From Oscillospiraceae bacterium (GTDB lineage Bacteria > Bacillota > Clostridia > Oscillospirales > Ruminococcaceae): DNA of 64,000 nt. Every line of letters starts with the position of its first letter. The first letter of the stretch is position 1. The translations under genes were made by a program, and so were the position numbers. This document shows positions 1 to 64,000 of the stretch, piece by piece. The DNA lies in NCBI GenBank assembly GCA_017532085.1, contig JAFXJT010000018.1, forward strand, positions 28,360-92,359, given 5' to 3'. The notes under the pieces were generated by a model, which worked only from the letters and a program-made list of their open reading frames with translations, was not told the origin of the DNA and searched no databases.

Positions 1-221
1 TCAGCACCGCTGAGCACAATCTCATAATCGGGTCGAGGATCATGCAGATGGGTGTCATAGTAGTCGCTGTAGCTGATTTCCTGCTCATAATACAGCTCAT
101 AAAGCCCATCGTCCTCCCCGGTGATCTCTGCTGCGCTGCACACCGCCGGCAGCACAACATGCACTGCGAGCGCCGAAGCAAGCATCGCGGACATCCATCG
201 TACCTGAATCTTGTTTCTCAC
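1..221 (-). CDS. N-terminus of a secreted protein, cut by the window edge
   Basis: A reading frame on the minus strand opens with GTG at 221 and runs off the left edge. GGAGG lies four bases upstream, which decides the start. The first 30 or so residues form a signal peptide: basic MRNKIQVRW, a hydrophobic core, then a likely cleavage after VCSA. The visible mature part (about 43 residues) is rich in Asp, Glu and Tyr. Transcription probably starts from a consensus promoter about 130 bp upstream. I do not recognise the protein; given the rest of the window an extracellular cell-surface or cellulosome-related product is possible, but that is inference. Confidence 0.7.
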   Translation of the reverse strand, partial: MRNKIQVRWMSAMLASALAVHVVLPAVCSAAEITGEDDGLYELYYEQEISYSDYYDTHLHDPRPDYEIVLSGA

Positions 222-350
222 TGTTCCTCCGCCTTTCTGACAACATTCCAACGAGCATATTCTCCCTGTCATGCTGCGGATTTTTTATCAAACACCATAC
301 ATCGGCAAGATAGACAGACTGCATCTGTCCATACTTTTCTACATTAGATT

Positions 351-379
351 ATTATAACAAATCTCTCAGAACTTGTCAA
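351..379 (-). promoter_or_regulatory. sigma-A promoter of the secreted protein gene
   Basis: On the minus strand the -35 box TTGACA (379-374) and the -10 box TATAAT (356-351) are separated by 17 bp, a perfect consensus. It implies a 5' leader of about 120 bases before the GTG start at 221. The gap between this promoter and the ferredoxin promoter at 529 shows no gene. Confidence 0.85.
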
Positions 380-528
380 GATAGTAAAAAGTCTTTTCGT
401 CTTTTTCAAAGAATTTCGGCAACCTATACAAAGGGGATGGAATTTTATTGCGAAAACTCCCTTTGTTTGTGTAAAATTGCGAAATCCAAGCTTTACAGAT
501 GATTCCATGAATTTTTTTAAAAAAGCTC

Positions 529-556
529 TTGCATTTTTTCAGATTTATGATACAAT
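529..556 (+). promoter_or_regulatory. sigma-A promoter of the ferredoxin gene
   Basis: TTGCAT (529-534) and TACAAT (551-556) with a 16 bp spacer lie about 55 bp upstream of the ferredoxin start. Confidence 0.7.
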
Positions 557-617
557 AGGAGATGACCGATCATTGCATCTGCAGCGGTCGAAAAATAAAC
601 ACGGAGGTACAATGATT

Positions 618-788
618 ATGGCATACATGATTTCTGACGAGTGCATCCAGTGCGGTGCCTGCGCTGATGCTTGCCCCGTCGAGGCAATTGCCGAGGGCGA
701 TGGCAAGTATGTAATCAATGCTGACACCTGCATCGAGTGCGGCGCTTGCGCCGAGGCATGTCCCGTTTCTGCTCCTCAGCAGGCATAA
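618..788 (+). CDS. 2[4Fe-4S] ferredoxin
   Basis: A 56-residue bacterial (clostridial-type) ferredoxin, a small cytoplasmic electron carrier. Two CxxCxxCxxxCP motifs are visible, CIQCGACADACP and CIECGACAEACP, each binding one 4Fe-4S cluster, related by the internal duplication typical of the family. The start is taken as the ATG giving MAYMISDE, which matches the usual family N-terminus; an in-frame ATG six bases upstream (612) is closer to GGAGG at 603-607 and could also be used. The gene is monocistronic, with its own promoter and a hairpin downstream. Likely partners are pyruvate:ferredoxin oxidoreductase and hydrogenase, which are not in this window. Confidence 0.95.
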   Translation: MAYMISDECIQCGACADACPVEAIAEGDGKYVINADTCIECGACAEACPVSAPQQA

Positions 789-823
789 TTCGGGCACACT
801 CATCCAAAAAAGGTACGGTTTGG

Positions 824-860
824 CGGCGGCAGCCCAGGCTACCGCCGTTTCCGTTTCTTC
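824..860 (+). terminator. possible terminator after ferredoxin
   Basis: CGGCGG (824-829) pairs with CCGCCG (842-847), with further pairing inside, followed by a T-rich but interrupted tail. Confidence 0.45.
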
Positions 861-938
861 TTACGATATACGTATTATATGACAGCAACACGCCATATTC
901 ACATAAATTGTCAAGTTTGAAAAATCAAGGAGGAATCT

Positions 939-1574
939 ATGCGATTCATGAGACGTTCTGCCGCACTGCTGCTTTGTGCCGTCGTGCTCGGCTCATCCCT
1001 GACATTTGCATCCTGTGACCGTGGAAATACGCCCAACGAAAACAGCAAGCCTGTTGTGACAGCTTATGCTCCCACCGTACCTGCAAACCCCATTGATCCT
1101 TCCGTCAAGGGTGAAACCACGGAAGCCGCCATCGGAGATACGGTCGATTACCAGAAAAAAATATCCGTAACGCTGGATAAGGTTGTTGAAATTGATACAG
1201 CCGGCGGCACCGGTGGCCGTGTCCTCTGCATCGAAATGACCATAGCAAATCACGGCGACAATACCCTGGACTGCAACACGCTTACCCATTTCATCGGTGC
1301 CAAAGAGGGCAAAGACGATGACGCTATGACCCGCAGTACTACTGCCTCTATTTTCGCCAGAAAATACTACACCAAAACAGGAAGCGATCTGCAAAGCTTC
1401 AACTCGCCGATCAAGCCCGGCGAAACCTTAAAGGGATATATCTATATGCTGGCACCTGCTTCCTGGAAGGAACTGTCGATTGCTTATATTCCTTATAAGT
1501 ATTACAGCAATGATAAGGTGCTCTTTACCATTGAAGAATCCAAGCTCACCCATTATACCGAAAGCTTTGATTGA
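939..1574 (+). CDS. lipoprotein with DUF4352-like immunoglobulin fold domain
   Basis: A 211-residue predicted lipoprotein. Residues 1-25 form a signal peptide with a lipobox ending FASC (Cys26). A short Pro/Asn-rich linker follows, then residues 60-205 alternate short beta strands with motifs such as IGDTVDY and CIEMTIANHGDNTL, which resemble DUF4352 proteins of unknown function found on Firmicute surfaces. AGGAGG six bases upstream of 939 decides the start over the ATG three codons later. It is a single-gene unit between the ferredoxin and a convergent M23 peptidase gene. No enzymatic motif was seen. Confidence 0.75.
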   Translation: MRFMRRSAALLLCAVVLGSSLTFASCDRGNTPNENSKPVVTAYAPTVPANPIDPSVKGETTEAAIGDTVDYQKKISVTLDKVVEIDTAGGTGGRVLCIEMTIANHGDNTLDCNTLTHFIGAKEGKDDDAMTRSTTASIFARKYYTKTGSDLQSFNSPIKPGETLKGYIYMLAPASWKELSIAYIPYKYYSNDKVLFTIEESKLTHYTESFD

Positions 1575-1598
1575 TTCCAGATTGTCATATTCCGCATT

Positions 1599-1643
1599 AA
1601 AACGCCTCCGAAGGGTATCATACATACCTCGGAGGCGTTTTTT
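1599..1643. terminator. strong bidirectional terminator
   Basis: AAAACGCCTCCGA (1599-1611) pairs with TCGGAGGCGTTTT and is followed by a T-run; the A-run on the other side gives a T-run on the minus strand. It serves the convergent genes on both sides. Confidence 0.9.
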
Positions 1644-1649
1644 GATGCT

Positions 1650-2423
1650 TTAGTTTTTCTTTTCGAGATAGGCAATGGGATCCACATATCGTTCATTTTG
1701 CAGCAGCTCAAAATGCAGATGCGATTCCAGAGCCGATTCTGCATCTGCCGTATCCCCTACGGCACCGATCACCTTGCCTCGTTCCAGCACCTCTCCGGCA
1801 CTGACCGTCAGCCCCTCATTGAGACCGCAATAACGTGAAACCGTTCCGTCTGCATGAAGAATGGTCACGCAAACGCCCCACAACGGATCCCGCTCCACGG
1901 AGGTTACAGTGCCATCGGCAATGCAGCAGACCTCAGTACCGGCTGCTGCGGCAAAATCCACGCCGTTATGGGTCTGCCAAACGCCGGTGGTAGGCGATTT
2001 TACCAGCTCTCCATTGGAAAAGGGCTGCAGAATGTCACCGGCAATCGGATACACAGGCCGTTCAGCAGGAGCAGTGGTCTGCGCTGTCACAACAGTCGTT
2101 TCCGTTGTGGTGGTTTTGGGTGGAAATACCGCAAGCACATCCTTTTCTGCTGTTGTCACAGTACCGGAAATCCCGGAAGACATTGTGCCTGCCACAGAAT
2201 GCCCGGAGCTTTCGGTCTGCGTGGTAGTGGTTGTGGCTCCTGTCGTGGTCACAGAGGTACCTTCCATACCATCGGAAACGCTGTTTTCGGAAACAGAAGG
2301 CTTCTTCGGGGTTCCTGTTTCCGTATAGGCATACCAGCATGCTGCACCTACCATTGCAACGCATAACGATAATGCCACATAAAATCCTTTGCCGGACATG
2401 GCTGTGTGTTTGGTAGTGTTCAT
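1650..2423 (-). CDS. membrane-anchored M23 family metallopeptidase (SpoIIQ-like)
   Basis: A 257-residue protein with one N-terminal membrane segment (about residues 12-32), a Ser/Thr-rich extracytoplasmic linker (about 35-120) and a C-terminal LytM/M23 domain. The zinc motifs look intact: THNGVDF supplies the first His and Asp and HLHFE the last His, so an active Gly-Gly or peptidoglycan cross-link endopeptidase is possible. The order short cytoplasmic tail, membrane span, linker, LytM domain is that of SpoIIQ, the forespore half of the engulfment channel, and the window also carries gpr, so a sporulation role is plausible but not shown. The ATG at 2423 is preceded by AGAAAGGTG; a longer frame upstream has no site. 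Confidence 0.8.
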   Translation of the reverse strand: MNTTKHTAMSGKGFYVALSLCVAMVGAACWYAYTETGTPKKPSVSENSVSDGMEGTSVTTTGATTTTTQTESSGHSVAGTMSSGISGTVTTAEKDVLAVFPPKTTTTETTVVTAQTTAPAERPVYPIAGDILQPFSNGELVKSPTTGVWQTHNGVDFAAAAGTEVCCIADGTVTSVERDPLWGVCVTILHADGTVSRYCGLNEGLTVSAGEVLERGKVIGAVGDTADAESALESHLHFELLQNERYVDPIAYLEKKN

Positions 2424-2632
2424 AATGAAATCACCTTTCTGTATATGGAATCCTGATATCCCTTGATGGGCTTGCGCAAGTATTCTTGCCGGATTCGGTG
2501 AAATTATACAAGCGCCTTGCTTGTTTTTATCAAAACATAGTTTCCTCTTTTTTTCTTGCAAAGGACGTCCTATGCTTTCACAACAATTCCTTATGATTCT
2601 GCAAAACGGAAAACCTGCGATGCACTTTCCTC

Positions 2633-2661
2633 TTGCGCTTTGTGCGGCAATATGCTATAAT
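2633..2661 (+). promoter_or_regulatory. sigma-A promoter of the acetylesterase gene
   Basis: TTGCGC (2633-2638), 17 bp spacer, TATAAT (2656-2661). Confidence 0.8.
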
Positions 2662-2693
2662 ATCACAAATAATCAAAAACGGAGGCCTTTTTT

Positions 2694-4208
2694 ATGCGTA
2701 CCGCAGCGATTTTCAGTCACAACATGGTGCTCCAGCGGGAAAAGCCCATCCGTATCTGGGGAGATGCGGATTCCGGCGAGCAGATCTGCATCACATTGGG
2801 CGATTGCTCTGTTTCCGTCATTGCCAGAAACAACCGCTGGCTCGCAATACTGCCGCCGATGTCAGCCGCCGTGGGACTTACCATGACCATTCGCGGCGCG
2901 GTCGATACCATCACCTTCACCAATATTGCCATTGGCGAAGTATGGCTCTGCGGCGGTCAGAGCAATATGGAATTCGAAATCCACAGCGAACAAAACGGCG
3001 AGGCGCTGCTGCAAACATTATCACCCGATTGCGGCGTGCGCTTCTATTATACCCCGAAGCAGCGCATCAAGGATGAGCAGTTTGAAGCCATCGAGCGCAA
3101 CACATGCTGGACAGAAGCTTCCCCTAAGGATTCTCGCGCATGGTCTGCCGTCGGTTTGTATTTTGCATTGCAGATTTCCAAAGCACTGGATGTCACCGTA
3201 GGGCTCATCGGCTGCAACTGGGGCGGCACCTCTGCCTGTGCATGGATTCCCAGAGAAACCTTGGAGGAGCATCCCGCATTGTATCCTTATCTGGAAGATT
3301 ACGATGCCGCCATGAAGGGAAAAACTATGCAAGAACATATCCGGGAATACGATGAATATATTGTATATCAGGATGCGTGGAATCTCCGCTGCGGAGAATG
3401 CTGCGCCAAAGAACCCGGCTGTTCGTGGGATCGGGTTCTGGAAGTCTGCGGAGAATCTCGATATCCCGGTCCGATGGGTCCGAAAAACGAATATCGTCCC
3501 GGCGGCTTGTATGAAACCATGCTGTCAAGAGTCTGCCCTTATACACTGCGGGGATTCCTCTATTATCAAGGAGAATCCGATGATCACCGCCCCGATACCT
3601 ATGCGCTGCTGCTGTCAGCACTGATCGGAAAATGGCGCAGCGATTGGCAGGATCCTGCTTTGCCTTTTCTAAATGTACAGCTCCCCATGTTCCGCTACCG
3701 GCATGATCCCGATTATCAGCACTGGTGCAGAATCAGAGAAGCGCAGGCGGATGTTTACTGCACATTGAAGCATACAGGTCTTGCTGTATTGGCAGATTGC
3801 GGTGAGCTGGATAACATTCATCCTATTGAAAAGAAAACCGTCGGAGAGCGTCTTGCATTACAGGCACTCTATGAGGTCTATGGTATCATCAGCCAAGAAG
3901 ATGCCTGTGCGCCCATGTATCGGGATCATTATGTGATCGGCAATACCATGATCCTCCGCATCGACAATGCGGCACATGGGTTTGTGCTGCATGGCGAACC
4001 TGCAGGCTTTACATTGGCAGGCGAAGATCGCTGCTTCTATCCGGCGAAAGCAGTGCTTGCCGAAGGACAGATCCGGCTGACTGCAGCAGAAGTATCCACA
4101 CCTTGCTATGCCCGCTATGCCTGGTCGAATTTTACAACTGTACACATCTACGGGAAAAACGGCTTGCCTCTTATGCCCTTCCGCACCCATCGCACCGATA
4201 CGGTCTGA
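2694..4208 (+). CDS. sialate O-acetylesterase-type SGNH hydrolase
   Basis: A 504-residue esterase of the sialate O-acetylesterase family (Pfam SASA, DUF303), which removes acetyl groups from sialic acids or from acetylated plant polysaccharide fragments. Visible signatures are the N-terminal strand repeat (NMVLQRE, IWGDA), the nucleophile motif GGQSNME (Ser90), the oxyanion motif GGTSACAW, YYQGESD, and the closing DNIHP motif with Asp373 and His376. No signal peptide is present, so it probably acts in the cytoplasm on imported oligosaccharides. GGAGG seven bases before 2694 sets the start. In a fibre degrader the substrate is more likely acetylated hemicellulose or pectin oligomers than sialic acid; this is inference. 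Confidence 0.88.
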   Translation: MRTAAIFSHNMVLQREKPIRIWGDADSGEQICITLGDCSVSVIARNNRWLAILPPMSAAVGLTMTIRGAVDTITFTNIAIGEVWLCGGQSNMEFEIHSEQNGEALLQTLSPDCGVRFYYTPKQRIKDEQFEAIERNTCWTEASPKDSRAWSAVGLYFALQISKALDVTVGLIGCNWGGTSACAWIPRETLEEHPALYPYLEDYDAAMKGKTMQEHIREYDEYIVYQDAWNLRCGECCAKEPGCSWDRVLEVCGESRYPGPMGPKNEYRPGGLYETMLSRVCPYTLRGFLYYQGESDDHRPDTYALLLSALIGKWRSDWQDPALPFLNVQLPMFRYRHDPDYQHWCRIREAQADVYCTLKHTGLAVLADCGELDNIHPIEKKTVGERLALQALYEVYGIISQEDACAPMYRDHYVIGNTMILRIDNAAHGFVLHGEPAGFTLAGEDRCFYPAKAVLAEGQIRLTAAEVSTPCYARYAWSNFTTVHIYGKNGLPLMPFRTHRTDTV

Positions 4209-4316
4209 GCAGCGGCCGCCGCTTGTACAGATAGCTGCCGGCTTTGATCCAAAAAAATTAAATTCACTGCCCTGTTCCGACATCGTCCGACAGGGCAGCT
4301 GTGTTATACTGGTTCT

Positions 4317-4428
4317 ATCAGATTGCCATGCAGTCTGATCGTCAGATCGACATTGTGTTCTCCGAAAAACACCCTTTGCCCTATGGGCACCCCATGCTGC
4401 TGTTCTGCGCACATGGGGCTTCTTTTTT
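4317..4428 (+). ncRNA. candidate small RNA of about 110 nt
   Basis: An extended -10 element TGTTATACT (4302-4310) lies just upstream, though no good -35 box is visible. The region begins with a stem ATCAGA/TCTGAT and ends in an intrinsic terminator, CCCCATG/CATGGGG followed by a T7 run. There is no open reading frame worth calling. It could instead be a 3' processed part of the esterase mRNA. Confidence 0.35.
4390..4428 (+). terminator. intrinsic terminator
   Basis: CCCCATG (4390-4396) pairs with CATGGGG (4412-4418), followed by CTTCTTTTTTT. Confidence 0.8.
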
Positions 4429-4452
4429 TCTGCACAGAACATTTCGCAGCCC

Positions 4453-4482
4453 TTGACAATATCCCTCTGTTTGTGATACAAT
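4453..4482 (+). promoter_or_regulatory. sigma-A promoter of the tail-anchored protein gene
   Basis: TTGACA (4453-4458), 18 bp spacer, TACAAT (4477-4482). Confidence 0.8.
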
Positions 4483-4529
4483 AAAATATCATGCAGAGAT
4501 AATGCTATGCGGAAAGGCGGTTGATTCCG

Positions 4530-5216
4530 ATGTCTGATCTGTTCTTTTGTCCCGAACGCTGGGAACCCGATGCCATGATCTCCACAAATATCGCCAAACG
4601 GCTCACCGTAACCGGCTTTGACGGCAAGCCTGCCGAAGCTTGGCAGCTGGGCGATTGGTGGTATAACTGGACAAGCATTACTTCAAAAATCCCGATCGAA
4701 AGCGGATGGCTTGAATCCGGTGAGGAATATCGCTTCTGCTTCTGGATCAATGGCGGCGAAAACGATCGCTATGACGAAGTATGCTATCTGGAAATCTTCG
4801 GTGATTGCTGGGAAAATCGTCTTACCTTCAAACTCAACCGCGACTTTACAAAACCAATCCTTGAAAAGAACGGCTGGCTGCTGTATGCTGTTCCCTTCGT
4901 GGCACCGGAAGCAACCGAGGCACTGAACTTCCGATTTGTCGCCTGCGGTGCTGTATGCACCATTGCGGGAATCCCTGATATGAATATCGCTGCCTGCGAA
5001 GCACTGACGCCGGATGTCAGAAATTTTGATAAGCCGCAGCGGCATAACATCGTATTCCCCAATGGATGGGAGCCATCTCACGAGGCTGTGCTCGTACTGA
5101 AAACCGGAAAGAAAACGGTAACACTGTCCAAATCCGTGTTGAAAAAGGCGGCAATCGCTACCGCTGCCATAGCAGGCTGCGTTCTGCTGGGCACGCTCAT
5201 CAAACGGAAAAAATAA
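4530..5216 (+). CDS. hypothetical protein with C-terminal membrane anchor
   Basis: A 228-residue protein I do not recognise. Residues 1-160 are rich in Trp, Phe and acidic residues (WQLGDWWYNWTS, CFWINGGENDRYDE) and look like a beta-sandwich, perhaps carbohydrate- or ligand-binding. Residues 195-224 form a hydrophobic helix followed by IKRKK, a tail anchor with the bulk of the protein in the cytoplasm. There is no signal peptide. The ATG at 4530 is preferred over a TTG at 4521 that would sit on the ribosome site GGAAAGGCGG. It is followed at 89 bp by ychF, possibly co-transcribed. Confidence 0.7.
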   Translation: MSDLFFCPERWEPDAMISTNIAKRLTVTGFDGKPAEAWQLGDWWYNWTSITSKIPIESGWLESGEEYRFCFWINGGENDRYDEVCYLEIFGDCWENRLTFKLNRDFTKPILEKNGWLLYAVPFVAPEATEALNFRFVACGAVCTIAGIPDMNIAACEALTPDVRNFDKPQRHNIVFPNGWEPSHEAVLVLKTGKKTVTLSKSVLKKAAIATAAIAGCVLLGTLIKRKK

Positions 5217-5304
5217 AATCATCCCGCGTCGGCTGCCCGATAGCTCCTGCATCAGCGCCGGCGCGGCGCTTTGTGCAAAGACATTGCATCATGGAGGAAA
5301 CAAT

Positions 5305-6399
5305 ATGAAACTTGGTATGGTTGGTCTGCCCAACGTAGGAAAAAGCACGCTGTTCAATGCGCTCACCAATGCCGGCGCAGAATCCGCAAACTATCCGTTC
5401 TGTACGATTGATAAGAATGTAGGCATCGTTTCGGTTCCCGATTCCCGTCTGGATGCATTGGCAAAATGCTATCAGCCGAAAAAATTCACGCCTGCTACTT
5501 TGATGTTTGTGGATATCGCAGGTCTGGTGAAAGGCGCATCCAAAGGTGAGGGCTTGGGCAACCGCTTTCTTGCCGATATCCGGGAAATGGATGCCATCAT
5601 CCATGTGGTGCGATGCTTTGAGGACGATAACATCGTGCACGTTGACGGCTCTGTGGATCCCGCTCGTGACGTGGAAGTGATCAATCTGGAGCTGATCTTT
5701 TCCGATATCGAACTGCTGGAACGCCGCATTGACCGCACCAAAAAGCTCGCAAAGGGCGATAAGAAGTATCTCGCTGATGTGGCCGTCATGGAGCATCTGC
5801 TGGAGCATCTCACAGAAGGCAATCCCGTCCGCAGCTTTGTATGCTCCGAGGAAGAACGTGCAATGCTGACCGAAACGCCCTTCCTCACCGCCAAACCCGT
5901 TATCTATGCCGCCAATCTCTCGGAAGCGGATTTTTCGGCGGATTACGAAAGCAATCCTCATTATCAAGCCATACAGAACATCGCCGCTGCGGAACAGGCA
6001 GCCGTATTCCCCATCTGCGCCCAGATCGAAGCGGAAATCTCCGGTATGAGCGAAGAGGATCAGGCAATGTTCCTGGAAGATCTGGGGCTGCAGGAATCGG
6101 GTCTGAGCCGCATCATCCAGGCAAGCTATGCATTGCTGGGTCTGATTTCCTTCCTCACTGCCGGCAGCGATGAATGCCGTGCGTGGACAATTACCAAAGG
6201 CACCAAAGCACCGCAGGCTGCCGGTAAAATCCATACCGATTTTGAAAAAGGCTTTATCCGTGCCGAAGTCATCGCCTTCGATGACTTCATGGCCAACGGC
6301 AGCATCAGCGTGGCAAAAGAAAAAGGATTGGTTCGCATGGAGGGAAAAACATACGAGGTTGCCGACGGCGATATTATCACGTTCCATTTCACTTCGTAA
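5305..6399 (+). CDS. ychF: redox-regulated ATPase YchF
   Basis: A 364-residue Obg-family P-loop ATPase, the usual YchF length. Seen in order: G1 GLPNVGKST (residues 8-16), NYPFCTID, DIAGLVKGASKGEGLGNRFL as the G3 region, the G4 variant NLSE in place of NKxD, which in this family gives preference for ATP over GTP, and a C-terminal TGS domain (about 275-362, ending DGDIITFHFTS). YchF associates with ribosomes and is implicated in translation fidelity and stress responses. GGAGG at 5293-5297 sets the start at 5305. Confidence 0.97.
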   Translation: MKLGMVGLPNVGKSTLFNALTNAGAESANYPFCTIDKNVGIVSVPDSRLDALAKCYQPKKFTPATLMFVDIAGLVKGASKGEGLGNRFLADIREMDAIIHVVRCFEDDNIVHVDGSVDPARDVEVINLELIFSDIELLERRIDRTKKLAKGDKKYLADVAVMEHLLEHLTEGNPVRSFVCSEEERAMLTETPFLTAKPVIYAANLSEADFSADYESNPHYQAIQNIAAAEQAAVFPICAQIEAEISGMSEEDQAMFLEDLGLQESGLSRIIQASYALLGLISFLTAGSDECRAWTITKGTKAPQAAGKIHTDFEKGFIRAEVIAFDDFMANGSISVAKEKGLVRMEGKTYEVADGDIITFHFTS

Positions 6400-6491
6400 A
6401 TCTGCATACAAAGCCGACAATCCGGCCGGATGCAGTGTCGTTGTTTCTTGTAAAAATCGCCAAAAGCATGAAAAAACAGCGTAAAATCGGA

Positions 6492-6520
6492 AAAGCGGAC
6501 TTGACAAAGTCCGCTTTTTG
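6492..6520 (+). terminator. terminator of ychF with the next -35 box in its loop
   Basis: AAAGCGGACTT (6492-6502) and AAGTCCGCTTT (6507-6517) form an 11 bp stem with loop GACA, followed by TTG. The loop and stem shoulder spell TTGACA, the -35 box of the next promoter. Confidence 0.85.
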
Positions 6521-6529
6521 TGTTATGAT
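6501..6529 (+). promoter_or_regulatory. sigma-A promoter of rpmG-secE-nusG-rplK-rplA
   Basis: TTGACA (6501-6506), 17 bp spacer, TATGAT (6524-6529). The -35 box lies inside the terminator of the preceding gene, so the two signals share DNA. Confidence 0.85.
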
Positions 6530-6534
6530 TGTAC

Positions 6535-6560
6535 TACCTCTTTGCGGAGGTGTCTTTTTT
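6535..6560 (+). promoter_or_regulatory. attenuator-like hairpin at the start of the rpmG leader
   Basis: ACCTC (6536-6540) pairs with GAGGT (6547-6551), followed by GTCTTTTTT. It begins at or next to the predicted transcription start, so it may cause early termination. The leader to rpmG is about 180 bases and otherwise unassigned. Confidence 0.4.
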
Positions 6561-6717
6561 GTGCCTATTTACGGCTCAAAAGGCAAATCGGAATCGCGCT
6601 TGTGTGGTGCTTGCACAATGCCGGAACGCTCCGCATCACAGAGGGAGGCAAACTTGTTTCGCAATCAGCACAATGCTGCTGTATGTGCGAAAAATCTGAT
6701 ACAGGAGGTGCCGACAA

Positions 6718-6867
6718 ATGCGAGTGAAGATCACTTTGGCATGCACTGAGTGCAAACGCCGGAACTATGTTTCCAAGAAGAACAAGAAAAATGACCCCGA
6801 CAGAATCGAACTGAAAAAGCACTGCAGATTCTGCAACAAGCACACCACGCATAAGGAAACCAAATAA
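6718..6867 (+). CDS. rpmG: 50S ribosomal protein L33
   Basis: A 49-residue protein, first of the rpmG-secE-nusG group. It starts [17 protein letters not shown] and carries two Cys pairs, CTEC and CRFC, so it is the zinc-binding (C+) form of L33, a component of the large subunit near the E site. ACAGGAGGTG eight bases upstream fixes the start. Confidence 0.95.
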
Positions 6868-6991
6868 GAACGCAGCTGAAGCCCTTTCCGACTCTGCCCC
6901 CCGATGGACGGGACTGCGTCGGTTCTGCTTCTCGAAAGCGCTCGGATGACAAACACAGCATCCATGCAATGAGCGCGGAAAGGAACTAGCA

Positions 6992-7249
6992 ATGGCAAAG
7001 GACAAAGAGCTGAAAGCCGCTTCCGAAAAGAGCGACAAGAAGGACAAGAAGCCGAAGAAGAAAAACGGTATTGTCAAATGGTTCAAGGATCTGCGACTGG
7101 AAATGAAGAAGGTCGTATGGCCCTCGAAGGAGACCGTTTTCAAAAACAGTGCAGTCGTGTTTGCTGCCATGCTTTTGTGCGCAGCCTTCACTTTCCTGCT
7201 GGATCGAGGTTTCCTGTGGCTCTTCGAGTTCGCAATCAGCGGCAAGTAA
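6992..7249 (+). CDS. secE: preprotein translocase subunit SecE
   Basis: An 85-residue SecE of the short, single-span type. A Lys-rich N-terminal segment (about residues 1-27) leads to the conserved amphipathic helix and hinge WFKDLRLEMKKVVWPS and one transmembrane helix (about 53-75). It is an essential part of the SecYEG channel. Its place between rpmG and nusG is the standard bacterial order. GGAAAGGAAC upstream supports the start. Confidence 0.95.
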   Translation: MAKDKELKAASEKSDKKDKKPKKKNGIVKWFKDLRLEMKKVVWPSKETVFKNSAVVFAAMLLCAAFTFLLDRGFLWLFEFAISGK

Positions 7250-7314
7250 TCGGCCAATGAGCACTCAACTCAAAACAACAAATGCGCTTTTGCGCAGAAA
7301 GCGGTGGAAACGTA

Positions 7315-7857
7315 ATGACGAATGAAACCGGTATCGGCCCGGCACAGTGGTATGTACTGCATACCTATTCCGGCTACGAAAACAAGGTTGCGCAAAGCAT
7401 CATGAAGCTGGTGGAATATCGCAAGCTCCAGGATATGATCGTGGAGGTGCAGATTCCTACCGAGCAGGTTCGCGAGATCACAGACGGCAAGGAAAAAGAA
7501 GTGACCCGAAAGATTTTTCCCGGCTATGTTCTCGTGAAAATGGTTTATACCGATGAGATTGCATATCTGCTCCGCACCATACGGGGTATGACAGGCTTTG
7601 TCGGTTCAAACCCCAATGACCCTGTTCCCCTTTCGGAAAAAGAGGTCGCCGCTTTGGGCGTGGATCTCGGACAAGTGGTACAGGTCAACATCAGCGTCGG
7701 CGATATCGTCCGCATTGCAGGTACTGCAATGGATGGCTTCACCGGCACCGTACAGAGCATCGATGCAGAAAACGGCATCTGCAATGTATTGGTATCCATG
7801 TTCGGTCAGGAGACTCCGACCGAGCTTTCTCTCAGTCAGGTTATCCGCTTAGACTGA
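7315..7857 (+). CDS. nusG: transcription termination/antitermination factor NusG
   Basis: A 180-residue NusG with an NGN domain (WYVLHTYSGYENKV at the N-terminus, FPGYVLVKM in the middle) and a C-terminal KOW domain (VNISVGDIVRI through GFTGTVQSID). It binds RNA polymerase and affects pausing, Rho action and transcription-translation coupling. The ATG at 7315 follows GGTGG; an earlier in-frame ATG at 7282 lacks a site and would add a non-homologous tail. Confidence 0.97.
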   Translation: MTNETGIGPAQWYVLHTYSGYENKVAQSIMKLVEYRKLQDMIVEVQIPTEQVREITDGKEKEVTRKIFPGYVLVKMVYTDEIAYLLRTIRGMTGFVGSNPNDPVPLSEKEVAALGVDLGQVVQVNISVGDIVRIAGTAMDGFTGTVQSIDAENGICNVLVSMFGQETPTELSLSQVIRLD

Positions 7858-7965
7858 TTCAATGACAGACGGGGCAGTAAATCTGCACAAACCCGTCCGT
7901 GGGAGAGATAACGTCAAACGATACGTTGTCCCGCCATACACCACATTTATTGGAGGTTAATCACC

Positions 7966-8391
7966 ATGGCACAGAAAGTTGTCGGCTTTGTAAAGCTTCA
8001 GATTCCGGCTGGTAAGGCAACCCCTGCACCTCCGGTCGGTCCCGCCCTCGGTCAGCACGGTGTTAATATCATGGGCTTCTGCAAGGAGTTCAATGAGCGC
8101 ACCAAGAATGATGCCGGTCTCATCATTCCGGTTGTCATTACCGTATATGCAGACCGTTCCTTCACCTTCATCACCAAGACGCCGCCCGCACCTGTTCTGA
8201 TCAAGAAAGCCTGCGGTATTGATAAGGCATCCGGTGTGCCCAACAAGACTAAGGTTGCTACCATCACCAAGGATCAGATCCAGAAGATCGCTGAGCAGAA
8301 AATGGCTGACCTCAATGCCGCTTCTCTTGAGGCTGCAATGAGCATGATTGCCGGTACTGCTCGTTCCATGGGCGTTGTCGTCGCAGACTAA
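7966..8391 (+). CDS. rplK: 50S ribosomal protein L11
   Basis: A 141-residue L11, the standard length. The N-terminal domain signature [20 protein letters not shown] and the C-terminal RNA-binding domain (about residues 75-141) are complete. L11 with 23S rRNA forms the GTPase-associated region. GGAGG lies nine bases upstream. It is co-directional with nusG and rplA. Confidence 0.98.
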
Positions 8392-8531
8392 GAGGCTCGT
8401 TTTCCAAGCATTTACAACGGAACCCAATGCCTGCCCCTGCGTCTGCCAGTGGGAGGAATCATTCCGCTATCCGGCCGCAACATTTCCGGCGGTCGGTACA
8501 CCACGATTGATGATAAGGAGTGTTCGATAAC

Positions 8532-9227
8532 ATGAAACACGGAAAGAAATATGTAGATAGCCGCAAGGCAATCGAAGCTGCAAAGCTCTATGAGCCGAAC
8601 GAGGCTCTGGGCACTGTTTGCCAGCTCGCAAAAGCAAAGTTTGATGAGACCGTTGAGGCTCATATCCGTCTGGGCGTTGACTCCCGTCACGCTGATCAGC
8701 AGGTTCGTGGCGCAGTTGTTCTGCCCAACGGTACCGGTAAGTCCGTTCGTGTACTGGTGTTCTGTAAGGAAGACAAGTATGCTGAGGCACAGGCTGCCGG
8801 CGCTGAGTATGTCGGCGGTATGGACTATGTAGAAAAGATTCAGAAGGAAGGCTGGATGGACTTTGATGTGGTCATCGCTTCCCCTGATATGATGGGCGTT
8901 GTCGGTCGTCTCGGTAAGGTGCTCGGACCTCGTGGTCTGATGCCGAACCCGAAGGCAGGTACCGTTTCTCCCGACGTTGCCAAGGCTGTTTCTGAGGCTA
9001 AGGCCGGTAAGATCGAGTATCGTCTGGATAAGTCCAACATCATCCACTGCCCCATCGGCAAGGTTTCCTTCGGTGCTGACAAGCTCGAGGAAAACTTCAA
9101 CACGCTGGTTGAGGCTGTTGTAAAGGCTAAGCCTGCTGCTGCAAAGGGTACTTACCTGCGCTCCATCACCGTTGCATCCACCATGGGTGTCGGCGTGCCG
9201 GTACAGACTGCTAAGTTCAGCCTCTGA
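8532..9227 (+). CDS. rplA: 50S ribosomal protein L1
   Basis: A 231-residue L1, complete at both ends, with the family signatures GKSVRVLVF and the L1 motif around [13 protein letters not shown]. It binds 23S rRNA at the L1 stalk and in many bacteria represses its own operon. AAGGAG at 8515-8520 supports the ATG at 8532. The gene ends the cluster: a large terminator hairpin and tRNA-Lys follow instead of rplJ-rplL. Confidence 0.98.
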
Positions 9228-9241
9228 TTCAACACATGATC

Positions 9242-9300
9242 TTCGCTGCGGAGCAGAATTCTGTTTTGTGTATTCTGCTCCCTGCGAATATTTTGGATTT
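9242..9300 (+). terminator. terminator of the rplA transcript
   Basis: GGAGCAGAAT (9250-9259) pairs with ATTCTGCTCC (9272-9281), extended by TTCGC/GCGAA outside, with an interrupted T-rich tail after it. Confidence 0.75.
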
Positions 9301-9312
9301 TTGAAAAAACGC

Positions 9313-9341
9313 TTGACAAGCTCTCGGATATATGATATAAT
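9313..9341 (+). promoter_or_regulatory. sigma-A promoter of tRNA-Lys
   Basis: TTGACA (9313-9318), 17 bp spacer, TATAAT (9336-9341): perfect consensus, about 20 bp before the tRNA. Confidence 0.92.
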
Positions 9342-9362
9342 AATCTGGTTGAAATGATTTAT

Positions 9363-9435
9363 GAGAAATTAGCTCAGTTGGCAGAGCATCTCCCTTTTAA
9401 GGAGAGGGTCGAGGGTTCGAACCCCTCATTTCTCA
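9363..9435 (+). tRNA. tRNA-Lys(UUU)
   Basis: A complete cloverleaf can be drawn: acceptor GAGAAAT/ATTTCTC, D arm GCTC/GAGC, anticodon loop CTTTTAA with anticodon TTT, T arm GAGGG-TTCGAAC-CCCTC, discriminator A. The 3' CCA is not encoded. It has its own promoter and terminator. Confidence 0.95.
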
Positions 9436-9438
9436 TCC

Positions 9439-9476
9439 AAACGGGTATCACGTTCGTGATACCCGTTTTATTTTTC
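9439..9476 (+). terminator. terminator of tRNA-Lys
   Basis: AAACGGGTATCACG pairs with CGTGATACCCGTTT around a TT loop, followed by TATTTTT. Confidence 0.92.
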
Positions 9477-9510
9477 CATGGTGTCTTTTCTGCCTCTGCG
9501 CACCGGTGAA

Positions 9511-9543
9511 TTAAGGAAATCTTCAGCAAATCTTAAGGGCTAT
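9511..9543 (+). promoter_or_regulatory. three 11-bp direct repeats, OmpR/PhoB-type operator candidate
   Basis: TTAAG, TTCAG and TTAAG begin at 9511, 9522 and 9533, exactly one helical turn apart; the first two 11-mers agree at 9 of 11 positions (TTAAGGAAATC, TTCAGCAAATC). Winged-helix response regulators of the OmpR/PhoB class bind such direct repeats. The array lies just upstream of the promoter of the SanA-like gene. The same box pattern occurs at 48764, 48905 and 54178. The rest of the 304 bp gap from 9436 to 9739 holds only a terminator and this promoter. Confidence 0.55.
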
Positions 9544-9548
9544 CCCTC

Positions 9549-9577
9549 TTGTATTCGATCTGTGATTATGGTATCAT
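9549..9577 (+). promoter_or_regulatory. possible promoter of the SanA-like gene
   Basis: TTGTAT (9549-9554), 17 bp spacer, TATCAT (9572-9577), immediately downstream of the direct repeats. Confidence 0.5.
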
Positions 9578-9739
9578 AAAAATCAGAAAAAGCAATGCAA
9601 GAGGGCTGTTTTTTAGATGCTCATCCTGTCAGTGGCAGGATGAACGTATCGAAACTCCAAAGCAAATTGTGGACAAATCAAGCAAGGTTCCATACACTGT
9701 TCCATAAAAGCCTTCTCAGAATTACAAAGGAGAATCGCC

Positions 9740-10468
9740 GTGCTGAAGTATAAATCATCCTTAAACAAAACTGTGAAATCCATCGCCAAAGCGAAAATCC
9801 ATCGAAGCAGACTATGCATGTTCTTATTCACGTTGGCTGCTGCAGCAATGATCACTTTGATGGGCATCAATATTTATGTGAAGTCCAGCGTCAAGGATCA
9901 GCTGCTCTCTTCCCAACAAGCTGCCGATCTGTCCGATGTAGACTGCATCATTGTACTGGGATGTCTGGTATATGCAGACGGCACGCCCTGCTCAATGCTG
10001 CGGGACAGACTGACGCGCGGCATTGAGCTGTATCAGCTGGACGCCGCTCCCAAGCTGCTGATGAGCGGCGATCACGGGCAGGATTCCTATGATGAAGTCA
10101 ACGCTATGAAGCAGTTTGCTCTGGATGAGGACGTCCCCTCCGAGGATGTGTTTATGGATCATGCCGGCTTTTCCACCTATGAGACCATGTATCGCGCAAA
10201 GGAGATCTTCGGTGCTGAAAAAGTGCTGATCGTGACGCAGGAATATCACCTGTATCGTGCAGTGTTCATTGCAGAGCAGCTAGGCATGGAGGCCTATGGT
10301 GTGTCTTCTGATTACAACTGTTATGCCGGTCAAACCATGCGTGATGTGCGAGAGGTGCTGGCTCGCTGCAAGGATTTTGCCCTGTGTTTCCTTCAGCCGG
10401 AGCCTACCTTTCTCGGTGAAACTGTTTCCTTAGAAGGCGACGGCAATGTGACCAACGACAAGACCTGA
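9740..10468 (+). CDS. SanA/YdcF-type DUF218 membrane protein
   Basis: A 242-residue protein with an N-terminal basic stretch, one membrane helix (about residues 25-48) and a DUF218 domain facing outward. The family signature is clear: IIVLGCLVYADGTPCSMLRDRL, SGDHGQDSYDEV and later VTQEYHLYRA. E. coli SanA affects the envelope barrier to vancomycin; the biochemical activity of the family is not settled. The start is GTG, chosen because AAAGGAG lies seven bases upstream. The upstream 11-bp repeats suggest control by a response regulator. Confidence 0.85.
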   Translation: MLKYKSSLNKTVKSIAKAKIHRSRLCMFLFTLAAAAMITLMGINIYVKSSVKDQLLSSQQAADLSDVDCIIVLGCLVYADGTPCSMLRDRLTRGIELYQLDAAPKLLMSGDHGQDSYDEVNAMKQFALDEDVPSEDVFMDHAGFSTYETMYRAKEIFGAEKVLIVTQEYHLYRAVFIAEQLGMEAYGVSSDYNCYAGQTMRDVREVLARCKDFALCFLQPEPTFLGETVSLEGDGNVTNDKT

Positions 10469-10562
10469 AAATCATGGCGAATCCGACAGTATACAACGAG
10501 CAATCCACTCCAAAATCCGCTTGCATTGCAGCGCCATTGGATCTCTGTCTGGTATCATAAAG

Positions 10563-10590
10563 AAGCACCGCAGAAATGCGGTGCTTTTTG
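10563..10590. terminator. bidirectional terminator
   Basis: AAGCACCGCA (10563-10572), loop GAAA, TGCGGTGCTT, then TTT. It lies between two convergent genes. Confidence 0.9.
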
Positions 10591-10598
10591 CATACAGC

Positions 10599-11561
10599 TC
10601 ACTCTATCGTAATTTTGATATCTCCTGTGTCGGTTTCGATTTCACATTTTCCGCCGGTTACGGTTTTGGGCACATCCACACTGCCTGTATCGGTTTGCGT
10701 CATAAATACCTTATCAGAAAGCAAACTGCCCACCACATCACCGGTATCGGTTTGCGCAAAGATTTCAGCGGCATCACAGCCTTCAAACCTCACATCACCT
10801 GTACTTCTCTCGATATCAAACTTTTCTGCGGCAATCACATGATCCAAAGAAATATCACCCGTACTTCCGTTTGATATCAAACTATTGCACGCTATATCGC
10901 TCAGCTGTGTCTTTCCGGTGGAAATATTGATTGTAATATCTCCCTCACAAGTTGCCTTCGAAACCGTTACTCCACCCGTTGAAACCGAAAGCGCAAGGGT
11001 GTTGGCAGATACATCTTCCACACGAATATAGCCTGTACTCGTCTTTATGGATATCATTTCCAAAGCGGAAGCTGCGTTCTTGATATTTCCTGTGCTGTCC
11101 GAAATATGGATGCTTGAGAACTTGAAATCCTTCGGTATTTCCACATCGCCCGTGTCTGACTCTACAGAAAGCGTGCCGTATTCCCCCTGCGGAATCGATA
11201 CCGTTATTTTGGGCGTGCTGTTAAAAATGCCGATATGGTCATACCATTTTTTCGTATCGGTAACCGTAATCACAAGGGTACCGTCCTTTACCGTAACCGA
11301 ATGCACTGCATTCTTCTCCTCATAGCAGCGCACCGAGCTGCCGGCACTTTCGGATGGCACAAATACAATATCTGCAGTGTCGGTATCAATCAATATGTTT
11401 TTATAATCCTCACCAATCACATGCTCGTTCGTTTCATATTCATCCGTTGATAATTTCGAAAAATCTCCATTCAGCATCACCATCGCTATGCCAAAAATGA
11501 TACCTCCGACCAATACAAGACAAGAGGCGATTCCAAGCCATAGTTTCGTTTTTTGATTCAT
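10599..11561 (-). CDS. DUF4097 beta-strand repeat protein
   Basis: A 320-residue protein with an N-terminal membrane helix (about 8-30) and an outer part of repeated short beta strands with STGD/DTGD turns (SDTGDVEIP, STGNIKN, QTDTGDVVG, ETDTGDIKI), the hallmark of DUF4097 (LiaG-like) proteins. Such proteins sit at the end of PadR-DUF1700-DUF4097 operons, which often respond to envelope stress; function is not established. Its ATG overlaps the TGA of the upstream gene (ATGA at 11558-11561), which fixes the start and implies coupled translation. Confidence 0.9.
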   Translation of the reverse strand: MNQKTKLWLGIASCLVLVGGIIFGIAMVMLNGDFSKLSTDEYETNEHVIGEDYKNILIDTDTADIVFVPSESAGSSVRCYEEKNAVHSVTVKDGTLVITVTDTKKWYDHIGIFNSTPKITVSIPQGEYGTLSVESDTGDVEIPKDFKFSSIHISDSTGNIKNAASALEMISIKTSTGYIRVEDVSANTLALSVSTGGVTVSKATCEGDITINISTGKTQLSDIACNSLISNGSTGDISLDHVIAAEKFDIERSTGDVRFEGCDAAEIFAQTDTGDVVGSLLSDKVFMTQTDTGSVDVPKTVTGGKCEIETDTGDIKITIE

Positions 11562-12160
11562 ACCGTTTTCTCCTTTTTCATAAAGCAATTTTTAATCCAT
11601 AACGCAAACTTCTTTGTGAGCATTAAAATACCCTTTGTCGCTGCCTTACATCCAAAGAACAGGAAAACAAGCAAGCCTGCGCACACGATCCCGCCGCCGA
11701 TCACAGCAGTTCCCGCAAGAGCATTGCCGTTACAAACCATAACAATTCCTGCTGCAGCACTTCCCAGTGCACATCCGATCAGCGATCCCCAAACAGCCCA
11801 CAAGGAAATGATCACCGACCACAATGAAACGTAAAGTGATAAAATGACCGCAGCTGCGGCGATGGCCAACGAAAGCCATATCGGAGAACCAAGTGCCAAA
11901 AGTACGATTTCCCACGCTTTCAGCCTTCTTTTCGGTTTGATTCTTTCCTTTGCTATTTTGGCAAGAGGCATATCCGCCACAACCTGTGCAACGATTTCAT
12001 CCACAGATCCCACTGCCAAAACCGCCTCTTCTTCCGAAAGACCTTCTTCCATGCGATCTTCGATCATCTCACTGTAAAACGTTAAGCGTTCTTCCATATC
12101 ATCCTGCGGCAATCCCGACAATTTTTTGCGCAGCTGCAGAAGAAATTCTTGTTTATGCAT
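11558..12160 (-). CDS. DUF1700 (HAAS) membrane protein
   Basis: A 200-residue protein with the DUF1700/HAAS head: MHKQEFLLQLRKKLSGLPQ, then EERLTFYSEMIEDRMEEG and EEEAVLAVGSVDEIVAQV (about residues 1-65), followed by three or four membrane helices (about 80-185). HAAS domains are thought to pair with PadR regulators. The ATG at 12160 is nine bases from AAGGAGG; an ATG two codons upstream is only three bases away. It overlaps the end of the padR-like gene by 8 bp. Confidence 0.9.
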   Translation of the reverse strand: MHKQEFLLQLRKKLSGLPQDDMEERLTFYSEMIEDRMEEGLSEEEAVLAVGSVDEIVAQVVADMPLAKIAKERIKPKRRLKAWEIVLLALGSPIWLSLAIAAAAVILSLYVSLWSVIISLWAVWGSLIGCALGSAAAGIVMVCNGNALAGTAVIGGGIVCAGLLVFLFFGCKAATKGILMLTKKFALWIKNCFMKKEKTV

Positions 12161-12473
12161 TGTCATCGTCCTCCTTCGTTACGAATCGATAAATCGATAA
12201 AATTTCCTTCCATTCGTCCTTGAAATCCTCAATACGCCTCAGCCCTTCAGCGGTGATATGGTAATATTTCCGCAGCCTGCCGCCGTGCTCCGCAGTACGG
12301 ACAGTCAGCATATTGGCCAATTCCAAGCGTTTCAAAATGGTATATAACGTCGATTCGGAAAGCTGTATATACGGCTTCATGTCTTTTATAATTTTGTAGC
12401 CGTATGAATCTTCGCTCTTGATTGCCGCTAAGACGCACACATCTAAGAGCCCTCGTTTCAACTGAATATCCAT
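12153..12473 (-). CDS. PadR family transcriptional regulator
   Basis: A 106-residue winged-helix regulator. MDIQLKRGLLDVCVLAAI, SYGYKIIKDMKP and SESTLYTILKRLE are the classic PadR signature, followed by the wing GGRLRKYYHIT and a short C-terminal dimerisation helix. AGGAGG lies six bases upstream. It leads the three-gene operon and a candidate operator lies between its -10 box and its start, consistent with autorepression. The inducing signal is unknown. Confidence 0.95.
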   Translation of the reverse strand: MDIQLKRGLLDVCVLAAIKSEDSYGYKIIKDMKPYIQLSESTLYTILKRLELANMLTVRTAEHGGRLRKYYHITAEGLRRIEDFKDEWKEILSIYRFVTKEDDDNA

Positions 12474-12488
12474 AGCATACCTCCTCTC

Positions 12489-12499
12489 ATGTTATACAT
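12489..12499. promoter_or_regulatory. candidate PadR operator ATGT-N3-ACAT
   Basis: An inverted repeat ATGT/ACAT overlapping the downstream edge of the -10 box. PadR proteins commonly bind ATGT/ACAT dyads, though usually with a longer spacer. Confidence 0.5.
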
Positions 12500-12526
12500 C
12501 ATATCACGAAGTATTGTTTTTGTCAA
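12498..12526 (-). promoter_or_regulatory. sigma-A promoter of the PadR operon
   Basis: On the minus strand TTGACA (12526-12521), 17 bp spacer, TATGAT (12503-12498). Confidence 0.9.
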
Positions 12527-12728
12527 CGGCTTTTTCGAATTTTACAATTTTTTTACCTTTTAGCGCATCGTTCTGCGCATTCCTTGCACAATTGCACAAT
12601 GAATCGAGCATAGGTCAATGCGGATCACAGCGCATCGGCAAACGGCAATTTCCGATACATCGTAATGGATAAAAATGAATACCTCGTTATGGCAGCAGTT
12701 CGGTCCGGTTCTGCTTGAACCATCAAAA

Positions 12729-12797
12729 ACGCACAGGAAAATGAGTGCGTAATCAAAAATAACAGCACCGAAAAACCTTTGTTTTCCGGTGCTGTTT
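12729..12797 (-). terminator. tandem terminators of tRNA-Arg
   Basis: Reading the minus strand, AACAGCACCG/CGGTGCTGTT with an inner loop and ATTTTTG tail is followed by a second hairpin ACGCAC/GTGCGT with TTTTTGA. The remaining gap from 12527 to 12728 shows no gene. Confidence 0.8.
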
Positions 12798-12873
12798 GGC
12801 GCGCTTGAAGGAGTTCGAATCCCCGACCTTCCGCTTAGGAGGCGGATGCTCTATCCAGCTGAGCTACAAGCGC
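12797..12873 (-). tRNA. tRNA-Arg(CCU)
   Basis: Minus-strand cloverleaf: acceptor GCGCTTG/CAAGCGC, D arm GCTC/GAGC, anticodon arm TCCGC-CTCCTAA-GCGGA with anticodon CCT, T arm GGGGA-TTCGAAC-TCCTT, discriminator G and encoded CCA. The T stem has A53-T61 where G-C is usual. Confidence 0.93.
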
Positions 12874-12981
12874 ATATTCTATAAAAATGCAAACAAATCC
12901 CCCTTCGATAAGACAAACCGTCAAGCAACACCTCAGAGTTGTCTTGCAGTATCCATAGAACGAAAGCGGCATTTCGTATGT

Positions 12982-13010
12982 ATTATATCACAGAATGATT
13001 CCACGGTCAA
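12982..13010 (-). promoter_or_regulatory. sigma-A promoter of tRNA-Arg
   Basis: On the minus strand TTGACC (13010-13005), 17 bp spacer, TATAAT (12987-12982). It would give about 100 bases of leader before the tRNA. Confidence 0.8.
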
Positions 13011-13071
13011 GTGTTATCTGTCAACGCGCCCGCAAATCAGGTTAAAAATCTGCAAAGTCTTTGAAAAACAC

Positions 13072-13100
13072 TTGCTTTTTTCTACGGAATGTGATACAAT
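13072..13100 (+). promoter_or_regulatory. sigma-A promoter of the transcarboxylase operon
   Basis: TTGCTT (13072-13077), 17 bp spacer, TACAAT (13095-13100). Confidence 0.75.
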
Positions 13101-13150
13101 AAAACGGTATAGATTTCTACTCTATCCACGAAAGGATGCGGATCAATACT

Positions 13151-14488
13151 ATGGATAATACTGCCACAATTGCAAGAGAGCGACTTTCGCTGCTCTTCGA
13201 CAACGGCGCATTCACCGAGCTGGATGCACTCAGACAAGAAAAGGATGCCCCCGCTGCAGTTGTCTGCGCACAAGGCTATGTAGACGGTCAGCCCGTTTGT
13301 GCCTTTGCACAGGCTTCCGATATCAACAGCGGTGTGTTGGGCAGAAATACAGCCGGAAAAATCAAACGGTTGTATGCACTTGCCGCTAAAACCGGCACTC
13401 CCATTGTTGGAATCTATGATTCCAACGGAGTCTATGTAGATGGTACTGCAGATGCTCTCACTGCATATGGCGAGCTGATTGCCTGCACGGCAAAGCTTTC
13501 GGGCGTAGTGCCGCAGATTTCTGTCATCGCCGGTGTCTGCGCAGGCAGCGCTGCTCTGATGGCTGCATCTGCGGATTTTGTGCTCTGCACCGAACAGTCT
13601 GAGCTGTATCTCACACCGCCCTTCGGCACAGATGCCGCAACGGCTCAGACCGCTGCCAAGAATGGTCTTGCCGCTGCTGTATGTGCGGATGTCGCTGCTG
13701 CCATGGAGCAGGTCAAGGCTTTGCTTTGTCTGATGCCTTCCAACAATCTGGCAGGCGTTCCGATTTGTGAATATGCGGCTCCGGCTGCCGCCTGTACAAA
13801 GGATGCCATCATGAACGGCATTGCCGATCAAGGCTCTTTGCTGCCGCTGTATGAAGCATATGGCGATACCGCCTGCACTGCGCTGGCTACCATGCGTGGT
13901 ATGACAGTCGGTCTGATCACCGCTTGCAGCAAAGAGGCATTGACTGCTGATGATGCTGCAAAGATCGCTCGCCTTGTTCGCACCTGTGATGCATTCTCTG
14001 TGCCTATCATCACTCTGCTGGATACGCCCGGCTTTGCTTGCGATACCGAAGCTGCCAGAAACGGATCTCTCCGTGCCATGACGCAGCTCTGCGGCGCTTA
14101 TGCCGAGGCTACTGCCGTAAAGATTGCACTGGTAATCGGTGAAGCTTCCGGTGCTGCATTCTCTGCAATGGCCGGCCGCGGCGCAGGCAGTGATCTGCTG
14201 TTGGCTTGGGATTGCGCTGCCATTGCACCGATGCGTCCCGAAGCTGCTGTGGAATTCTTGTGGCATGACAAGCTTAAGGGTGCTCAGGATGTCAATGCGC
14301 TTCGCCGTACTCTGGCAGATGAGTATTGCCGCACATTGGCTTCTGCCGAACAGGCCGCAAAGCTCGGTGCCATTGATAATGTGATTGCTCCTGCAGCAAC
14401 TCGCGATGCTCTCATTGCAGCTCTCGATATGCTGGAAGGCAAGCGCATCAGCCGGATGCCCAAAAAGCACAGCAATATTCCTTTCTGA
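13151..14488 (+). CDS. CoA-ester carboxyltransferase subunit (12S/MmdA-like)
   Basis: A 445-residue carboxyltransferase of the acyl-CoA carboxylase beta / methylmalonyl-CoA decarboxylase alpha family. The opening ARERLSLLFDNGAFTELD and the crotonase-fold turns AGVCAGSAALMAASADF and TPGFACDTEAARNG are seen. It would move carboxyl between biotin and a CoA ester. It is shorter than most 12S/MmdA proteins (about 510). It is followed by a biotin carrier and a 5S-like subunit, so it probably forms part of a soluble transcarboxylase. The start is uncertain: ATG 13151 fits homologues, ATG 13136 lies on the AAAGG site. Confidence 0.88.
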   Translation: MDNTATIARERLSLLFDNGAFTELDALRQEKDAPAAVVCAQGYVDGQPVCAFAQASDINSGVLGRNTAGKIKRLYALAAKTGTPIVGIYDSNGVYVDGTADALTAYGELIACTAKLSGVVPQISVIAGVCAGSAALMAASADFVLCTEQSELYLTPPFGTDAATAQTAAKNGLAAAVCADVAAAMEQVKALLCLMPSNNLAGVPICEYAAPAAACTKDAIMNGIADQGSLLPLYEAYGDTACTALATMRGMTVGLITACSKEALTADDAAKIARLVRTCDAFSVPIITLLDTPGFACDTEAARNGSLRAMTQLCGAYAEATAVKIALVIGEASGAAFSAMAGRGAGSDLLLAWDCAAIAPMRPEAAVEFLWHDKLKGAQDVNALRRTLADEYCRTLASAEQAAKLGAIDNVIAPAATRDALIAALDMLEGKRISRMPKKHSNIPF

Positions 14489-14543
14489 TTTCCATATCGA
14501 TTTCCCTGTGTTCATATAGAAAATCAAATCTTAGGAGGATCTC

Positions 14544-14930
14544 ATGAAACAATTTCGTGTGACTGTTAACAATAAGCAATATGATGTAACCGTAGAAGAA
14601 CTGGGAGCCGGCGCTGCACCTGCAGCTGCTCCCGTTGCCGCCGCTCCTGCCGCACCTGCTGTCTCTGCAGCACCTGCACCGGCAGCAGCACCGGCTGCTC
14701 CCGCTGCTCCCGCAAACGGTGAGCCTGTTTCTGCTCCTATGCCCGGCACGATCCTGCAGGTCAAGTGCGCTGCCGGCGATACAGTAGCCAAAGGACAGGT
14801 TCTGTTTGTGCTGGAAGCTATGAAAATGGAAAACGATATCGTCGCACCGAAGGATGGCACGATTGTTTCTGTAAACACCACCAAGGGCAGCAACGTCAAC
14901 CCCGGCGATGCACTCGCCATTTTGGGCTGA
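14544..14930 (+). CDS. biotin carboxyl carrier protein (1.3S-like)
   Basis: A 128-residue biotin carrier. Residues 1-20 ([20 protein letters not shown]) form the assembly segment seen in the 1.3S/GcdC/MmdC group, residues 23-58 are a flexible Ala/Pro linker, and residues 60-128 are the biotinyl domain with the biotin Lys94 in EAMKMEN. It swings carboxybiotin between the two carboxyltransferase subunits encoded on either side. TTAGGAGG upstream supports the start. Confidence 0.96.
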
Positions 14931-14946
14931 GAAAGCGAGCACTGCC

Positions 14947-16344
14947 ATGCCGAAGATCAAAATTACAGAAACTGTCCTGCGTGATGCGCATCAATCTCTG
15001 CTTGCAACCCGTATGCCCACTTCCGATATGCTGCCCATCCTTTCTCAAATGGACAAAATCGGATTCCACTCTATTGAGTGCTGGGGCGGTGCAACCTTCG
15101 ATTCCTGCCTTCGTTTCTTGGGCGAGGATCCGTGGGAGCGTCTGCGTGTGCTGAAAAAGCATATGCCCAATACCAAGCTGCAAATGCTGTTCCGCGGTCA
15201 GAATATGCTGGGTTATCGTCACTATGCCGATGATGTTGTGGAATATTTCGTGCAGAAATCCATCGCAAACGGCATTGATGTGATCCGTATTTTCGATGCG
15301 CTGAACGATATCCGCAATTTGCAGACTGCAATCCGTGCCGCAAAAAAGGAAGGCGCCCATACTCAGGTTGCCATCAGCTATACCACCGGTGAGATTTTCA
15401 CCGATGAATACTTTGTAAAGTATGCAAAGCAAATCGAGGAGGCAGGTGCCGATTCGATCTGTATCAAGGATATGGCCGCACTGCTGACTCCGTATCATAC
15501 GGAATCTCTGGTGAAGGCTCTGAAGAAGGTAACCAACCTGCCTATTCAGATCCACACGCACAGCACCTCCGGTCTTGCCTCTATGTGTCTGATGAAGGGC
15601 ATTGAAGCCGGTGCCGATATCATCGATACCGCAATGAGTCCTCTGGCACTGGGCACTTCCCATGCTCCTACCGAGTCCATGGTAGCTGCTTTGCAGGGCA
15701 CTGAATATGATACCGGTCTTGATCTGGTTGCACTCAGTGAAGTACGTGATTACTTCATGGGTCTGCGCAAAAAGTATATTGATGCAGGTCTGCTGGATCC
15801 CAAGATGCTGGCAACCGATGCCAATGCCTTGATCTATCAAGTTCCGGGCGGCATGCTTTCCAACCTGCTTTCACAGCTGAAGCAGGCCGGCAAAGAGGAT
15901 CAACTGACCGCAGTTCTGGAGGAAGTGCCGCGCGTCCGCAGCGATGCAGGCTTCCCGCCTCTGGTTACCCCCTCCTCCCAGATCGTTGGTACACAGGCTG
16001 TATTCAACGTGATCATGGGTGAGCGCTATAAAACCGTTACCAAAGAATTCAAAGGCATGGTTCGCGGCGAATACGGCAGAACACCTGTGCCGATTGATCC
16101 TGCATTCCGCAAGCAGATCATCGGTGATGCAGAACCCATCGAATGCCGTCCTGCCGATTTGCTGAAGCCTGAGCTGAATACCCTCCGTGAAGAGTGTGCC
16201 GAGTGGCTGACCCAAGAGGAAGATGTACTCAGCTATGCACAGTTCGGTCAGGTTGCCGTAAAATTCTTTGAAAAGCGTCGTGATGAGCAATTCGGTCTGG
16301 ATGGCGTTCACGGCGATGCACAAAAACAAATCCATCCCGTCTGA
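14947..16344 (+). CDS. oxaloacetate decarboxylase alpha/transcarboxylase 5S subunit
   Basis: A 465-residue TIM-barrel carboxyltransferase specific for pyruvate/oxaloacetate. Seen are ETVLRDAHQSLLATRM at the N-terminus with the metal-binding Asp, ECWGGATFDSCLRFL, the ICIKDMA motif whose Lys is carbamylated in the family, and the metal ligands IHTHSTSG. A PYC-type helical domain follows (about 300-465). There is no attached biotin domain; that is the separate carrier upstream. It is the size of OadA/PycB bodies without their tail. It starts 16 bp after the carrier gene. Confidence 0.93.
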   Translation: MPKIKITETVLRDAHQSLLATRMPTSDMLPILSQMDKIGFHSIECWGGATFDSCLRFLGEDPWERLRVLKKHMPNTKLQMLFRGQNMLGYRHYADDVVEYFVQKSIANGIDVIRIFDALNDIRNLQTAIRAAKKEGAHTQVAISYTTGEIFTDEYFVKYAKQIEEAGADSICIKDMAALLTPYHTESLVKALKKVTNLPIQIHTHSTSGLASMCLMKGIEAGADIIDTAMSPLALGTSHAPTESMVAALQGTEYDTGLDLVALSEVRDYFMGLRKKYIDAGLLDPKMLATDANALIYQVPGGMLSNLLSQLKQAGKEDQLTAVLEEVPRVRSDAGFPPLVTPSSQIVGTQAVFNVIMGERYKTVTKEFKGMVRGEYGRTPVPIDPAFRKQIIGDAEPIECRPADLLKPELNTLREECAEWLTQEEDVLSYAQFGQVAVKFFEKRRDEQFGLDGVHGDAQKQIHPV

Positions 16345-16437
16345 GCAATGAAATACTCACGGCAAGCTGCACTCTGCTTCTGTGCCGCATCACCGATTTT
16401 CAATCAGACGGTGCGGTAATAGAAAGGAGTAGTCGGC

Positions 16438-17385
16438 TTGCCGATTTGTATATCTAAAGATTTGCCTGCATATCAGGCTTTGTTGAATGAGAAAATCTTT
16501 GTAATGGGAGCAGAACGTGCTGCCCATCAGGATATTCGTCCTCTGCGGATTCTCATTCTCAATATCATGCCCAAAAAAATTGAAACCGAAATCCAGCTGC
16601 TTCGCCTGCTGAGCAATACGCCCTTGCAGGTGGACGTTTCTTTGCTGCGATTGGAATCGCATGTTTCCAAGAATACCGCGCAAAGTCATATGGACGCCTT
16701 CTATACTACCTTTTCCGAGATCCGTGAGAAGTATTATGATGGCATGATCATCACCGGCGCACCGGTAGAACAGCTCCCCTTTGAGGAGGTGGACTACTGG
16801 AACGAGATCTGTGAGATTATGGAATGGTCGAAAGGCCATGTGTTCAGCGCCTTGCATATTTGCTGGGGTGCCCAAGCAGGTCTCTATTATCACTTCGGAG
16901 TGCCGAAATATCAGTTAGAACAAAAAATGTTCGGTATTTTCCCCCATCGATCCGAAGTGGAAAACTCACTGCTGCTGCAAGGCTTTGATGAGGTTTTCGA
17001 TGTGCCCCACTCCCGCCATACCGAAATCCGTCGTGAGGACATCGAAAAAGTAAGTGCATTGGAGATTCTCACAAGCTCTGCCCTTTCCGGCGTGCATATC
17101 GTTGCAAATCGCAATGGCAGGCAGTATTTCATCACCGGCCATTCCGAATACGATCGCAATACCCTTGCGGATGAGTATTTCCGGGATGTAGAAAAAGGAT
17201 TGCCAATTGCAATCCCCTATCGCTATTTCCCCGATGATGATCCTGCAAAAACGCCTCGGTTTACCTGGCGCTGCCATGCCAATCTGATGTTCTCAAACTG
17301 GCTCAATTATTGTGTCTATCAACGCACGCCCTTCCATCTGGAAGAGCTTGCTCTGCGTAACTGGACTTGGGAAATGGATGCGTGA
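16438..17385 (+). CDS. metA: homoserine O-acetyltransferase (MetA family)
   Basis: A 315-residue MetA, complete, for the first step of methionine synthesis from homoserine. It has the catalytic Cys142 in HICWGAQAG, PLRILILNIMPKKIETE near the start, and FITGHSEYD with the second His region. Residue 111, which sets the acyl donor in this family, is Glu in GAPVEQLP: Glu predicts acetyl-CoA, Gly predicts succinyl-CoA as in E. coli. The start is TTG, eight bases after AAAGGAG. It lies 93 bp after the 5S-like gene. No SAM riboswitch or T-box is seen in that gap. Confidence 0.95.
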   Translation: MPICISKDLPAYQALLNEKIFVMGAERAAHQDIRPLRILILNIMPKKIETEIQLLRLLSNTPLQVDVSLLRLESHVSKNTAQSHMDAFYTTFSEIREKYYDGMIITGAPVEQLPFEEVDYWNEICEIMEWSKGHVFSALHICWGAQAGLYYHFGVPKYQLEQKMFGIFPHRSEVENSLLLQGFDEVFDVPHSRHTEIRREDIEKVSALEILTSSALSGVHIVANRNGRQYFITGHSEYDRNTLADEYFRDVEKGLPIAIPYRYFPDDDPAKTPRFTWRCHANLMFSNWLNYCVYQRTPFHLEELALRNWTWEMDA

Positions 17386-17435
17386 TCGCAAACCACTCAC
17401 ACTGCCATTTTATGCTGCGAAAGGAGTCTTCTGCA

Positions 17436-18032
17436 ATGGATCAACAACCAATTCCCAATCCGTATAACGCTCCCGATTCCTTTGATGGCAATCGTGACCA
17501 AAACAATCTGTACTATCAGTCTCGTCCCAAACAGCCCATAAGTTTTGCTGTCGCCGCATTCATCCTTGGTCTTGTCAGCCTGATCGGCATTTGCTGCGGC
17601 ATCAATGTGATTACGGCTCCGCTGGCTCTCATCTGCGGCATCATTGCATTGGCAAAAAAACAGGGTGGTGTCGGCATGTCTCTCGCGGGCGTCATCACTG
17701 CTGGACTGAGTCTGCTGTTGAGCGTTGTGCTCTTGTTCTCCTGCTGGGATATGATTGAGCATGCCGATGAAATCGCAAATGATTATACACATTTGATCGT
17801 TGAACGGGATGAAATCTTCCCCGAATACGAAGAAACCGGCGAGCTGCCCGATTTCCTTACCAAATATCTGGAGTCGCCCTATTCCGATTTTTTCGGAAAA
17901 TACAATGTCAATATCTACGATATTATGGATGCATTGCTCGTCAGCTACAAAAACGGCAGTTTTGATGAGCTGGATGCCTATGATGCACTTTTCAGCGGCA
18001 TGGATTTCAGCAGCACCTCAGCGTTCCCCTAA
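17436..18032 (+). CDS. DUF4190 membrane protein
   Basis: A 198-residue protein: a Pro/Asn/Gln-rich cytoplasmic head (residues 1-33), two membrane helices (about 36-62 and 78-105) with ISFAVAAFILGLVSL and GMSLAGVITAGLSL typical of DUF4190, then an acidic tail of about 90 residues. Function unknown. GAAAGGAG eight bases upstream of 17436 decides the start. Its stop overlaps by 4 bp the stop of the convergent DUF2752 gene. Confidence 0.8.
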   Translation: MDQQPIPNPYNAPDSFDGNRDQNNLYYQSRPKQPISFAVAAFILGLVSLIGICCGINVITAPLALICGIIALAKKQGGVGMSLAGVITAGLSLLLSVVLLFSCWDMIEHADEIANDYTHLIVERDEIFPEYEETGELPDFLTKYLESPYSDFFGKYNVNIYDIMDALLVSYKNGSFDELDAYDALFSGMDFSSTSAFP

Positions 18033-18430
18033 ATCAGATTGCGCAGCACTGCATAAAGTAAAAAGATTCCCAGAACTGTGAACCAAAACACAGGGCTTCT
18101 GGGAATCATTTTTTTTGGCCTTCCCAAAACAATACACAACAATTCCACATAACCCATCAAGCCAAGTATCAATGCCAGCGGGATGAAGGCATGATATCGA
18201 AAGGCACCGATCACATCACCTCTGCAAAGCGCAAAGACACTGTGGGTCATCCCGCAGGAAGGACAAAGCAATCCGGTCAATGTCCGAAAAATACAGGGCG
18301 GCAGATACGGCATCACCCATAATGCATAGCAATCTCGTGCAAGCAGCAGAAAACAAAAACCCCAAAGCGGCATCGTCACTGTTACGATTATTTTCAGCAT
18401 CTGCTTGATTTTTCTGTTTCTGTGATGCAT
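18029..18430 (-). CDS. DUF2752 membrane protein
   Basis: A 133-residue protein with three membrane helices and the DUF2752 signature LLCPSCGMTHS between helices one and two. Function unknown. The ATG at 18430 lies eight bases after AAAGGAGG; the longer frame upstream has no support. Confidence 0.85.
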   Translation of the reverse strand: MHHRNRKIKQMLKIIVTVTMPLWGFCFLLLARDCYALWVMPYLPPCIFRTLTGLLCPSCGMTHSVFALCRGDVIGAFRYHAFIPLALILGLMGYVELLCIVLGRPKKMIPRSPVFWFTVLGIFLLYAVLRNLI

Positions 18431-18465
18431 TGCAATTGCCTCCTTTCGATCAAAAATATTGAAAC

Positions 18466-18490
18466 TCGAAAAAAATATATCGTTTTTCGA
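18466..18490. promoter_or_regulatory. inverted repeat TCGAAAAA-N9-TTTTTCGA
   Basis: A perfect 8+8 bp dyad in the divergent intergenic region between DUF2752 and DUF2975, just upstream of the -35 box of the latter. It is a candidate operator, perhaps for the small HTH regulator encoded downstream. Confidence 0.45.
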
Positions 18491-18500
18491 TAAATTTCTA

Positions 18501-18529
18501 TTGACAAACGGAAAATCCTGTGTTATAAT
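18501..18529 (+). promoter_or_regulatory. sigma-A promoter of the DUF2975-HTH operon
   Basis: TTGACA (18501-18506), 17 bp spacer, TATAAT (18524-18529): perfect consensus. Confidence 0.92.
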
Positions 18530-18562
18530 AATGCCAACAAATCCCAAAGGAGCGTGAAACAT

Positions 18563-19015
18563 ATGTCTATCAAATTGCCGCAATCCAAATCCTTGTTTTT
18601 CACACAAATTCTGATTTACGTCATATTATGTATGCTAATTGCAGGTCTCGTCATCATCCCAATCTGCACAGAATGGTATGACGCTGTATCCGGTCAGAAA
18701 CCCATTGCCACTATCTTGAATATCTGTGGATATCTTTGCGATGTCATCGGTTTTGTTGCAATCATTCAGCTGCATCATCTGCTGAACAATATCCGGAAGC
18801 AGGAGATTTTCACAGAAAAGAGCGTGACTTGTCTGCGTGTAATTTCGTGGTGCTGCTTCGGCATCGCCATTATATGCGGTGTGTTGGGATTCTGGCGTTC
18901 GCTTGCTTGGCTGATTACCTTTGCCGCTGGTTTCTTCGGCATGCTGATGTGTGTACTGAAAAATGTCTTTTCCTTGGCAGTTGAGCTGCGTCAGGAAAAC
19001 GATTATACCATCTGA
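18563..19015 (+). CDS. DUF2975 membrane protein
   Basis: A 150-residue protein with four membrane helices and the pattern of DUF2975 (QILIYVILCMLIAGL, EIFTEKSVTCLRVISW). Members are almost always followed by a small HTH regulator, as here, and may modulate it. The ATG at 18563 is preferred over a GTG at 18554 that abuts the AAAGGAG site. Confidence 0.88.
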   Translation: MSIKLPQSKSLFFTQILIYVILCMLIAGLVIIPICTEWYDAVSGQKPIATILNICGYLCDVIGFVAIIQLHHLLNNIRKQEIFTEKSVTCLRVISWCCFGIAIICGVLGFWRSLAWLITFAAGFFGMLMCVLKNVFSLAVELRQENDYTI

Positions 19016-19033
19016 GGAAAGAAAGGAGCTATC

Positions 19034-19252
19034 ATGCCAATTGTCGTGAATCTGGATGTGATGATGGCAAAGCGGAAAATTTCTGCCGGAGACCTTGCAG
19101 AACGCATTGAGATCACACCTGCCAATCTATCCATTCTGAAAAACAATAAAGCCAAAGCTGTTCGATTTTCAACACTGGAAGCACTTTGCGAAGCGCTGGA
19201 TTGCCAACCGGGAGATCTTCTTGCTTATACGAAAGAAGATCAACCGGAATAG
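19034..19252 (+). CDS. small Cro/CI-type HTH regulator
   Basis: A 72-residue YozG-like regulator made of one HTH: MPIVVNLDVMMAKRKISAGD, LAERIEITPANLSILKNNKAKAVRF with the recognition helix in the middle, and LCEALDCQPGDLL. It forms the usual pair with the DUF2975 gene 18 bp upstream. GAAAGGAG precedes the start. Confidence 0.93.
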   Translation: MPIVVNLDVMMAKRKISAGDLAERIEITPANLSILKNNKAKAVRFSTLEALCEALDCQPGDLLAYTKEDQPE

Positions 19253-19266
19253 AAAGGAGAATCTTC

Positions 19267-20832
19267 ATGTTGAATCAAAATCCAAACAACATAAGCTATG
19301 GATACTACAACATACCACAAAGCCACGCAGCAAGGGCACTGCAAACCAAGCCGCTGCGCAGCTTCCGCAAGTATGATGCCATAGCAGCAGTCTTTTGTCT
19401 GCTGTTGGGGTTTCTGTTTACACACTATGTACTCTTTCGTCCCAATGGATATGCAACCTCTGCCTATTATCTGCTGCTGCTGTTGAGCGAAGCATTCTAT
19501 CTTCGAAAATCCGGGTATCAAATCAAACCGGGTCAAGTCATACAGGGTGCTGTAATTTGTCTGTTTGCTCTTAGCTTTTCTCTTACAGAAAGTCCAAAGC
19601 TGCATAAGCTCAGCTTTCTGTTTCTGACTGCAGCACTGGCATGGTGGATCTTTTCTGTGACACATGGGCACTCGTTTGTCACACGATATTTCGGATTCCA
19701 TCTGCCGGCAGCTATGCTGACCCATCCCATCGAAGAACTGGGTGCCGCACCGCAAGCGATTGCAAACAGCATCAGAGAACCCAAACGAGCAGCAATCACG
19801 AAAACCATCTGCATCGGTTTGGCTGCCAGTCTGCCGCTGACCATCCTCGTTGGTTTCCTGCTCAGCAGTGCGGATGCCAATATCGGTAATATTTTCTATC
19901 GCATCACCGATTCTCTCAGCGTGTATTTGAGAGAATATCTATTTCAGTTTGCCCTTGGGATTCCTGTCGGCTTTTGGTTGTTCGGCAGCTGGTATGCCGC
20001 TTCGCATCCACAGAAGCATGCGCTGCAAAGCGATGCAGTCTGCATCCAAAACCTCAAAGCATTGGAGCTGTTCCCTCGCACAGGGATATTGACAGCGATT
20101 ACTCCGATTTGCATTTTGTATCTTCTGTATCTCGGCTTGCAGGCCAATTATATATACTCTGCATTTGTTGGTCAGTTACCGCAATCCATGACCTACTCCG
20201 CATATGCCCGCCGAGGCTTTTTTGAGCTATGTGCTATCAGCGTCATTAATCTGGCAGTGATTCTGGTGCTGACCGTATGCAGCAAAAAAGAACCCGGAAA
20301 ACGGCATGCTGCATTGAAGGGCTATTCTATATTCCTTTGTCTGTGCACGTTATTCATGTTAGCCTCAGCATTCGCAAAAATGGCAATGTATATCAACGCT
20401 TACGGGCTGACGCAGAAACGTCTGTATGCCACATGGTTTATGGTATTGCTGGCTGTGATCTTCGTGTTGATTCTTCTTCGCCAATTTATGCAATTTTCTA
20501 CTGCGCCTATTATTGTCACAGTCAGCACAATCCTACTGGCGGCTCTTTTTCTGATCCGCCCCGATGCGCTGATCGCAGAGTACAATTTGACCCGCTGGGA
20601 ACAAGGCACACTGAAAAGCTCGGATCTCAATTCCCTTTTAGTACTTTCCGATGATAGCTATGTCGTCATTCTGCAGCACCGAGAGCAGATCGATGAATGG
20701 GAGTGGGAAACGATTGAAGGCTCCATCCGGATGCGTGTACAGCATCTGCAGGATGTTCCGGAAGACAGCTGGAACCTCTCTTCACAGCGTCTGATTGCCT
20801 TATATGAGGAACAATGCAATGCGAAAGAATAA
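19267..20832 (+). CDS. DUF4173/DUF4153-type polytopic membrane protein
   Basis: A 521-residue protein with about twelve membrane helices. The segment QSMTYSAYARRGFFELCAIS near residue 320 is characteristic of DUF4173. A soluble tail of about 70 residues follows the last helix. Function unknown. It starts 14 bp after the HTH gene with AAAGGAG, so the group 18563-21774 is likely one operon. Confidence 0.82.
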   Translation: MLNQNPNNISYGYYNIPQSHAARALQTKPLRSFRKYDAIAAVFCLLLGFLFTHYVLFRPNGYATSAYYLLLLLSEAFYLRKSGYQIKPGQVIQGAVICLFALSFSLTESPKLHKLSFLFLTAALAWWIFSVTHGHSFVTRYFGFHLPAAMLTHPIEELGAAPQAIANSIREPKRAAITKTICIGLAASLPLTILVGFLLSSADANIGNIFYRITDSLSVYLREYLFQFALGIPVGFWLFGSWYAASHPQKHALQSDAVCIQNLKALELFPRTGILTAITPICILYLLYLGLQANYIYSAFVGQLPQSMTYSAYARRGFFELCAISVINLAVILVLTVCSKKEPGKRHAALKGYSIFLCLCTLFMLASAFAKMAMYINAYGLTQKRLYATWFMVLLAVIFVLILLRQFMQFSTAPIIVTVSTILLAALFLIRPDALIAEYNLTRWEQGTLKSSDLNSLLVLSDDSYVVILQHREQIDEWEWETIEGSIRMRVQHLQDVPEDSWNLSSQRLIALYEEQCNAKE

Positions 20833-21211
20833 TCGAATGATTTATCTGCTGTTAAGTGTGTTGCTGTTCGCTGCCGAAATTCTCATCGGCTGCTTTGCCG
20901 ATGGCTGGATTCGTTCTTATTTTGGCGATGTGCTTGTGATAGTGCTGCTGTATACGATGGTGCGCAGTGTTCTGCCGCAAATACGACATCCGGGATGTCT
21001 GCCTGTTTTGCTGCTGATGTTTGCTTTTTTGGTAGAAGGCTTGCAGGCATGGGGCTTCGTTGATCGGATGCACATCACAGCGCCGCTGTTGCGCATCCTC
21101 ATTGGCACATCCTTTTCATGGATTGATATGCTCTGTTATGTGATCGGATTTCTGCCATTACTTCTCTGGGAATTGCTCCCGGTTGGAAAAAGAAAGCGTG
21201 CCAAGATATGA
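20819..21211 (+). CDS. DUF2809 membrane protein
   Basis: A 130-residue protein with four membrane helices; EILIGCFADGWIRSYFGDVLV matches the DUF2809 N-terminal pattern. The ATG at 20819 overlaps the previous gene by 14 bp and has AGGA upstream; an earlier TTG (20795) is less likely. Function unknown. Confidence 0.82.
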   Translation: MRKNNRMIYLLLSVLLFAAEILIGCFADGWIRSYFGDVLVIVLLYTMVRSVLPQIRHPGCLPVLLLMFAFLVEGLQAWGFVDRMHITAPLLRILIGTSFSWIDMLCYVIGFLPLLLWELLPVGKRKRAKI

Positions 21212-21774
21212 AAACCTTAATTCTGAATGGATCGCCGCATCCCAATGGGGATACCGCAAAGCTGCTTCATCGACTGGTGGAGCAGCTTGAGGGCGAATAT
21301 CGAATATATAATGCTTATACAGCAAAGCTTTCGCCCTGCATGGACTGCCGTGCCTGCCGTAAACAGGATGGCTGTGTCATACAGGACGAAATGCAGGAGA
21401 TTTATGCATATCTTACGGAATGCGACCATATACTGATCGCTTCGCCGGTCTATTTTTCTGAGCTGACCGGTAAGCTTTTGGATCTTGCAAGCCGCTTGCA
21501 GCGCTATTTCAATGCACGGGTTTATCTGGGGAAGGAACCGCTTTCCAAGCCCAAACGCGGCGCCATACTTTTGGTTGGCGGCGGTATGGGTAAGATGGAA
21601 AAGGCAGTCAATACCGCCACAATCCTGCTCCATCAGATGCAATGCCAGACCATCCTGCCGCCGGTGATCAGCGCCCATACCGATTGTGTGCCGGCAATTG
21701 AAGATCCCATTGCCTGCGAAGGCATTCGGCAAATTGCCGCATTCTTTCATGCGGCACAAGATTCACTCGGCTAA
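21208..21774 (+). CDS. NADPH-dependent FMN reductase-like flavoprotein
   Basis: A 188-residue flavodoxin-fold protein. MKTLILNGSPHPNGDTAKLL binds the FMN phosphate, CMDCRACRKQDGC is the Cys-rich segment found in clostridial iron-sulfur flavoprotein relatives (only part of the ISF cluster motif is present), and ASPVYFSELTGKLLDL completes the flavin site. Its ATG overlaps the preceding TGA (ATGA). The physiological substrate is unknown. The end overlaps the convergent tatD by 12 bp. Confidence 0.88.
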   Translation: MKTLILNGSPHPNGDTAKLLHRLVEQLEGEYRIYNAYTAKLSPCMDCRACRKQDGCVIQDEMQEIYAYLTECDHILIASPVYFSELTGKLLDLASRLQRYFNARVYLGKEPLSKPKRGAILLVGGGMGKMEKAVNTATILLHQMQCQTILPPVISAHTDCVPAIEDPIACEGIRQIAAFFHAAQDSLG

Positions 21775-22548
21775 GGGCAGATCGCAGCGGAAAAGCAAGG
21801 CTGCATTTTCCGCAGTGATTCTTCCGATTTCTGTCAGAGAAACACCCTTTTCACGTGCCATCACAGCGGCTGTTTCCATCAGCATGGTACTGTCGCAGCG
21901 CTTGCCGCGATAGGGTACCGGCGCCATATAGGGACAATCTGTTTCAATCAAAAGTCGTTCCAGCGGTACTGCTTGCAGTGCCGCCAACGGCTTTTTGGCA
22001 TTTTTGAAGGTAAGCACGCCCGTAAAACCAATATACAAGCCAAGATTTAATACCTCTTTTGCCGATTCCGGCGAACCGGAAAAGCAATGCATCACACCTC
22101 TGGGACGATAGCTTCGCAAAATCGGCAGCATATCTCCCATGGCGTCTCTGCAATGAAGGATCACGGGCAGATCCAACTCTCGCGCAAGATCCAGTTGTGC
22201 ACAGAGCATCTTCTGCTGCGCTTCCCGATCAAAGCCTTCATAATGATAATCCAGCCCAATCTCTCCAATCGCCTTGACGCTGGGATGACTTGCCATCACT
22301 TTGAGCTGCTCCAGATAATCGGCAGGCGGCAGAGGACATTCGGGATGCACACCCACAGCATTGATCAAAAACGGAAATTGGTTCGCAAGAGCAAGCCCCT
22401 GCTGTGCCGATTCCAGATCTGAGGCAGCAAGCATACAGCGTACAATGCCCTTTTCCGGAAAGCCCGCAAGCAGCGATTCCCGATCTGCATCAAACGCCGC
22501 ATCGGTATAATGTGCATGACTATCGAAGAGTATCATTTGTTCTTTCAT
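21763..22548 (-). CDS. tatD: TatD family metal-dependent hydrolase
   Basis: A 261-residue TIM-barrel hydrolase with the metal ligands of the TatD family: FDSHAHY (two His), EIGLDYHY (Glu), PVILHCRDA (His), MHCFSGS (His) and ETDCPYMAP (Asp). Family members are 3'-5' DNA/RNA exonucleases or DNases. The ATG at 22548 is seven bases after AAAGGA. Confidence 0.94.
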   Translation of the reverse strand: MKEQMILFDSHAHYTDAAFDADRESLLAGFPEKGIVRCMLAASDLESAQQGLALANQFPFLINAVGVHPECPLPPADYLEQLKVMASHPSVKAIGEIGLDYHYEGFDREAQQKMLCAQLDLARELDLPVILHCRDAMGDMLPILRSYRPRGVMHCFSGSPESAKEVLNLGLYIGFTGVLTFKNAKKPLAALQAVPLERLLIETDCPYMAPVPYRGKRCDSTMLMETAAVMAREKGVSLTEIGRITAENAALLFRCDLPLAE

Positions 22549-22628
22549 GGATCGATCCTTTACAGAATGTTAACAGTTTATTGAAACAAACATCTTTTTT
22601 CTAAGCAAAAACTATGATATACTAAAGT

Positions 22629-22694
22629 CAATGATAAGAACCTCATTTGATATTTCGGCACGGAAGTGAACTTCACTCCCGTGCCTTTTTCTTT
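22629..22694 (+). ncRNA. candidate short RNA upstream of tatD, divergent
   Basis: An extended -10 element TGATATACT (22615-22623) is followed, about 35 bases on, by an intrinsic terminator. The product would be about 65 nt and has no reading frame. The -35 region is poor. The terminator has no other obvious plus-strand client. Confidence 0.3.
22657..22694 (+). terminator. intrinsic terminator without an obvious gene
   Basis: GGCACGG-AAGTGAA pairs with TTCACT-CCCGTGCC, followed by TTTTTCTTTT on the plus strand. On the minus strand, where the activase genes end, the T-run is missing. Confidence 0.7.
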
Positions 22695-22706
22695 TGATGC
22701 AAACGA

Positions 22707-23939
22707 TCAGCTCTGCGGCTTTCTGGCATTGGCAAGCATCAGCTTCACGCGGTTTTCCTGATTGACCTTCGTCGCGCCGGGATCATAATCAATTGCAGTA
22801 ATATTCGCATGAGGATATGCATTTTTGATGACACGCATCATACCCTTTGCTACAATATGATTCGGCAAGCAGCCAAAGGGCTGTGTACAGATGATATTTT
22901 CTGTGCCCGATTCCGCCAGCGCTGCCATTTCCGCTGTAATCAGCCAGCCTTCGCCCATGCTCACGCCTTGGCTGATATAGCGATCTGCCAGATGACGCAA
23001 TTCTTCAAAATCATGCGGCGGATCAAATACACCATGCTTTTGAATCGCATGGATCTGCTGCTTCTGCATCGCATAAATCAGCTTGTAGCCGATACCGTTG
23101 ATCACGGTTTGTTTATTGCGATAGCCATAGAGCTTTCCATCCACATTGGTGCTGATTGCGCAATACATGACAAATTCCAGCAGCGAAGGAATGACAGGTT
23201 CGCATCCCTCTGACAGCAAATACTCCTCCAGATGGTTGTTGGCAAGAGGAGAATATTTGACATAGATCTCACCCACAATTCCCACACGGACTTTATTGCG
23301 CTTCGTCCGTTCAATCTTTGCAAAATCATCCAGGATCGCACGATACAGTTTTTTCGTTTTCAAATATTCATTGGTCATAAACGCTTCTTCCAGCCGATGC
23401 TGCCAGCGTTCCAATGTTTTTTCGGTCTCACCCTTTTTCAGCTCATAAGGACGGCACTGATTGGCAACCGACATTAGCAGATCACCGTAAAGCACTGCAT
23501 ATAAAAACTTCAAAAAGATCGGTGCAGTCAGCTGGAATCCCGATTTCGGATCCTTTTCCAAGCCTGAAAAATTCAACGAAATGACCGGCACTTGCGGAAA
23601 TTGCTGCTCCAATGCCTTTCGCAGCAAATGAATATAATTGGATGCTCTGCATCCGCCGCCAGTCTGTGTGATCAGCAAAGCAGTGCGATCCGGGTGATAT
23701 CGCCCCGATTTGAGCGCCTCCATAAACTGTCCGATTACCAGCAAAGCAGGGTAACAGGTATCATTATGCACATTCTTCAAGCCCTCATCCACAACCGCAC
23801 GGCTTGCTGTCCGCAGCAATTCGCACCGATAGCCATACTTACGCAGCACACTGATCAGCAGTGTAAAATGCACAGGCAGCATATCAGGTACAAGAATGGT
23901 ATGAGTTTGCTTCATTTCGGGGGTAAATCGAGCAGACAT
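22707..23939 (-). CDS. activase-associated protein, C-terminal third of the acyl-CoA dehydratase activase system
   Basis: A 410-residue protein that matches the last module of the long clostridial 2-hydroxyacyl-CoA dehydratase activase-related proteins: NDTCYPALLVIGQFMEAL, ITQTGGGCRASNY, RVGIVGEIYVKYSPLANN and EGWLITAEM are seen, with Cys residues placed as in HGD-D type cluster proteins. In many relatives this module is fused to the activase half in one protein of about 1400 residues; here it is a separate gene. The ATG at 23939 fits AAAGGTGG better than GTG at 23954. Its substrate is unknown. Confidence 0.8.
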   Translation of the reverse strand: MSARFTPEMKQTHTILVPDMLPVHFTLLISVLRKYGYRCELLRTASRAVVDEGLKNVHNDTCYPALLVIGQFMEALKSGRYHPDRTALLITQTGGGCRASNYIHLLRKALEQQFPQVPVISLNFSGLEKDPKSGFQLTAPIFLKFLYAVLYGDLLMSVANQCRPYELKKGETEKTLERWQHRLEEAFMTNEYLKTKKLYRAILDDFAKIERTKRNKVRVGIVGEIYVKYSPLANNHLEEYLLSEGCEPVIPSLLEFVMYCAISTNVDGKLYGYRNKQTVINGIGYKLIYAMQKQQIHAIQKHGVFDPPHDFEELRHLADRYISQGVSMGEGWLITAEMAALAESGTENIICTQPFGCLPNHIVAKGMMRVIKNAYPHANITAIDYDPGATKVNQENRVKLMLANARKPQS

Positions 23940-23997
23940 GGTATCAAAATCCACCTTTCAGGGGTAAAATTGCATTGTTGCACAAAATATCTGTGCG

Positions 23998-24504
23998 TCA
24001 GTTTTTTGCTGTAATATCCAGCACGATCGCAAAAGGAAAGCCCATTGCCATCAGCACATCCGGCTGTGCCACAGTCAGCGGAAAAGGACGCAGTGTCAGC
24101 GTTCCATCTTTACGGCGCACCTGCGCCTGAAACGGTCCGCATCGGATCTGTTCTCTCGCACAGAACTCCGCAAGGCTTGTACAAAACGCCTCAAACAGAT
24201 CATTGCCCTGTGTCAGCGTATATTGATCCGACCATTTTCCGGTCAAAAAGCTTTGTTTTCGCAGCAGCTGTGTGACAGGCACATCAAAATCCCGCTGTGA
24301 AATGGCACAAAATCCGTTGATGATGATCTGTTCACCCACACGTTCATAATGTCCGCTGCGTACTTGCAGCAATGCTTCCTCTTTGATAATCTCGATATAA
24401 GTGCGTGCCAGATCTCTGCCATGCTGAAATCTACGGCTTTGAAAGTCGATCTTCTGTTCGCCGTGCTGCTTCACTTCCTGCCGCAGCTGTGTATAAAAAT
24501 CCAT
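23998..24504 (-). CDS. hypothetical protein between the two activase genes
   Basis: A 168-residue soluble protein that I do not recognise. It has mixed alpha/beta composition, no Cys pairs apart from scattered residues, and ends FPFAIVLDITAKN. GAAAGGATGG lies upstream of the ATG. It sits in the same direction between the large activase gene (54 bp downstream of it) and the small one (58 bp), so it likely belongs to the same operon and complex or pathway. Confidence 0.7.
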   Translation of the reverse strand: MDFYTQLRQEVKQHGEQKIDFQSRRFQHGRDLARTYIEIIKEEALLQVRSGHYERVGEQIIINGFCAISQRDFDVPVTQLLRKQSFLTGKWSDQYTLTQGNDLFEAFCTSLAEFCAREQIRCGPFQAQVRRKDGTLTLRPFPLTVAQPDVLMAMGFPFAIVLDITAKN

Positions 24505-24558
24505 TCAGATCCATCCTTTCTGCCGATCCTGTTTGTATTCTCGCGAACAGCGCTTTGT

Positions 24559-27510
24559 TCACTCTTCCATTGCCGCCACAAGACTGCGCAGGCGGATGCG
24601 TGCCGCACCCAGATTGTTGATCTCATCAATCTTGAGCTGCGTATACAGCTTTCCATGGCGCTCTAAAATGGAACGAATCTCATCACTGGTAACCGCATCA
24701 ATTCCGCAGCCAAACGAAACCAGCTGCACCAACTGCATATCCGGCTGAGATGCCACATAATGAGCAGCCCGATACATTCTTGCATGATACGTCCATTGAT
24801 TCAACACCTGCAGTTTTTCATCAGTATGCGCCAGTTCTGCCACAGCATCCTCGGTGACTACCGCCATGCCGAGACCGGTGATCAGCTTGTGAATACCATG
24901 ATTGATCTCTTTGTCAATATGATAAGGACGACCGGCAAGAACAATAATTTTCTTGCCTTCTGCCCGTGCCTGTGCAATGATCTCCTGTCCACGAGCCGCT
25001 ACCGCATCACGATATTGCTTTTGTGCGGCATAAGCAGCATCCAGTGCAGCCTGAAGCCTGCCGCGCAGCGAATATCCTGCCAGACTGCGCTTGATGGCAC
25101 GGGCAACCCCCTTGGGATAATTCAGATCCATATAGGGAGTGATAAAATTCTTTGGTGTCAGCTTCGCATTATTTGCACGAAGCAGCTCCGGATAATAAGC
25201 AACCACAGGACAGTTATAATGATTGTCACTGCCGCCCTCATCCACATTATAGCTCATGCAGGGCCAGAAAATAAAATCGACTTTCTGTTCCAGCAGATCC
25301 TCAATATGACCATGAGCAAGCTTTGCGGGATAACATACCGTATCCGAAGGAATGGTATGCTGTCCTTGATAATACACATTGCGGTCACTTTCGCGGGAAA
25401 GCACCACACGGAAGCCAAGCTGTCTGAACAGTGTTGCCCAAAATGGCATCTGCTCATAAAAGCTCAGCGCAAGCGGCAGTCCCACCACGCCCACAAATTG
25501 GGCCGAATCGGATTGACCCTTGGATTCATCCTGTACGCCGTATTGCAGAATGCTCTGATATTTATAATCATACAGCGAGGGAATGGCGGAAGAAGTGCTT
25601 TTTCCGGCACCCTTTTCGCAGCGATTACCCGAAATATACTTACTGCCATCGGAAAACCGTACAATATTCAGCGCACAATTTGCAGTGCAGCCACCGCATT
25701 TTGCGCCTGTCGAGGTATAAGAAAACTGCGTCAGTGCCTCTGCCGAGATGAGCGTACTTTGCTCCGGGATATGCTCCTTTGCATACAAAGCGGCACCGAA
25801 TGCGCCCATCAGACCCGAAACAGCCGGACGAATGACCGGTCTGCCCAGCTCCATCTCAAAAGAGCGCAGCACGGCATCATTCAAGAATGTACCGCCCTGT
25901 ACAACAATATTCTGCCCAAGCTCCTCTACGGATTTGGCACGGATTACCTTGTAAACTGCATTTTTGATGATAGAAGCGGAAAGTCCGGCAGAGATATCCT
26001 CAACCGTAGCACCTTCCTTCTGCGCCTGTTTCACCGAGCTGTTCATGAATACAGTACAGCGCGAGCCGAGATCCACAGGATGCTCTGCAAACAAACCCAG
26101 CTGAGAGAACTCTGCAATATCATACCCCAATGCCAGCGCAAAGCTCTGAATAAACGAGCCGCAGCCCGAAGAACAAGCTTCATTGAGCATAATGCTGTCA
26201 ATGCTGTGATTGCGAATTTTGAAGCATTTGATATCCTGTCCGCCAATATCCATAATGAAATCCACATCCGGACAGAAATACGATGCTGCCTTAAAATGTG
26301 CAACGGTTTCTACAATGCCATGATCAATTCCAAGACCTGCACGAATCAGATCCTCACCGTAACCGGTTACTGCCGAAGCGCAGATATGCAGATCGGGATG
26401 CTTTTGTTCGTAGATCTTTTTGAGCTGCTTTACAATCCGATCCAATGGCTGTCCGCGGTTGGCTGCATAATGTGAATACAACAGCTCGCCGTTTTCGGTA
26501 ATCAGTACAAGCTTCGTGGTGGTAGAGCCGGCATCAATACCCAGAAACGCCTTTCCTGTCGTTGTTCGCAGATCGGCAAACGGCAGATCATGCTGTTTAT
26601 GCCGTGCGATAAATTCTTCATATTCTGCACGAGAAGCAAATAGCGGCTCGCTTGTGACCGTTGCAGATACCGCAACCGCATTGGAAACCTTATGAAGCGC
26701 CTCGGACAGAGTCATGCCCTCGCCGGATTGCTTTGCAAACATTGCACAGCCATATGCCACAAACACCGGTGCATTCTCCGGGAACACAGCATGTTCCTCA
26801 TCCAGCTCCAATGTCCGTACAAATGCCTGGCGCAAGCCCTGCAAAAAGGAAAGCGGACCGCCTAAAAACAGTACCTTGCCTTCGATGGAACGTCCTTGTG
26901 CCAAGCCCGAAACAGTCTGATCCACAACCGCCTGAAAAATACTTGCAGCAATATCCTCTCGTCGGGCACCCTGATTCAGCAGCGGCTGAATATCCGATTT
27001 GGCAAACACACCACATCGCGAAGCAATGGGATATCGCTTTTCCGCCTTCAAAGAAAGAGCATCCAGTTCATCTGCGGTAATCCCCAACAATGTTGCCATC
27101 TGATCAATAAAGGCACCGGTGCCACCGGCACAGGAACCGTTCATACGCTGCTCTGTACCGCCGGTCAGGAACATAATCTTGGCATCCTCACCGCCCAGCT
27201 CAATCACAGCATCTGCATCGGGATAATCCTGCTTGACAGCAATAAATGCTGCGTGCACTTCCTGTACAAAGGGAATTCCTGCACTTTGGGCAAGTCCAAG
27301 ACCTGCAGAACCCGTAATACAAACAGAAAACGCTGCATCTGCATAGGTTTGTACCAATGCTTCCAGTTGTTCTGTTACCGTTTCTCTCACACGGGAATAA
27401 TGCCGTTGATAGCAATGAGACAGGATCTTCCCCTGCTCATCCAACACAACGGTTTTTACAGTTGTTGAGCCGACATCAATGCCAAGCGAATACTGCGGCT
27501 GATTCGTCAC
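24559..27510 (-). CDS. double-activase acyl-CoA dehydratase activase with DUF2229 domain
   Basis: A 983-residue protein. Two BcrAD/BadFG ASKHA ATPase modules are seen, the first with GIDVGSTTVK and SCAGGTGAFIDQMA, the second with GIDAGSTTTKL and ACSSGCGSFIQSFA, whose Cys would hold a 4Fe-4S cluster at the dimer interface. A Cys-rich hinge CGGCTANC leads to DUF2229 (VVGLPLALSFYEQMPFW). The family uses ATP hydrolysis to push an electron into a partner dehydratase. The start is GTG at 27510, five bases after AAGGAGG. The C-terminal module of the usual fusion is supplied by the gene at 22707. Confidence 0.87.
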   Translation of the reverse strand: MTNQPQYSLGIDVGSTTVKTVVLDEQGKILSHCYQRHYSRVRETVTEQLEALVQTYADAAFSVCITGSAGLGLAQSAGIPFVQEVHAAFIAVKQDYPDADAVIELGGEDAKIMFLTGGTEQRMNGSCAGGTGAFIDQMATLLGITADELDALSLKAEKRYPIASRCGVFAKSDIQPLLNQGARREDIAASIFQAVVDQTVSGLAQGRSIEGKVLFLGGPLSFLQGLRQAFVRTLELDEEHAVFPENAPVFVAYGCAMFAKQSGEGMTLSEALHKVSNAVAVSATVTSEPLFASRAEYEEFIARHKQHDLPFADLRTTTGKAFLGIDAGSTTTKLVLITENGELLYSHYAANRGQPLDRIVKQLKKIYEQKHPDLHICASAVTGYGEDLIRAGLGIDHGIVETVAHFKAASYFCPDVDFIMDIGGQDIKCFKIRNHSIDSIMLNEACSSGCGSFIQSFALALGYDIAEFSQLGLFAEHPVDLGSRCTVFMNSSVKQAQKEGATVEDISAGLSASIIKNAVYKVIRAKSVEELGQNIVVQGGTFLNDAVLRSFEMELGRPVIRPAVSGLMGAFGAALYAKEHIPEQSTLISAEALTQFSYTSTGAKCGGCTANCALNIVRFSDGSKYISGNRCEKGAGKSTSSAIPSLYDYKYQSILQYGVQDESKGQSDSAQFVGVVGLPLALSFYEQMPFWATLFRQLGFRVVLSRESDRNVYYQGQHTIPSDTVCYPAKLAHGHIEDLLEQKVDFIFWPCMSYNVDEGGSDNHYNCPVVAYYPELLRANNAKLTPKNFITPYMDLNYPKGVARAIKRSLAGYSLRGRLQAALDAAYAAQKQYRDAVAARGQEIIAQARAEGKKIIVLAGRPYHIDKEINHGIHKLITGLGMAVVTEDAVAELAHTDEKLQVLNQWTYHARMYRAAHYVASQPDMQLVQLVSFGCGIDAVTSDEIRSILERHGKLYTQLKIDEINNLGAARIRLRSLVAAMEE

Positions 27511-27614
27511 GACGACCTCCTTGCTGCCCGATGCCATCTGGATCCGCATCGGTGAACCAATAAACAATATATCCATGCGCTTCGGAGAGATTCTCCACAG
27601 CGTATACATATATC

Positions 27615-27643
27615 ATTATATCATATTTTCGACAAAAAGAAAA
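27615..27643 (-). promoter_or_regulatory. possible promoter of the activase operon
   Basis: On the minus strand TATAAT (27620-27615) has a weak -35 TTTTCT (27643-27638) 17 bp upstream. The 315 bp gap 27511-27825 otherwise holds only the divergent GH74 promoter. Confidence 0.45.
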
Positions 27644-27732
27644 GTCTTTTTTTCTCTTTTTGCAAAAAATCCCTTCATTTGCCAAAATGTATTAAAAACC
27701 AAACTTTTTTAATAGAAAAACGAAAGTTGTTC

Positions 27733-27761
27733 TTGAAATGTTCATAATTTAATGGTATATT
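27733..27761 (+). promoter_or_regulatory. sigma-A promoter of the GH74 gene
   Basis: TTGAAA (27733-27738), 17 bp spacer, TATATT (27756-27761). Confidence 0.75.
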
Positions 27762-27825
27762 AAATAATGGACTGTTAGTGCAGTTCGAAAAAAGAGGGGA
27801 ATATTTAGGAAAAAAGGTGATTAAC

Positions 27826-30468
27826 ATGAAAAAACAAGCATTCCACCGCGGACTTTCGATATGTACCGCCGTTATGCTCATGCTTTCGGCAGCATCCATG
27901 TCCGCAATCAGCCGTCCATTGACGGCAAAAGCAGCATCCGCTGACATTTCGGATACCATGACGTGGGATACCGTGCGAATCGATGGAGGAGGATTCGTCA
28001 ACGGTGTCATCTCGGGCAAAACCCAAATGTATGCACGTACCGATGTAGGCGGCGCCTATCGCTTTGATCATCAAAAGCAGGAATGGGTGCAGTTGATGAG
28101 CTTTATCAATGAAGCTGATCGAGGTTTTTTAAGTGTGGATGCCATGTGTATGGATCCCACGGATGAAAACATCATCTATCTGCTGTGCGGCAGCGCCTAT
28201 TTCAGCGATGCCCGCACCTCCATTTTCAAATCCACCGATGCCGGTAAAACCTTTACCGAATATGACGTGACGGATTTGATTCAGGTTCACGGCAACGGCG
28301 ATGGTCGTCATCACGGCGAATCCATTGCAATCGATCCCGATAATCCCAAGGTGCTCTATTGCGGCGGCGATGTCAGTGAAAACAATACGCCTCTGATCTG
28401 GTCGCAGGATGGCGGTAAAACCTGGAAAAGTGTAGACGGCTACAGTGAGCTGGGCTATTTCTCCAAGACCACCAAGTGGCCCACATGGACGACTCATATG
28501 GTCAGCAGCATCACTGACGGTGCATATAACACCCAAAACGGTGTTGCTTCTATTCGGATTTACGACGGCAAGGTATATGTGGCAACCTCCATCACCGGTC
28601 AGGCCAATGTGGTGGTTGCTGATGTTGGATCCGATAACTTCAAGCCGCTCAGTGCAGATCTGCCAACCAATGTATTTCCGTCCCGCATCAATCAGGATGC
28701 CGACGGCAATCTGTTGATTACTTATGTTGCAGCCCTTGCATTCGGCAACGGCTCCGGCGGTATTTACCGTTATAATATCGCTGATGGCTCTGTGGATGAC
28801 ATCTCCCCTGTTAGCAACAGCTTCGGTGCCTGCCTCAGCGAACCCGATGATGCCAATACGCTGATCGCTACCACCTGTGCTGTCTGGAGCGCACAGAACT
28901 GGGAAAGCGAAAATACCTGCTGGGGCGAATGGCTGTATCGTTCCAAAGATGGCGGCGAAACATGGGAAACCATCTATCCCGGCAAAATGAGCGGCATCTG
29001 GGAATGGAATGATGAAGCAGGTGAGATGCAGCAATCTCAGCTGTATGATTTCCTCCATGATGGCGGATGCAGCTGGATCTATGGCAAAGCGATTCACTGG
29101 AGCGGTGCGCTGGCACTGGATCCGAAAGATCCTTCCAGAATGTTCGTGACTTCCGGTAACGGTATGTTCCGCTGGGAAGGCATCTGGACCGATGATCCCG
29201 TTGCTACTTTCCATGCAGTCGGCATCGAAGAAGTGGTGGCATTGGATATGTGCAGCGTTCCCGGCGGCCACAGCTATTCCGCAATCGGCGATTACGACGG
29301 CTTTATTCATTCTGATGTCAACAAAAGCGGTTTGCAGTATCAGCCTAACATGGGTTCTACCGCAGCCATTGCTTACTGTCCGCAGAATCCCGACGTGATG
29401 GTGCGTGTCAGCGAAAACGAAGCAAAAGGCTACTATTCTATCGATGGAGCCAAAACCTGGAAAGAGATGAAGGTTCCAAACGGCGGCGGTAAATGTGCCA
29501 TTGCCGAGCTGAAGGAAGGTTCCTATCGTTTCTTCAAATCCAGCAAGGATAATTCCAGTGTTTCCTATTCCGATGATTTTGGTGCTACATGGAACCAATG
29601 CTCCGGTCTGAAGGGTTCCAAAACCGCCTATCTGCTGGTAGAGCCTACGGATCCCTCTACAATATACGCTTATACCGCACAATATAATGAATACTGGTTC
29701 TACGATCAGACCAAATCCGAGCCCACTTTTGAAGATGCCCATTATGTCTTTATGGTCAGCAAGGATTACGGCAAGACCTTTACCGCTACGGATGTCTGTG
29801 TATATGACCAGTGCGATGTGGCAAACCGCATCGGCTATCTGGGCAAGGGTGAAATGGTAGTAGGTGCCGGTTGGCATGGTGCATATCATGTTACCGACAG
29901 CGGCGCTTCCATCGAAAAGCTCGACAGCGTATTCTACTGCAAGACCATCGGCTATGGCGCTCCCGAAAAGAAGGGCGGCTTGAATACACTGTATATGTAC
30001 GGTAAGCCGGCAGAATCCGATCCCGAAGGCATTTACCGCTCTACCGATGCCGGTCAGAGCTGGGTCTGCATCAACAAGGATCACCTTTATGGCGGCACCG
30101 GCAACGGCAATTTCCTGGTCGGTGATATGACGACATTCGGCAAGATCTATATGTCTACAGTTGGTGCCGGTATCGTATACGGTCAGATCGGCAGTGCTTC
30201 CGATATTACACCCGATCCTGATCCCGATCCCGATCCGAATCCGGATCCTGACACCATCTGGGGTGATGCTGACTGTGACGGCACCGTCAAAATCAATGAC
30301 GTAGTGCTGCTGAACCGTGTGATTGGTGAAGATCCTCAAGCCAAAATCACCACACAGGGTATGGCAAATTCCAAGGTGACCGGCAATGCCTCCGTGGCAG
30401 CAACAGATGCAAGCAAGATCCTGCAATATCTTGCCGGTATTATCACCGCCAAAGAACTGGCTCCATAA
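27826..30468 (+). CDS. GH74 xyloglucanase with dockerin
   Basis: An 880-residue secreted enzyme for xyloglucan. A signal peptide ends near AKA at residue 35. Two seven-bladed beta-propellers follow, shown by seven or more Asp-box/BNR turns (STDAGKTF, SQDGGKTW, SKDGGETW, SDDFGATW, SKDYGKTF, STDAGQSW). The GH74 N-terminal motif MYARTDVGGAYRFD carries a catalytic Asp (Asp73). A short Asp-Pro linker leads to a C-terminal type I dockerin with two calcium loops (DADCDGTVKINDVV and the degenerate SKVTGNASVAATDAS), so the enzyme docks on a cellulosome. AAGGTGA precedes the ATG. It has its own promoter and terminator. Confidence 0.95.
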   Translation: MKKQAFHRGLSICTAVMLMLSAASMSAISRPLTAKAASADISDTMTWDTVRIDGGGFVNGVISGKTQMYARTDVGGAYRFDHQKQEWVQLMSFINEADRGFLSVDAMCMDPTDENIIYLLCGSAYFSDARTSIFKSTDAGKTFTEYDVTDLIQVHGNGDGRHHGESIAIDPDNPKVLYCGGDVSENNTPLIWSQDGGKTWKSVDGYSELGYFSKTTKWPTWTTHMVSSITDGAYNTQNGVASIRIYDGKVYVATSITGQANVVVADVGSDNFKPLSADLPTNVFPSRINQDADGNLLITYVAALAFGNGSGGIYRYNIADGSVDDISPVSNSFGACLSEPDDANTLIATTCAVWSAQNWESENTCWGEWLYRSKDGGETWETIYPGKMSGIWEWNDEAGEMQQSQLYDFLHDGGCSWIYGKAIHWSGALALDPKDPSRMFVTSGNGMFRWEGIWTDDPVATFHAVGIEEVVALDMCSVPGGHSYSAIGDYDGFIHSDVNKSGLQYQPNMGSTAAIAYCPQNPDVMVRVSENEAKGYYSIDGAKTWKEMKVPNGGGKCAIAELKEGSYRFFKSSKDNSSVSYSDDFGATWNQCSGLKGSKTAYLLVEPTDPSTIYAYTAQYNEYWFYDQTKSEPTFEDAHYVFMVSKDYGKTFTATDVCVYDQCDVANRIGYLGKGEMVVGAGWHGAYHVTDSGASIEKLDSVFYCKTIGYGAPEKKGGLNTLYMYGKPAESDPEGIYRSTDAGQSWVCINKDHLYGGTGNGNFLVGDMTTFGKIYMSTVGAGIVYGQIGSASDITPDPDPDPDPNPDPDTIWGDADCDGTVKINDVVLLNRVIGEDPQAKITTQGMANSKVTGNASVAATDASKILQYLAGIITAKELAP

Positions 30469-30491
30469 TCTCTTGGAGTCAACATACAAAA

Positions 30492-30528
30492 CAGTCTCTG
30501 TACCTTCTTAGGTGCAGAGACTTTTTTG
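30492..30528 (+). terminator. terminator of the GH74 gene
   Basis: AGTCTCTG and GCAGAGAC with inner ACC/GGT pairing, followed by TTTTTTG. Confidence 0.88.
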
Positions 30529-30561
30529 GGCGATAGATGCATCAATCTCCACAAAAACCGT

Positions 30562-30590
30562 TGACAATTGCACTGCGATGTGTTAAAATT
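30562..30590 (+). promoter_or_regulatory. sigma-A promoter of fucO
   Basis: TTGACA (30562-30567), 17 bp spacer, TAAAAT (30585-30590). Confidence 0.85.
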
Positions 30591-30625
30591 AAACTATTAC
30601 GATAGAAAGGAAGTGTCACGGTATT

Positions 30626-31774
30626 ATGGCACAAAGAATCATACTCAACGGAACCTCTTATCATGGCGCAGGCGCTGTTGCCGAGCTGATCACAGAAATC
30701 AAAAGCAGAGGCTTTCAGAAAGCATTCGTTTGCTCAGATCCCGATCTGATCCGTTTCGGTGTAACCGCTAAAGTTACGGATCTGTTGGATCAAAATCAGC
30801 TTGCTTATGCAGTGTATTCCGACATCAAGCCCAATCCTACGATTCGGAATGTACAAAACGGTGTTGCAGCATTCCGTACTTCCGATGCAGATTATATCAT
30901 TGCTGTAGGCGGCGGCTCCTCTATGGATACCGCCAAAGCCATCGGCATTATCATCACCAATCCCGAATTCGAGGATGTACGCAGTCTTGAAGGCGTTGCT
31001 CCCACCAAAAATCCCTGCGTACCCATTCTGGCTGTCCCCACCACAGCCGGCACTGCTGCCGAGGTCACCATCAACTATGTGATCACCGATGAAGACAAGG
31101 ATCGCAAGATGGTTTGTGTAGATCCCCACGATATCCCCATCGTTGCGTTTGTGGATCCCGATATGATGAGCACCATGCCCGCTTCTCTGACCGCCGCTAC
31201 CGGTATGGATGCACTCACACATGCCATTGAAGGATTTACCACAAAGGCTGCGTGGACTATGACCGATATGTTCCATCTCAAGGCAATTGAAATCATTGCA
31301 GCTTCTCTGCGAGGTGCAGTTGCCAATACGCCGCAAGGCCGTGAGGGTATGGCGCTTGGTCAATATATCGCAGGCATGGGATTCTCAAACGTCGGTCTGG
31401 GTATTGTACATTCCATGGCTCATCCTTTGGGCGCTGTATATGATACACCTCATGGTGTCGCAAATGCGATTATTCTGCCTACTGTCATGGAATATAATGC
31501 TGAGGCAACCGGTGATAAATATCGCTATATTGCTGCCGCCATGGGTGTACAGGGTACAGAATCCATGAGTGTTGAGGAATACCGCAAGGCCGCTGTGGAT
31601 GCTGTCAAACAGCTTTCTCAGGATGTGGGAATTCCCGCTGATCTTAAGGAAATCGTGAAGGAAGAGGATCTGCGGTTCCTTGCTGAATCCGCTTATGCAG
31701 ATGCCTGTCGTCCCGGCAATCCCAAAGACACTTCTGTGGAAGAAATCGAAGCACTGTATCGTGCTCTGTTATAA
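30626..31774 (+). CDS. fucO: lactaldehyde reductase / 1,2-propanediol oxidoreductase
   Basis: A 382-residue iron-dependent group III alcohol dehydrogenase, close to E. coli FucO in length and local sequence (VGGGSSMDTAKAIGII, PTTAGTAAEVTINYVITDE, CVDPHDIP). Metal ligands are Asp195, His199 (TGMDALTHAIEG), His262 and His276 (IVHSMAHPLG, TPHGVA). It reduces lactaldehyde from fucose or rhamnose breakdown to 1,2-propanediol, regenerating NAD+. Rhamnose release fits the rhamnogalacturonan-type esterase encoded at 45.6 kb. It is monocistronic. Confidence 0.93.
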   Translation: MAQRIILNGTSYHGAGAVAELITEIKSRGFQKAFVCSDPDLIRFGVTAKVTDLLDQNQLAYAVYSDIKPNPTIRNVQNGVAAFRTSDADYIIAVGGGSSMDTAKAIGIIITNPEFEDVRSLEGVAPTKNPCVPILAVPTTAGTAAEVTINYVITDEDKDRKMVCVDPHDIPIVAFVDPDMMSTMPASLTAATGMDALTHAIEGFTTKAAWTMTDMFHLKAIEIIAASLRGAVANTPQGREGMALGQYIAGMGFSNVGLGIVHSMAHPLGAVYDTPHGVANAIILPTVMEYNAEATGDKYRYIAAAMGVQGTESMSVEEYRKAAVDAVKQLSQDVGIPADLKEIVKEEDLRFLAESAYADACRPGNPKDTSVEEIEALYRALL

Positions 31775-31783
31775 AGCAAAATG

Positions 31784-31824
31784 AAGCCTGAGAAGAAGGA
31801 TATTCTTCTCAGGCTTTCTGTTTG
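31784..31824. terminator. bidirectional terminator
   Basis: AAGCCTGAGAAGAA pairs with TTCTTCTCAGGCTT and is followed by a T-rich tail; it lies between convergent genes. Confidence 0.85.
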
Positions 31825-31893
31825 TATCCACAAACAATCGCAGCGGATGCCACTGCAGTTTGAATGGCATCCGCTGCATCTTTCATACATTGT

Positions 31894-34800
31894 TCAGAGC
31901 CGAAGTGTAAATGTGCTCTGCTCCTCGTTCCATTGAATGCCTGCAAACGGATCATCCTCAGGCGTTCCGGGCTGCTCAGTGGTGTCAACAGCGGCGGCTG
32001 CTGTTTCGGCAGGCGGCGCAGATGTAGGCTTTTCAGCCGGCTTTTCAGCCGACTTTTCAGCCGGCTTTGCAGCTTTGGGTGCAGGCGGCTCATCCGGCAG
32101 ATCCGGAAGATCATCCAGCAGACTGGCACGCATTCTGGCTTTCCGCTCTTCGGGTGTCTCACGCATACGCTGCTTGCGTTCGCGATCTTCCGGCAAATCC
32201 GGGAGATCATCCAGCAGGCTGGCACGCCGACGTGCCTTTGCCTCCTCGGGAGACAACTCCTTCTTTTCCGCCTTTTCCTTGACTTTTTTCTGCTTTTTAG
32301 GCTTTTCTTTTGCCTTGGCAGGCGAAGCGGCTGCCGATTCTTTTTCCTCAGAAAGCTGCGGTAATTTGGCATCCGGATTGACAGGAACAGACTTCTTACG
32401 TGCTTCTTCCAGCTCACGCTTAATACGCTCTGCGTAATTCAGCTCCTCATCCTCATCAAAGGTGCGATACTTTCTGCCCAAAGCAGGTGCAGCGGGCGTT
32501 TCTTCGGCTTGCACTGCTGTGGTATGCTTCTCATCAGCTGGCGCAGACAGCTCCGGCTCGATTCTGGGCTGCTTTGCCTTCTTTTCTGTGGCCTTAGGCA
32601 CAGAAACAGGCTCTGCAGCAGCTTTCGCACGAGAAGCGGCTTTCTCTTTTGCCTGTACCGACGGTTCCTCCATCACAGGTTCCGGTACGGATACAGGTGC
32701 AGTATCTGCCTTGACAGGCTTAGGCGCAGGTGCAGGTGCCACATCTGCCTCTGCAGACTTTGGCACAGATACCGACACAGCTTGAGGCTTCTTAGCAGCA
32801 GCATCCGATGCGGAATGCACCGCTGCAGAAGGCGGTTCTACATGCCAAGGTGCTGCCACCGGTCTCGATGCAGATGGCTCGGCTGTTGTTGTCTGTGCAG
32901 CGATCGGCTGAGATGCCGCAGGAGACGATGCACGGAACAAGAAATCCGGATCCGAATTTGCAGCCGGCGCTCTTTCTGCAACACGCTGCGGGACAGGCGG
33001 AGCCTGCCGCTGCTGCTGTTTCGGTTCTTCAAAGGTAGATTCCAAATTGGGCGTAAGTTTGACAAACTGCATCTGCATATTATGCTGCTTCGCATAACGC
33101 TCGGCAAAGGTGCCCTCTTCCGCATGCAGCCGGAAACGAGGACAATCGGTAAACGCATTTTCTCCGATCTCTGTCACAGATGCAGGAATCGCAATATCTG
33201 TCAAATTGGCGCAATGGCTGAAGGCAGAATGTCCGATTCGGGTCACGCCTTCGGGAATGATGATTTTCTGGATACCGGAATGATAAAACGCTTCGTTGCT
33301 GATTTCCGTCAGCGTAGAAGGAAGCTGTACAGTTTTCAAGGCACCGCAGCTGCTGAACATGGCATGACCGATTTGTGTAATTCCATCATGGAGCTTTACG
33401 GTATGCAATGCGGAACAGCCATGGAACACATATCCCTCTACCTTACGAATGGTACCGGGCAATTCGGCATATTCCAACTGTTCGCAATATGAAAATGCGC
33501 CATGCTGAATACGGGAAAGCCCATCGGGCAGACGAACCGTGCGCAGCGGAAGCTGTGCAAATGCAGCCGAACCGATACAACGCACACCAATCGGCACATC
33601 CACCTCAGGCTGCGTCGTATTGGCATGCAGCAGGATGTTGGCACCCACAATCGTAAACGGCTCATTTCTGCGGCTGAGCCAAGGTGTATAGGCGAAAGCA
33701 TCCACACCGATTTCGGTAACCGTAGAAGGAATTGAAACATCTGTGAGCACGCCGCAATTTGCAAACGCATTATCACCGATGCTGATGACGCCCTCCGGGA
33801 TCACCGCATTTCGCAGGCCACCGCGTTCAAAGGCGCGTGGGCCAATGCGGCGCACACCAATCGGAATGGGACTATATCCATCGGCACGAATCAAAAATCG
33901 TCCGACAATATAATGGCCGGCAGTCATGCGGAACAAAGGTGTATCCGCAAACGCATTGCCGGAAATTTCCAGCACGCTGTCGGGGATATACGCCTCGCAA
34001 AGACTGCTGCAATTACGGAAAGCATTCTGCTGAATATACTTAGGGCCATCGGGAATGACAATGGTACGCATAGAAGAACAACCACAGCATACACCATCAC
34101 TGATGGATTCCAGACGGGAAGAAAACCGCAGCTCTGTCAGAGACATACAATCCCGAAGCGCCTCGTTCTCCATAATCTTCAAGGTATCGGGCATATAAAA
34201 CCGACGCATTGCGGTACAGCCCTGGAATGCGTTTTTCGCAACCACTTCAATGCCCTGGGGCAAAATCACCTCCAGCAGCGGACATTCACGGAATGCAAAT
34301 CGGCCGATCCGACGCAATGTGCTGGGAAGATAAATCCGCTGGAGACTGCGGCAGCCATTAAAGGCATAGCTGCCGATTTCCACAACACCTTCCGGAATGA
34401 CAACGGAAACCAATTGTTTATTCTGTTCAAAGGCATGGTTGCCGATGCGAATAACGCCCTGCGGCACCATAATATCACGCACATTATACTCCTGCGTATA
34501 TTTGCGGAGCACACCATATTCAATATAAAATGCAGGATTACAACCACGCAGCAATGTTGCCTCTTTTTCGGTATAGCACATAATGCCGTGCTCGATGGCA
34601 AACTGATGCGCCACGCTGCCGGTGCAGGTTGTGATGGTCTTGAGATGATGCTCGGTGCCAAAGGCATAGGGATGCAGCTTTGTCACAGAGGGCGGAATGA
34701 TGACACATTTCAATTCGGAACAATCCGCAAACGCATCCTCACAGATCTCAGTAACGGTTTCGGGAATATAAATCTGTGTCAAAGAGGTGCAGCAAGCAAA

Positions 34801-35343
34801 TGCCTCTCTTCCGATGGTGCGCAGACCCGGCGAAAGCTTCACCGAAGTCAACCCCGTGCAGGCATAGAACGCCCTTGTATCGATATGCTGCACACTGGCC
34901 GGCACTTCAATCTCCTGCAAACGGGAACAGCCGGAGCAGGTGCCTCGCGCAATGGTTTCCAACTGAGAAGAAAACGTCAGTTGTTTCAAACCCGTGCAGT
35001 TGCAGAATGCCCACATACCAACACTGTCGCAGGTATCGGGAATGGCAACAGACGAAAGCACATGGCAGCCATCGAATGCATTGGGGCCAATCTGCCGCAA
35101 ACCGGGTACCAACTCGATATTCTCCAGCTCAGCACAGAGCGCAAAGGCTTTTTCGCCAATCGTGAGCACAGAGGAGGACAATGCAACGCCGTTGACTTCG
35201 GTCATGGTAAAGGCTTCATCTGCAATCTCGGTTACATTTTTCGGTATTGAAAGCGTTTCTCCTTTTTTGCGGATACCAAGCCGCTCCAAGGTACCGGCTT
35301 CCTCATATTTCAGCAAAACGCCGTTTTTAATTTTAAACCCCAT
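31894..35343 (-). CDS. giant BspA-type leucine-rich repeat protein without signal peptide
   Basis: An 1149-residue protein. Residues 30-800 hold more than thirty LRR_5 (BspA/TpLRR) units of about 23 residues with the pattern AFxxCxxLxxVxIPxxVxxIG. Residues 810-1149 are low-complexity, rich in Ala, Pro, Glu and Lys, with charged repeats and two copies of ASLLDDLPDLP, and probably disordered. LRR_5 proteins are usually secreted, but the N-terminus MGFKIKNGVLLKYEEAG is no signal peptide and no membrane segment is seen, so this one looks cytoplasmic or leaves by another route. AGGAGG nine bases upstream of 35343 fixes the start. Function unknown; a scaffold or protein-binding role is a guess. Confidence 0.88.
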   Translation of the reverse strand: MGFKIKNGVLLKYEEAGTLERLGIRKKGETLSIPKNVTEIADEAFTMTEVNGVALSSSVLTIGEKAFALCAELENIELVPGLRQIGPNAFDGCHVLSSVAIPDTCDSVGMWAFCNCTGLKQLTFSSQLETIARGTCSGCSRLQEIEVPASVQHIDTRAFYACTGLTSVKLSPGLRTIGREAFACCTSLTQIYIPETVTEICEDAFADCSELKCVIIPPSVTKLHPYAFGTEHHLKTITTCTGSVAHQFAIEHGIMCYTEKEATLLRGCNPAFYIEYGVLRKYTQEYNVRDIMVPQGVIRIGNHAFEQNKQLVSVVIPEGVVEIGSYAFNGCRSLQRIYLPSTLRRIGRFAFRECPLLEVILPQGIEVVAKNAFQGCTAMRRFYMPDTLKIMENEALRDCMSLTELRFSSRLESISDGVCCGCSSMRTIVIPDGPKYIQQNAFRNCSSLCEAYIPDSVLEISGNAFADTPLFRMTAGHYIVGRFLIRADGYSPIPIGVRRIGPRAFERGGLRNAVIPEGVISIGDNAFANCGVLTDVSIPSTVTEIGVDAFAYTPWLSRRNEPFTIVGANILLHANTTQPEVDVPIGVRCIGSAAFAQLPLRTVRLPDGLSRIQHGAFSYCEQLEYAELPGTIRKVEGYVFHGCSALHTVKLHDGITQIGHAMFSSCGALKTVQLPSTLTEISNEAFYHSGIQKIIIPEGVTRIGHSAFSHCANLTDIAIPASVTEIGENAFTDCPRFRLHAEEGTFAERYAKQHNMQMQFVKLTPNLESTFEEPKQQQRQAPPVPQRVAERAPAANSDPDFLFRASSPAASQPIAAQTTTAEPSASRPVAAPWHVEPPSAAVHSASDAAAKKPQAVSVSVPKSAEADVAPAPAPKPVKADTAPVSVPEPVMEEPSVQAKEKAASRAKAAAEPVSVPKATEKKAKQPRIEPELSAPADEKHTTAVQAEETPAAPALGRKYRTFDEDEELNYAERIKRELEEARKKSVPVNPDAKLPQLSEEKESAAASPAKAKEKPKKQKKVKEKAEKKELSPEEAKARRRASLLDDLPDLPEDRERKQRMRETPEERKARMRASLLDDLPDLPDEPPAPKAAKPAEKSAEKPAEKPTSAPPAETAAAAVDTTEQPGTPEDDPFAGIQWNEEQSTFTLRL
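32029..32064. repeat. three 12-bp tandem repeats in the LRR gene tail
   Basis: CTTTTCAGCCGG occurs three times in a row with one mismatch, plus a partial fourth copy, coding for Lys-Pro-Ala-Glu / Lys-Ser-Ala-Glu units of the disordered tail. Confidence 0.9.
32094..32285. repeat. imperfect 96-bp duplication in the LRR gene tail
   Basis: The segments beginning at 32094 and 32190 match closely over about 40 bp and more loosely beyond. They code for two copies of a 32-residue unit with ASLLDDLPDLP and a following Glu/Arg-rich stretch. Confidence 0.75.
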
Positions 35344-35403
35344 TGTTTGCGCCTCCTGAAAGTTGATCGATTTTGTTTTACAAATTACTCTGCCATCTTA
35401 ACA

Positions 35404-35432
35404 ATTATAACATACATTTCCATGAAATTCAA
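35404..35432 (-). promoter_or_regulatory. sigma-A promoter of the LRR gene
   Basis: On the minus strand TTGAAT (35432-35427), 17 bp spacer, TATAAT (35409-35404). Confidence 0.8.
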
Positions 35433-35544
35433 GGGGTTGCACCTAGTGCATTCGTAGAATTATCGCTCTCCCTTTTGTGCACATTGCACACAAATAGATT
35501 CGCTATAGGAAAAATCATAAACAAGATAGAGGAAAACATCCATG

Positions 35545-35580
35545 AAAAAGGCGTCCTCTGTTACAAGAGAACGCCTTTCT
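35545..35580 (-). terminator. terminator of the sugar-binding protein gene
   Basis: On the minus strand AAAGGCGT-TCTC pairs with AGAG-ACGCCTTT followed by TTC. Confidence 0.8.
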
Positions 35581-35597
35581 TGATACAAAACCGGGAA

Positions 35598-36989
35598 TTA
35601 CTCAGCCTGAGAGTTATACTCGTTGAGATATGCATCCACAGCAGAGTAGATGGCAGAAAGAGATTCCGACCACTTTGCAATGCCCTTGGAAGCGGAACGA
35701 ACACCATTCTCGTTGTTATCCAACAGCGTCGTTACGTCAGCAGAAACAGCGGTGTAGAAATCATAGTGGGGGTTTGCTCTTGCGAGCTCATGGCACTTAC
35801 CCAGCATCTCAACCATTTCCTCGGTCCAGCCGTAATCGGTATAAAGCTGCTCGGAAGCCAGAGCCTCTGCACGCTCATTGGTAATGGTCACACGCTTGCA
35901 GTCTGCAAACTTTGCAACGCCCTCGGGGTTCTGACCGCCCTTAACCATTACATAGCCATCCAGACCGCAGGGAACATAATATTCATCTGCATTGGGATCC
36001 TTCGGCATCGGAACAAACATAACATCCTCACCAAACACCTCAGACCACTGTGCCTTTTCGCTGTAAAGCTTCCAGCCGCCTGCAGGGAGGAACAAGGTTT
36101 TGCCTTCACCGATGTACTGCGGCATTTCAGTCCAGCCGTAATCACCGACACCAATTGCAACGCAGTTGGTGGTACCCAGCTCATACATCCAATCCTGCAT
36201 ACGGGCAATGGCAGGATCCTTCAGATTGTTGACCAGCTTGCCGGATGCATCCATACTGATGTAAGGCACGCCGCAGGTCGCAGACAGACCGGCCTCGAAC
36301 CACCAGCCGTCAATACCGTACTGACCGTTCTCGGGATCAACAAACTGCTGCAGCATCTCCTGGAAGGTTTTCCAAGTCCATTCACCCTTCTCCAGCAGCT
36401 CAGCGGGATCATCCAGACCATTTTCCTCAATGGTGGTACGGTTATAAATGACCAGACAGTTGTCGCCGGTAACAGCATTGACAATCACATAATGCTTGCC
36501 GTTCCAGACAAACTGATCCATGGTATCCTTCATATCAGACCAAAGATCGCTTTCGAAATCAATATAGTCATCAATGGGAATAAACATATCCTTGATAGCA
36601 CCCTTGGGGAATGCATCCAGATCACTTGCGGGATAAAAATCAATTCCTTCGCCGCCATTGATTGCATTGGCAAGAGAATCATAACGAGTATTCCATTCCA
36701 CAGGGTGATATTCCACCACACCGCCGTAACGGGACTGGAAAATTGCAAGCTCAATAGGCACGTTTTTACCGGAAGCGTCAGGGTTAATATCCCAGTTGGC
36801 CATCCATTTGATTGTTTTGTTTTCCAATTCACCGGTCAGACGTGCGTCTTCGGCAGCGATCTCGGCAACCTCAGCGGCAGTAGCGGAGTCAAGAGACTTA
36901 TAGCTGGATTCTTCTTTGTCACATCCAAACATGGTAAAGGACATGCTGGTCAGCAGCAAAGCCGCAATTGCCATTCTTGTCTTTTTCAT
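35598..36989 (-). CDS. ABC transporter sugar-binding lipoprotein
   Basis: A 463-residue family 1 extracellular solute-binding protein. The signal peptide ends in a lipobox MFGC (Cys23), followed by two lobes with motifs common to carbohydrate binders (CLVIYNRTTIEENGLDDP, KGEWTWKTFQEML). It would bind an oligosaccharide and hand it to a membrane permease, but no permease or ATPase gene is adjacent, so it works with partners encoded elsewhere. AGGAGG upstream of 36989 decides the start; a longer frame upstream has no site. Confidence 0.92.
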   Translation of the reverse strand: MKKTRMAIAALLLTSMSFTMFGCDKEESSYKSLDSATAAEVAEIAAEDARLTGELENKTIKWMANWDINPDASGKNVPIELAIFQSRYGGVVEYHPVEWNTRYDSLANAINGGEGIDFYPASDLDAFPKGAIKDMFIPIDDYIDFESDLWSDMKDTMDQFVWNGKHYVIVNAVTGDNCLVIYNRTTIEENGLDDPAELLEKGEWTWKTFQEMLQQFVDPENGQYGIDGWWFEAGLSATCGVPYISMDASGKLVNNLKDPAIARMQDWMYELGTTNCVAIGVGDYGWTEMPQYIGEGKTLFLPAGGWKLYSEKAQWSEVFGEDVMFVPMPKDPNADEYYVPCGLDGYVMVKGGQNPEGVAKFADCKRVTITNERAEALASEQLYTDYGWTEEMVEMLGKCHELARANPHYDFYTAVSADVTTLLDNNENGVRSASKGIAKWSESLSAIYSAVDAYLNEYNSQAE

Positions 36990-37072
36990 TCGTAATTTCC
37001 TCCTAAAATAATCCTCCAAATCAAATGCGTTGTATCTGCGCAAAGTGCGCAAGATGACAAATACACAGTTTC

Positions 37073-37101
37073 ATTATACCAAAATCGTCCTCTATTGTCA
37101 A
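37073..37101 (-). promoter_or_regulatory. sigma-A promoter of the sugar-binding protein gene
   Basis: On the minus strand TTGACA (37101-37096), 17 bp spacer, TATAAT (37078-37073): perfect consensus. The leader contains a small TGCGCA hairpin. Confidence 0.92.
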
Positions 37102-37160
37102 TGGACAAAACGCTAAATTGCATTGAGAAAATTGAAAATTTCTTGTGATGTTAACTAAAA

Positions 37161-37220
37161 AGAAAGCGACGAAACGCTTTTCTATCGTAAAAACCTACGG
37201 CGCATCCGAAGATGCGCCGT
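37161..37220 (-). terminator. two consecutive minus-strand terminator hairpins
   Basis: ACGGCGCATC-TTCG-GATGCGCCGT (37220-37197) followed by AGGTTTTTA, then AAAGCG-TTTCGT-CGCTTT followed by CTTTTTAG. They close transcription coming from gpr or from the candidate RNA. Confidence 0.8.
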
Positions 37221-37341
37221 TATTCCAAAGCGATCGCAGAACAGCTCCCCGACCGGAAGCTGTTCTGCGGACAAAACAAACACTGCCTTGACAGCTCTGC
37301 ATTGTCACTCCCGACCGTTCCGGAGCATTCTGATGCCGCTT
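37188..37341 (-). ncRNA. candidate structured small RNA, about 150 nt
   Basis: A minus-strand promoter (TTGCAT at 37375-37370, 16 bp, TATACT at 37353-37348) would start an RNA near 37341. The RNA contains TGACA/TGTCA, a 12 bp stem CGCAGAACAGCT/AGCTGTTCTGCG with a GGUCGGGG-type loop, and ends in the UUCG-capped terminator. A second CGGUCGGG stretch near its 5' end resembles the loop. No reading frame is present. It could also be the 3' untranslated region of gpr. Confidence 0.5.
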
Positions 37342-37347
37342 GCTAGT

Positions 37348-37375
37348 AGTATATGTGAAAGAATGTGAAATGCAA
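37348..37375 (-). promoter_or_regulatory. promoter of the candidate RNA downstream of gpr
   Basis: On the minus strand TTGCAT (37375-37370), 16 bp spacer, TATACT (37353-37348), about 32 bp after the gpr stop codon. Confidence 0.6.
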
Positions 37376-37406
37376 CAGGTAAATATTAGTGTTCATTTTC
37401 CGGCTT

Positions 37407-38270
37407 TTATCCTAAAGATTCCACATCCTCAAAGCACATTTGCGGATGCAGCGCCAGATTCAGGCTGTCAGCAATGAGCTTGGCCGCATTCCGGATCAAC
37501 CGATCAATATCACGGGGTGTCACCATCATATTGGGAAACATCCCGTGATGCATGGAAGCATCCGGCGCATAGCTGCGTACAATCGTATGCATATCCACAA
37601 CTGTAGGCACACCCACAGCGATCACCGGAATGCCCAGTGTTTTTTCGCTCAGCTCTTTGCGTTTGTTCTGCACGCCGCTGCCCGGAGAAATGCCGGCATC
37701 CGCAATCTGAATGGTTGTTCCCAGACGTTTCAGATCCGAACAGGCCAAGGCATCCACTGCTATGACAGCGCTTGGCGTCACAGCATCCTTCAGTGCGGCA
37801 ATCAGCTCTGCCGTTTCAATACCGGTTTGTCCCAGCACGCCGTTTGCCAATACGCTCACCGGCCGCAGCTGATGCAGAAAAGCCAGTTCGGGATCCTCAT
37901 CCTGCAATTCGCTCCGCAGATGCCGTGTCGCAAGGATTTTGCCGGCAACCAGAGGTCCCAGCGCATCGGGCGTAATCTCTTGATTCCCAAGTCCCGCCAC
38001 AAGAATATCCCCTTGCGGCAAAAACTGCTGCAGCTCTTGTGCAAGCTCCTCGACCTGCGCCCGATAGGCATCGGAAAAATGGCTGAGCTGTTCGCATTCC
38101 AATGTCACATAACGGCCCTTCCCCCGCCCGATCGGCTTGCCATCCTCATCGTTTGCAATGCGGATCTCGGTGATGTGAAAGGCCTTGCCTCTTTGCTCCA
38201 TCCGAATGCCGCCGGTTTGTGAAAGACCTGCCGCTTGTTCCAATGCAAGATCCGTTCGGTTCTGCATCAT
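37407..38270 (-). CDS. gpr: germination protease GPR
   Basis: A 287-residue endopeptidase of family A25 that degrades small acid-soluble proteins in germinating spores. It opens MMQNRTDLALEQA, the region around the self-processing site, and contains GLGNQEITPDALGPLV, AVDALA, and NKRKELSEKTLGIPVIAVGVPTVVD. It implies that this organism forms endospores. The ATG at 38270 is six bases from AGGAGG. spoIIP, often next to gpr in clostridia, is not here. Confidence 0.94.
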   Translation of the reverse strand: MMQNRTDLALEQAAGLSQTGGIRMEQRGKAFHITEIRIANDEDGKPIGRGKGRYVTLECEQLSHFSDAYRAQVEELAQELQQFLPQGDILVAGLGNQEITPDALGPLVAGKILATRHLRSELQDEDPELAFLHQLRPVSVLANGVLGQTGIETAELIAALKDAVTPSAVIAVDALACSDLKRLGTTIQIADAGISPGSGVQNKRKELSEKTLGIPVIAVGVPTVVDMHTIVRSYAPDASMHHGMFPNMMVTPRDIDRLIRNAAKLIADSLNLALHPQMCFEDVESLG

Positions 38271-38361
38271 CCATCGCCTCCTGATTGCGAAAATTGCGCA
38301 CTGCTTGTGCAAAACGCCGAAAATTCATGCGGAAAATTTGAAAATATTCCTCTTTTGCCTA

Positions 38362-38390
38362 TTGCATTTTCTTTGGAAAAATGGTAGAAT
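38362..38390 (+). promoter_or_regulatory. sigma-A promoter of rpsT
   Basis: TTGCAT (38362-38367), 17 bp spacer, TAGAAT (38385-38390). Confidence 0.78.
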
Positions 38391-38396
38391 ATTATT

Positions 38397-38627
38397 TGGT
38401 TTTGCAGCATAGCCATGTATACGGTCCCCACCCGTAGCTGGCGGTCGGCCCCGCCATAACCGACTCGCTCATACTGTATGCCGCTTTTCCGAAATTATAC
38501 TGCTGTATTACATCGAATACCGCAGTGCCTCAAACTTTGTACAGCCGTTTGCAATCAGCGTCGGCTGTGGCATTGGTTGTACATGATTTGATGATTTTAG
38601 AAAGTTCGAGAAAAGGAGTTTCAAACA
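38397..38627 (+). promoter_or_regulatory. long structured leader of rpsT
   Basis: About 230 bases separate the predicted start of transcription from rpsT. ATACGGT (about 38417-38423) can pair with ACTGTAT (about 38474-38480), enclosing GTCGG/CCGAC or GGCGG/CCGCC alternatives. No leader peptide or T-box is apparent. It could be an autoregulatory r-protein leader; the class is unknown to me. Confidence 0.4.
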
Positions 38628-38912
38628 ATGGCAAACGCTAAAGTGAATGCGCCCAAGAAGCGCCCCACCCCTGAGAAGAGAGATAGAATCAACGCTGCTC
38701 GCGCTGCACGGAATCGTGCAAACCGTTCTGCTCTGAAAACCGCAATCAAGAAGGCTGCCAATGCCTGCTATGTTGGCGGTGCTGATACAACTGCAGCTGT
38801 TCGTTACGCTATCAAGCGTGTTGATCAGGCTTGCGCAAAGGGTCTGCTGCACAAGAACTGTGCTGCCAGAAAGAAGTCTCAGCTCATGAAGATGCTGAAC
38901 AACGCAAAGTAA
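38628..38912 (+). CDS. rpsT: 30S ribosomal protein S20
   Basis: A 94-residue S20, basic and helical: KRPTPEKRDRINAARAARNR, SALKTAIKKAANAC, and HKNCAARKKSQLMKML at the C-terminus. It binds 16S rRNA early in 30S assembly. AAAAGGAG lies eight bases upstream. It diverges from gpr, a common neighbour in clostridia, and has its own strong terminator. Confidence 0.97.
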   Translation: MANAKVNAPKKRPTPEKRDRINAARAARNRANRSALKTAIKKAANACYVGGADTTAAVRYAIKRVDQACAKGLLHKNCAARKKSQLMKMLNNAK

Positions 38913-38939
38913 TCAGCTGCGCATCACAAAAATAAACAG

Positions 38940-38977
38940 AAAACTGCCATAGATCCAATGATCTATGGCAGTTTTTT
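38940..38977 (+). terminator. terminator of rpsT
   Basis: AAACTGCCATAGATC pairs with GATCTATGGCAGTTT around a short loop, then TTT. Confidence 0.93.
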
Positions 38978-39122
38978 ATTTCTGCATATTTGTCAGCCAA
39001 ACAGAAGGCTTCATTGTGTTTTGTCTGTTTGATAGATCCCATTCATGCAAGCGTTCTGCGCTGCACCTGCATATTTTGAACAGCTTCGGACAGGATAGAA
39101 AAAAACAAACGGAGGTGTTCTC

Positions 39123-39800
39123 ATGCTCAACGGCGTCCTGCGAGCAGCAGTACTGTATCCTCTGGTCATTTTTGCTGTACGGTTTATGGGAAAACGACAA
39201 ATCGGTGAGCTGCAGCCTACAGAGCTTGTGATTACGATCCTTGTTTCCAACATTGCTACATTGCCGGTGGAAGATCAGAATCTGCCCTTGTTGATGGGAA
39301 TCCTGCCGGTGCTGGTACTGATCTGTTTTGAGGTATTGATGTCGGGGGCAGCATTGCGCTGGAGGCCCCTGCGCCGATTGGTTTCCGGCAGTCCGATTAT
39401 TATTATCCGCAACGGAACCATTGATCAGCAAGTCATGCGTGCTCTGCGATTTTCTTTGGATGATCTGATGACTGCCCTGCGCAGCGGCGGCGTATTCGAT
39501 CTCACTGAGGTGCAGATGGCTGTGGTGGAGACCAACGGTACTGTTTCCATTTATCAGAAAACAGAATATCAATCGGTTGCCAAAGGCGATCTATCCAAGG
39601 AATTCACTGAAGATTCCCCACCGGAAGTGCTCATTGCCGATGGCAACATCAGTCCCGAAGGATTGCAGGCGGCTGGATATACACAAAAGGATCTGCAAAA
39701 GCTTCTGAAGAAGCATCAAGTCGAAGCCGAGCAGGTCTTTTTGCTGACAGTCAAGCAAAACGGTTTGCATTGCCTTGTGCGAAAGGAGAACAGCCAATGA
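39123..39800 (+). CDS. DUF421 (YetF-type) membrane protein
   Basis: A 225-residue protein with three membrane helices (about residues 3-80) and a cytoplasmic YetF domain. YPLVIFAVRFMGKRQIGELQP, TELVITILVSNIA and the later FSLDDLMTALRSGGVFDLTEVQMAVVE segment are typical. GGAGG precedes the start. It is coupled to the DUF4363 gene by an ATGA overlap, a pairing common in Firmicutes. Members are linked to sporulation or envelope functions, but no activity is known. Confidence 0.92.
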   Translation: MLNGVLRAAVLYPLVIFAVRFMGKRQIGELQPTELVITILVSNIATLPVEDQNLPLLMGILPVLVLICFEVLMSGAALRWRPLRRLVSGSPIIIIRNGTIDQQVMRALRFSLDDLMTALRSGGVFDLTEVQMAVVETNGTVSIYQKTEYQSVAKGDLSKEFTEDSPPEVLIADGNISPEGLQAAGYTQKDLQKLLKKHQVEAEQVFLLTVKQNGLHCLVRKENSQ

Positions 39801-40159
39801 AGCACTCTGCCTTTACCAGAGTCCATGCCAGCTTATTGATTCTGTCGGGCATCATCATCCTGCTGCTGGCAGGAATGCGGATCGTATCCTATCACTGCCA
39901 AACCTTGCAGCAGCAGCTTGCAGTCATCAGCGAGGCCGCTTCACAAGAGGATATGGCAGCCGCAGAAACCTCACTGGAAGCCTTCCATATCCAATGGAAC
40001 CAAAGCTATCCATGGCTCATGCTGTTTGTGCCGAGACAATCTGTGATCGATCTGAACACATCCATCGCAAAGCTCCTGCCGCTTGCGCAAGCAAACAGCG
40101 AGGAGCTTTGTGCGGAATGTCATGCCATTTCAGCATTGTTAGAATTTCTGAAGCCGTAA
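39797..40159 (+). CDS. DUF4363 protein
   Basis: A 120-residue protein with one N-terminal membrane helix (about 12-30) and an outward helical domain containing EDMAAAETSLEAFHIQWNQSYPWLMLFVPR, shared by DUF4363 proteins, which accompany DUF421 genes. Function unknown. The overlap ATGA with the preceding stop sets the start. Confidence 0.85.
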   Translation: MKHSAFTRVHASLLILSGIIILLLAGMRIVSYHCQTLQQQLAVISEAASQEDMAAAETSLEAFHIQWNQSYPWLMLFVPRQSVIDLNTSIAKLLPLAQANSEELCAECHAISALLEFLKP

Positions 40160-40161
40160 TC

Positions 40162-41766
40162 TCAGCACGCCCCCAAGGCAAGAATTTGCTCTGCGCAGCG
40201 AATGCCATCCACAGCAGCGGAAACAATCCCGCCGGCATAGCCTGCACCTTCTCCGCATGGATATAGGCCATGCAGCCCGATGGATTCCAGCGTTTCGGGA
40301 TGTCTTAGGATTCGGACCGGCGAAGAACTGCGTGTCTCAGGCGCAGTCAACACTGCATCCGGCTGATAAAAGCCATGAAGCTGCCGATCCAGTAAAGGCA
40401 ACGCCTGCCGCAGCGCATCGCAGATGAATGCAGGCAGCGTCTGCTCCAAATCGCAAAATTGTGTACCCAGCGGATAGGTCGGCTGGATTCTGCCAAAGCC
40501 GGTGGAGCGTCTGCCCTGCACCAGATCCTCTGCCAGAATGACCGGTGCCGCACCGCTTTTGCCGGCAGCCGCAAAGGCCGCCTGTTCTATGCTTCGCTGC
40601 AAGGCAACGCCGGCTAAAGGTGCACTGCTGCCAAAATCAGCAGGTGTAATTCCCACCAGCAGTGCGCTGTTGGCATTGCGCCCATCACGGGCAAAGACAC
40701 TCATGCCATTGGTCACAACCGTATCCGGCTCGGAAGCGCCGGCTTGTACTGTGCCGCCGGGACACATACAGAAAGAATATACGCCTCTGCCATCCGGCAA
40801 GTGAACAGCCAGCTTATAGCTTGCAGCGCCCAATGCAGGATGTCCTGCCGCTTTGCCATAACACATACGATCAATATCCTGCTGCAAATGCTCCACTCGC
40901 ACGCCAAGAGAAAACGCCTTTTGTGCCAGAGGCAATCCACATTGCTCCAATGTTTCAAACAGATCTCTTGCACTGTGACCCGCCGCAAGAATGAGATGAT
41001 CTGTCCGAAGCGTATTCACCACACCATCTTGCAGATATTCCACGCCATACAATGCACCATCGCTTTGCTGATATCGCAAAAATCTGGCGCCAAATCGCAC
41101 TTCACCGCCAAGAGACTCAATTTTTTTGCGCAAAGTGGGAATGCAGACAGCAAGTCGATCCGTTCCGATATGCGGCTTTGCGTTCCACAGGATCTCTTCC
41201 GGTGCACCGCAATCCACGAAGGTTTCCAGCACCTGACGAATCCGTGGATCCTTTGTGCCCGTATTGAGCTTTCCATCCGAAAAAGTACCTGCACCGCCTT
41301 CCCCGAATTGCAGATTGCATTCAGGATCCAGCTTACCCGTCTGGTGATATTGCTTTAAGATCGCAGTACGCTTTTCCACGGATTGTCCCCGCTCCAACAA
41401 AATCGGAGCAGTGCCTGCCTGCGCCAGAACCCATGCAGCAAACAATCCGGCAGGACCGCAGCCTACAATGATCGGGCGATGCGGCAGTGATGCTTTTCGG
41501 TATTGCGGGATACGATAGGGTTGGACTCTTGTGATATTCCGATCCGCATGATGCCTTTTCAGATTCTCATAAACAGCAGATTCCTTATCCGCCACAACAT
41601 CCACAGTAGCGATGAAATGTACCGTTTTGCGCGCATCCACCGCACGGCGAAACAGTGATACGTGCTGCAATGCAGCAGCCGGAAGCCGCAATGCCTTGGC
41701 AGCAGCGGCAACCAAATCAGCTTGCGTATAGGAAAGAGGCAGCGAAAGATTGGTGATGCGCAGCAT
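40162..41766 (-). CDS. FAD-dependent dehydrogenase (COG2509)
   Basis: A 534-residue flavoprotein. After an N-terminal ferredoxin-like lobe (about 1-95), PIIVGCGPAGLFAAWVLA is the FAD dinucleotide-binding motif, CNLQFGEGGAGTFSDGKLN follows, and YPCGEGAGYAGGIVSAAVDG near the end is the second FAD motif. These proteins are annotated as uncharacterised NAD(FAD)-utilising dehydrogenases; the substrate is unknown. ATG 41766 lies nine bases from AAGGAGG; GTG 41772 is only three away. Confidence 0.9.
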   Translation of the reverse strand: MLRITNLSLPLSYTQADLVAAAAKALRLPAAALQHVSLFRRAVDARKTVHFIATVDVVADKESAVYENLKRHHADRNITRVQPYRIPQYRKASLPHRPIIVGCGPAGLFAAWVLAQAGTAPILLERGQSVEKRTAILKQYHQTGKLDPECNLQFGEGGAGTFSDGKLNTGTKDPRIRQVLETFVDCGAPEEILWNAKPHIGTDRLAVCIPTLRKKIESLGGEVRFGARFLRYQQSDGALYGVEYLQDGVVNTLRTDHLILAAGHSARDLFETLEQCGLPLAQKAFSLGVRVEHLQQDIDRMCYGKAAGHPALGAASYKLAVHLPDGRGVYSFCMCPGGTVQAGASEPDTVVTNGMSVFARDGRNANSALLVGITPADFGSSAPLAGVALQRSIEQAAFAAAGKSGAAPVILAEDLVQGRRSTGFGRIQPTYPLGTQFCDLEQTLPAFICDALRQALPLLDRQLHGFYQPDAVLTAPETRSSSPVRILRHPETLESIGLHGLYPCGEGAGYAGGIVSAAVDGIRCAEQILALGAC

Positions 41767-41783
41767 AGCCACAGTCCTCCTTG

Positions 41784-41824
41784 GAAAACAACAGGCTGCA
41801 GAAATCTAGTTTTGCAGCCTGTTG
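41784..41824 (-). terminator. terminator of the Thr-rich lipoprotein gene
   Basis: CAACAGGCTGCA pairs with TGCAGCCTGTTG; on the minus strand it is followed by TTTTCC. Confidence 0.85.
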
Positions 41825-41830
41825 GAGATA

Positions 41831-42493
41831 TTATGTTTCCTTGACAAAATACAACTGATTCGTCAAATCGTTCAAAACGAGCTGCTCATTCACAACGCTT
41901 GCAGCAATCGATTGTCCATCCACAGTAAACACAGCATTGCCGTTCTGCTCTGACCAGATTCCGGTCATGGGCTCTGCACTGGCAGAGGAACGCACAAACA
42001 GAGTACCCTCTGCACTCACTGTGATCTGAAAGAACAGCGCCATACCCAATTGTGCTTCCAGATCGGCCACAGAATACGTTACGCCATCCAGCACAACAAC
42101 GGTACAATTCCAGATGCCCACATACTTTTGCGCATTGCCGCTATCGGAAGACGATGTGGTAGTGGTCAATGCCGTTGCATGTGTCGTACTTGCCGTTTGA
42201 TTTGCGGTAGTAGAAGCCGCCGTCGTTGTGGTAACAGCCTCGGTTGTGACAACAGTGGTTGTCGTGATGGTGGTTGCGGAGGTTGCAGCAGCAGTGGTGG
42301 TGGTTGTGGTGGTCACAACCGGCTTGGTGGTTGTTGCGGTGGTGGTTGTTGCAGTGGTTTCTGATGTGATAATGCTGCTTTCAATGGATTGCTGCGGCTT
42401 GGAAGAATCCTGATTGCGATTGCATCCCATCAGTATACATGCTGCCGCAAGACAAATGGCACAAAGACGGAATCCTTGCTTCGTTCGTTTCAT
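41831..42493 (-). CDS. lipoprotein with Thr-rich linker and lipocalin-like domain
   Basis: A 220-residue lipoprotein: signal peptide with lipobox ILMGC (Cys24), a very Thr-rich linker (about residues 45-118) like those of the scaffoldin in this window, and a C-terminal small beta-barrel (YVGIWNCTVVVLDG, GTLFVRSSAS, VLNDLTNQLYFVKE) similar to lipocalin-like DUF domains seen in Ruminococcus proteins. The linker would place the domain beyond the cell wall. Function unknown. Confidence 0.8.
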   Translation of the reverse strand: MKRTKQGFRLCAICLAAACILMGCNRNQDSSKPQQSIESSIITSETTATTTTATTTKPVVTTTTTTTAAATSATTITTTTVVTTEAVTTTTAASTTANQTASTTHATALTTTTSSSDSGNAQKYVGIWNCTVVVLDGVTYSVADLEAQLGMALFFQITVSAEGTLFVRSSASAEPMTGIWSEQNGNAVFTVDGQSIAASVVNEQLVLNDLTNQLYFVKET

Positions 42494-42576
42494 AACAATA
42501 CCGTTCCCTTTCCATTAGCAGAGGCAGAGAGGATACTCCGCCTTTGCTTTGCTGCATCTCACTGTTTTATATGGAT

Positions 42577-43830
42577 TCACTGATCTTCAGCGTATTTGAC
42601 CAGTGCCTGTACAATATCGGGATACATGAATTTCGCAGTTGTACGATACAGCAGGCCGAAATTTTCACCGTTTCCGCTGAAAGCATTGTTATCCCACCAG
42701 CAGCAGGAGATGCCTCTGGCACGAGCAGCAGCCACATAATATGCCGAGAATTGTACGCGCTGTTCCAGATTATCCTTATTCAGTGCGCCGAATTCTCCAA
42801 TGACTACCGGAATGCCATTTGCGATAAACTTTCCATACAGCCGATCCATAAAATTGCCGATTTCGCTGCAGCTTACGGCATCATCCACAGAGAACTCCTT
42901 GGTGCCGGCTTTGTTCAATGCAAAATTATAGGGCGTATAGGCATGAACGGAAACAATGATCTTGTTGACATTTTCTGCAGTATCCGTCGGCAGCACAAAC
43001 AGATCGGTACAAGCACCGTCTGCAGAGGCACAATAACCGGGGCACATCAGATAACGCTGCGTATTCAAGCCGCCTGCACCGCGCACCGTATCCACAAACA
43101 ACTGATTCAGTATATTGATACAGTTGGCAGCATCTTTGCACTCTGCGCTGTTGGGATCCAGCCACCATTCATACTTTGTACCCACAAGACGAGGCTCATT
43201 CAAAGATTCCAGAATCAACCGGGAATCATACTCCTTGAAGGTTTCTGCCATTTGTGTCCAGACAGAAGTCAGATAGCGCTTCGAGCTTTCCAGATGGGCA
43301 CTATCAGGATAATAATATGCCTCAGCCACATCATGGTGTGTATTGAGAATCACATACAGATCACATGCCAACGCCCAATCCACAACTTCCTTCACACGAG
43401 CCATCCATGCGTCAGAGATCTTAAAATTCTCATCCACATGATTATGCCACGACACCGGAATACGAATGGTATTGAAGCCTGCTGCCTTGATGGCTGCAAA
43501 ATGTTCGATTCGGGTCATCTGACCACACCAAGCCTTTTCGTAATCCATTTCATTGGAAAGATGATTGCAATCGCTGGCATCGAAGGTGTTGCCCAGATTC
43601 CATCCAAGCTTCATATCCTCAACAAACTTGAGGGCATCATTTTCCGGCACTGCATATTGATCCATTTCCAATTTGGGAATCATTGTGCTCTCCGCCCCCA
43701 GAATCTGATCAGGATAGGAAAATTCAGGAATTGAAATGACATTCTCGGATGATTCTGTACCTTTGGTACAAGCGGTGCCGCCTGCAAGCATTATGGCAGC
43801 AGAACATAACAATGCAAATAGTTTTTTCAA
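42577..43830 (-). CDS. GH5 endoglucanase lipoprotein
   Basis: A 417-residue glycoside hydrolase family 5 enzyme, most like subfamily 4. A lipobox GGTAC (Cys21) anchors it to the membrane. The fold starts MKLGWNLGNTFDA, and the catalytic pair is Glu212 (acid/base, LESLNEPRL) and Glu346 (nucleophile, VVIGEFGAL); IRIPVSWHNH and VHAYTPYNF are other family motifs. It lacks a dockerin, so it works on the cell surface on cellulose, xyloglucan or glucomannan chains. The start is TTG, nine bases after GGAGG. Confidence 0.95.
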   Translation of the reverse strand: MKKLFALLCSAAIMLAGGTACTKGTESSENVISIPEFSYPDQILGAESTMIPKLEMDQYAVPENDALKFVEDMKLGWNLGNTFDASDCNHLSNEMDYEKAWCGQMTRIEHFAAIKAAGFNTIRIPVSWHNHVDENFKISDAWMARVKEVVDWALACDLYVILNTHHDVAEAYYYPDSAHLESSKRYLTSVWTQMAETFKEYDSRLILESLNEPRLVGTKYEWWLDPNSAECKDAANCINILNQLFVDTVRGAGGLNTQRYLMCPGYCASADGACTDLFVLPTDTAENVNKIIVSVHAYTPYNFALNKAGTKEFSVDDAVSCSEIGNFMDRLYGKFIANGIPVVIGEFGALNKDNLEQRVQFSAYYVAAARARGISCCWWDNNAFSGNGENFGLLYRTTAKFMYPDIVQALVKYAEDQ

Positions 43831-43868
43831 AATAAAGATCCTCCTTTTTCACATCGGTTACTCTGGAT

Positions 43869-43897
43869 AGTATACCACGAAACGGATCAAATGTCAA
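43869..43897 (-). promoter_or_regulatory. sigma-A promoter of the GH5 gene
   Basis: On the minus strand TTGACA (43897-43892), 17 bp spacer, TATACT (43874-43869). Confidence 0.88.
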
Positions 43898-44067
43898 TGC
43901 GAAGCTTTCATGGCACAGTATGCATGGCGTATCATTGGCCGTATTACTTTTTTTTCTGTTTATCATATGATTTTCACATTTATGATTATAATAAAATCAA
44001 AGGCAGTGCAGCAGACCTCTTACAAACTGCGGCAACTGCATAAAACCATAGAAAGAGGTGCATGACT

Positions 44068-45516
44068 ATGTTCCATGACAACGAACATGATAATCTGCAG
44101 GAGCCGATTCATAACCCTTATGAACAACAGCCTACCGCATCGGGCAGCTATTACTCTCCTCGTTCCGGAGATGCTGTGCCGCCGGTTGCCGAACACGATC
44201 CTGCCTCTGTCACACCGAAACGATCCTCCCTCAAAGTGGTGAAGGCTTTGGGTATTTTTGCCGGCATTGCATTTTTATCCTTTGCTTCCATTCAGTGTTA
44301 TCAGTTTGCAGTGGAGAATGCTTCTCTGAAAAAATTCTTCGGCAAAGAGGAAAGCGTTGCAGGTAGCACTGAAACAACAGAATCCAACGGTAAAAAAGAA
44401 AACGAAGACAAAGTGGATCATTCAGGAACTGCCAAGCCCAATGAAAATCAGACAGATTCTGTCATCACCCAAGACTGGATTGAACTTGCTGCCAGAAAGG
44501 ATGCACTGAGTATTCCCGATATTGTAGACAAAGTGACACCTTCCACTGTCGGTGTTTCCTCCACTTTTGTCTGGGAAGAACGCTATAATGATATGTGGGG
44601 CTTTGGTTCGCCTTCCACCTATGAACGCAGTGCTCCCGCAACCGGCACCGGCATCATTATGAGTACAGAAGGATATGTGCTGACCAATGCACATGTCATT
44701 TTCGATGAACAGTACGGCGGTGCTGCAAAGGAAATCCAGATTGTTCTCAATGAGGACTATTATGAGGGAGAAACACAAATTGCCGCTACAATCGTAGGCT
44801 ATGATACCGAAGAAGATATTGCTGTGCTGAAGATGAATACCAACCAGCAGCTCAAGGCTGCGGAATTCGGTGACAGCGATGCGCTGCGTGTCGGTGAATT
44901 GGTTATTGCCATCGGCAATCCGCTGGGACTTGATTTGTTCGGTTCCGTCACCACGGGAATTGTTTCGGCATTGGATCGTGAAGTCACCATCAACGAAGTT
45001 ACCATGTCACTGATCCAGACGGATACTGCTATCAACTCCGGTAACTCCGGCGGTCCCTTGATCAACAGCTATGGACAGGTAATCGGCATCAATTCCCTTA
45101 AAATGCACAGCAGCTATTCCGAAACTACCATAGAAGGTTTGGGCTTTGCGATTCCTATGGCGCATGCCAAAAAGGTAGTCGATGATCTGATCAACTACGG
45201 CTATGTCCGCGGAAAGCCCGTGATCGGTATTACCGGCCGTGATGTCTCCGAGGCAATTTCTCAGGCATATGGTCTGCCGATGGGCGTATATGTCACAGAG
45301 CTTACCGATGGCGGTGCAGCTGCACTGGCAGGAGTCAAAGTAGGCGATATTATTATTGCGGTCAATGGTGAAAGCGTTTCCAATTACGATGAACTGAATG
45401 CCGCAAAGAATGCTTTTAAGGCAGGCGATACCATTACCATTACGGTAGTACGCAATGGTCAGGATCACGATTGCCGGCTGACTCTGCAGGAGAAAAAACC
45501 CGAACTTGCACAATAA
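44068..45516 (+). CDS. HtrA/DegP-type membrane serine protease
   Basis: A 482-residue S1C protease with a cytoplasmic head (about 1-52), one membrane helix (about 54-78), a charged linker, a trypsin-like domain with His209 (TNAHV), Asp250 (EEDIAVLK) and Ser327 (INSGNSGGPL), and one C-terminal PDZ domain (about 390-470). It degrades or refolds misfolded secreted proteins, useful in a cell exporting large cellulosomal enzymes. ATG 44068 is nine bases after GAGG; ATG 44062 is three away. A -10 box TATAAT (43987-43992) has no clear -35. Confidence 0.94.
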   Translation: MFHDNEHDNLQEPIHNPYEQQPTASGSYYSPRSGDAVPPVAEHDPASVTPKRSSLKVVKALGIFAGIAFLSFASIQCYQFAVENASLKKFFGKEESVAGSTETTESNGKKENEDKVDHSGTAKPNENQTDSVITQDWIELAARKDALSIPDIVDKVTPSTVGVSSTFVWEERYNDMWGFGSPSTYERSAPATGTGIIMSTEGYVLTNAHVIFDEQYGGAAKEIQIVLNEDYYEGETQIAATIVGYDTEEDIAVLKMNTNQQLKAAEFGDSDALRVGELVIAIGNPLGLDLFGSVTTGIVSALDREVTINEVTMSLIQTDTAINSGNSGGPLINSYGQVIGINSLKMHSSYSETTIEGLGFAIPMAHAKKVVDDLINYGYVRGKPVIGITGRDVSEAISQAYGLPMGVYVTELTDGGAAALAGVKVGDIIIAVNGESVSNYDELNAAKNAFKAGDTITITVVRNGQDHDCRLTLQEKKPELAQ

Positions 45517-45553
45517 AACAGCACGGATTGATCGCTTTGCATATCCTACAAAA

Positions 45554-45586
45554 AAACACCGCCTATGTTTGACATAGGCGGTGTTT
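45554..45586. terminator. bidirectional terminator
   Basis: AACACCGCCTATG pairs with CATAGGCGGTGTT; T-runs lie on both sides, the stronger on the minus strand. Confidence 0.9.
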
Positions 45587-45623
45587 GCTGTAGAAGTAGA
45601 AATTGATTGCAGAACAGCTCCAA

Positions 45624-48584
45624 TCAAGAAACAAATCCGGAAAGCGGCAAGCCCAGACCCTTAATGCCATCCGCAACGATCTTTGCCACAACATTGGCAC
45701 CGGTTTCGGTGAAATGTGTAAAGTCCGTGCCGCCGGCGGTGGTGGAGCCCATATAATAGCTGCGAACCGTATTATATGCTGTTTGATTGAACTGTGTGGT
45801 CATTGCCTGACCCAGATCAAAATAAGGAATCTGATATTTGGCAGCCAGCATCTTGCAAGCGGAATCGATGTTGCGATAACCGACGCCAAAGGGCTGCGAC
45901 TGATTCTTAATGGACAGTGTGGGGCTCATAAGAATCGGTGTTGCACCTTTCTCCAATGCACCCTTGATATAGAATGTCATGTAATATTCAAACGATCCGG
46001 CCGCAGGATTATCCACATTGCCGCACACCGGAGCATAGCGCTCAGGCTGAGAAGATGCGCCATCGTTGATGCCGAAATCTACCAGCAGATAGTCACCTGC
46101 TTTGATGGTATCCAAAATGGTTGTCAATCTGCCGTTATCATAAAAGCTCTTGGAACTGCGACCTGCAATGGAATGATTGGAAACGGTGACATTGCTGTTG
46201 AAATAGTTGCCGAGATAATAACCCCAGCCCTGCTGCGGAGCATAGGACTCCCGGTAGGATTGGGCAGTAGAATCGCTGGCAATATACACAACAGGATTGT
46301 CAGAAGGTGTCCCGCTGGGACCGCCGCTCTGGTTGGGATCGTATGGCTCAGCAATGGGCTCATCGGTAAAGGTCAACCGCAGGAAGTCCACATTCGGACC
46401 GCCTTCCGCAGTATGAGAAACAAGGGAAATGGTATTATAGCCTGCTGTCAGCGGCAAAACCAATGCACGTTCCTCCCATGTTGTCCATGCAGAGGTGGTA
46501 AGGAAGCTTTGCAGCCAGACATCGCTCTGTCCGCCAACGGAAATCATCATTTGGCGGTCATTTGCAGAGCCATTCGCAATATTAAATGTGCAAAGGTAAT
46601 TGCCGGCCTGCGGAACCTTGACCGTAAAGGTCATTGCACTGCCCACCATATTATTCAGGTTGAGATATGCTTCACCGGTAAAGCCTGCATTGGTATTCTC
46701 ATACCAGCCCTCAATATAAGCCGCATCAATGGCATAATACTTGCGGTCGCTGAATGTGACCTGCTCACCCATAAGCTGCTTGATGAGAAGCACTGCATCA
46801 CTGATCAGAACGGTTTCATCACCGTTCAGATCGGAAGCAAGCTCCGCAGCGGAATCCGTAAAGCCGGATAACATACCACGCTTCATGAGGCTGATATCCG
46901 TTGCGGTGATCTGACCGTCATCATTCAAATCGCCCTGGAGATACACTGCATCATAGGTATTCTGATGCACTTCCACCAAACGCCATTTCTGACAGTCGTG
47001 TCCGTTGCTCTCCCATTCGTTGACATTCGCACCTTCGGTGGTCAGCGCAGAACCGACTTCGACGCAGCTGGTACCATCGGAAACACGAGTACGAATCGTA
47101 TAAATATTGTCTCCGGCGCCCATCAGCTTGAATTGCTGCGCAGTGCTGCCGCTGTCGGAATAAATACCGATATTGGTTCCGTTGGCAGCCTTTCCTTCAT
47201 ATACATCCAAAAGATAGGTGTTACCGTCCTCCAGCATGGAATAGAGACGATAATACCCGTCATCGGCGCTCATCATCTTCCAAAGATTCTTGCCCACCGG
47301 TGCGGAATCCTTGCTCTGACAGACATTGGTGCCGGCAGCAGCCACGCCGTCCTCTACGGTCAGATACAGACCGCTGTTCACATTCTGAAGCATATAAACG
47401 CTGCCATCTTCAAACTCAGCGCCGCCGGGTGTCACAGAGCCATCCATCTGCGAAACAATCATTTCTGCCAGAACCGTTGCACCGGAACGATTGGGATGCA
47501 GCGAATCTCCGCTCATATATAATGCAGTGGTTGCACTGGCACCAATCTTAAGACAGTGATTTTGCCACAGATTGAACAGGTCAATCACCTGCAGATTCAG
47601 TTCAGAGCCGATGCGATCCAAAGTACCGCCGAACCAGCGGCCGGTCAGCAGCGGATTGCGGGAACAATCGCCATCTCTGCCTTGCTGCTTCACAAGAATG
47701 ACCTTCATGCCCTTTGCCATGGCACGCTTTGCCATATCGGTTACAACATTATAATATTCCGTTTCATTGGAATAATTGGTATCATTGATGCCGATGGAGA
47801 TAAAGTAAATATCGCCCGCTTTTCCGTATTTTTCAATTGCAGCAAACTGTCCTGCGCTGACAAAGCCTGCGGCATATTGACCACTGGCAGCCATATTACG
47901 CACCTGCCAGCCGCTGTTGGCACCCAATACAGAGGGCAGCATCTGTCCCCAGCCTGCCTGCGCGGAGCTGTTCAGCGGATAGTAGTTGCAAACCGTAGAG
48001 TCACCGCAAATCCAGATCGTCGGATTCGTCTCGGTGCTGTCCGAGATCCGCTTGATTTCAAGCGCCGACAGGGTAAAGGCATAGCCCGATTTTCCTGCCA
48101 CACAGCAAAGATTCAGCTGACCATCGGTAATCGGAATCTGGAAGGTATCCGTAGCATTGTTGCCGGTCAGATTGATCAGCTGCAGCATACCTTCTGCCGC
48201 AACACTGGTACGCGTGGTATTGCCCAGCCACACGGTCACCTGATACAGACCATTGGGAACATCGGCACAGAAAGTAGCATTACCGTTATGTGTTGCATTA
48301 TTAAACTGCACCGCATCACTCAGTGCGCCGCTGCCGGAAGCGGATACATTGCTCACACTGCAGCCGGAGCTGAATCCATAGCCTGCGGATGCATTATAGC
48401 CGTTGGATGCGGAAACACCGGTATATCCGCCTGCAGTACCGCCGCCGCCGAAATCAAATTTCCAATAATCCGAAGCAGCGGATGCCGAATCCATCGACGG
48501 CATTGCCTGCATCATCACTGCCGACAACGCAAACGATGCTGCGAGCCCAAGCAGTCTTTTTGTCCATTTCTTCATAATGTTCAA
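45624..48584 (-). CDS. cellulosomal double esterase CE12-CBM13-dockerin-CBM35-CE12
   Basis: A secreted protein of about 986 residues. After a signal peptide (MKKWTKRLLGLAASF, cleaved near SASA) come a beta-sandwich (about 45-180), a first SGNH esterase of family CE12 (ICGDSTVC, GINDTNY, DSLHPN; about 190-395), a ricin-type CBM13 (about 410-560), a dockerin with two calcium loops (DLNDDGQITATD and DLNGDETVLISDA), a CBM35-like module (YYAIDAAYIEGW) and a second CE12 (ASDSTAQSY, DFGINDGA, DFTHFTETG). CE12 enzymes deacetylate rhamnogalacturonan and xylan. I recall the same order from R. flavefaciens. By spacing from GGGGGAG the start is TTG 48584; ATG 48575 is the alternative. Confidence 0.92.
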   Translation of the reverse strand: MNIMKKWTKRLLGLAASFALSAVMMQAMPSMDSASAASDYWKFDFGGGGTAGGYTGVSASNGYNASAGYGFSSGCSVSNVSASGSGALSDAVQFNNATHNGNATFCADVPNGLYQVTVWLGNTTRTSVAAEGMLQLINLTGNNATDTFQIPITDGQLNLCCVAGKSGYAFTLSALEIKRISDSTETNPTIWICGDSTVCNYYPLNSSAQAGWGQMLPSVLGANSGWQVRNMAASGQYAAGFVSAGQFAAIEKYGKAGDIYFISIGINDTNYSNETEYYNVVTDMAKRAMAKGMKVILVKQQGRDGDCSRNPLLTGRWFGGTLDRIGSELNLQVIDLFNLWQNHCLKIGASATTALYMSGDSLHPNRSGATVLAEMIVSQMDGSVTPGGAEFEDGSVYMLQNVNSGLYLTVEDGVAAAGTNVCQSKDSAPVGKNLWKMMSADDGYYRLYSMLEDGNTYLLDVYEGKAANGTNIGIYSDSGSTAQQFKLMGAGDNIYTIRTRVSDGTSCVEVGSALTTEGANVNEWESNGHDCQKWRLVEVHQNTYDAVYLQGDLNDDGQITATDISLMKRGMLSGFTDSAAELASDLNGDETVLISDAVLLIKQLMGEQVTFSDRKYYAIDAAYIEGWYENTNAGFTGEAYLNLNNMVGSAMTFTVKVPQAGNYLCTFNIANGSANDRQMMISVGGQSDVWLQSFLTTSAWTTWEERALVLPLTAGYNTISLVSHTAEGGPNVDFLRLTFTDEPIAEPYDPNQSGGPSGTPSDNPVVYIASDSTAQSYRESYAPQQGWGYYLGNYFNSNVTVSNHSIAGRSSKSFYDNGRLTTILDTIKAGDYLLVDFGINDGASSQPERYAPVCGNVDNPAAGSFEYYMTFYIKGALEKGATPILMSPTLSIKNQSQPFGVGYRNIDSACKMLAAKYQIPYFDLGQAMTTQFNQTAYNTVRSYYMGSTTAGGTDFTHFTETGANVVAKIVADGIKGLGLPLSGFVS

Positions 48585-48612
48585 AAGGTTCTCCCCCTTT
48601 ATTTCTTTAATA

Positions 48613-48632
48613 TGTGGTGCAATCATACCACA
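48613..48632. promoter_or_regulatory. inverted repeat TGTGGT-N8-ACCACA over the esterase promoter
   Basis: A perfect 6+6 bp dyad that covers the -10 box of the esterase gene, as expected for a repressor site such as a LacI-type sugar regulator. No regulator gene is adjacent. Confidence 0.5.
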
Positions 48633-48650
48633 ATTTCGGCAGAAAGTCAA
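48622..48650 (-). promoter_or_regulatory. sigma-A promoter of the double esterase gene
   Basis: On the minus strand TTGACT (48650-48645), 17 bp spacer, TATGAT (48627-48622). Confidence 0.85.
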
Positions 48651-48763
48651 GTATTTACGCCAATCAAGATCGAAAAAATCATTCAAAAGCGACAAAACAA
48701 CACTATTTACTTTCTGCTATTCATAATTTAACTACATTTTTTTTACAAAAAATTGATCTCCTC

Positions 48764-48795
48764 TTCAGAATGATTTAAGACTTATCCGTTATACT
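48764..48795 (+). promoter_or_regulatory. direct-repeat promoter of candidate sRNA 1
   Basis: TTCAG (48764-48768) and TTAAG (48775-48779) start 11 bp apart; the -10 box TATACT begins at 48790, 15 bp after the second box. There is no normal -35 box, which suggests dependence on an activator bound to the repeats. Confidence 0.55.
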
Positions 48796-48800
48796 AAAAT

Positions 48801-48897
48801 CAAGGTTGAGGAAACCTTGTTTCAAATCCCCCAATCCCCCCTATTTTGAATTCATTTCATCTTTTTGTGAGCTATGCGATTTATGCATAGCTTTTTT
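48801..48897 (+). ncRNA. candidate trans-acting small RNA 1
   Basis: About 97 nt. A 5' hairpin CAAGGTT-GAGG-AACCTTG is followed by a single-stranded stretch with two C-runs (48828-48832, 48836-48841) and a terminator stem AGCTATGC/GCATAGCT with a T6 tail. C-rich unpaired regions flanked by a 5' hairpin and a terminator are typical of Firmicute sRNAs that pair with Shine-Dalgarno sequences. No reading frame is present. Confidence 0.6.
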
Positions 48898-48904
48898 ACT
48901 TTAT

Positions 48905-48936
48905 TTAAGACTATTTTAATGATGCTGTATTATAAT
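48905..48936 (+). promoter_or_regulatory. direct-repeat promoter of candidate sRNA 2
   Basis: TTAAG (48905-48909) and TTAAT (48916-48920) start 11 bp apart; the -10 box TATAAT begins at 48931, again 15 bp after the second box. No normal -35 box is seen. Confidence 0.55.
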
Positions 48937-48941
48937 ACAGC
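48924..48941. promoter_or_regulatory. 18-bp perfect palindrome over the sRNA 2 -10 box
   Basis: GCTGTATTATAATACAGC is a perfect palindrome that includes the TATAAT box; it may be a repressor site or chance symmetry of the -10 region. Confidence 0.5.
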
Positions 48942-48942
48942 T

Positions 48943-49078
48943 ATGATCTCCTGGGTGTGCAATCTCAGGAAGATTTTCAAACCCCATTTCCCTATTTCTT
49001 ATTTCCCTATTCCATCTGATGTCATTTGCTTTTTGCTTCTGTGGCTGCTTCGATTTCGATGCAGCCTTTTTCTTTTTC
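48943..49078 (+). ncRNA. candidate trans-acting small RNA 2
   Basis: About 130 nt, with the same plan as sRNA 1: a 5' hairpin (ATCT-CCTG/CAGG-A-AGAT), a pyrimidine-rich unpaired stretch with CCCC and two TTTCCCTATT copies, and a terminator GGCTGC/GCAGCC with an interrupted T-run. No reading frame. Confidence 0.6.
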
Positions 49079-49100
49079 ATAAAACTTTACGATTCAAGTC

Positions 49101-49129
49101 TTGTATTTTTCAAAGATATCCTGTATAAT
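49101..49129 (+). promoter_or_regulatory. sigma-A promoter of the cotH-like gene
   Basis: TTGTAT (49101-49106), 17 bp spacer, TATAAT (49124-49129). Confidence 0.82.
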
Positions 49130-49179
49130 GAAACGGTATGCAAATCGGTATACTGAACAATGCGGAGGGATCATCCGAT

Positions 49180-50898
49180 ATGAAAAAACGATTTTTCATC
49201 ATATTACTGGCAACAGTGCTTTCGGGCTGTATGCTGACTGCTTGCAGCGGCAATTCCGGCAGCTCTCAGCAAGATGCTGCTTCCGTGGAAAGCAGTGCAT
49301 CCTTTGAACCCGTCGATGCCATGCGATTTACAAAAGGACTTGTTTCCGTAACAGAGCAGGGGTTTCTGACAAGCTCCTCGCTGCTGACCCTTTCGGCACC
49401 CGATGGTGCTGCCATATACTATACCACCGACGGCAGCGAACCGGATACCTCTGCAATGCAATACACAGAGCCGATTCCGTTTCAGGGATTGGTTGGGAAT
49501 TTTCCCAATTCCATCGTACTCAAAGCACGAGCTTATTTCGAAGATGGCTCTGTTTCGGAAGTCGGCACACGAACCTTTTTCTGTGCATCTGATGTGAAAA
49601 ACCGATATAAGCACGTGATTTTTTCTATCACGGGCGATCCCAAACAGCTGACGGAAGGACCGGATGGCATTTTATTCGGTGATAATGTGGAGCTGCGTGG
49701 AAAAGAAAGCGAACGCAAGGTCTATGTGGAAGCCATCAACCGTGACGGCAGCGTAATCTTTGAACAATACGCAGGCGCACGGGTATACGGTGCAGCCTCA
49801 CGATTCTCTGCAATCAAATCCTTGAAGCTTTTTGCCCGCAAGGAATATGATCCGGATCACGGACAGTTTGATATTGATGTATTCGGCACCACCGGAGCGG
49901 ATGGCGCTGTCATCCCGGAATATGACAAGCTTGTGCTGCGCAATTACGGCAATGATTTTCAGTTCGCATTTGTTCGGGATGAACTGAATCAGCGGCTGGC
50001 AGCAAAAGCCGGCTATACCGATTGTGAAGCTGTTGTGCCTGCTTTGGTCTATCTCAACGGAGCATATTACGGATTGATGTATCTGCACGAGACCTACTGC
50101 GATGATCTGTTCAAGGATAAATACGGTGCCGGAAACGGAAAATATGAGGTCCTGGAAGGCAAAGACGGCAAGATGAATGTGGAGGAAGAGGATGCCGAAA
50201 TGGCTGCCATCGCCACCACCTATAATACGCACTACGAGGAATTCAGCAAGGCTGACCTTCTGGATGATACCATCTATGCGCAGCTATGTGCTTTCATGGA
50301 TGTCGAAAACTATCTGCAAAACTTTGCATTCAATATTTATGTCAATAACAATGACTGGCCGCAGAACAACTTCAAATGCTATCGCTATTTTGCTGCCGAG
50401 GGAGAATCCTTAGGCACTGCCGAAGCGCGTCAGGATGGCAGATGGCGCTATTTGTATCACGATATTGATTTTTGTTTTTCGATTTATGAAATGGAAGAAA
50501 CCGGCGCATCCTATAATAATCTTGCGCAGATTTTAGATGCTGACAGCGATCGTTATTCCCCATTGTTCGCAAAGCTCATGGAACGTCCGGACTGCAGAGA
50601 CTTTTTCCTTGCTGAAATGCAGCGGCTGATGAACGGTGCCTTATCGGCAGATTCCATCATAGAGACATTGGATCATATGACAACCGAACGCTTTTTTGAA
50701 ATGCGCTATTATTTTGAATATCTGGAGAATCTGAAAAAGAAAAACAGCGATATCTGGATCTGGTATGAGGAATATCAGCGCAGAACAGACAATATCCGCG
50801 CCTTCGCCCGGCAGCGTGCCGCTTATATGGAACAATTCCTCAAAGAAGCATTCGCAGAATCCGCAGCCCAAACGGAGCTGCCTGACACCGCTTCATAA
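49180..50898 (+). CDS. CotH kinase family lipoprotein
   Basis: A 572-residue lipoprotein: signal peptide with lipobox MLTAC (Cys22), a chitobiase-type beta domain (DGAAIYYTTDGSEPD, about residues 75-140), then a CotH domain (about 160-540) with GARVYGAASRFSAIKSLKL, LRNYGNDFQFAFVRDEL, ALVYLNGAYYGLMYLHE and RYLYHDIDFCFS. CotH proteins are atypical protein kinases, first known from spore coats; extracytoplasmic versions are common next to VTC and DUF4956 genes, as here. GGAGG lies 11 bases upstream of 49180. Substrate unknown. Confidence 0.9.
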   Translation: MKKRFFIILLATVLSGCMLTACSGNSGSSQQDAASVESSASFEPVDAMRFTKGLVSVTEQGFLTSSSLLTLSAPDGAAIYYTTDGSEPDTSAMQYTEPIPFQGLVGNFPNSIVLKARAYFEDGSVSEVGTRTFFCASDVKNRYKHVIFSITGDPKQLTEGPDGILFGDNVELRGKESERKVYVEAINRDGSVIFEQYAGARVYGAASRFSAIKSLKLFARKEYDPDHGQFDIDVFGTTGADGAVIPEYDKLVLRNYGNDFQFAFVRDELNQRLAAKAGYTDCEAVVPALVYLNGAYYGLMYLHETYCDDLFKDKYGAGNGKYEVLEGKDGKMNVEEEDAEMAAIATTYNTHYEEFSKADLLDDTIYAQLCAFMDVENYLQNFAFNIYVNNNDWPQNNFKCYRYFAAEGESLGTAEARQDGRWRYLYHDIDFCFSIYEMEETGASYNNLAQILDADSDRYSPLFAKLMERPDCRDFFLAEMQRLMNGALSADSIIETLDHMTTERFFEMRYYFEYLENLKKKNSDIWIWYEEYQRRTDNIRAFARQRAAYMEQFLKEAFAESAAQTELPDTAS

Positions 50899-50935
50899 CC
50901 CGAACAGAAGCAGAAGCAAAAACGACACAGAAACA

Positions 50936-50980
50936 AACACCTCCTATGGTATCATAAAGCATACCATAGGAGGTGTTTTC
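50936..50980. terminator. bidirectional terminator
   Basis: AACACCTCCTATGGTAT pairs with ATACCATAGGAGGTGTT and is followed by TT on the plus side and GTTTGTTT on the minus side. Confidence 0.9.
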
Positions 50981-51028
50981 TGCTGTCTTTGCACAATGTC
51001 GGAGTTCTGTTTTGCTGTATCGAAACGG

Positions 51029-52432
51029 TTACCCCACAATAAAGAAGGTGATCTTTCCGGTAGAAGCAAAGGCTTGCGGTGCCGTGCCGCCGGAATAGCT
51101 GCCGCCGGTGGTAACATAATTGCTGGTATTACCGCCGCTGCTGCTGCCGCCCGTAGAAACGGCATACTGTCCGGAAGCAGTTAACCCTGCGCCGCCATAT
51201 ACCACAAACCGATAATCCCGAGGCGATGTCATGGTGAAAACAGGCTTGCCGTCAGCAGTCAGATGGCACAATTCCCCAGCCTTCCGATTGGTCAAAAAGT
51301 TCATGCCGATCACATTTGCGGTGGTAGTATTCACATCCGGCATACTGCAAGTATTGCCAATGGCATAAAACGTACCGCCCGTAAAAGAAAACACGCCATC
51401 ACAATAGATTGCACCCTTTTCTTCCCGCACGCCGCCGATCAGCACTGATGTGCCGCCATTGATCGTAATATAGCCTTCCGTCTTGATGCCGTTGGTACCT
51501 GCATCGCAAAACAGCTTGCCGCCATTGATCTCAATACCGTCATTGCAGTGCAGACCGCTCTTTGCCGATGTAATATGCAGTGTTCCGCTATTGAGAATAA
51601 TATCATCATCACTGCGGACACCATGTGCATAATTTGCGTGGATATTCAAAGTACCGCTGCCTTCAAAGCGAATGGTATCGTTGGTAAAGATCGCACCGCG
51701 ATCCTCCTCATGCACGCCGCCATCCGTGAAGCTGTTGGTCGTACCCGCAAGGGTAGTAACCGTAATATGCTTGACCTGCTGCACATTCAATGCCGAACCT
51801 TGAGAATTGGTAACATGCGCATTATCCAATTCCAGATAGACCTTTTTGTCATTGGTCAACACTTGAATCTGGCCATCATCCAATGTACCGCTGATGACAT
51901 AGGTGCCGCCTTTGCTGATGGTAATCGTGCTGCCCAGCACTGTGATGCCGGTGCCGGAATATTGTGCGGTAGAGCCTTTGAGATAAATATATTTGATCTC
52001 CTTTACCTCAGAGCTCTCCGGTGCAGAAGAAGACTCCTCCGGCGGTGTAGGCTGTGACGATTCCGTCGTACTGTTTCCGCTCTGTCCCCCCTGCGATCCC
52101 TGTGAGGATTCCGGTGCAGGATTGGAGGAAGAATCCGGATCCGGCACGCTGTTCTCAGAGCCATTCCCCGAGGATTCCGATGTATCGGGATCCGGCTTCG
52201 TGCTTTCATCCTGATTCAGGCTGTCGGATGCATGCTCACCCTTGCTGCTGTCATTCTGCGTCGATGCATCGGATTGCTGCGCAGCACTGCTGCTGTTTCC
52301 TAAGCTGCCGGCACCCGAAGCATCACTCCTTGCGGAACTGCCGCCTTCACAGGCTGTCAGCGACGCTGCAAGCAATACCGCACTCAACAGTGCCGCCAAA
52401 CGGCTTGCCCCATATTGTTTCCGTATGTTCAT
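51029..52432 (-). CDS. DUF4353 carbohydrate-binding lipoprotein (Cthe_2159-like)
   Basis: A 467-residue lipoprotein with lipobox SLTAC (Cys28), a long Ser/Pro/Asp/Glu-rich linker (about 30-145) and a right-handed beta-helix domain of repeated GI-x-x-N-D-x-I type rungs (AIFTNDTIRFEGSGTLNI, GVRSDDDIILNSGTLHI, GLHCNDGIEINGG, GIKTEGYITINGG). This is the DUF4353 family; C. thermocellum Cthe_2159 of this family binds cellulose and pectic acid with calcium. It ends in a Gly/Ser/Thr-rich tail. A hairpin separates it from the DUF4956 gene, so it may be transcribed separately. Confidence 0.88.
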   Translation of the reverse strand: MNIRKQYGASRLAALLSAVLLAASLTACEGGSSARSDASGAGSLGNSSSAAQQSDASTQNDSSKGEHASDSLNQDESTKPDPDTSESSGNGSENSVPDPDSSSNPAPESSQGSQGGQSGNSTTESSQPTPPEESSSAPESSEVKEIKYIYLKGSTAQYSGTGITVLGSTITISKGGTYVISGTLDDGQIQVLTNDKKVYLELDNAHVTNSQGSALNVQQVKHITVTTLAGTTNSFTDGGVHEEDRGAIFTNDTIRFEGSGTLNIHANYAHGVRSDDDIILNSGTLHITSAKSGLHCNDGIEINGGKLFCDAGTNGIKTEGYITINGGTSVLIGGVREEKGAIYCDGVFSFTGGTFYAIGNTCSMPDVNTTTANVIGMNFLTNRKAGELCHLTADGKPVFTMTSPRDYRFVVYGGAGLTASGQYAVSTGGSSSGGNTSNYVTTGGSYSGGTAPQAFASTGKITFFIVG

Positions 52433-52477
52433 ATCATCCCGACCCTTTCCGTATTTTGTATTCCATATAAAGATATG

Positions 52478-52508
52478 CGAAAAGACCGAGGAAGCCCCAG
52501 TCTTTTCG
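52478..52508 (-). terminator. hairpin between DUF4956 and DUF4353 genes
   Basis: CGAAAAGAC-TGGGG pairs with CCTCG-GTCTTTTCG on the minus strand; the T-run lies in the stem (TTTTCG), so termination may be partial. Confidence 0.6.
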
Positions 52509-52525
52509 TTTGTAAGCATTTGCAC

Positions 52526-53293
52526 TTATTTTTGTCGGACATCATAAATCTGATCGTCATAGCGATACAGTACCAATGTGACATTCAGATTGCCGTTAAG
52601 TGCACGAATATCATCAATGAACTTCTTCTGATCAGCATCTGCCTTGACTCGCACAGAATATACCAGATCAAATAATGTACCGAAATCCGTAGTTTTGACA
52701 CGGCGCAGCTTCCATGTAGTGGTATATTTCTCCATCACCTTGTCAAAAAGACCGTTGTAGTTCAAATTTTCGGGAATCGTGATCTTCAGTGTCATTTCCT
52801 GTACCGCAGGTGCAGCAAAATCCGTTACCTGCAGCAAAATCAAAACAGCAGAAAGGATCACAAAGAACAATGCCGCATAACCAACAAAACCCAGACCACA
52901 GACAACACCCATTGCCATAGCAAAGAAGATATACGAAATATCACGAGGATCTCCGGGCGCACTGCGGAAACGCACCAGTGAAAATGCACCGGTTAAACTA
53001 ATTGCAGCTGTCATACCGGCACCGCTGGTCAAAAGACACATCATAATAATCACGGTAGAAACCAATGCAGAAAGCATGGGCATCGTAAGGACATAGCTTT
53101 GCGTATATCCCACCTTGCGGTGCGTAAACATATAGACAAGACCAATCAGGAATCCGATGATCAGCGCACTCACCACACAGATCGTTACCTGTGCAACTGT
53201 CGGATAATTCAGATCAACCGCCGATTGATCGTGATAGATGCGTGCAAAAAGGTCTGCGGAATGAATCATTGATTTTGCTGCCAGATTATGCAT
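52526..53293 (-). CDS. DUF4956 membrane protein
   Basis: A 255-residue protein with about four membrane helices (about residues 38-155; SYVLTMPMLSALVSTVIIMM, SLTGAFSLVRFRSAPGDPRDISYIF as the DUF4956 signature) and a C-terminal cytoplasmic alpha/beta domain that resembles a regulatory ferredoxin-like fold. It nearly always accompanies a VTC gene and may form its membrane partner or channel. The ATG at 53293 is nine bases after AAAGGA and overlaps the VTC stop by 8 bp. Confidence 0.9.
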   Translation of the reverse strand: MHNLAAKSMIHSADLFARIYHDQSAVDLNYPTVAQVTICVVSALIIGFLIGLVYMFTHRKVGYTQSYVLTMPMLSALVSTVIIMMCLLTSGAGMTAAISLTGAFSLVRFRSAPGDPRDISYIFFAMAMGVVCGLGFVGYAALFFVILSAVLILLQVTDFAAPAVQEMTLKITIPENLNYNGLFDKVMEKYTTTWKLRRVKTTDFGTLFDLVYSVRVKADADQKKFIDDIRALNGNLNVTLVLYRYDDQIYDVRQK

Positions 53294-54044
53294 AAGAAAT
53301 CTTCCTTTCACTTTGTTGTGCCGCTTCGATTTGACGACGGATATGATTCTGATATGCCGTACCGTATTTTGAAAAGCTTCTGCGGCGAATCTCCAGAGCA
53401 GAAAGCGCCTCGCTCAGCCACAGTGGAATCGAACCGGGCACCTTAATCTCCATCAGGCGCTGATTCGGCAGAATCAATTGCTCACCGTAGCTTTCTTTGG
53501 CAAGAGAAAGTGCCTCGCGGCGTGCTGTGATCTTTCGGTCAAAGGTGAGTCGGAATTCCTTATCACCCTTACCAAAAAACGCTGCCCGCTGATAGCTGAT
53601 GTACTGTTTCGGAGCGCAGTCGTAATGATTCAGAAAAACATCCATTTCCTTCATAACCTGCTGCTGTATGAACGCTTCAAAATAGGGCTTTACTCGGGTC
53701 TGCAGATAAATCTCCGCCTCACGCAATGTCATGGCAACACGGCGCTTGGTGACAATACCGCCGACCTTTTTCTTCACTTCCAAAAAAACAGTGTCATCCG
53801 GCGATGCCGGCGAATAATAACTGCGCAGTCGAAGTTTTTCCTTGTAATACGGCTTTTCAATGGATTGACGAATGAGAAAATTATCCGGCGTATCAAAGTA
53901 AATATTGTAAATGCCATATTCACGTCCATCCACGCAATACTTATCCGGATTCATATGTTCATGAATCACCGGAAGCAACGCGTTGAATTGCTCCATACTA
54001 AGCAAATATTTCACTTCACGGCGCTGAAAGGTACTGATAGCCAC
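53286..54044 (-). CDS. VTC domain protein (polyphosphate polymerase-like)
   Basis: A 252-residue protein with the VTC fold, a tunnel-shaped triphosphate-tunnel relative of yeast Vtc4, which makes polyphosphate from ATP. Basic and acidic tunnel motifs are seen: RREVKYLLS, YNIYFDTPDNFLI, KEKLRLRSYY, FLEVKKKVGGIVTKRR, RLTFDRKITARRE and LMEIKVPGSIP near the end. The start is not obvious. GTG 54044 lies one base after the stop of a tiny upstream frame and gives a family-like N-terminus (AISTFQRREVKYLL); GTG 54059 is in frame too. The strong ribosome site is 57 bases upstream, before an in-frame TGA (see findings). Confidence 0.88.
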   Translation of the reverse strand: MAISTFQRREVKYLLSMEQFNALLPVIHEHMNPDKYCVDGREYGIYNIYFDTPDNFLIRQSIEKPYYKEKLRLRSYYSPASPDDTVFLEVKKKVGGIVTKRRVAMTLREAEIYLQTRVKPYFEAFIQQQVMKEMDVFLNHYDCAPKQYISYQRAAFFGKGDKEFRLTFDRKITARREALSLAKESYGEQLILPNQRLMEIKVPGSIPLWLSEALSALEIRRRSFSKYGTAYQNHIRRQIEAAQQSERKISYA

Positions 54045-54045
54045 A

Positions 54046-54110
54046 TCATTGTGTCGCACGCACGCCGTTCATCGAATCGGCGGTATGATGCGGAGCACGT
54101 CCCCTCCTTT
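54046..54110 (-). promoter_or_regulatory. orphan ribosome site and two tiny reading frames before the VTC gene
   Basis: AAAGGAGGGG (54110-54101) precedes GTG at 54098, which opens a nine-codon frame (LRIIPPIR after the start) ending in TGA at 54071-54069, in the same frame as the VTC gene. An ATG overlapping that stop (54072) opens an eight-codon frame ending at 54046, one base before the VTC GTG at 54044. Translation could be passed along by coupled reinitiation. Confidence 0.45.
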
Positions 54111-54146
54111 TTTTGTTTTTTATCAGACAAAAAGCGTGATAGTACC

Positions 54147-54178
54147 ATCATAAGCAAAATATCTTAAATCAACCTTAA
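54147..54178 (-). promoter_or_regulatory. direct-repeat promoter of the VTC-DUF4956 operon
   Basis: On the minus strand TTAAG (54178-54174) and TTAAG (54167-54163) start 11 bp apart; a -10 box TATGAT begins at 54152, 15 bp after the second box. This is the layout of the two sRNA promoters at 48764 and 48905. Confidence 0.55.
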
Positions 54179-54184
54179 TTCCAA

Positions 54185-54820
54185 TCAATCCTTCAGCGGA
54201 ACACCCTTGCCATCGGTGTTGATGCCGCCGGTCAAAAGCATAATACCTTCCACAAGCCCCCAAACAGCCGAAACAAAACTGAGCATACCGCAGGAAAGTA
54301 TCGTTAAAAGAAGCTGTATTACGCCCTTTGCCACATAACCCAAATAAAAGTTATGCACACCCAGAGCACCCACAAAAAGCCCCAGGATTCCTGCCGTCAG
54401 CTTCGATTTCTGCTGCGCACCGCTATACATCATATTCTGCTGCATTCCATTGTTCTGATAATAAGCGCCTTGATTGCTCGGTGCTACATACTGCGGCGGA
54501 AGCTGTTGCTGTTGAGGGTACGTAGGCTGTTGAGGGTACGTAGGCTGTTGACGATAGATAGGCTGCTGCGGCTGCATCGCAGTCACATCCGGCATTTCAT
54601 GATATTGGGGAGCGGGTGCTGCCATAGACTGCACGCCAACTGCAGCACCTGCGTTTTTCGGAATGATTTCAAAACCGCAAGTCTCACATACCGATGCACC
54701 CACTGGCACAGGATCACTGCACTGGGCACAATATTTCATACCGGCACCTGCTGCAAAACCGCATCTGGGACAGGTAATATCGGTATCAATCAGAACCTCG
54801 GCACAATTTCTGCAAAACAT
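54185..54820 (-). CDS. zinc-ribbon and TM2 domain protein
   Basis: A 211-residue protein with two short zinc ribbons at the N-terminus (MFCRNCAEVL...CPRCGF and YCAQCSDPV...CETCGF), a Gln/Pro/Tyr-rich linker with PTYPQQ repeats (about 85-125), and a C-terminal TM2 domain with two membrane helices (SKLTAGILGLFVGALGVHNF, about 138-205). Such proteins are common and uncharacterised. AAGGAGG precedes the ATG. It diverges from the MoxR operon. Confidence 0.88.
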   Translation of the reverse strand: MFCRNCAEVLIDTDITCPRCGFAAGAGMKYCAQCSDPVPVGASVCETCGFEIIPKNAGAAVGVQSMAAPAPQYHEMPDVTAMQPQQPIYRQQPTYPQQPTYPQQQQLPPQYVAPSNQGAYYQNNGMQQNMMYSGAQQKSKLTAGILGLFVGALGVHNFYLGYVAKGVIQLLLTILSCGMLSFVSAVWGLVEGIMLLTGGINTDGKGVPLKD

Positions 54821-54942
54821 AATGTATGGTATCCTCCTTACATGATCTGCGCTGCCTCAAATCGTTCAGAGCAGCAATCGGTTTTGGTATTTCCCGGAAC
54901 AAAAAAGCCTTTCAAGTCATAACAAAACACGACTCCACTATT

Positions 54943-54971
54943 ATTATATCTTGTTTTCGAGCCAATGTCAA
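54943..54971 (-). promoter_or_regulatory. sigma-A promoter of the TM2 gene
   Basis: On the minus strand TTGACA (54971-54966), 17 bp spacer, TATAAT (54948-54943): perfect consensus. The gap 54821-55187 contains this and the divergent MoxR promoter, no gene. Confidence 0.92.
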
Positions 54972-55031
54972 GCAATTCGCACAAAAACGTGTCTTTATGC
55001 TGTGCCAAATGACGAAATAGCTGTAAAAAGC

Positions 55032-55060
55032 TTGCCTTTTTTTGAGCTATATGCTATACT
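55032..55060 (+). promoter_or_regulatory. sigma-A promoter of the MoxR operon
   Basis: TTGCCT (55032-55037), 17 bp spacer, TATACT (55055-55060). Confidence 0.78.
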
Positions 55061-55187
55061 GTTAAGGAGAAAAACAGAGAAATCTTTTGTGCAGCTTGAC
55101 GATAACTCTTCAGAATACAATGATACTTTGCTTTTGGATGCGCCTTACTGCATCATGAGCAATTGCTTTAGAAAGGATGAATCACCG

Positions 55188-56126
55188 ATGAATCAAAAAA
55201 TACAAGCATTGAAAGACTGTATCGCCTCTGTCATTGTAGGCAAGGAGCAGCCTGTGCGTTGTGTGATAGCAGGTCTTCTTTGCGATGGACATATTTTGAT
55301 CGAGGATGTACCCGGCGTAGGCAAAACACAGATTGCGGCAGCTCTGGCACGCTCTGTGGGCGGCAGCTTCAACCGTATTCAGCTCACACCCGATGTGATG
55401 CCCTCTGACATCACCGGATTTACACTGGTCAATCAGCAAACCTTTGCACTGGAATATCGTGCAGGCGCTGCAATGTGCAATTTTCTGCTTGCGGATGAGA
55501 TTAACCGCGCTTCTCCAAAAGTGCAGTCCAGTTTGCTGGAGGTCATGGAGGAGCATCAGATTTCCATTGACGGTACAACTCATCCTCTGCCCAAGCCCTT
55601 TATGGTGCTTGCAACACAGAATCCCGTAGAAACCTATGGTACCTATCATCTGCCGGAAGCGCAAATGGATCGTTTCTTTATGCGCATCAGCATGGGCTAT
55701 CCCTCGGAAGAGGAAGAATTGCAGATCCTTTCCCGCACAGAACGGCACAATCCCATTGATAATATTGTGAAACCTGTGCTCTGCCCCGAAGATATCCTTG
55801 CTCTGCAGGAAGAGGTCAAGGCAATTACTGTAAGCGAGCCCGTCAAACGCTATATTCTGCGCATCGTTGCCGCAACCAGAACGCATGAAGCGTTGCTGTT
55901 GGGTGCAAGTCCTCGCGGTTCCATCGCACTGTTCAAGGCCATAAAAGCCAATGCATTTCTGGAAGGCCGCAGCTATGCGCTTCCCGATGATGTCAAGGCA
56001 ATGGCTGAAAGCGTTTTGGCGCATCGTCTGATTCTGTCGCCCAAAGGCAAATCCCGCTTTGCTGATACGCGTGCACTGGTACGCTCTGTGCTGGATTCCA
56101 TTCCGGTACCGATGGAGGCATCATGA
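55188..56126 (+). CDS. MoxR family AAA+ ATPase
   Basis: A 312-residue MoxR ATPase. Walker A EDVPGVGKTQ (about residues 43-52), Walker B FLLADEINRASPKVQSSLLE, sensor 1 VLATQNPVE, and sensor 2 near GASPRGSIAL are complete. MoxR proteins act as chaperones that insert cofactors or assemble complexes, usually with a DUF58 protein as here. ATG 55188 follows AAAGG; in-frame codons upstream lack a site. The next gene overlaps by ATGA. Confidence 0.95.
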   Translation: MNQKIQALKDCIASVIVGKEQPVRCVIAGLLCDGHILIEDVPGVGKTQIAAALARSVGGSFNRIQLTPDVMPSDITGFTLVNQQTFALEYRAGAAMCNFLLADEINRASPKVQSSLLEVMEEHQISIDGTTHPLPKPFMVLATQNPVETYGTYHLPEAQMDRFFMRISMGYPSEEEELQILSRTERHNPIDNIVKPVLCPEDILALQEEVKAITVSEPVKRYILRIVAATRTHEALLLGASPRGSIALFKAIKANAFLEGRSYALPDDVKAMAESVLAHRLILSPKGKSRFADTRALVRSVLDSIPVPMEAS

Positions 56127-57421
56127 TTCCCATCGGATATCTGGGCGCCATTGCCATTGCCGTGCTCTTCACGATGTATCTGGATGGCGCTATCGGCGTG
56201 ATGATGCTTGCGTTTCTGCTGCTGATGCCCCTGCTCTCACTGGGAATCACGCTCTGGATGCGGCATTCACTGCAGCTGGAGCTGAAAGTGCCCGAGCAGG
56301 CAGTCAAGCAGCGAGGAGCCGAAGCAGTCCTCCTGCTGACGAAAAAAACACCATTGCCGCTGCCATTTCTTCGGCTGCGGTTTTATGCCGATGCGCATTT
56401 TGAAAAGCTTAATCCCAATGCAGAGGAGCTGCCTGCGCCTCCGGTGCAGTATGAAGGCGTTTTCGGCACCTTCCAATACTGGATTCAGAAGCGGAAATAC
56501 CAAAAGCAAATTGCGACACAGCATACACCGGATATGCTGCCTTTGTGCCTGTCTATGGGAATAGAACGCAGCACTCGGGTAACGCTCCACTTAAACGCGC
56601 AGTATTGCGGAAATGCTACTGTGACGATTTCTCATGTAACGCTTTCGGATTTTCTCGGTATGTTTCGCTTTCCATTGAAGCTGTATTGCGAAGAATCGGT
56701 GTTGATTCTTCCCGAGATTACCGAAATCAAAACAAACAATCAGCTCTTCCAGACCGTCGCCAACGCATCCGTTACGGCGGATGAGGACAATGATGCTACA
56801 CCGATCTTCTCTGCAGCAGCCACTCCCGGTTATGAGCATCGGGATTATCTTCCCGGTGATCCGCTGAAGCGTGTAAACTGGAAGCTGTCCTCTAAGCGAA
56901 AAAAGCTGATGGTGCGCAAAGATGAGCCGGCAGCTCTGGCGAAACTGTCTGTGGTGCTTGATTTCCACAGAGCAAGCTCAGAACTCCATATCCGTCGCTG
57001 CTTGGCTGAAGAAGAGCTGCTCATTGAAACTGCATTGGGCTTATTGCAGCTTTGTGTGCGGCAAGGCTATCCTTGTGTGCTCTATTATCAGGATACGGAT
57101 ATGCAATGGAAGCAGATTCCACTGGATTCTCCCGATCAGCTTGCCGTAGAATCAATCTTGCTGCTGCGCAGCGGATTCCGTCCGTCATCCGCCTTTTATG
57201 GCACTGACCCTCTCCCGCAAGCCATATCGCAGCAAAACGATACCATTCTGCTGTATTTTGCCACCAACTGTGATCATCAGCGTGCTGCTGCTTTGGATCG
57301 GCTCACAGCTACCTTGCATTATATCTCTCCACGATCTGCCAAACAAAATACTGTTTATCCCAAAAATGCCATCTTGTGGGATACAACCGACGATCACCAC
57401 ATTGAACCGATCAATGGCTGA
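56123..57421 (+). CDS. DUF58 protein
   Basis: A 432-residue protein with two N-terminal membrane helices (about 3-48), a beta-rich middle and the DUF58 signature YLPGDPLKRVNWKLSSKRK followed by a vWA-like C-terminal domain. It is the standard MoxR partner. The start overlaps the MoxR stop (ATGA), implying coupled translation. Confidence 0.93.
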   Translation: MIPIGYLGAIAIAVLFTMYLDGAIGVMMLAFLLLMPLLSLGITLWMRHSLQLELKVPEQAVKQRGAEAVLLLTKKTPLPLPFLRLRFYADAHFEKLNPNAEELPAPPVQYEGVFGTFQYWIQKRKYQKQIATQHTPDMLPLCLSMGIERSTRVTLHLNAQYCGNATVTISHVTLSDFLGMFRFPLKLYCEESVLILPEITEIKTNNQLFQTVANASVTADEDNDATPIFSAAATPGYEHRDYLPGDPLKRVNWKLSSKRKKLMVRKDEPAALAKLSVVLDFHRASSELHIRRCLAEEELLIETALGLLQLCVRQGYPCVLYYQDTDMQWKQIPLDSPDQLAVESILLLRSGFRPSSAFYGTDPLPQAISQQNDTILLYFATNCDHQRAAALDRLTATLHYISPRSAKQNTVYPKNAILWDTTDDHHIEPING

Positions 57422-57457
57422 CTCACTGCAACGATACAGGAAAGGAGGCTTGCCTAT

Positions 57458-59986
57458 ATGTCGGGCTCTCATCCGACTACCGCTTCGTCAGGATCCAAAT
57501 TGCTGCAGGCTTTACAGTCCTTTGCGAAGCATCCTGCAATACAATACATCACACAGTCACGGCATATTCCTCTGCTGTACTCAGTACTTGTCGTTACCTC
57601 AATCCTTTATCATTATGCACCATCCTATACTGTCATCTGGATATTGGCCATAACAGCCATTCAGTGGCTGCTGTTCCGACTGTTTGATTTTGTCAATCGC
57701 CATCATGTACTCGGCGGCATATTCTATCTGCTTGCCGGTTTGTTGACCTTGATTCTGGCATCATACTGCATCTATGTGGGAGAACACCCGGATCTGTTTC
57801 ACGGCATGTTCGCTCCCGAAGGCACCGATGTTGCTCTCAGCTTTGTGGTATGGTTTTTCACACCGCAATCGGTGCTCAATGCCTATTACGGCCCCTTTAC
57901 CATAGCACTGATGCTGTTGTTTGCCTTTTTTATTGCATCCATTACCTATTATTTTTCCTTTGTACGATACCGTGTGTTCATGTCCTTTATGATCATGTGC
58001 TTTCCCTTTGCGATCTATGCAAAAGAAGATGAAGTCATGCCGGTACCGTTCATTATCTTCTTGTTCGCCATTTATTTTTCGGTCATGATCTTCTGTCAGC
58101 AGCTTCACGCCAATGACCCCGATGTGATCTATGTGCACCAAGGAAATCAAGGCGTCTATTGGCTGGCAGAGGCAGAATCCTTGCCGATCAAACAGCAGAA
58201 GGAAGCTCTGCAAAAGCCTCGCCCCGAAATCGTAAACGGTAAGGGACTCAACGCTGCAATGCTGTTTATCTGCTGCGCTTCCATCATCGTGCTTGCACTT
58301 CCTAAGCCCACACTCCATGCCGACAGAACCTATCTGGAAGGTCTCATTAACATGACTGCCTTCACCGATTATCTGCTGAATTCCATCAGTGCGTTCTCCG
58401 ATACCTCTGACGGCGGCAGCTATCTGCCCAATATGCCTAACCGCATCCTCTATTACGCTGCTTCCTCCGAATCGCTGAATCTTCGGCTCTCTACGTATTC
58501 CGATTATGATTACGAAACCGATTCTTGGTCAGCATCCTCCTATGATCAGCCCGAAAAATCAGAGTATCTTTATCAGAAACCGAATTCCGAACTGACCAAT
58601 GCATACAGCGGATTTCTGACCTCTGCTTCGGATTGTACCCCTTATGATTATTATCTGTTTTATCATGATATTGCCGTCCGGTTTCCGGAACTGGCAGAGA
58701 GACACGGAATTGCTGCGCTGGCAGGCACCCTGCTTGCTCCCGAAGATTTTATGAAGTCGCTGCACCTCACTTGCGTCGGATACAACAATATCGGCTATCT
58801 CTCTCCGCTGTATCCCACCACAATTGATACCCGTTATAAGATCTATCAGAGTAAAAACGGCGTGCTGTTCCGAGACAAGCCTGCCAGAACCTTCCGTGAA
58901 ACGTATCAGCTGGAATATTTCAGTCAGCAATTTGCAGACACAGAAGAAATACAGCTGATTCTGCATCAGATCAACGCCGGGGAATTGTTTGATCTGATTC
59001 TCTCGTTCTATGATCACCCTGAGCAAAGTGAAGAACAGTGGGAAATGCTCCAGCGGCTGAGCGTAGATTACAGCTATGCACTGGCATATTCTGCCAATAC
59101 GATCTCACAAACGCCGGAATCTGTACAGAAGCTTGCCGCTTCCCTGACAGAAGAACTCTCCTCTGATTATGATAAGGCTGCTGCCATCTGCGATTACCTC
59201 CGCACAAATTACACCTATGATCTGGAGTATCTCATCGGCGAAGAGGACAATGTGGAAACCTTCCTCTTTGAAAACAAAACCGGTGTCTGCTACCAGTTCG
59301 CATCGGCTATGACAGAGCTTTGCCGCAGTGCCGGTCTGATCGCCCGTTATACAGAAGGATATGCGCTCTCCGAAGTGGCAGACGGTATCGTTTATGGAAG
59401 TCAGGACGATATCACGCATATTATTCGCACCACTCACGCACATGCTTTCACAGAAGTGTATCTGCCCGGCTATGGCTGGATGATGTTTGATGCTACGGCT
59501 GCCGATCTCAACGAACAGAGTCCGGCAGGTTTAGACACAACTGTCATCAGCACGCTGCAATATACCGGTCTGGTGTTATTGCTGTGCGTAGCATTGCTCT
59601 TTTTCTTCTTGTATTTTGTGATTCCGCGCCTTTCCGAGCAGTTGTTCCGAAGACGCTTCCGCCGTCACTGTAATGCTCTGATGGTGCAAAAAGCATTTTT
59701 ACGACTCAAAAAACAATGGAATATCTCGGAAGCAGCTACCGCAAGAGAAGCCTGCGATTTCGCTGCTGCTGTCCTGTTTGATGTGCCGCAGATCCAGTCG
59801 GCATTGCATCAGATCTGCCAAGGCTTTGAAGATGCTGTTTACGGCGCCGGTTGTACACCCGATGGCGCTGCCGCATCATATGCCGCATATTGCACATTGC
59901 GGGATGCATGGATGCCTGCAGTGCGCCGTCGGCGCAAAGCAGAAAAAGCCGCCGCCAAAGCAGCGCGTGCCGCTGTTTCGGACTAA
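57458..59986 (+). CDS. transglutaminase-like membrane protein (TgpA type)
   Basis: An 842-residue protein with about seven membrane helices in the first 275 residues, an extracytoplasmic region, a transglutaminase-like domain with the triad Cys611 (TGVCYQFASAM), His662 (HAHAFTEV) and Asp678 (MMFDATA), one more membrane helix near 705-725 and a cytoplasmic tail of DUF4129 character. The trio MoxR-DUF58-transglutaminase is widespread; the reaction is unknown. AAAGGAGG precedes the start, 36 bp after DUF58. Confidence 0.93.
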   Translation: MSGSHPTTASSGSKLLQALQSFAKHPAIQYITQSRHIPLLYSVLVVTSILYHYAPSYTVIWILAITAIQWLLFRLFDFVNRHHVLGGIFYLLAGLLTLILASYCIYVGEHPDLFHGMFAPEGTDVALSFVVWFFTPQSVLNAYYGPFTIALMLLFAFFIASITYYFSFVRYRVFMSFMIMCFPFAIYAKEDEVMPVPFIIFLFAIYFSVMIFCQQLHANDPDVIYVHQGNQGVYWLAEAESLPIKQQKEALQKPRPEIVNGKGLNAAMLFICCASIIVLALPKPTLHADRTYLEGLINMTAFTDYLLNSISAFSDTSDGGSYLPNMPNRILYYAASSESLNLRLSTYSDYDYETDSWSASSYDQPEKSEYLYQKPNSELTNAYSGFLTSASDCTPYDYYLFYHDIAVRFPELAERHGIAALAGTLLAPEDFMKSLHLTCVGYNNIGYLSPLYPTTIDTRYKIYQSKNGVLFRDKPARTFRETYQLEYFSQQFADTEEIQLILHQINAGELFDLILSFYDHPEQSEEQWEMLQRLSVDYSYALAYSANTISQTPESVQKLAASLTEELSSDYDKAAAICDYLRTNYTYDLEYLIGEEDNVETFLFENKTGVCYQFASAMTELCRSAGLIARYTEGYALSEVADGIVYGSQDDITHIIRTTHAHAFTEVYLPGYGWMMFDATAADLNEQSPAGLDTTVISTLQYTGLVLLLCVALLFFFLYFVIPRLSEQLFRRRFRRHCNALMVQKAFLRLKKQWNISEAATAREACDFAAAVLFDVPQIQSALHQICQGFEDAVYGAGCTPDGAAASYAAYCTLRDAWMPAVRRRRKAEKAAAKAARAAVSD

Positions 59987-60010
59987 TTTTTCACGAAAGG
60001 ATGTGACATC

Positions 60011-61990
60011 ATGTCTGGATTCCCTTTTTCTAAACCCCGCAAACGGATTACCGCCTTTCTTCTGAGTGCCGCAATGCTCGCTGTCGGCACCGTTTCGTCG
60101 TTCATGTTCCCCGCATCTGCGGCAGTCGAACCGACAGATTCTGCCTCTGTTTCTGCGGTTGTTGCCCCTTATGCGCTGGAACCCTTCCATAACTGGAAGC
60201 AATATGCACCTGCATGGGCTGCATTGCCTGTGGGCATCATGGGGGATACCATGCGCAGTTCCGGCTGTGCTGTAACTGCAGCTGCAATCTTATGTGCTTC
60301 TTCCGGCTGTGCCTTACCGGAAAATTTCAATCCCGGCATGCTCTGTCGTTATCTCAGTGACCATAATGGATTTTCCGATTACGGCATTCTCAATTGGAAT
60401 ATCATTACCGAATTGGTACCGCAATTCCACTATAAGGGAAGCCGCGATTTTGAAGGTCGGACCACCGCTGCACAAATGGATGAGCTTTCCGGATATATCA
60501 ATGATGGCTACTATGTTGCGATCTGCGTCAAGGAAACTCCGGGACAAACCCATTTTATTGCTGTACGTGCCGTAGAAAACGGTGTTGTGTATATGGATGA
60601 TCCCGGTTCTTCCCACGACAGTTTGTATGCCAGATATGATGCTTCACAGGTTGCCAGTATGCGTTTGTTTATGGGTGCGGATGATCCTGATCCGATTTCT
60701 CCCGAGGACAGCAATACTGCCGATTATTCTGAGGGTATGTATCAGGTGTATGCCAATTTGCATCTGCGAAACGAGCCCTCTTTGCGAAGTGATATCCTGG
60801 GCATCATTCCCAGCGGCACCACCTTGGAAATCACCGGCGTCGCCGGCGAATGGGGTATGTGCAATTGGAATGGGTTATCCGGCTGGATTTCCATGAATTA
60901 TTGCACGCCCATGACTGCGCTATACACTACGGGCGAATATTCAACGGATCAAAACACGCTCAACTTGCGAAGCGCCTCCAGTATCAGCGCTTCCGTCATC
61001 GGATATGTGCCGCCGCAGACAACCTTCTCAGTTACAAAAGTCAGCGGCAACTGGGGCTTCACTACAATCAATGGAAAAGCAGGCTGGCTTTCTTTGCAAT
61101 ATTGCATCTGTCTTGACAGTGCCAGCACCACTCCGCCGGCATATTGTCTGCGCTATACGACCGGAAGCAATTGTATGCGTCTGCGTGCTGCCGCCACAAC
61201 CAATTCCGATACCCTTGCGTATATCGGTACCGATACGGAATTCATCGTCACCGAACTGGATGGCGAATGGGGCAAAACCAAATATCAAGGTATGGATGGC
61301 TGGGTGAATCTCCCATATTGCACCTTGCTTTCTGAACAGCCTCCTGCAGATGATCCTGTTACGCCTCCTGCAGATGATCCTGCCGAACCTTCTGTAGAAC
61401 ATCTGCGATATACCACAGGCGATTCCTGTATGCGCCTTCGTGCTGCTGCTACTACCGAATCCGAGACTTTGGCATTTATTGGGACCGACACCGAATTTCT
61501 CGTCACTGAACAAGATGGCAACTGGGGCAAAACAATCTATCAAGGCAAAACGGGATGGGTCAATCTTGCATTTTGCCAAAAATGTGACAATCAGGATGCA
61601 TCGTCAATCCCTGCAAGTCCATGGCCCGTGTCTGTGGGACGCTGTGTTGTTACTGCTACCGCACTGAATATCCGCCAGTCGCCGGATATCAGTGGTGCAT
61701 GGCTTGGCAGACTCGGCAATGGTGAAATTGTCACATTGCTTTCCTGCGAAGGAGATTGGGCTCGTGTACAGTGGCTGGATGGCTCCGGCTGGCTTTGCCT
61801 CGGTCAAGAAAATGAACCCTACCTGCATCTTTGCGGAGATCTCACGTTGGATGGCATCTGCAATGAGGATGACCGTGCACTGTTCTCTGCTTATCTTGCC
61901 GGAGAAGCTACTCTGAATGCAACGCAGCTCCTCGCCGCCGACTATAACGGCGATCACATGGTCAATGCCTCGGATCTGGCGCTGTTATAA
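60011..61990 (+). CDS. secreted C39-like peptidase with five SH3b domains and a dockerin
   Basis: A 659-residue secreted protein. After a signal peptide (cleaved near SAAV, residue 38) comes a papain-like C39_2 domain with Cys86 (SSGCAVTAAAI), His181 (TPGQTHFIAVRAV) and Asp196 (VYMDDPGS). Five SH3b domains follow (about residues 240-300, 303-365, 375-438, 455-518, 530-595; LHLRNEPSLRSD, LNLRSASS, MRLRAAATT twice, LNIRQSPD). The C-terminus is a dockerin whose first loop DLTLDGICNEDD is complete and whose second (DYNGDHMVNASDLALL) ends the protein, without the usual rest of the last helix. It follows the transglutaminase gene by 24 bp, so it is part of the MoxR operon. Confidence 0.88.
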   Translation: MSGFPFSKPRKRITAFLLSAAMLAVGTVSSFMFPASAAVEPTDSASVSAVVAPYALEPFHNWKQYAPAWAALPVGIMGDTMRSSGCAVTAAAILCASSGCALPENFNPGMLCRYLSDHNGFSDYGILNWNIITELVPQFHYKGSRDFEGRTTAAQMDELSGYINDGYYVAICVKETPGQTHFIAVRAVENGVVYMDDPGSSHDSLYARYDASQVASMRLFMGADDPDPISPEDSNTADYSEGMYQVYANLHLRNEPSLRSDILGIIPSGTTLEITGVAGEWGMCNWNGLSGWISMNYCTPMTALYTTGEYSTDQNTLNLRSASSISASVIGYVPPQTTFSVTKVSGNWGFTTINGKAGWLSLQYCICLDSASTTPPAYCLRYTTGSNCMRLRAAATTNSDTLAYIGTDTEFIVTELDGEWGKTKYQGMDGWVNLPYCTLLSEQPPADDPVTPPADDPAEPSVEHLRYTTGDSCMRLRAAATTESETLAFIGTDTEFLVTEQDGNWGKTIYQGKTGWVNLAFCQKCDNQDASSIPASPWPVSVGRCVVTATALNIRQSPDISGAWLGRLGNGEIVTLLSCEGDWARVQWLDGSGWLCLGQENEPYLHLCGDLTLDGICNEDDRALFSAYLAGEATLNATQLLAADYNGDHMVNASDLALL

Positions 61991-62020
61991 TTTCAATCCA
62001 CAATAAGGAGATCAGATTCC

Positions 62021-62293
62021 ATGACAGAACATCAGCCTCGCAATGCTTTTGATATTCCAAAACTATTCTACTTTCAAGCCGGAAACCTGCATACCGGAAG
62101 CAAAAAAGCACTGCGATATCGAATTTGCCCCAAGGAAAACACCTTGCAAGTCGCAATCTGGCACACAGATCTGTGCTATGAACTGGCAGCACAGCAATTG
62201 GCGGATGAAGCCGTATTTCCGCTGACTGAAGATGGATTCGAAGAAATGCTGACATGGCTTACTGCTGCCTATGAAGCTCTGCCCGCTACATAA
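62021..62293 (+). CDS. small hypothetical protein at the end of the MoxR operon
   Basis: A 90-residue acidic soluble protein with no motif I recognise (FDIPKLFYFQAGNLHTGSK, then TLQVAIWHTDLCYELA). TAAGGAG lies eight bases upstream and the gene is 30 bp after the dockerin protein, so it is likely co-transcribed. A terminator follows. Confidence 0.72.
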   Translation: MTEHQPRNAFDIPKLFYFQAGNLHTGSKKALRYRICPKENTLQVAIWHTDLCYELAAQQLADEAVFPLTEDGFEEMLTWLTAAYEALPAT

Positions 62294-62314
62294 TAAAACT
62301 CAATCAGTGCATAT

Positions 62315-62353
62315 AAAAGAGAGTCTCTTTTTCACAAGAGGCTCTCTTTTTTT
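62315..62353 (+). terminator. terminator of the MoxR operon
   Basis: AAAGAGAG-CTCTT pairs with AAGAG-CTCTCTTT, followed by TTTT. Confidence 0.85.
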
Positions 62354-62389
62354 ACAGCGTTGCTTGGCGCTCCTCTATTTTTATTGGCG

Positions 62390-62429
62390 AAAAAACGCAG
62401 ACGACACATCAGTATCGTCTGCGTTTTTT
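62390..62429 (-). terminator. terminator of the scaffoldin gene
   Basis: AAAACGCAGACGA pairs with TCGTCTGCGTTTT; the A-run on the plus strand gives a T6 tail on the minus strand (and a T-run also on the plus strand). Confidence 0.92.
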
Positions 62430-62436
62430 GTTTGGG

Positions 62437-64000
62437 TTATTCTGTCTTGGGAACCGTGTTGGCATCCCCTTCAAAGAACGAATCCGGGAAGTCATAGCCA
62501 CAAATGTCAGTCCATGTATGAGGATTCTTCAAAATGGTATTGTACAAGTAGTAAACCAAGATCGCATTGGCCGTATTGGCATCCAGACGCTGCTTGTAGA
62601 AAACATCGGATACATAGAATGCCAGATCTTGCAGTTCGGCATCCTCGTTCAGCTGATACGTTTCTTCGTGCAGGATCTCTGTATAGAGATAGTAGTTCAG
62701 CGTCAACTGAGCATCGTTTGCATCCACATCGTCATCCAGCTCAGTATCACCCTTAAGACCAATATAGATCTTAAATTCACCGAAGTACATGGGCGATCCA
62801 TCACCAAAGACAAAGTCCGGATCCGTTTGGTTACTCTGATCGTAATATGCAGGAATCGGATATTTGTGTACGCCGGGTACATAAACCTCAACAGGCGAAT
62901 CTGCATCCTCAGCCGGTGCAGTAAGCTCGGTAACATCCAGATTCTTGTATGCAAAGGCATATTCTGCGGCAGGATATACCGGATTCTCCTCGCTGTAAAG
63001 GATTGTATTGCCGTCTTCATCGGTCAGCAATGTACCGGTTTCATCCACAAAGTAGCCCTCAGCATTGACATAATACTGATAGAGATGAATGTATGCGCTC
63101 AGTCCAGCCAGTCCGCCGCTTTCCAAGAAGGTACGGGTATCGTGAGACCAATAGTTTACACGAGTCGGCTCAACAAACTCAGTGGAATAAGAAGTAACCA
63201 CGGTAAGTGTTGTTGTCTGCGCGGTTGTGGTCTCCGTAGTATCCGTTGTCGTAGTGGTGGAATCGGTGGTTGTAGTGGTAGTAGTTGTGGTAGTAGTTGT
63301 TGTTGTGGTTTCGGGTGCTGTAATACGCAGTTCGCCGGCATTGATTGTATGCTGAAGTGTCGAGCCGTTTTCATCCACAGCCGCAACATTCGTTGCGTTG
63401 ATCTCGTAATCGGCACCAATTTCAGCGTCCTCGGGAATGGCAATGGTCAGTACTGCAATATTCTGTCCCGGAGTCGGCACATAATTGCTGCCATCGTTGC
63501 TTGCCCAAGTCAGCATATTGGTTTCAGGATCAAAGGTGAAGCTGCCGTTTTCTGCATATTCACTGCCATATGTGATGCTCTCAATGGTAAAGCCATCGGG
63601 AATCTCAAAGGTCATATGGAAGGATGCTGTACCGTTATCGAACCAGACATCCACAGGAATTTCTGCACTGCTGCCAGGTGATGCTTCTGCATCACCGATA
63701 TTGTATACCACATTGCCGGGGTTAGGTAATGTTGTGCTGTCGGATGTGATCACAGACTCTGTGGTGGTGGTCGTCACTGCACTTGCAGTGGTGGTAGTGC
63801 TTGTGGTAGTCGCTGCCTCAATGATCGCAACCGCTCCATCATTCACGGTGTATTCCAGAACAGAACCATTGCTGTCTGTCGGTACCACATCGGTAATGAG
63901 AATCGGATAGCTGGTGCCAACCTCGGCATCTTCGGGAATGTTCAGTGTGATGGTTGCAATATTCTGTCCCGGAGTCGGTACATAATTGCTGCCATCATTG
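62437..64000 (-). CDS. scaffoldin with cohesins and C-terminal X-dockerin, 5' end outside the window
   Basis: The visible 520 residues start inside a cohesin, whose last part (VPTPGQNIATITLNIPEDAE) lies at 63889-64000 and continues past the edge. After a Thr linker comes a full cohesin (about 63720-63320: VVYNIGDAEASPGSSAEIPV, FHMTFEIPDGF, TPGQNIAVLTIAIPEDAE), a second long Thr-rich linker, an X-like module and a C-terminal dockerin (DTELDDDVDANDAQLTLNYYL and RLDANTANAILVYYLYNTIL). Cohesins bind dockerins of enzymes such as those at 27.8, 45.6 and 60.0 kb; the C-terminal dockerin would attach the scaffoldin to another scaffoldin, as ScaA does to ScaB in R. flavefaciens. Which Sca it is cannot be told here. 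Confidence 0.93.
   Translation of the reverse strand, partial: NDGSNYVPTPGQNIATITLNIPEDAEVGTSYPILITDVVPTDSNGSVLEYTVNDGAVAIIEAATTTSTTTTASAVTTTTTESVITSDSTTLPNPGNVVYNIGDAEASPGSSAEIPVDVWFDNGTASFHMTFEIPDGFTIESITYGSEYAENGSFTFDPETNMLTWASNDGSNYVPTPGQNIAVLTIAIPEDAEIGADYEINATNVAAVDENGSTLQHTINAGELRITAPETTTTTTTTTTTTTTTDSTTTTTDTTETTTAQTTTLTVVTSYSTEFVEPTRVNYWSHDTRTFLESGGLAGLSAYIHLYQYYVNAEGYFVDETGTLLTDEDGNTILYSEENPVYPAAEYAFAYKNLDVTELTAPAEDADSPVEVYVPGVHKYPIPAYYDQSNQTDPDFVFGDGSPMYFGEFKIYIGLKGDTELDDDVDANDAQLTLNYYLYTEILHEETYQLNEDAELQDLAFYVSDVFYKQRLDANTANAILVYYLYNTILKNPHTWTDICGYDFPDSFFEGDANTVPKTE
63457..64000. repeat. direct repeat of cohesin-coding DNA, period 501 bp
   Basis: The 43 bp at 63457-63499 recur at 63958-64000 with only two differences. 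This shows that neighbouring cohesins of the scaffoldin are near-identical copies, with a unit of 167 codons including the linker. The second copy is cut by the window edge. Confidence 0.85.

Follow-up and report, generated by a model that had tools for sequence, protein, structure and literature searches.

We propose that in gut and rumen Ruminococcus one unusual promoter type drives two small RNAs and a set of cell-surface genes. This promoter type recurs in related species, and its probable reader is a regulator in which the usual phosphate switch has been lost. The proposal as a whole, comprising sites for an OmpR/PhoB-family activator, an orphan pseudo-receiver regulator as their binder and small RNAs resembling streptococcal csRNAs, is in our judgement somewhat more probable than otherwise. 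To our knowledge, little has been established about the control of cellulosome and surface genes in ruminal Ruminococcus, and we know of no settled role of the VTC-DUF4956 genes in these bacteria. The present analysis names targets and supplies a site, a candidate regulator and two small RNAs, so that each step can be tested.

The promoters and the associated genes found in the window, that is, the whole analyzed stretch of 64,000 nucleotides, are listed in Table 1. All box and −10 coordinates given by the original prediction were borne out: in each of the three promoters the boxes start 11 bp apart, and the −10 box starts 15 bp after the start of the second box. In the five-letter form the second boxes are TTAAG at 48775 (sRNA1), TTAAT at 48916 (sRNA2) and TTAAG at 54167 of the minus strand (VTC), and the first box of the sRNA2 promoter is TTAAG from 48905. 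No −35-like hexamer is visible in the three promoters, in agreement with the claim that they have no normal −35 box. The literal pattern TTNAG-N6-TTNAG-N10-TANNNT matches two promoters of the three, the second box of sRNA2 being TTAAT; its mean count in 60 dinucleotide shuffles of the window was 0.07 (maximum 2). A looser pattern that covers all three promoters was observed three times in the window vs the shuffle mean of 0.47 (maximum 3). Thus the presence of three matching promoters is confirmed, and since their excess within the window is by itself moderate, the claim rests on conservation in relatives.

Table 1. Promoters, small RNAs and genes of the studied region (positions in the window).
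Feature	Positions	Strand	Evidence and details
sRNA1 promoter	48764..48795	+	TTCAG 48764-48768, TTTAAG 48774-48779, −10 TATACT 48790-48795; read directly
sRNA1 (approximate start)	48799..48899	+	conservation, fold, terminator stem
sRNA2 promoter	48904..48936	+	TTTAAG 48904-48909, TTAAT from 48916, −10 TATAAT 48931-48936; read directly
sRNA2 (approximate start)	48937..49071	+	fold z −2.05; alignment of 22 copies
VTC operon promoter	54147..54178	-	TTAAG 54178-54174, TTTAAG 54168-54163, −10 TATGAT 54152-54147; read directly
VTC-domain protein (start codon uncertain)	53286..54059	-	PF09359, E 2.9e-45
DUF4956 protein, overlapping VTC gene end	52526..53311	-	PF16316, E 5.4e-16
Cthe_2159 carbohydrate-binding protein (likely start 52432)	51029..52432	-	PF14262, E 3.2e-43
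Secreted GDSL-esterase-like protein with dockerin, divergent from sRNA1	45624..48575	-	Pfam; proposed sRNA1 target

The motif TTCAGGTTCATTTAAG-N10-TATAMT defines a promoter class that is conserved across some 30 related species. Comparison of orthologous promoters revealed it upstream of the VTC gene at 27 of 29 loci; for sRNA2, it was present in 27 of 30 genomes. The scan was performed with a model of 36 columns (R1) at E≤1. The window's own assembly comprises 1.98 Mb and is 83% complete; with scoring of 150 out of 640 first-look candidates, the matches in it were exactly the three window promoters; as all three belonged to the training set, the informative part is the absence of further matches, and many random matches were not seen. 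Summed over the genus, the model yielded 138 matches at this threshold. Forty extra ones were classified, many of the remaining ones coinciding with known VTC, sRNA1, sRNA2 or regulator loci. The classified matches comprise 11 cohesin, nine regulator, eight sRNA2 and eight dockerin-Cthe_2159 loci, one VTC paralogue, one NAGPA and two others. Hence sites outside the training set precede genes of an orphan OmpR-family regulator, cohesin genes and dockerin genes, and the predicted targets of the motif (cohesin, dockerin-Cthe_2159, VTC) can be classed as genes of the cell surface and of fibre degradation.

The original prediction suggested a phosphate or envelope-stress regulon with dedicated small RNAs; its phosphate version would be a PhoB/PhoP regulon of phosphate starvation. 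Tandem repeats with the 11-bp period ahead of the −10 box are indeed the PhoB-type layout, and VTC proteins are polyphosphate-polymerase-like. However, the motif was found at none of the 21 PstS-like PF12849 loci, including both true pstS-pstC ones (a thin test, given that of 19 loci read only two look like true pstS-pstC operons), and no phosphate-uptake gene occurs among the 40 classified extra matches. This part of the prediction was not borne out, and we consider a phosphate regulon very improbable.

Within the window, a terminator-like hairpin (52478-52508, identified by eye) lies ahead of the Cthe_2159 gene, and therefore it is uncertain whether this gene belongs to the VTC operon. VTC-like, DUF4956 and CotH genes occur together here; in pel clusters, DUF4956, polyphosphate polymerase and CotH are likewise found together as accessory genes (PMC7112168). 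A pel operon was not identified in our case, and the available part of that report does not describe regulation of the pel accessory genes. The cohesin and dockerin proteins whose genes follow the motif resemble parts of the ruminococcal cellulosome; a word match for "response regulator" gave no hits in the accessible portion of the literature on the latter.

The best candidate for the binder is the orphan OmpR-family regulator. The motif is located 64–92 nt upstream of the start of its gene in all 22 complete copies, where the score in every case exceeds those of all 300 shuffles, and it is also present before the 23rd copy, truncated at a contig edge. These sites are independent of the model training. 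Two of eight unrelated control regulators (L170 and L172) likewise scored above all shuffles. In all three proteins tested, a PF00072 receiver is combined with a PF00486 Trans_reg_C winged helix. The second acidic residue of the receiver is absent in 22 copies of 22, the conserved Lys in 11, and the phospho-Asp in 11 (alignment, by eye); the protein is thus a pseudo-receiver if this term requires the loss of one or more of the five residues conserved in receivers. No histidine-kinase motif was found within 1.5 kb of any of the 22 genes, as opposed to 22 of 23 genes of the CiaR-like regulator considered below. These data support the earlier suggestions that one-turn direct repeats replace the −35 box in the promoters shared by the two small RNAs and the VTC operon and that their reader is of the OmpR/PhoB family.

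A regulator dimer would bind two TTCAG/TTTAAG half-sites that are spaced by one helical turn and located ten bases upstream of the −10 box, and would thereby replace the −35 contact. The orphan regulator may be this binder and regulate its own gene; since its receiver has lost catalytic residues, it presumably works without phosphorylation. The strict spacing and the missing −35 box would also be compatible with the 16-bp element and TATAMT being recognized by an alternative sigma factor with no activator. In contrast to this expectation, the element is built as an 11-bp direct repeat, the form recognized by OmpR-family dimers, and the −10 box is a housekeeping one. Moreover, the gene associated with the element encodes an OmpR-family regulator, and we saw no sigma-factor gene in the 40 extra matches classified; a sigma factor is thus an extremely improbable explanation.

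The motif of the VTC gene and sRNA2 are both missing in three genomes (G007, G012 and G015), all of which are among the seven of 30 genomes without the orphan regulator; the probability of this by chance is 35/4060 = 0.0086 (calculated by hand, with relatedness ignored). The orphan regulator was not found in G018, G021 and G045, all of which keep the motif, nor in the window's own 83%-complete assembly. The latter does encode a CiaR-like response regulator with a histidine kinase (the L004 class, 80–100% identical across the genus), and this pair could be the direct binder, the orphan regulator being merely one of its targets. Its recognition helix NVEVYVSFLRKKL is close to the published CiaR helix VVEVYVSKVRKKL, sharing 10 of 13 residues with it vs six of 13 for the orphan regulator (both counted by eye). 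Further, among 28 regulator loci of sister genera, regulators of this class are found under the motif (L266, L270 and L280), and the CiaR-like regulator is also missing in G007 and G015. On the other hand, G012 has a fragment of it, it was not detected in the motif-keeping G005, G013 and G017 (assemblies 75–84% complete), and 21 of its 22 promoters within the genus are ordinary, lacking the motif. We regard the CiaR-like two-component system as a serious competitor of the orphan regulator, albeit a rather unlikely one.

The search for streptococcal csRNAs used TTTAAG, a gap of 5, TTTAAG, a gap of 10 and TATAAT, followed by a terminator, and, according to the available part of that study, CiaRH is apparently not found outside streptococci (PMC3091779). 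The promoter geometry of the CiaR regulon is identical to the one described here. Its letters are exact in sister genera, whereas the half-site of the studied genus has drifted to TTCAG-N6-TTTAAG. In sister genera TTTAAG-N5-TTTAAG precedes three VTC genes and three to four C-rich RNA candidates, as well as canonical regulators. The orphan OmpR-family regulator HP1043 (HsrA) of Helicobacter pylori also has a degenerate receiver and binds TTTAAG repeats with a 5-bp spacer (PMC5253667, PMC8345958), which resembles the orphan regulator and the sister-genus sites, respectively. The phylum and the targets are different, and the portions of these reports available describe no small RNAs under HP1043. 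Compared with pseudo-receivers and aspartate-less receivers (as far as described in PMC12632262, PMC4395418), the phospho-Asp position here reads D, E, H, N or S within one genus, so the loss looks partial and recent. How a pseudo-receiver works after loss of phosphorylation has been called a mystery (PMC12632262, available part); the canonical regulators of sister genera and the decayed receivers of this genus form a natural series for this problem.

Both small RNAs are predicted to fold into a 5' hairpin, an open C-rich stretch and a terminator hairpin followed by a T-run (z-score −3.26 for sRNA1). In sRNA1 these are the hairpin at about 48801-48819, C-tracts 48828-48832 and 48836-48841, and the terminator 48869-48893; in sRNA2, the C-rich core, conserved in the aligned copies, spans about 48979-49013, and the terminator, 49043-49066. 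sRNA1 is retained in 24 of 25 genomes of the same genus and in none of 16 genomes of other families, and its terminator stem varies compatibly among relatives. The search of the window against Rfam gave no match to these RNAs at gathering scores; the best weak match, AniS (22.7 bits vs the cut-off of 50), was treated as chance. The sRNA1 model applied to 197 genomes of the order produced one strong match (its own) and three weak ones (25.1–28.8 bits). One of the latter, L247, does carry the CAAATCCCCCAATCCCC core.

Most relatives have a related array of five to six GTTCAYA boxes at the sRNA1 promoter (alignment), and for this reason sRNA1 is less firmly a member of the shared promoter class than sRNA2 and VTC. 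The array may be read by another regulator, forming a separate PhoB-like regulon with 11-bp spacing; the likeness to the VTC and sRNA2 promoters would then reflect shared ancestry or convergence. In-phase runs of three GTTCAYA units occur at 15 of the 24 sRNA1 loci, and no other compared locus has them; sRNA1 and the array are kept in G012 and G015, both lacking the orphan regulator, and R1 recovers only five of 24 sRNA1 promoters at E≤1 (that of the window and four others). Nevertheless, the shared motif is matched by the two boxes beside the −10 box in the genome of the window and in that of its closest relative, and sister-genus RNAs L262 and L252 with the CCCCCAAUUCCCC core and a similar terminator are under the plain TTTAAG repeat. 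We give a separate sRNA1 regulon appreciable but minority weight. The original prediction is supported as to shared promoters and an OmpR/PhoB-type regulator, is unsupported as to phosphate, and was too strong for the membership of sRNA1.

Similarly to csRNAs, both RNAs combine a predicted 5' stem-loop, an open anti-Shine-Dalgarno stretch and a terminator; unlike them, none of 24 sRNA1 and none of 22 sRNA2 copies contains the core TCCTAAA (UCCUAAA) of the nonamer [A/C]UCCUAAA[A/C] (PMC3091779, available part). They may act in the csRNA manner, the open C-rich stretch pairing with G-rich ribosome sites, and the mRNA of the neighboring secreted enzyme with its GGGGG ribosome site would be the first target of sRNA1. 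The CCCCC tracts of sRNA1 match GGGGG ribosome sites of neighboring genes. In the window, GGGGG ahead of the start codon of the esterase-like gene is the complement of 48593-48597. The ribosome sites of all 20 divergent esterase-type genes beside sRNA1 contain GGGGG; in total, it is present in 21 sRNA1-neighbor secreted-enzyme genes from related species (one of them a GH9 gene at a locus lacking the esterase) vs seven of 292 sampled genes. The neighbors in G009 and G012 lack GGGGG. Taken together, sRNA1 looks built to silence the neighboring enzyme gene.

When active, the regulator would increase VTC, surface and cohesin parts, while the RNAs would trim translation of selected secreted enzymes. 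More tentatively, and with more doubt than belief, we suggest that in cellulosome-bearing Ruminococcus a switch-less orphan OmpR regulator may join VTC/DUF4956, cohesin adaptors, dockerin-Cthe_2159 and two csRNA-like RNAs in a single regulon with GGGGG-mediated enzyme trimming. If true, display of scaffold parts would be linked to the trimming of secreted fibre enzymes at the post-transcriptional level, and the CiaR/csRNA logic would have a second lineage, in Clostridia, with a pseudo-receiver in place of the two-component input. At the genome-wide level, GGGGG occurs in three of 54 secreted genes vs four of 238 others (p 0.12), and the preference of predicted sRNA1 targets for secreted genes is weak (medians −14.1 vs −12.9, p 0.02). 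Among 48 genes of the window, the strongest predicted pairing of sRNA1 is with the Cthe_2159 gene (−26.5 kcal/mol).

Re-reading of the sequence bore out the original prediction, which had proposed OmpR/PhoB-type sites, in the box positions, spacings and −10 elements at all three promoters. Each site consists of two TTCAG/TTTAAG-type boxes 11 bp apart followed by a −10 box. Their excess in the window alone is moderate: a pattern fitting all three matched 3 times, whereas 60 shuffles averaged 0.47 matches and reached 3 at most. The minus-strand promoter precedes genes for a VTC-domain and a DUF4956 protein (Pfam); the Cthe_2159 gene follows beyond a terminator-like hairpin seen by eye, and a CotH gene is convergent with the VTC-DUF4956 genes from the opposite side. 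sRNA1 and sRNA2, neither of which matched Rfam at gathering scores in the window search, both have a predicted fold in which a 5' hairpin and a terminator flank an open C-rich stretch. A few kb from the promoters lies a gene for a protein that we take to resemble HtrA/DegP-type proteases; htrA is a classical CiaR target. The motif was not found upstream of this gene.

Coordinates of the features in the window
Feature	Position	Strand
HtrA/DegP-like gene	44062-45516	
sRNA1 promoter	48764..48795	+
sRNA2 promoter	48904..48936	+
Terminator-like hairpin between the DUF4956 and Cthe_2159 genes	52478-52508	
VTC operon promoter	54147..54178	-

A sequence-only motif model was trained on 20 sRNA1, sRNA2 and VTC sites. 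The consensus is TTCAGGTTCATTTAAG-N10-TATAMT, its invariance being partly due to the pattern by which the sites were collected. In the window's own assembly the model has exactly three matches at E<=1, namely the three promoters, all of which belong to the training set. Within the genus, sRNA1 is present in 24/25 genomes (and in 0/16 genomes of other families), the VTC promoter motif is kept at 27/29 VTC loci, and sRNA2 with its motif occurs in 27/30 genomes, only 12/30 by plain DNA search. The features downstream of 40 additional matches, none from the training set, were read: nine orphan OmpR-family regulators, eight sRNA2, 11 cohesin proteins, eight dockerin-Cthe_2159 proteins, one paralogous VTC gene, one NAGPA gene and two others. 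Pfam verified cohesin in 11/11 of the cohesin proteins, four of them with dockerin above the cut-off, and dockerin plus Cthe_2159 in 8/8 of the dockerin-Cthe_2159 proteins.

Close copies of the orphan regulator (44–100% identical) were found by protein search in 22/30 genomes. All 22 have the motif 64–92 nt upstream of the start codon, with a score reached by none of 300 shuffles at each site; of eight unrelated control regulators, L170 and L172 also beat all shuffles and the other six did not. G042 has a 23rd copy, incomplete at a contig edge, that carries the motif too. No histidine-kinase motif was found in the 1.5-kb flanks (22/22). Of the receiver residues, the second acidic one is missing in 22/22 and the conserved Lys in 11/22; the phospho-Asp position, read by eye, is D in 11, E in eight, and H, N and S in one each. 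On the tree these regulators form a single clade (100/100) on a long stem, adjoining canonical L264 and L265 of sister genera.

The orphan regulator was undetected in 7/30 genomes (G000, G007, G012, G015, G018, G021, G045). All three genomes that lack sRNA2 are among these seven: G007 and G015, which have no VTC motif, and G012, which has no close VTC gene. This co-loss is supporting rather than decisive, since the assemblies are incomplete and the three genomes may be related. The separate CiaR-like regulator was likewise not found in G007 and G015, and G012 retains a piece of it. In one genome, G042 (L312/L170), a motif-like site lies upstream of the CiaR-like regulator.

The published search for CiaR-controlled csRNAs (PMC3091779) used two boxes, gaps and a −10 element, the same as in the promoters studied here. 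sRNA1 and sRNA2, as predicted from sequence, resemble csRNAs in layout but lack the csRNA nonamer (0/24 and 0/22, respectively), and hence are not classed as csRNAs. TTTAAG repeats with a 5-bp spacer are bound by HP1043, an orphan regulator whose receiver is degenerate (PMC5253667, PMC8345958). Searches of an open-access library listed no report of this regulon in Ruminococcus.

At 20/24 loci sRNA1 has a divergently oriented secreted gene beside it, and GGGGG lies within 22 nt before the start of this gene in 20/20; six such neighbours checked with Pfam, the window's included, are GDSL-esterase-like. GGGGG also precedes the GH9 gene that takes this place in G022 and is absent before the different neighbours in G009 and G012; in G002 the contig ends. 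The background is 7/292 genes sampled from G003, versus 21/21 sRNA1 neighbours (Fisher 4.7e-27, without correction for relatedness and with G009 and G012 excluded). CCCCC is available in 24/24 sRNA1 copies. GGGGG also occurs in 23/29 VTC leaders versus 63/4000 random 75-nt windows, and is retained in both leaders that lost the promoter motif (L078, L087). We infer that the CCCCC of sRNA1 may pair with these sites; its genome-wide target signal is weak. Where it is kept in the VTC leaders (L068–L092), GGGGG stands shortly after the transcript start.

In most relatives the sRNA1 promoter consists of GTTCAYA units repeated at 11-bp intervals. In-phase runs of three occur at 15/24 sRNA1 loci and at no other locus of the set compared, and the shared model picks up 5/24 sRNA1 promoters at E<=1. 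The array is likely read by a second regulator. Some loci, e.g. L022, L018 and L016, have five to six units in register.

The model matches 8/40 other genera of the family at E<=0.02. The 12 matches lie upstream of three VTC genes, three C-rich RNA candidates and a possible fourth, a canonical regulator accompanied by a kinase, two secreted proteins of which one is dockerin-like, and two genes without evident link; most are perfect TTTAAG-N5-TTTAAG. Two of these RNA candidates resemble sRNA1 in their CCCCC core and in the style of their terminator. Occurrence of the motif with VTC genes and C-rich RNAs in sister genera indicates that the pairing predates the genus. The motif also precedes the sister-genus CiaR-like regulators L270 and L280. 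A paralogous regulator with a kinase, 47–50% identical to the CiaR-like L004, has a TTCAGC-N5-TTCAGC repeat upstream in 4/7 loci (L320, L321, L322, L323). It is divergent to a VTC paralogue in G003, G006, G007 and G013, so VTC genes are repeatedly associated with this regulator superclade; in G004, G012, G020, G024 and G044 both are present on different contigs. Outside the family, locus L247 (G133) contains an sRNA1-like core, CAAATCCCCCAATCCCC.
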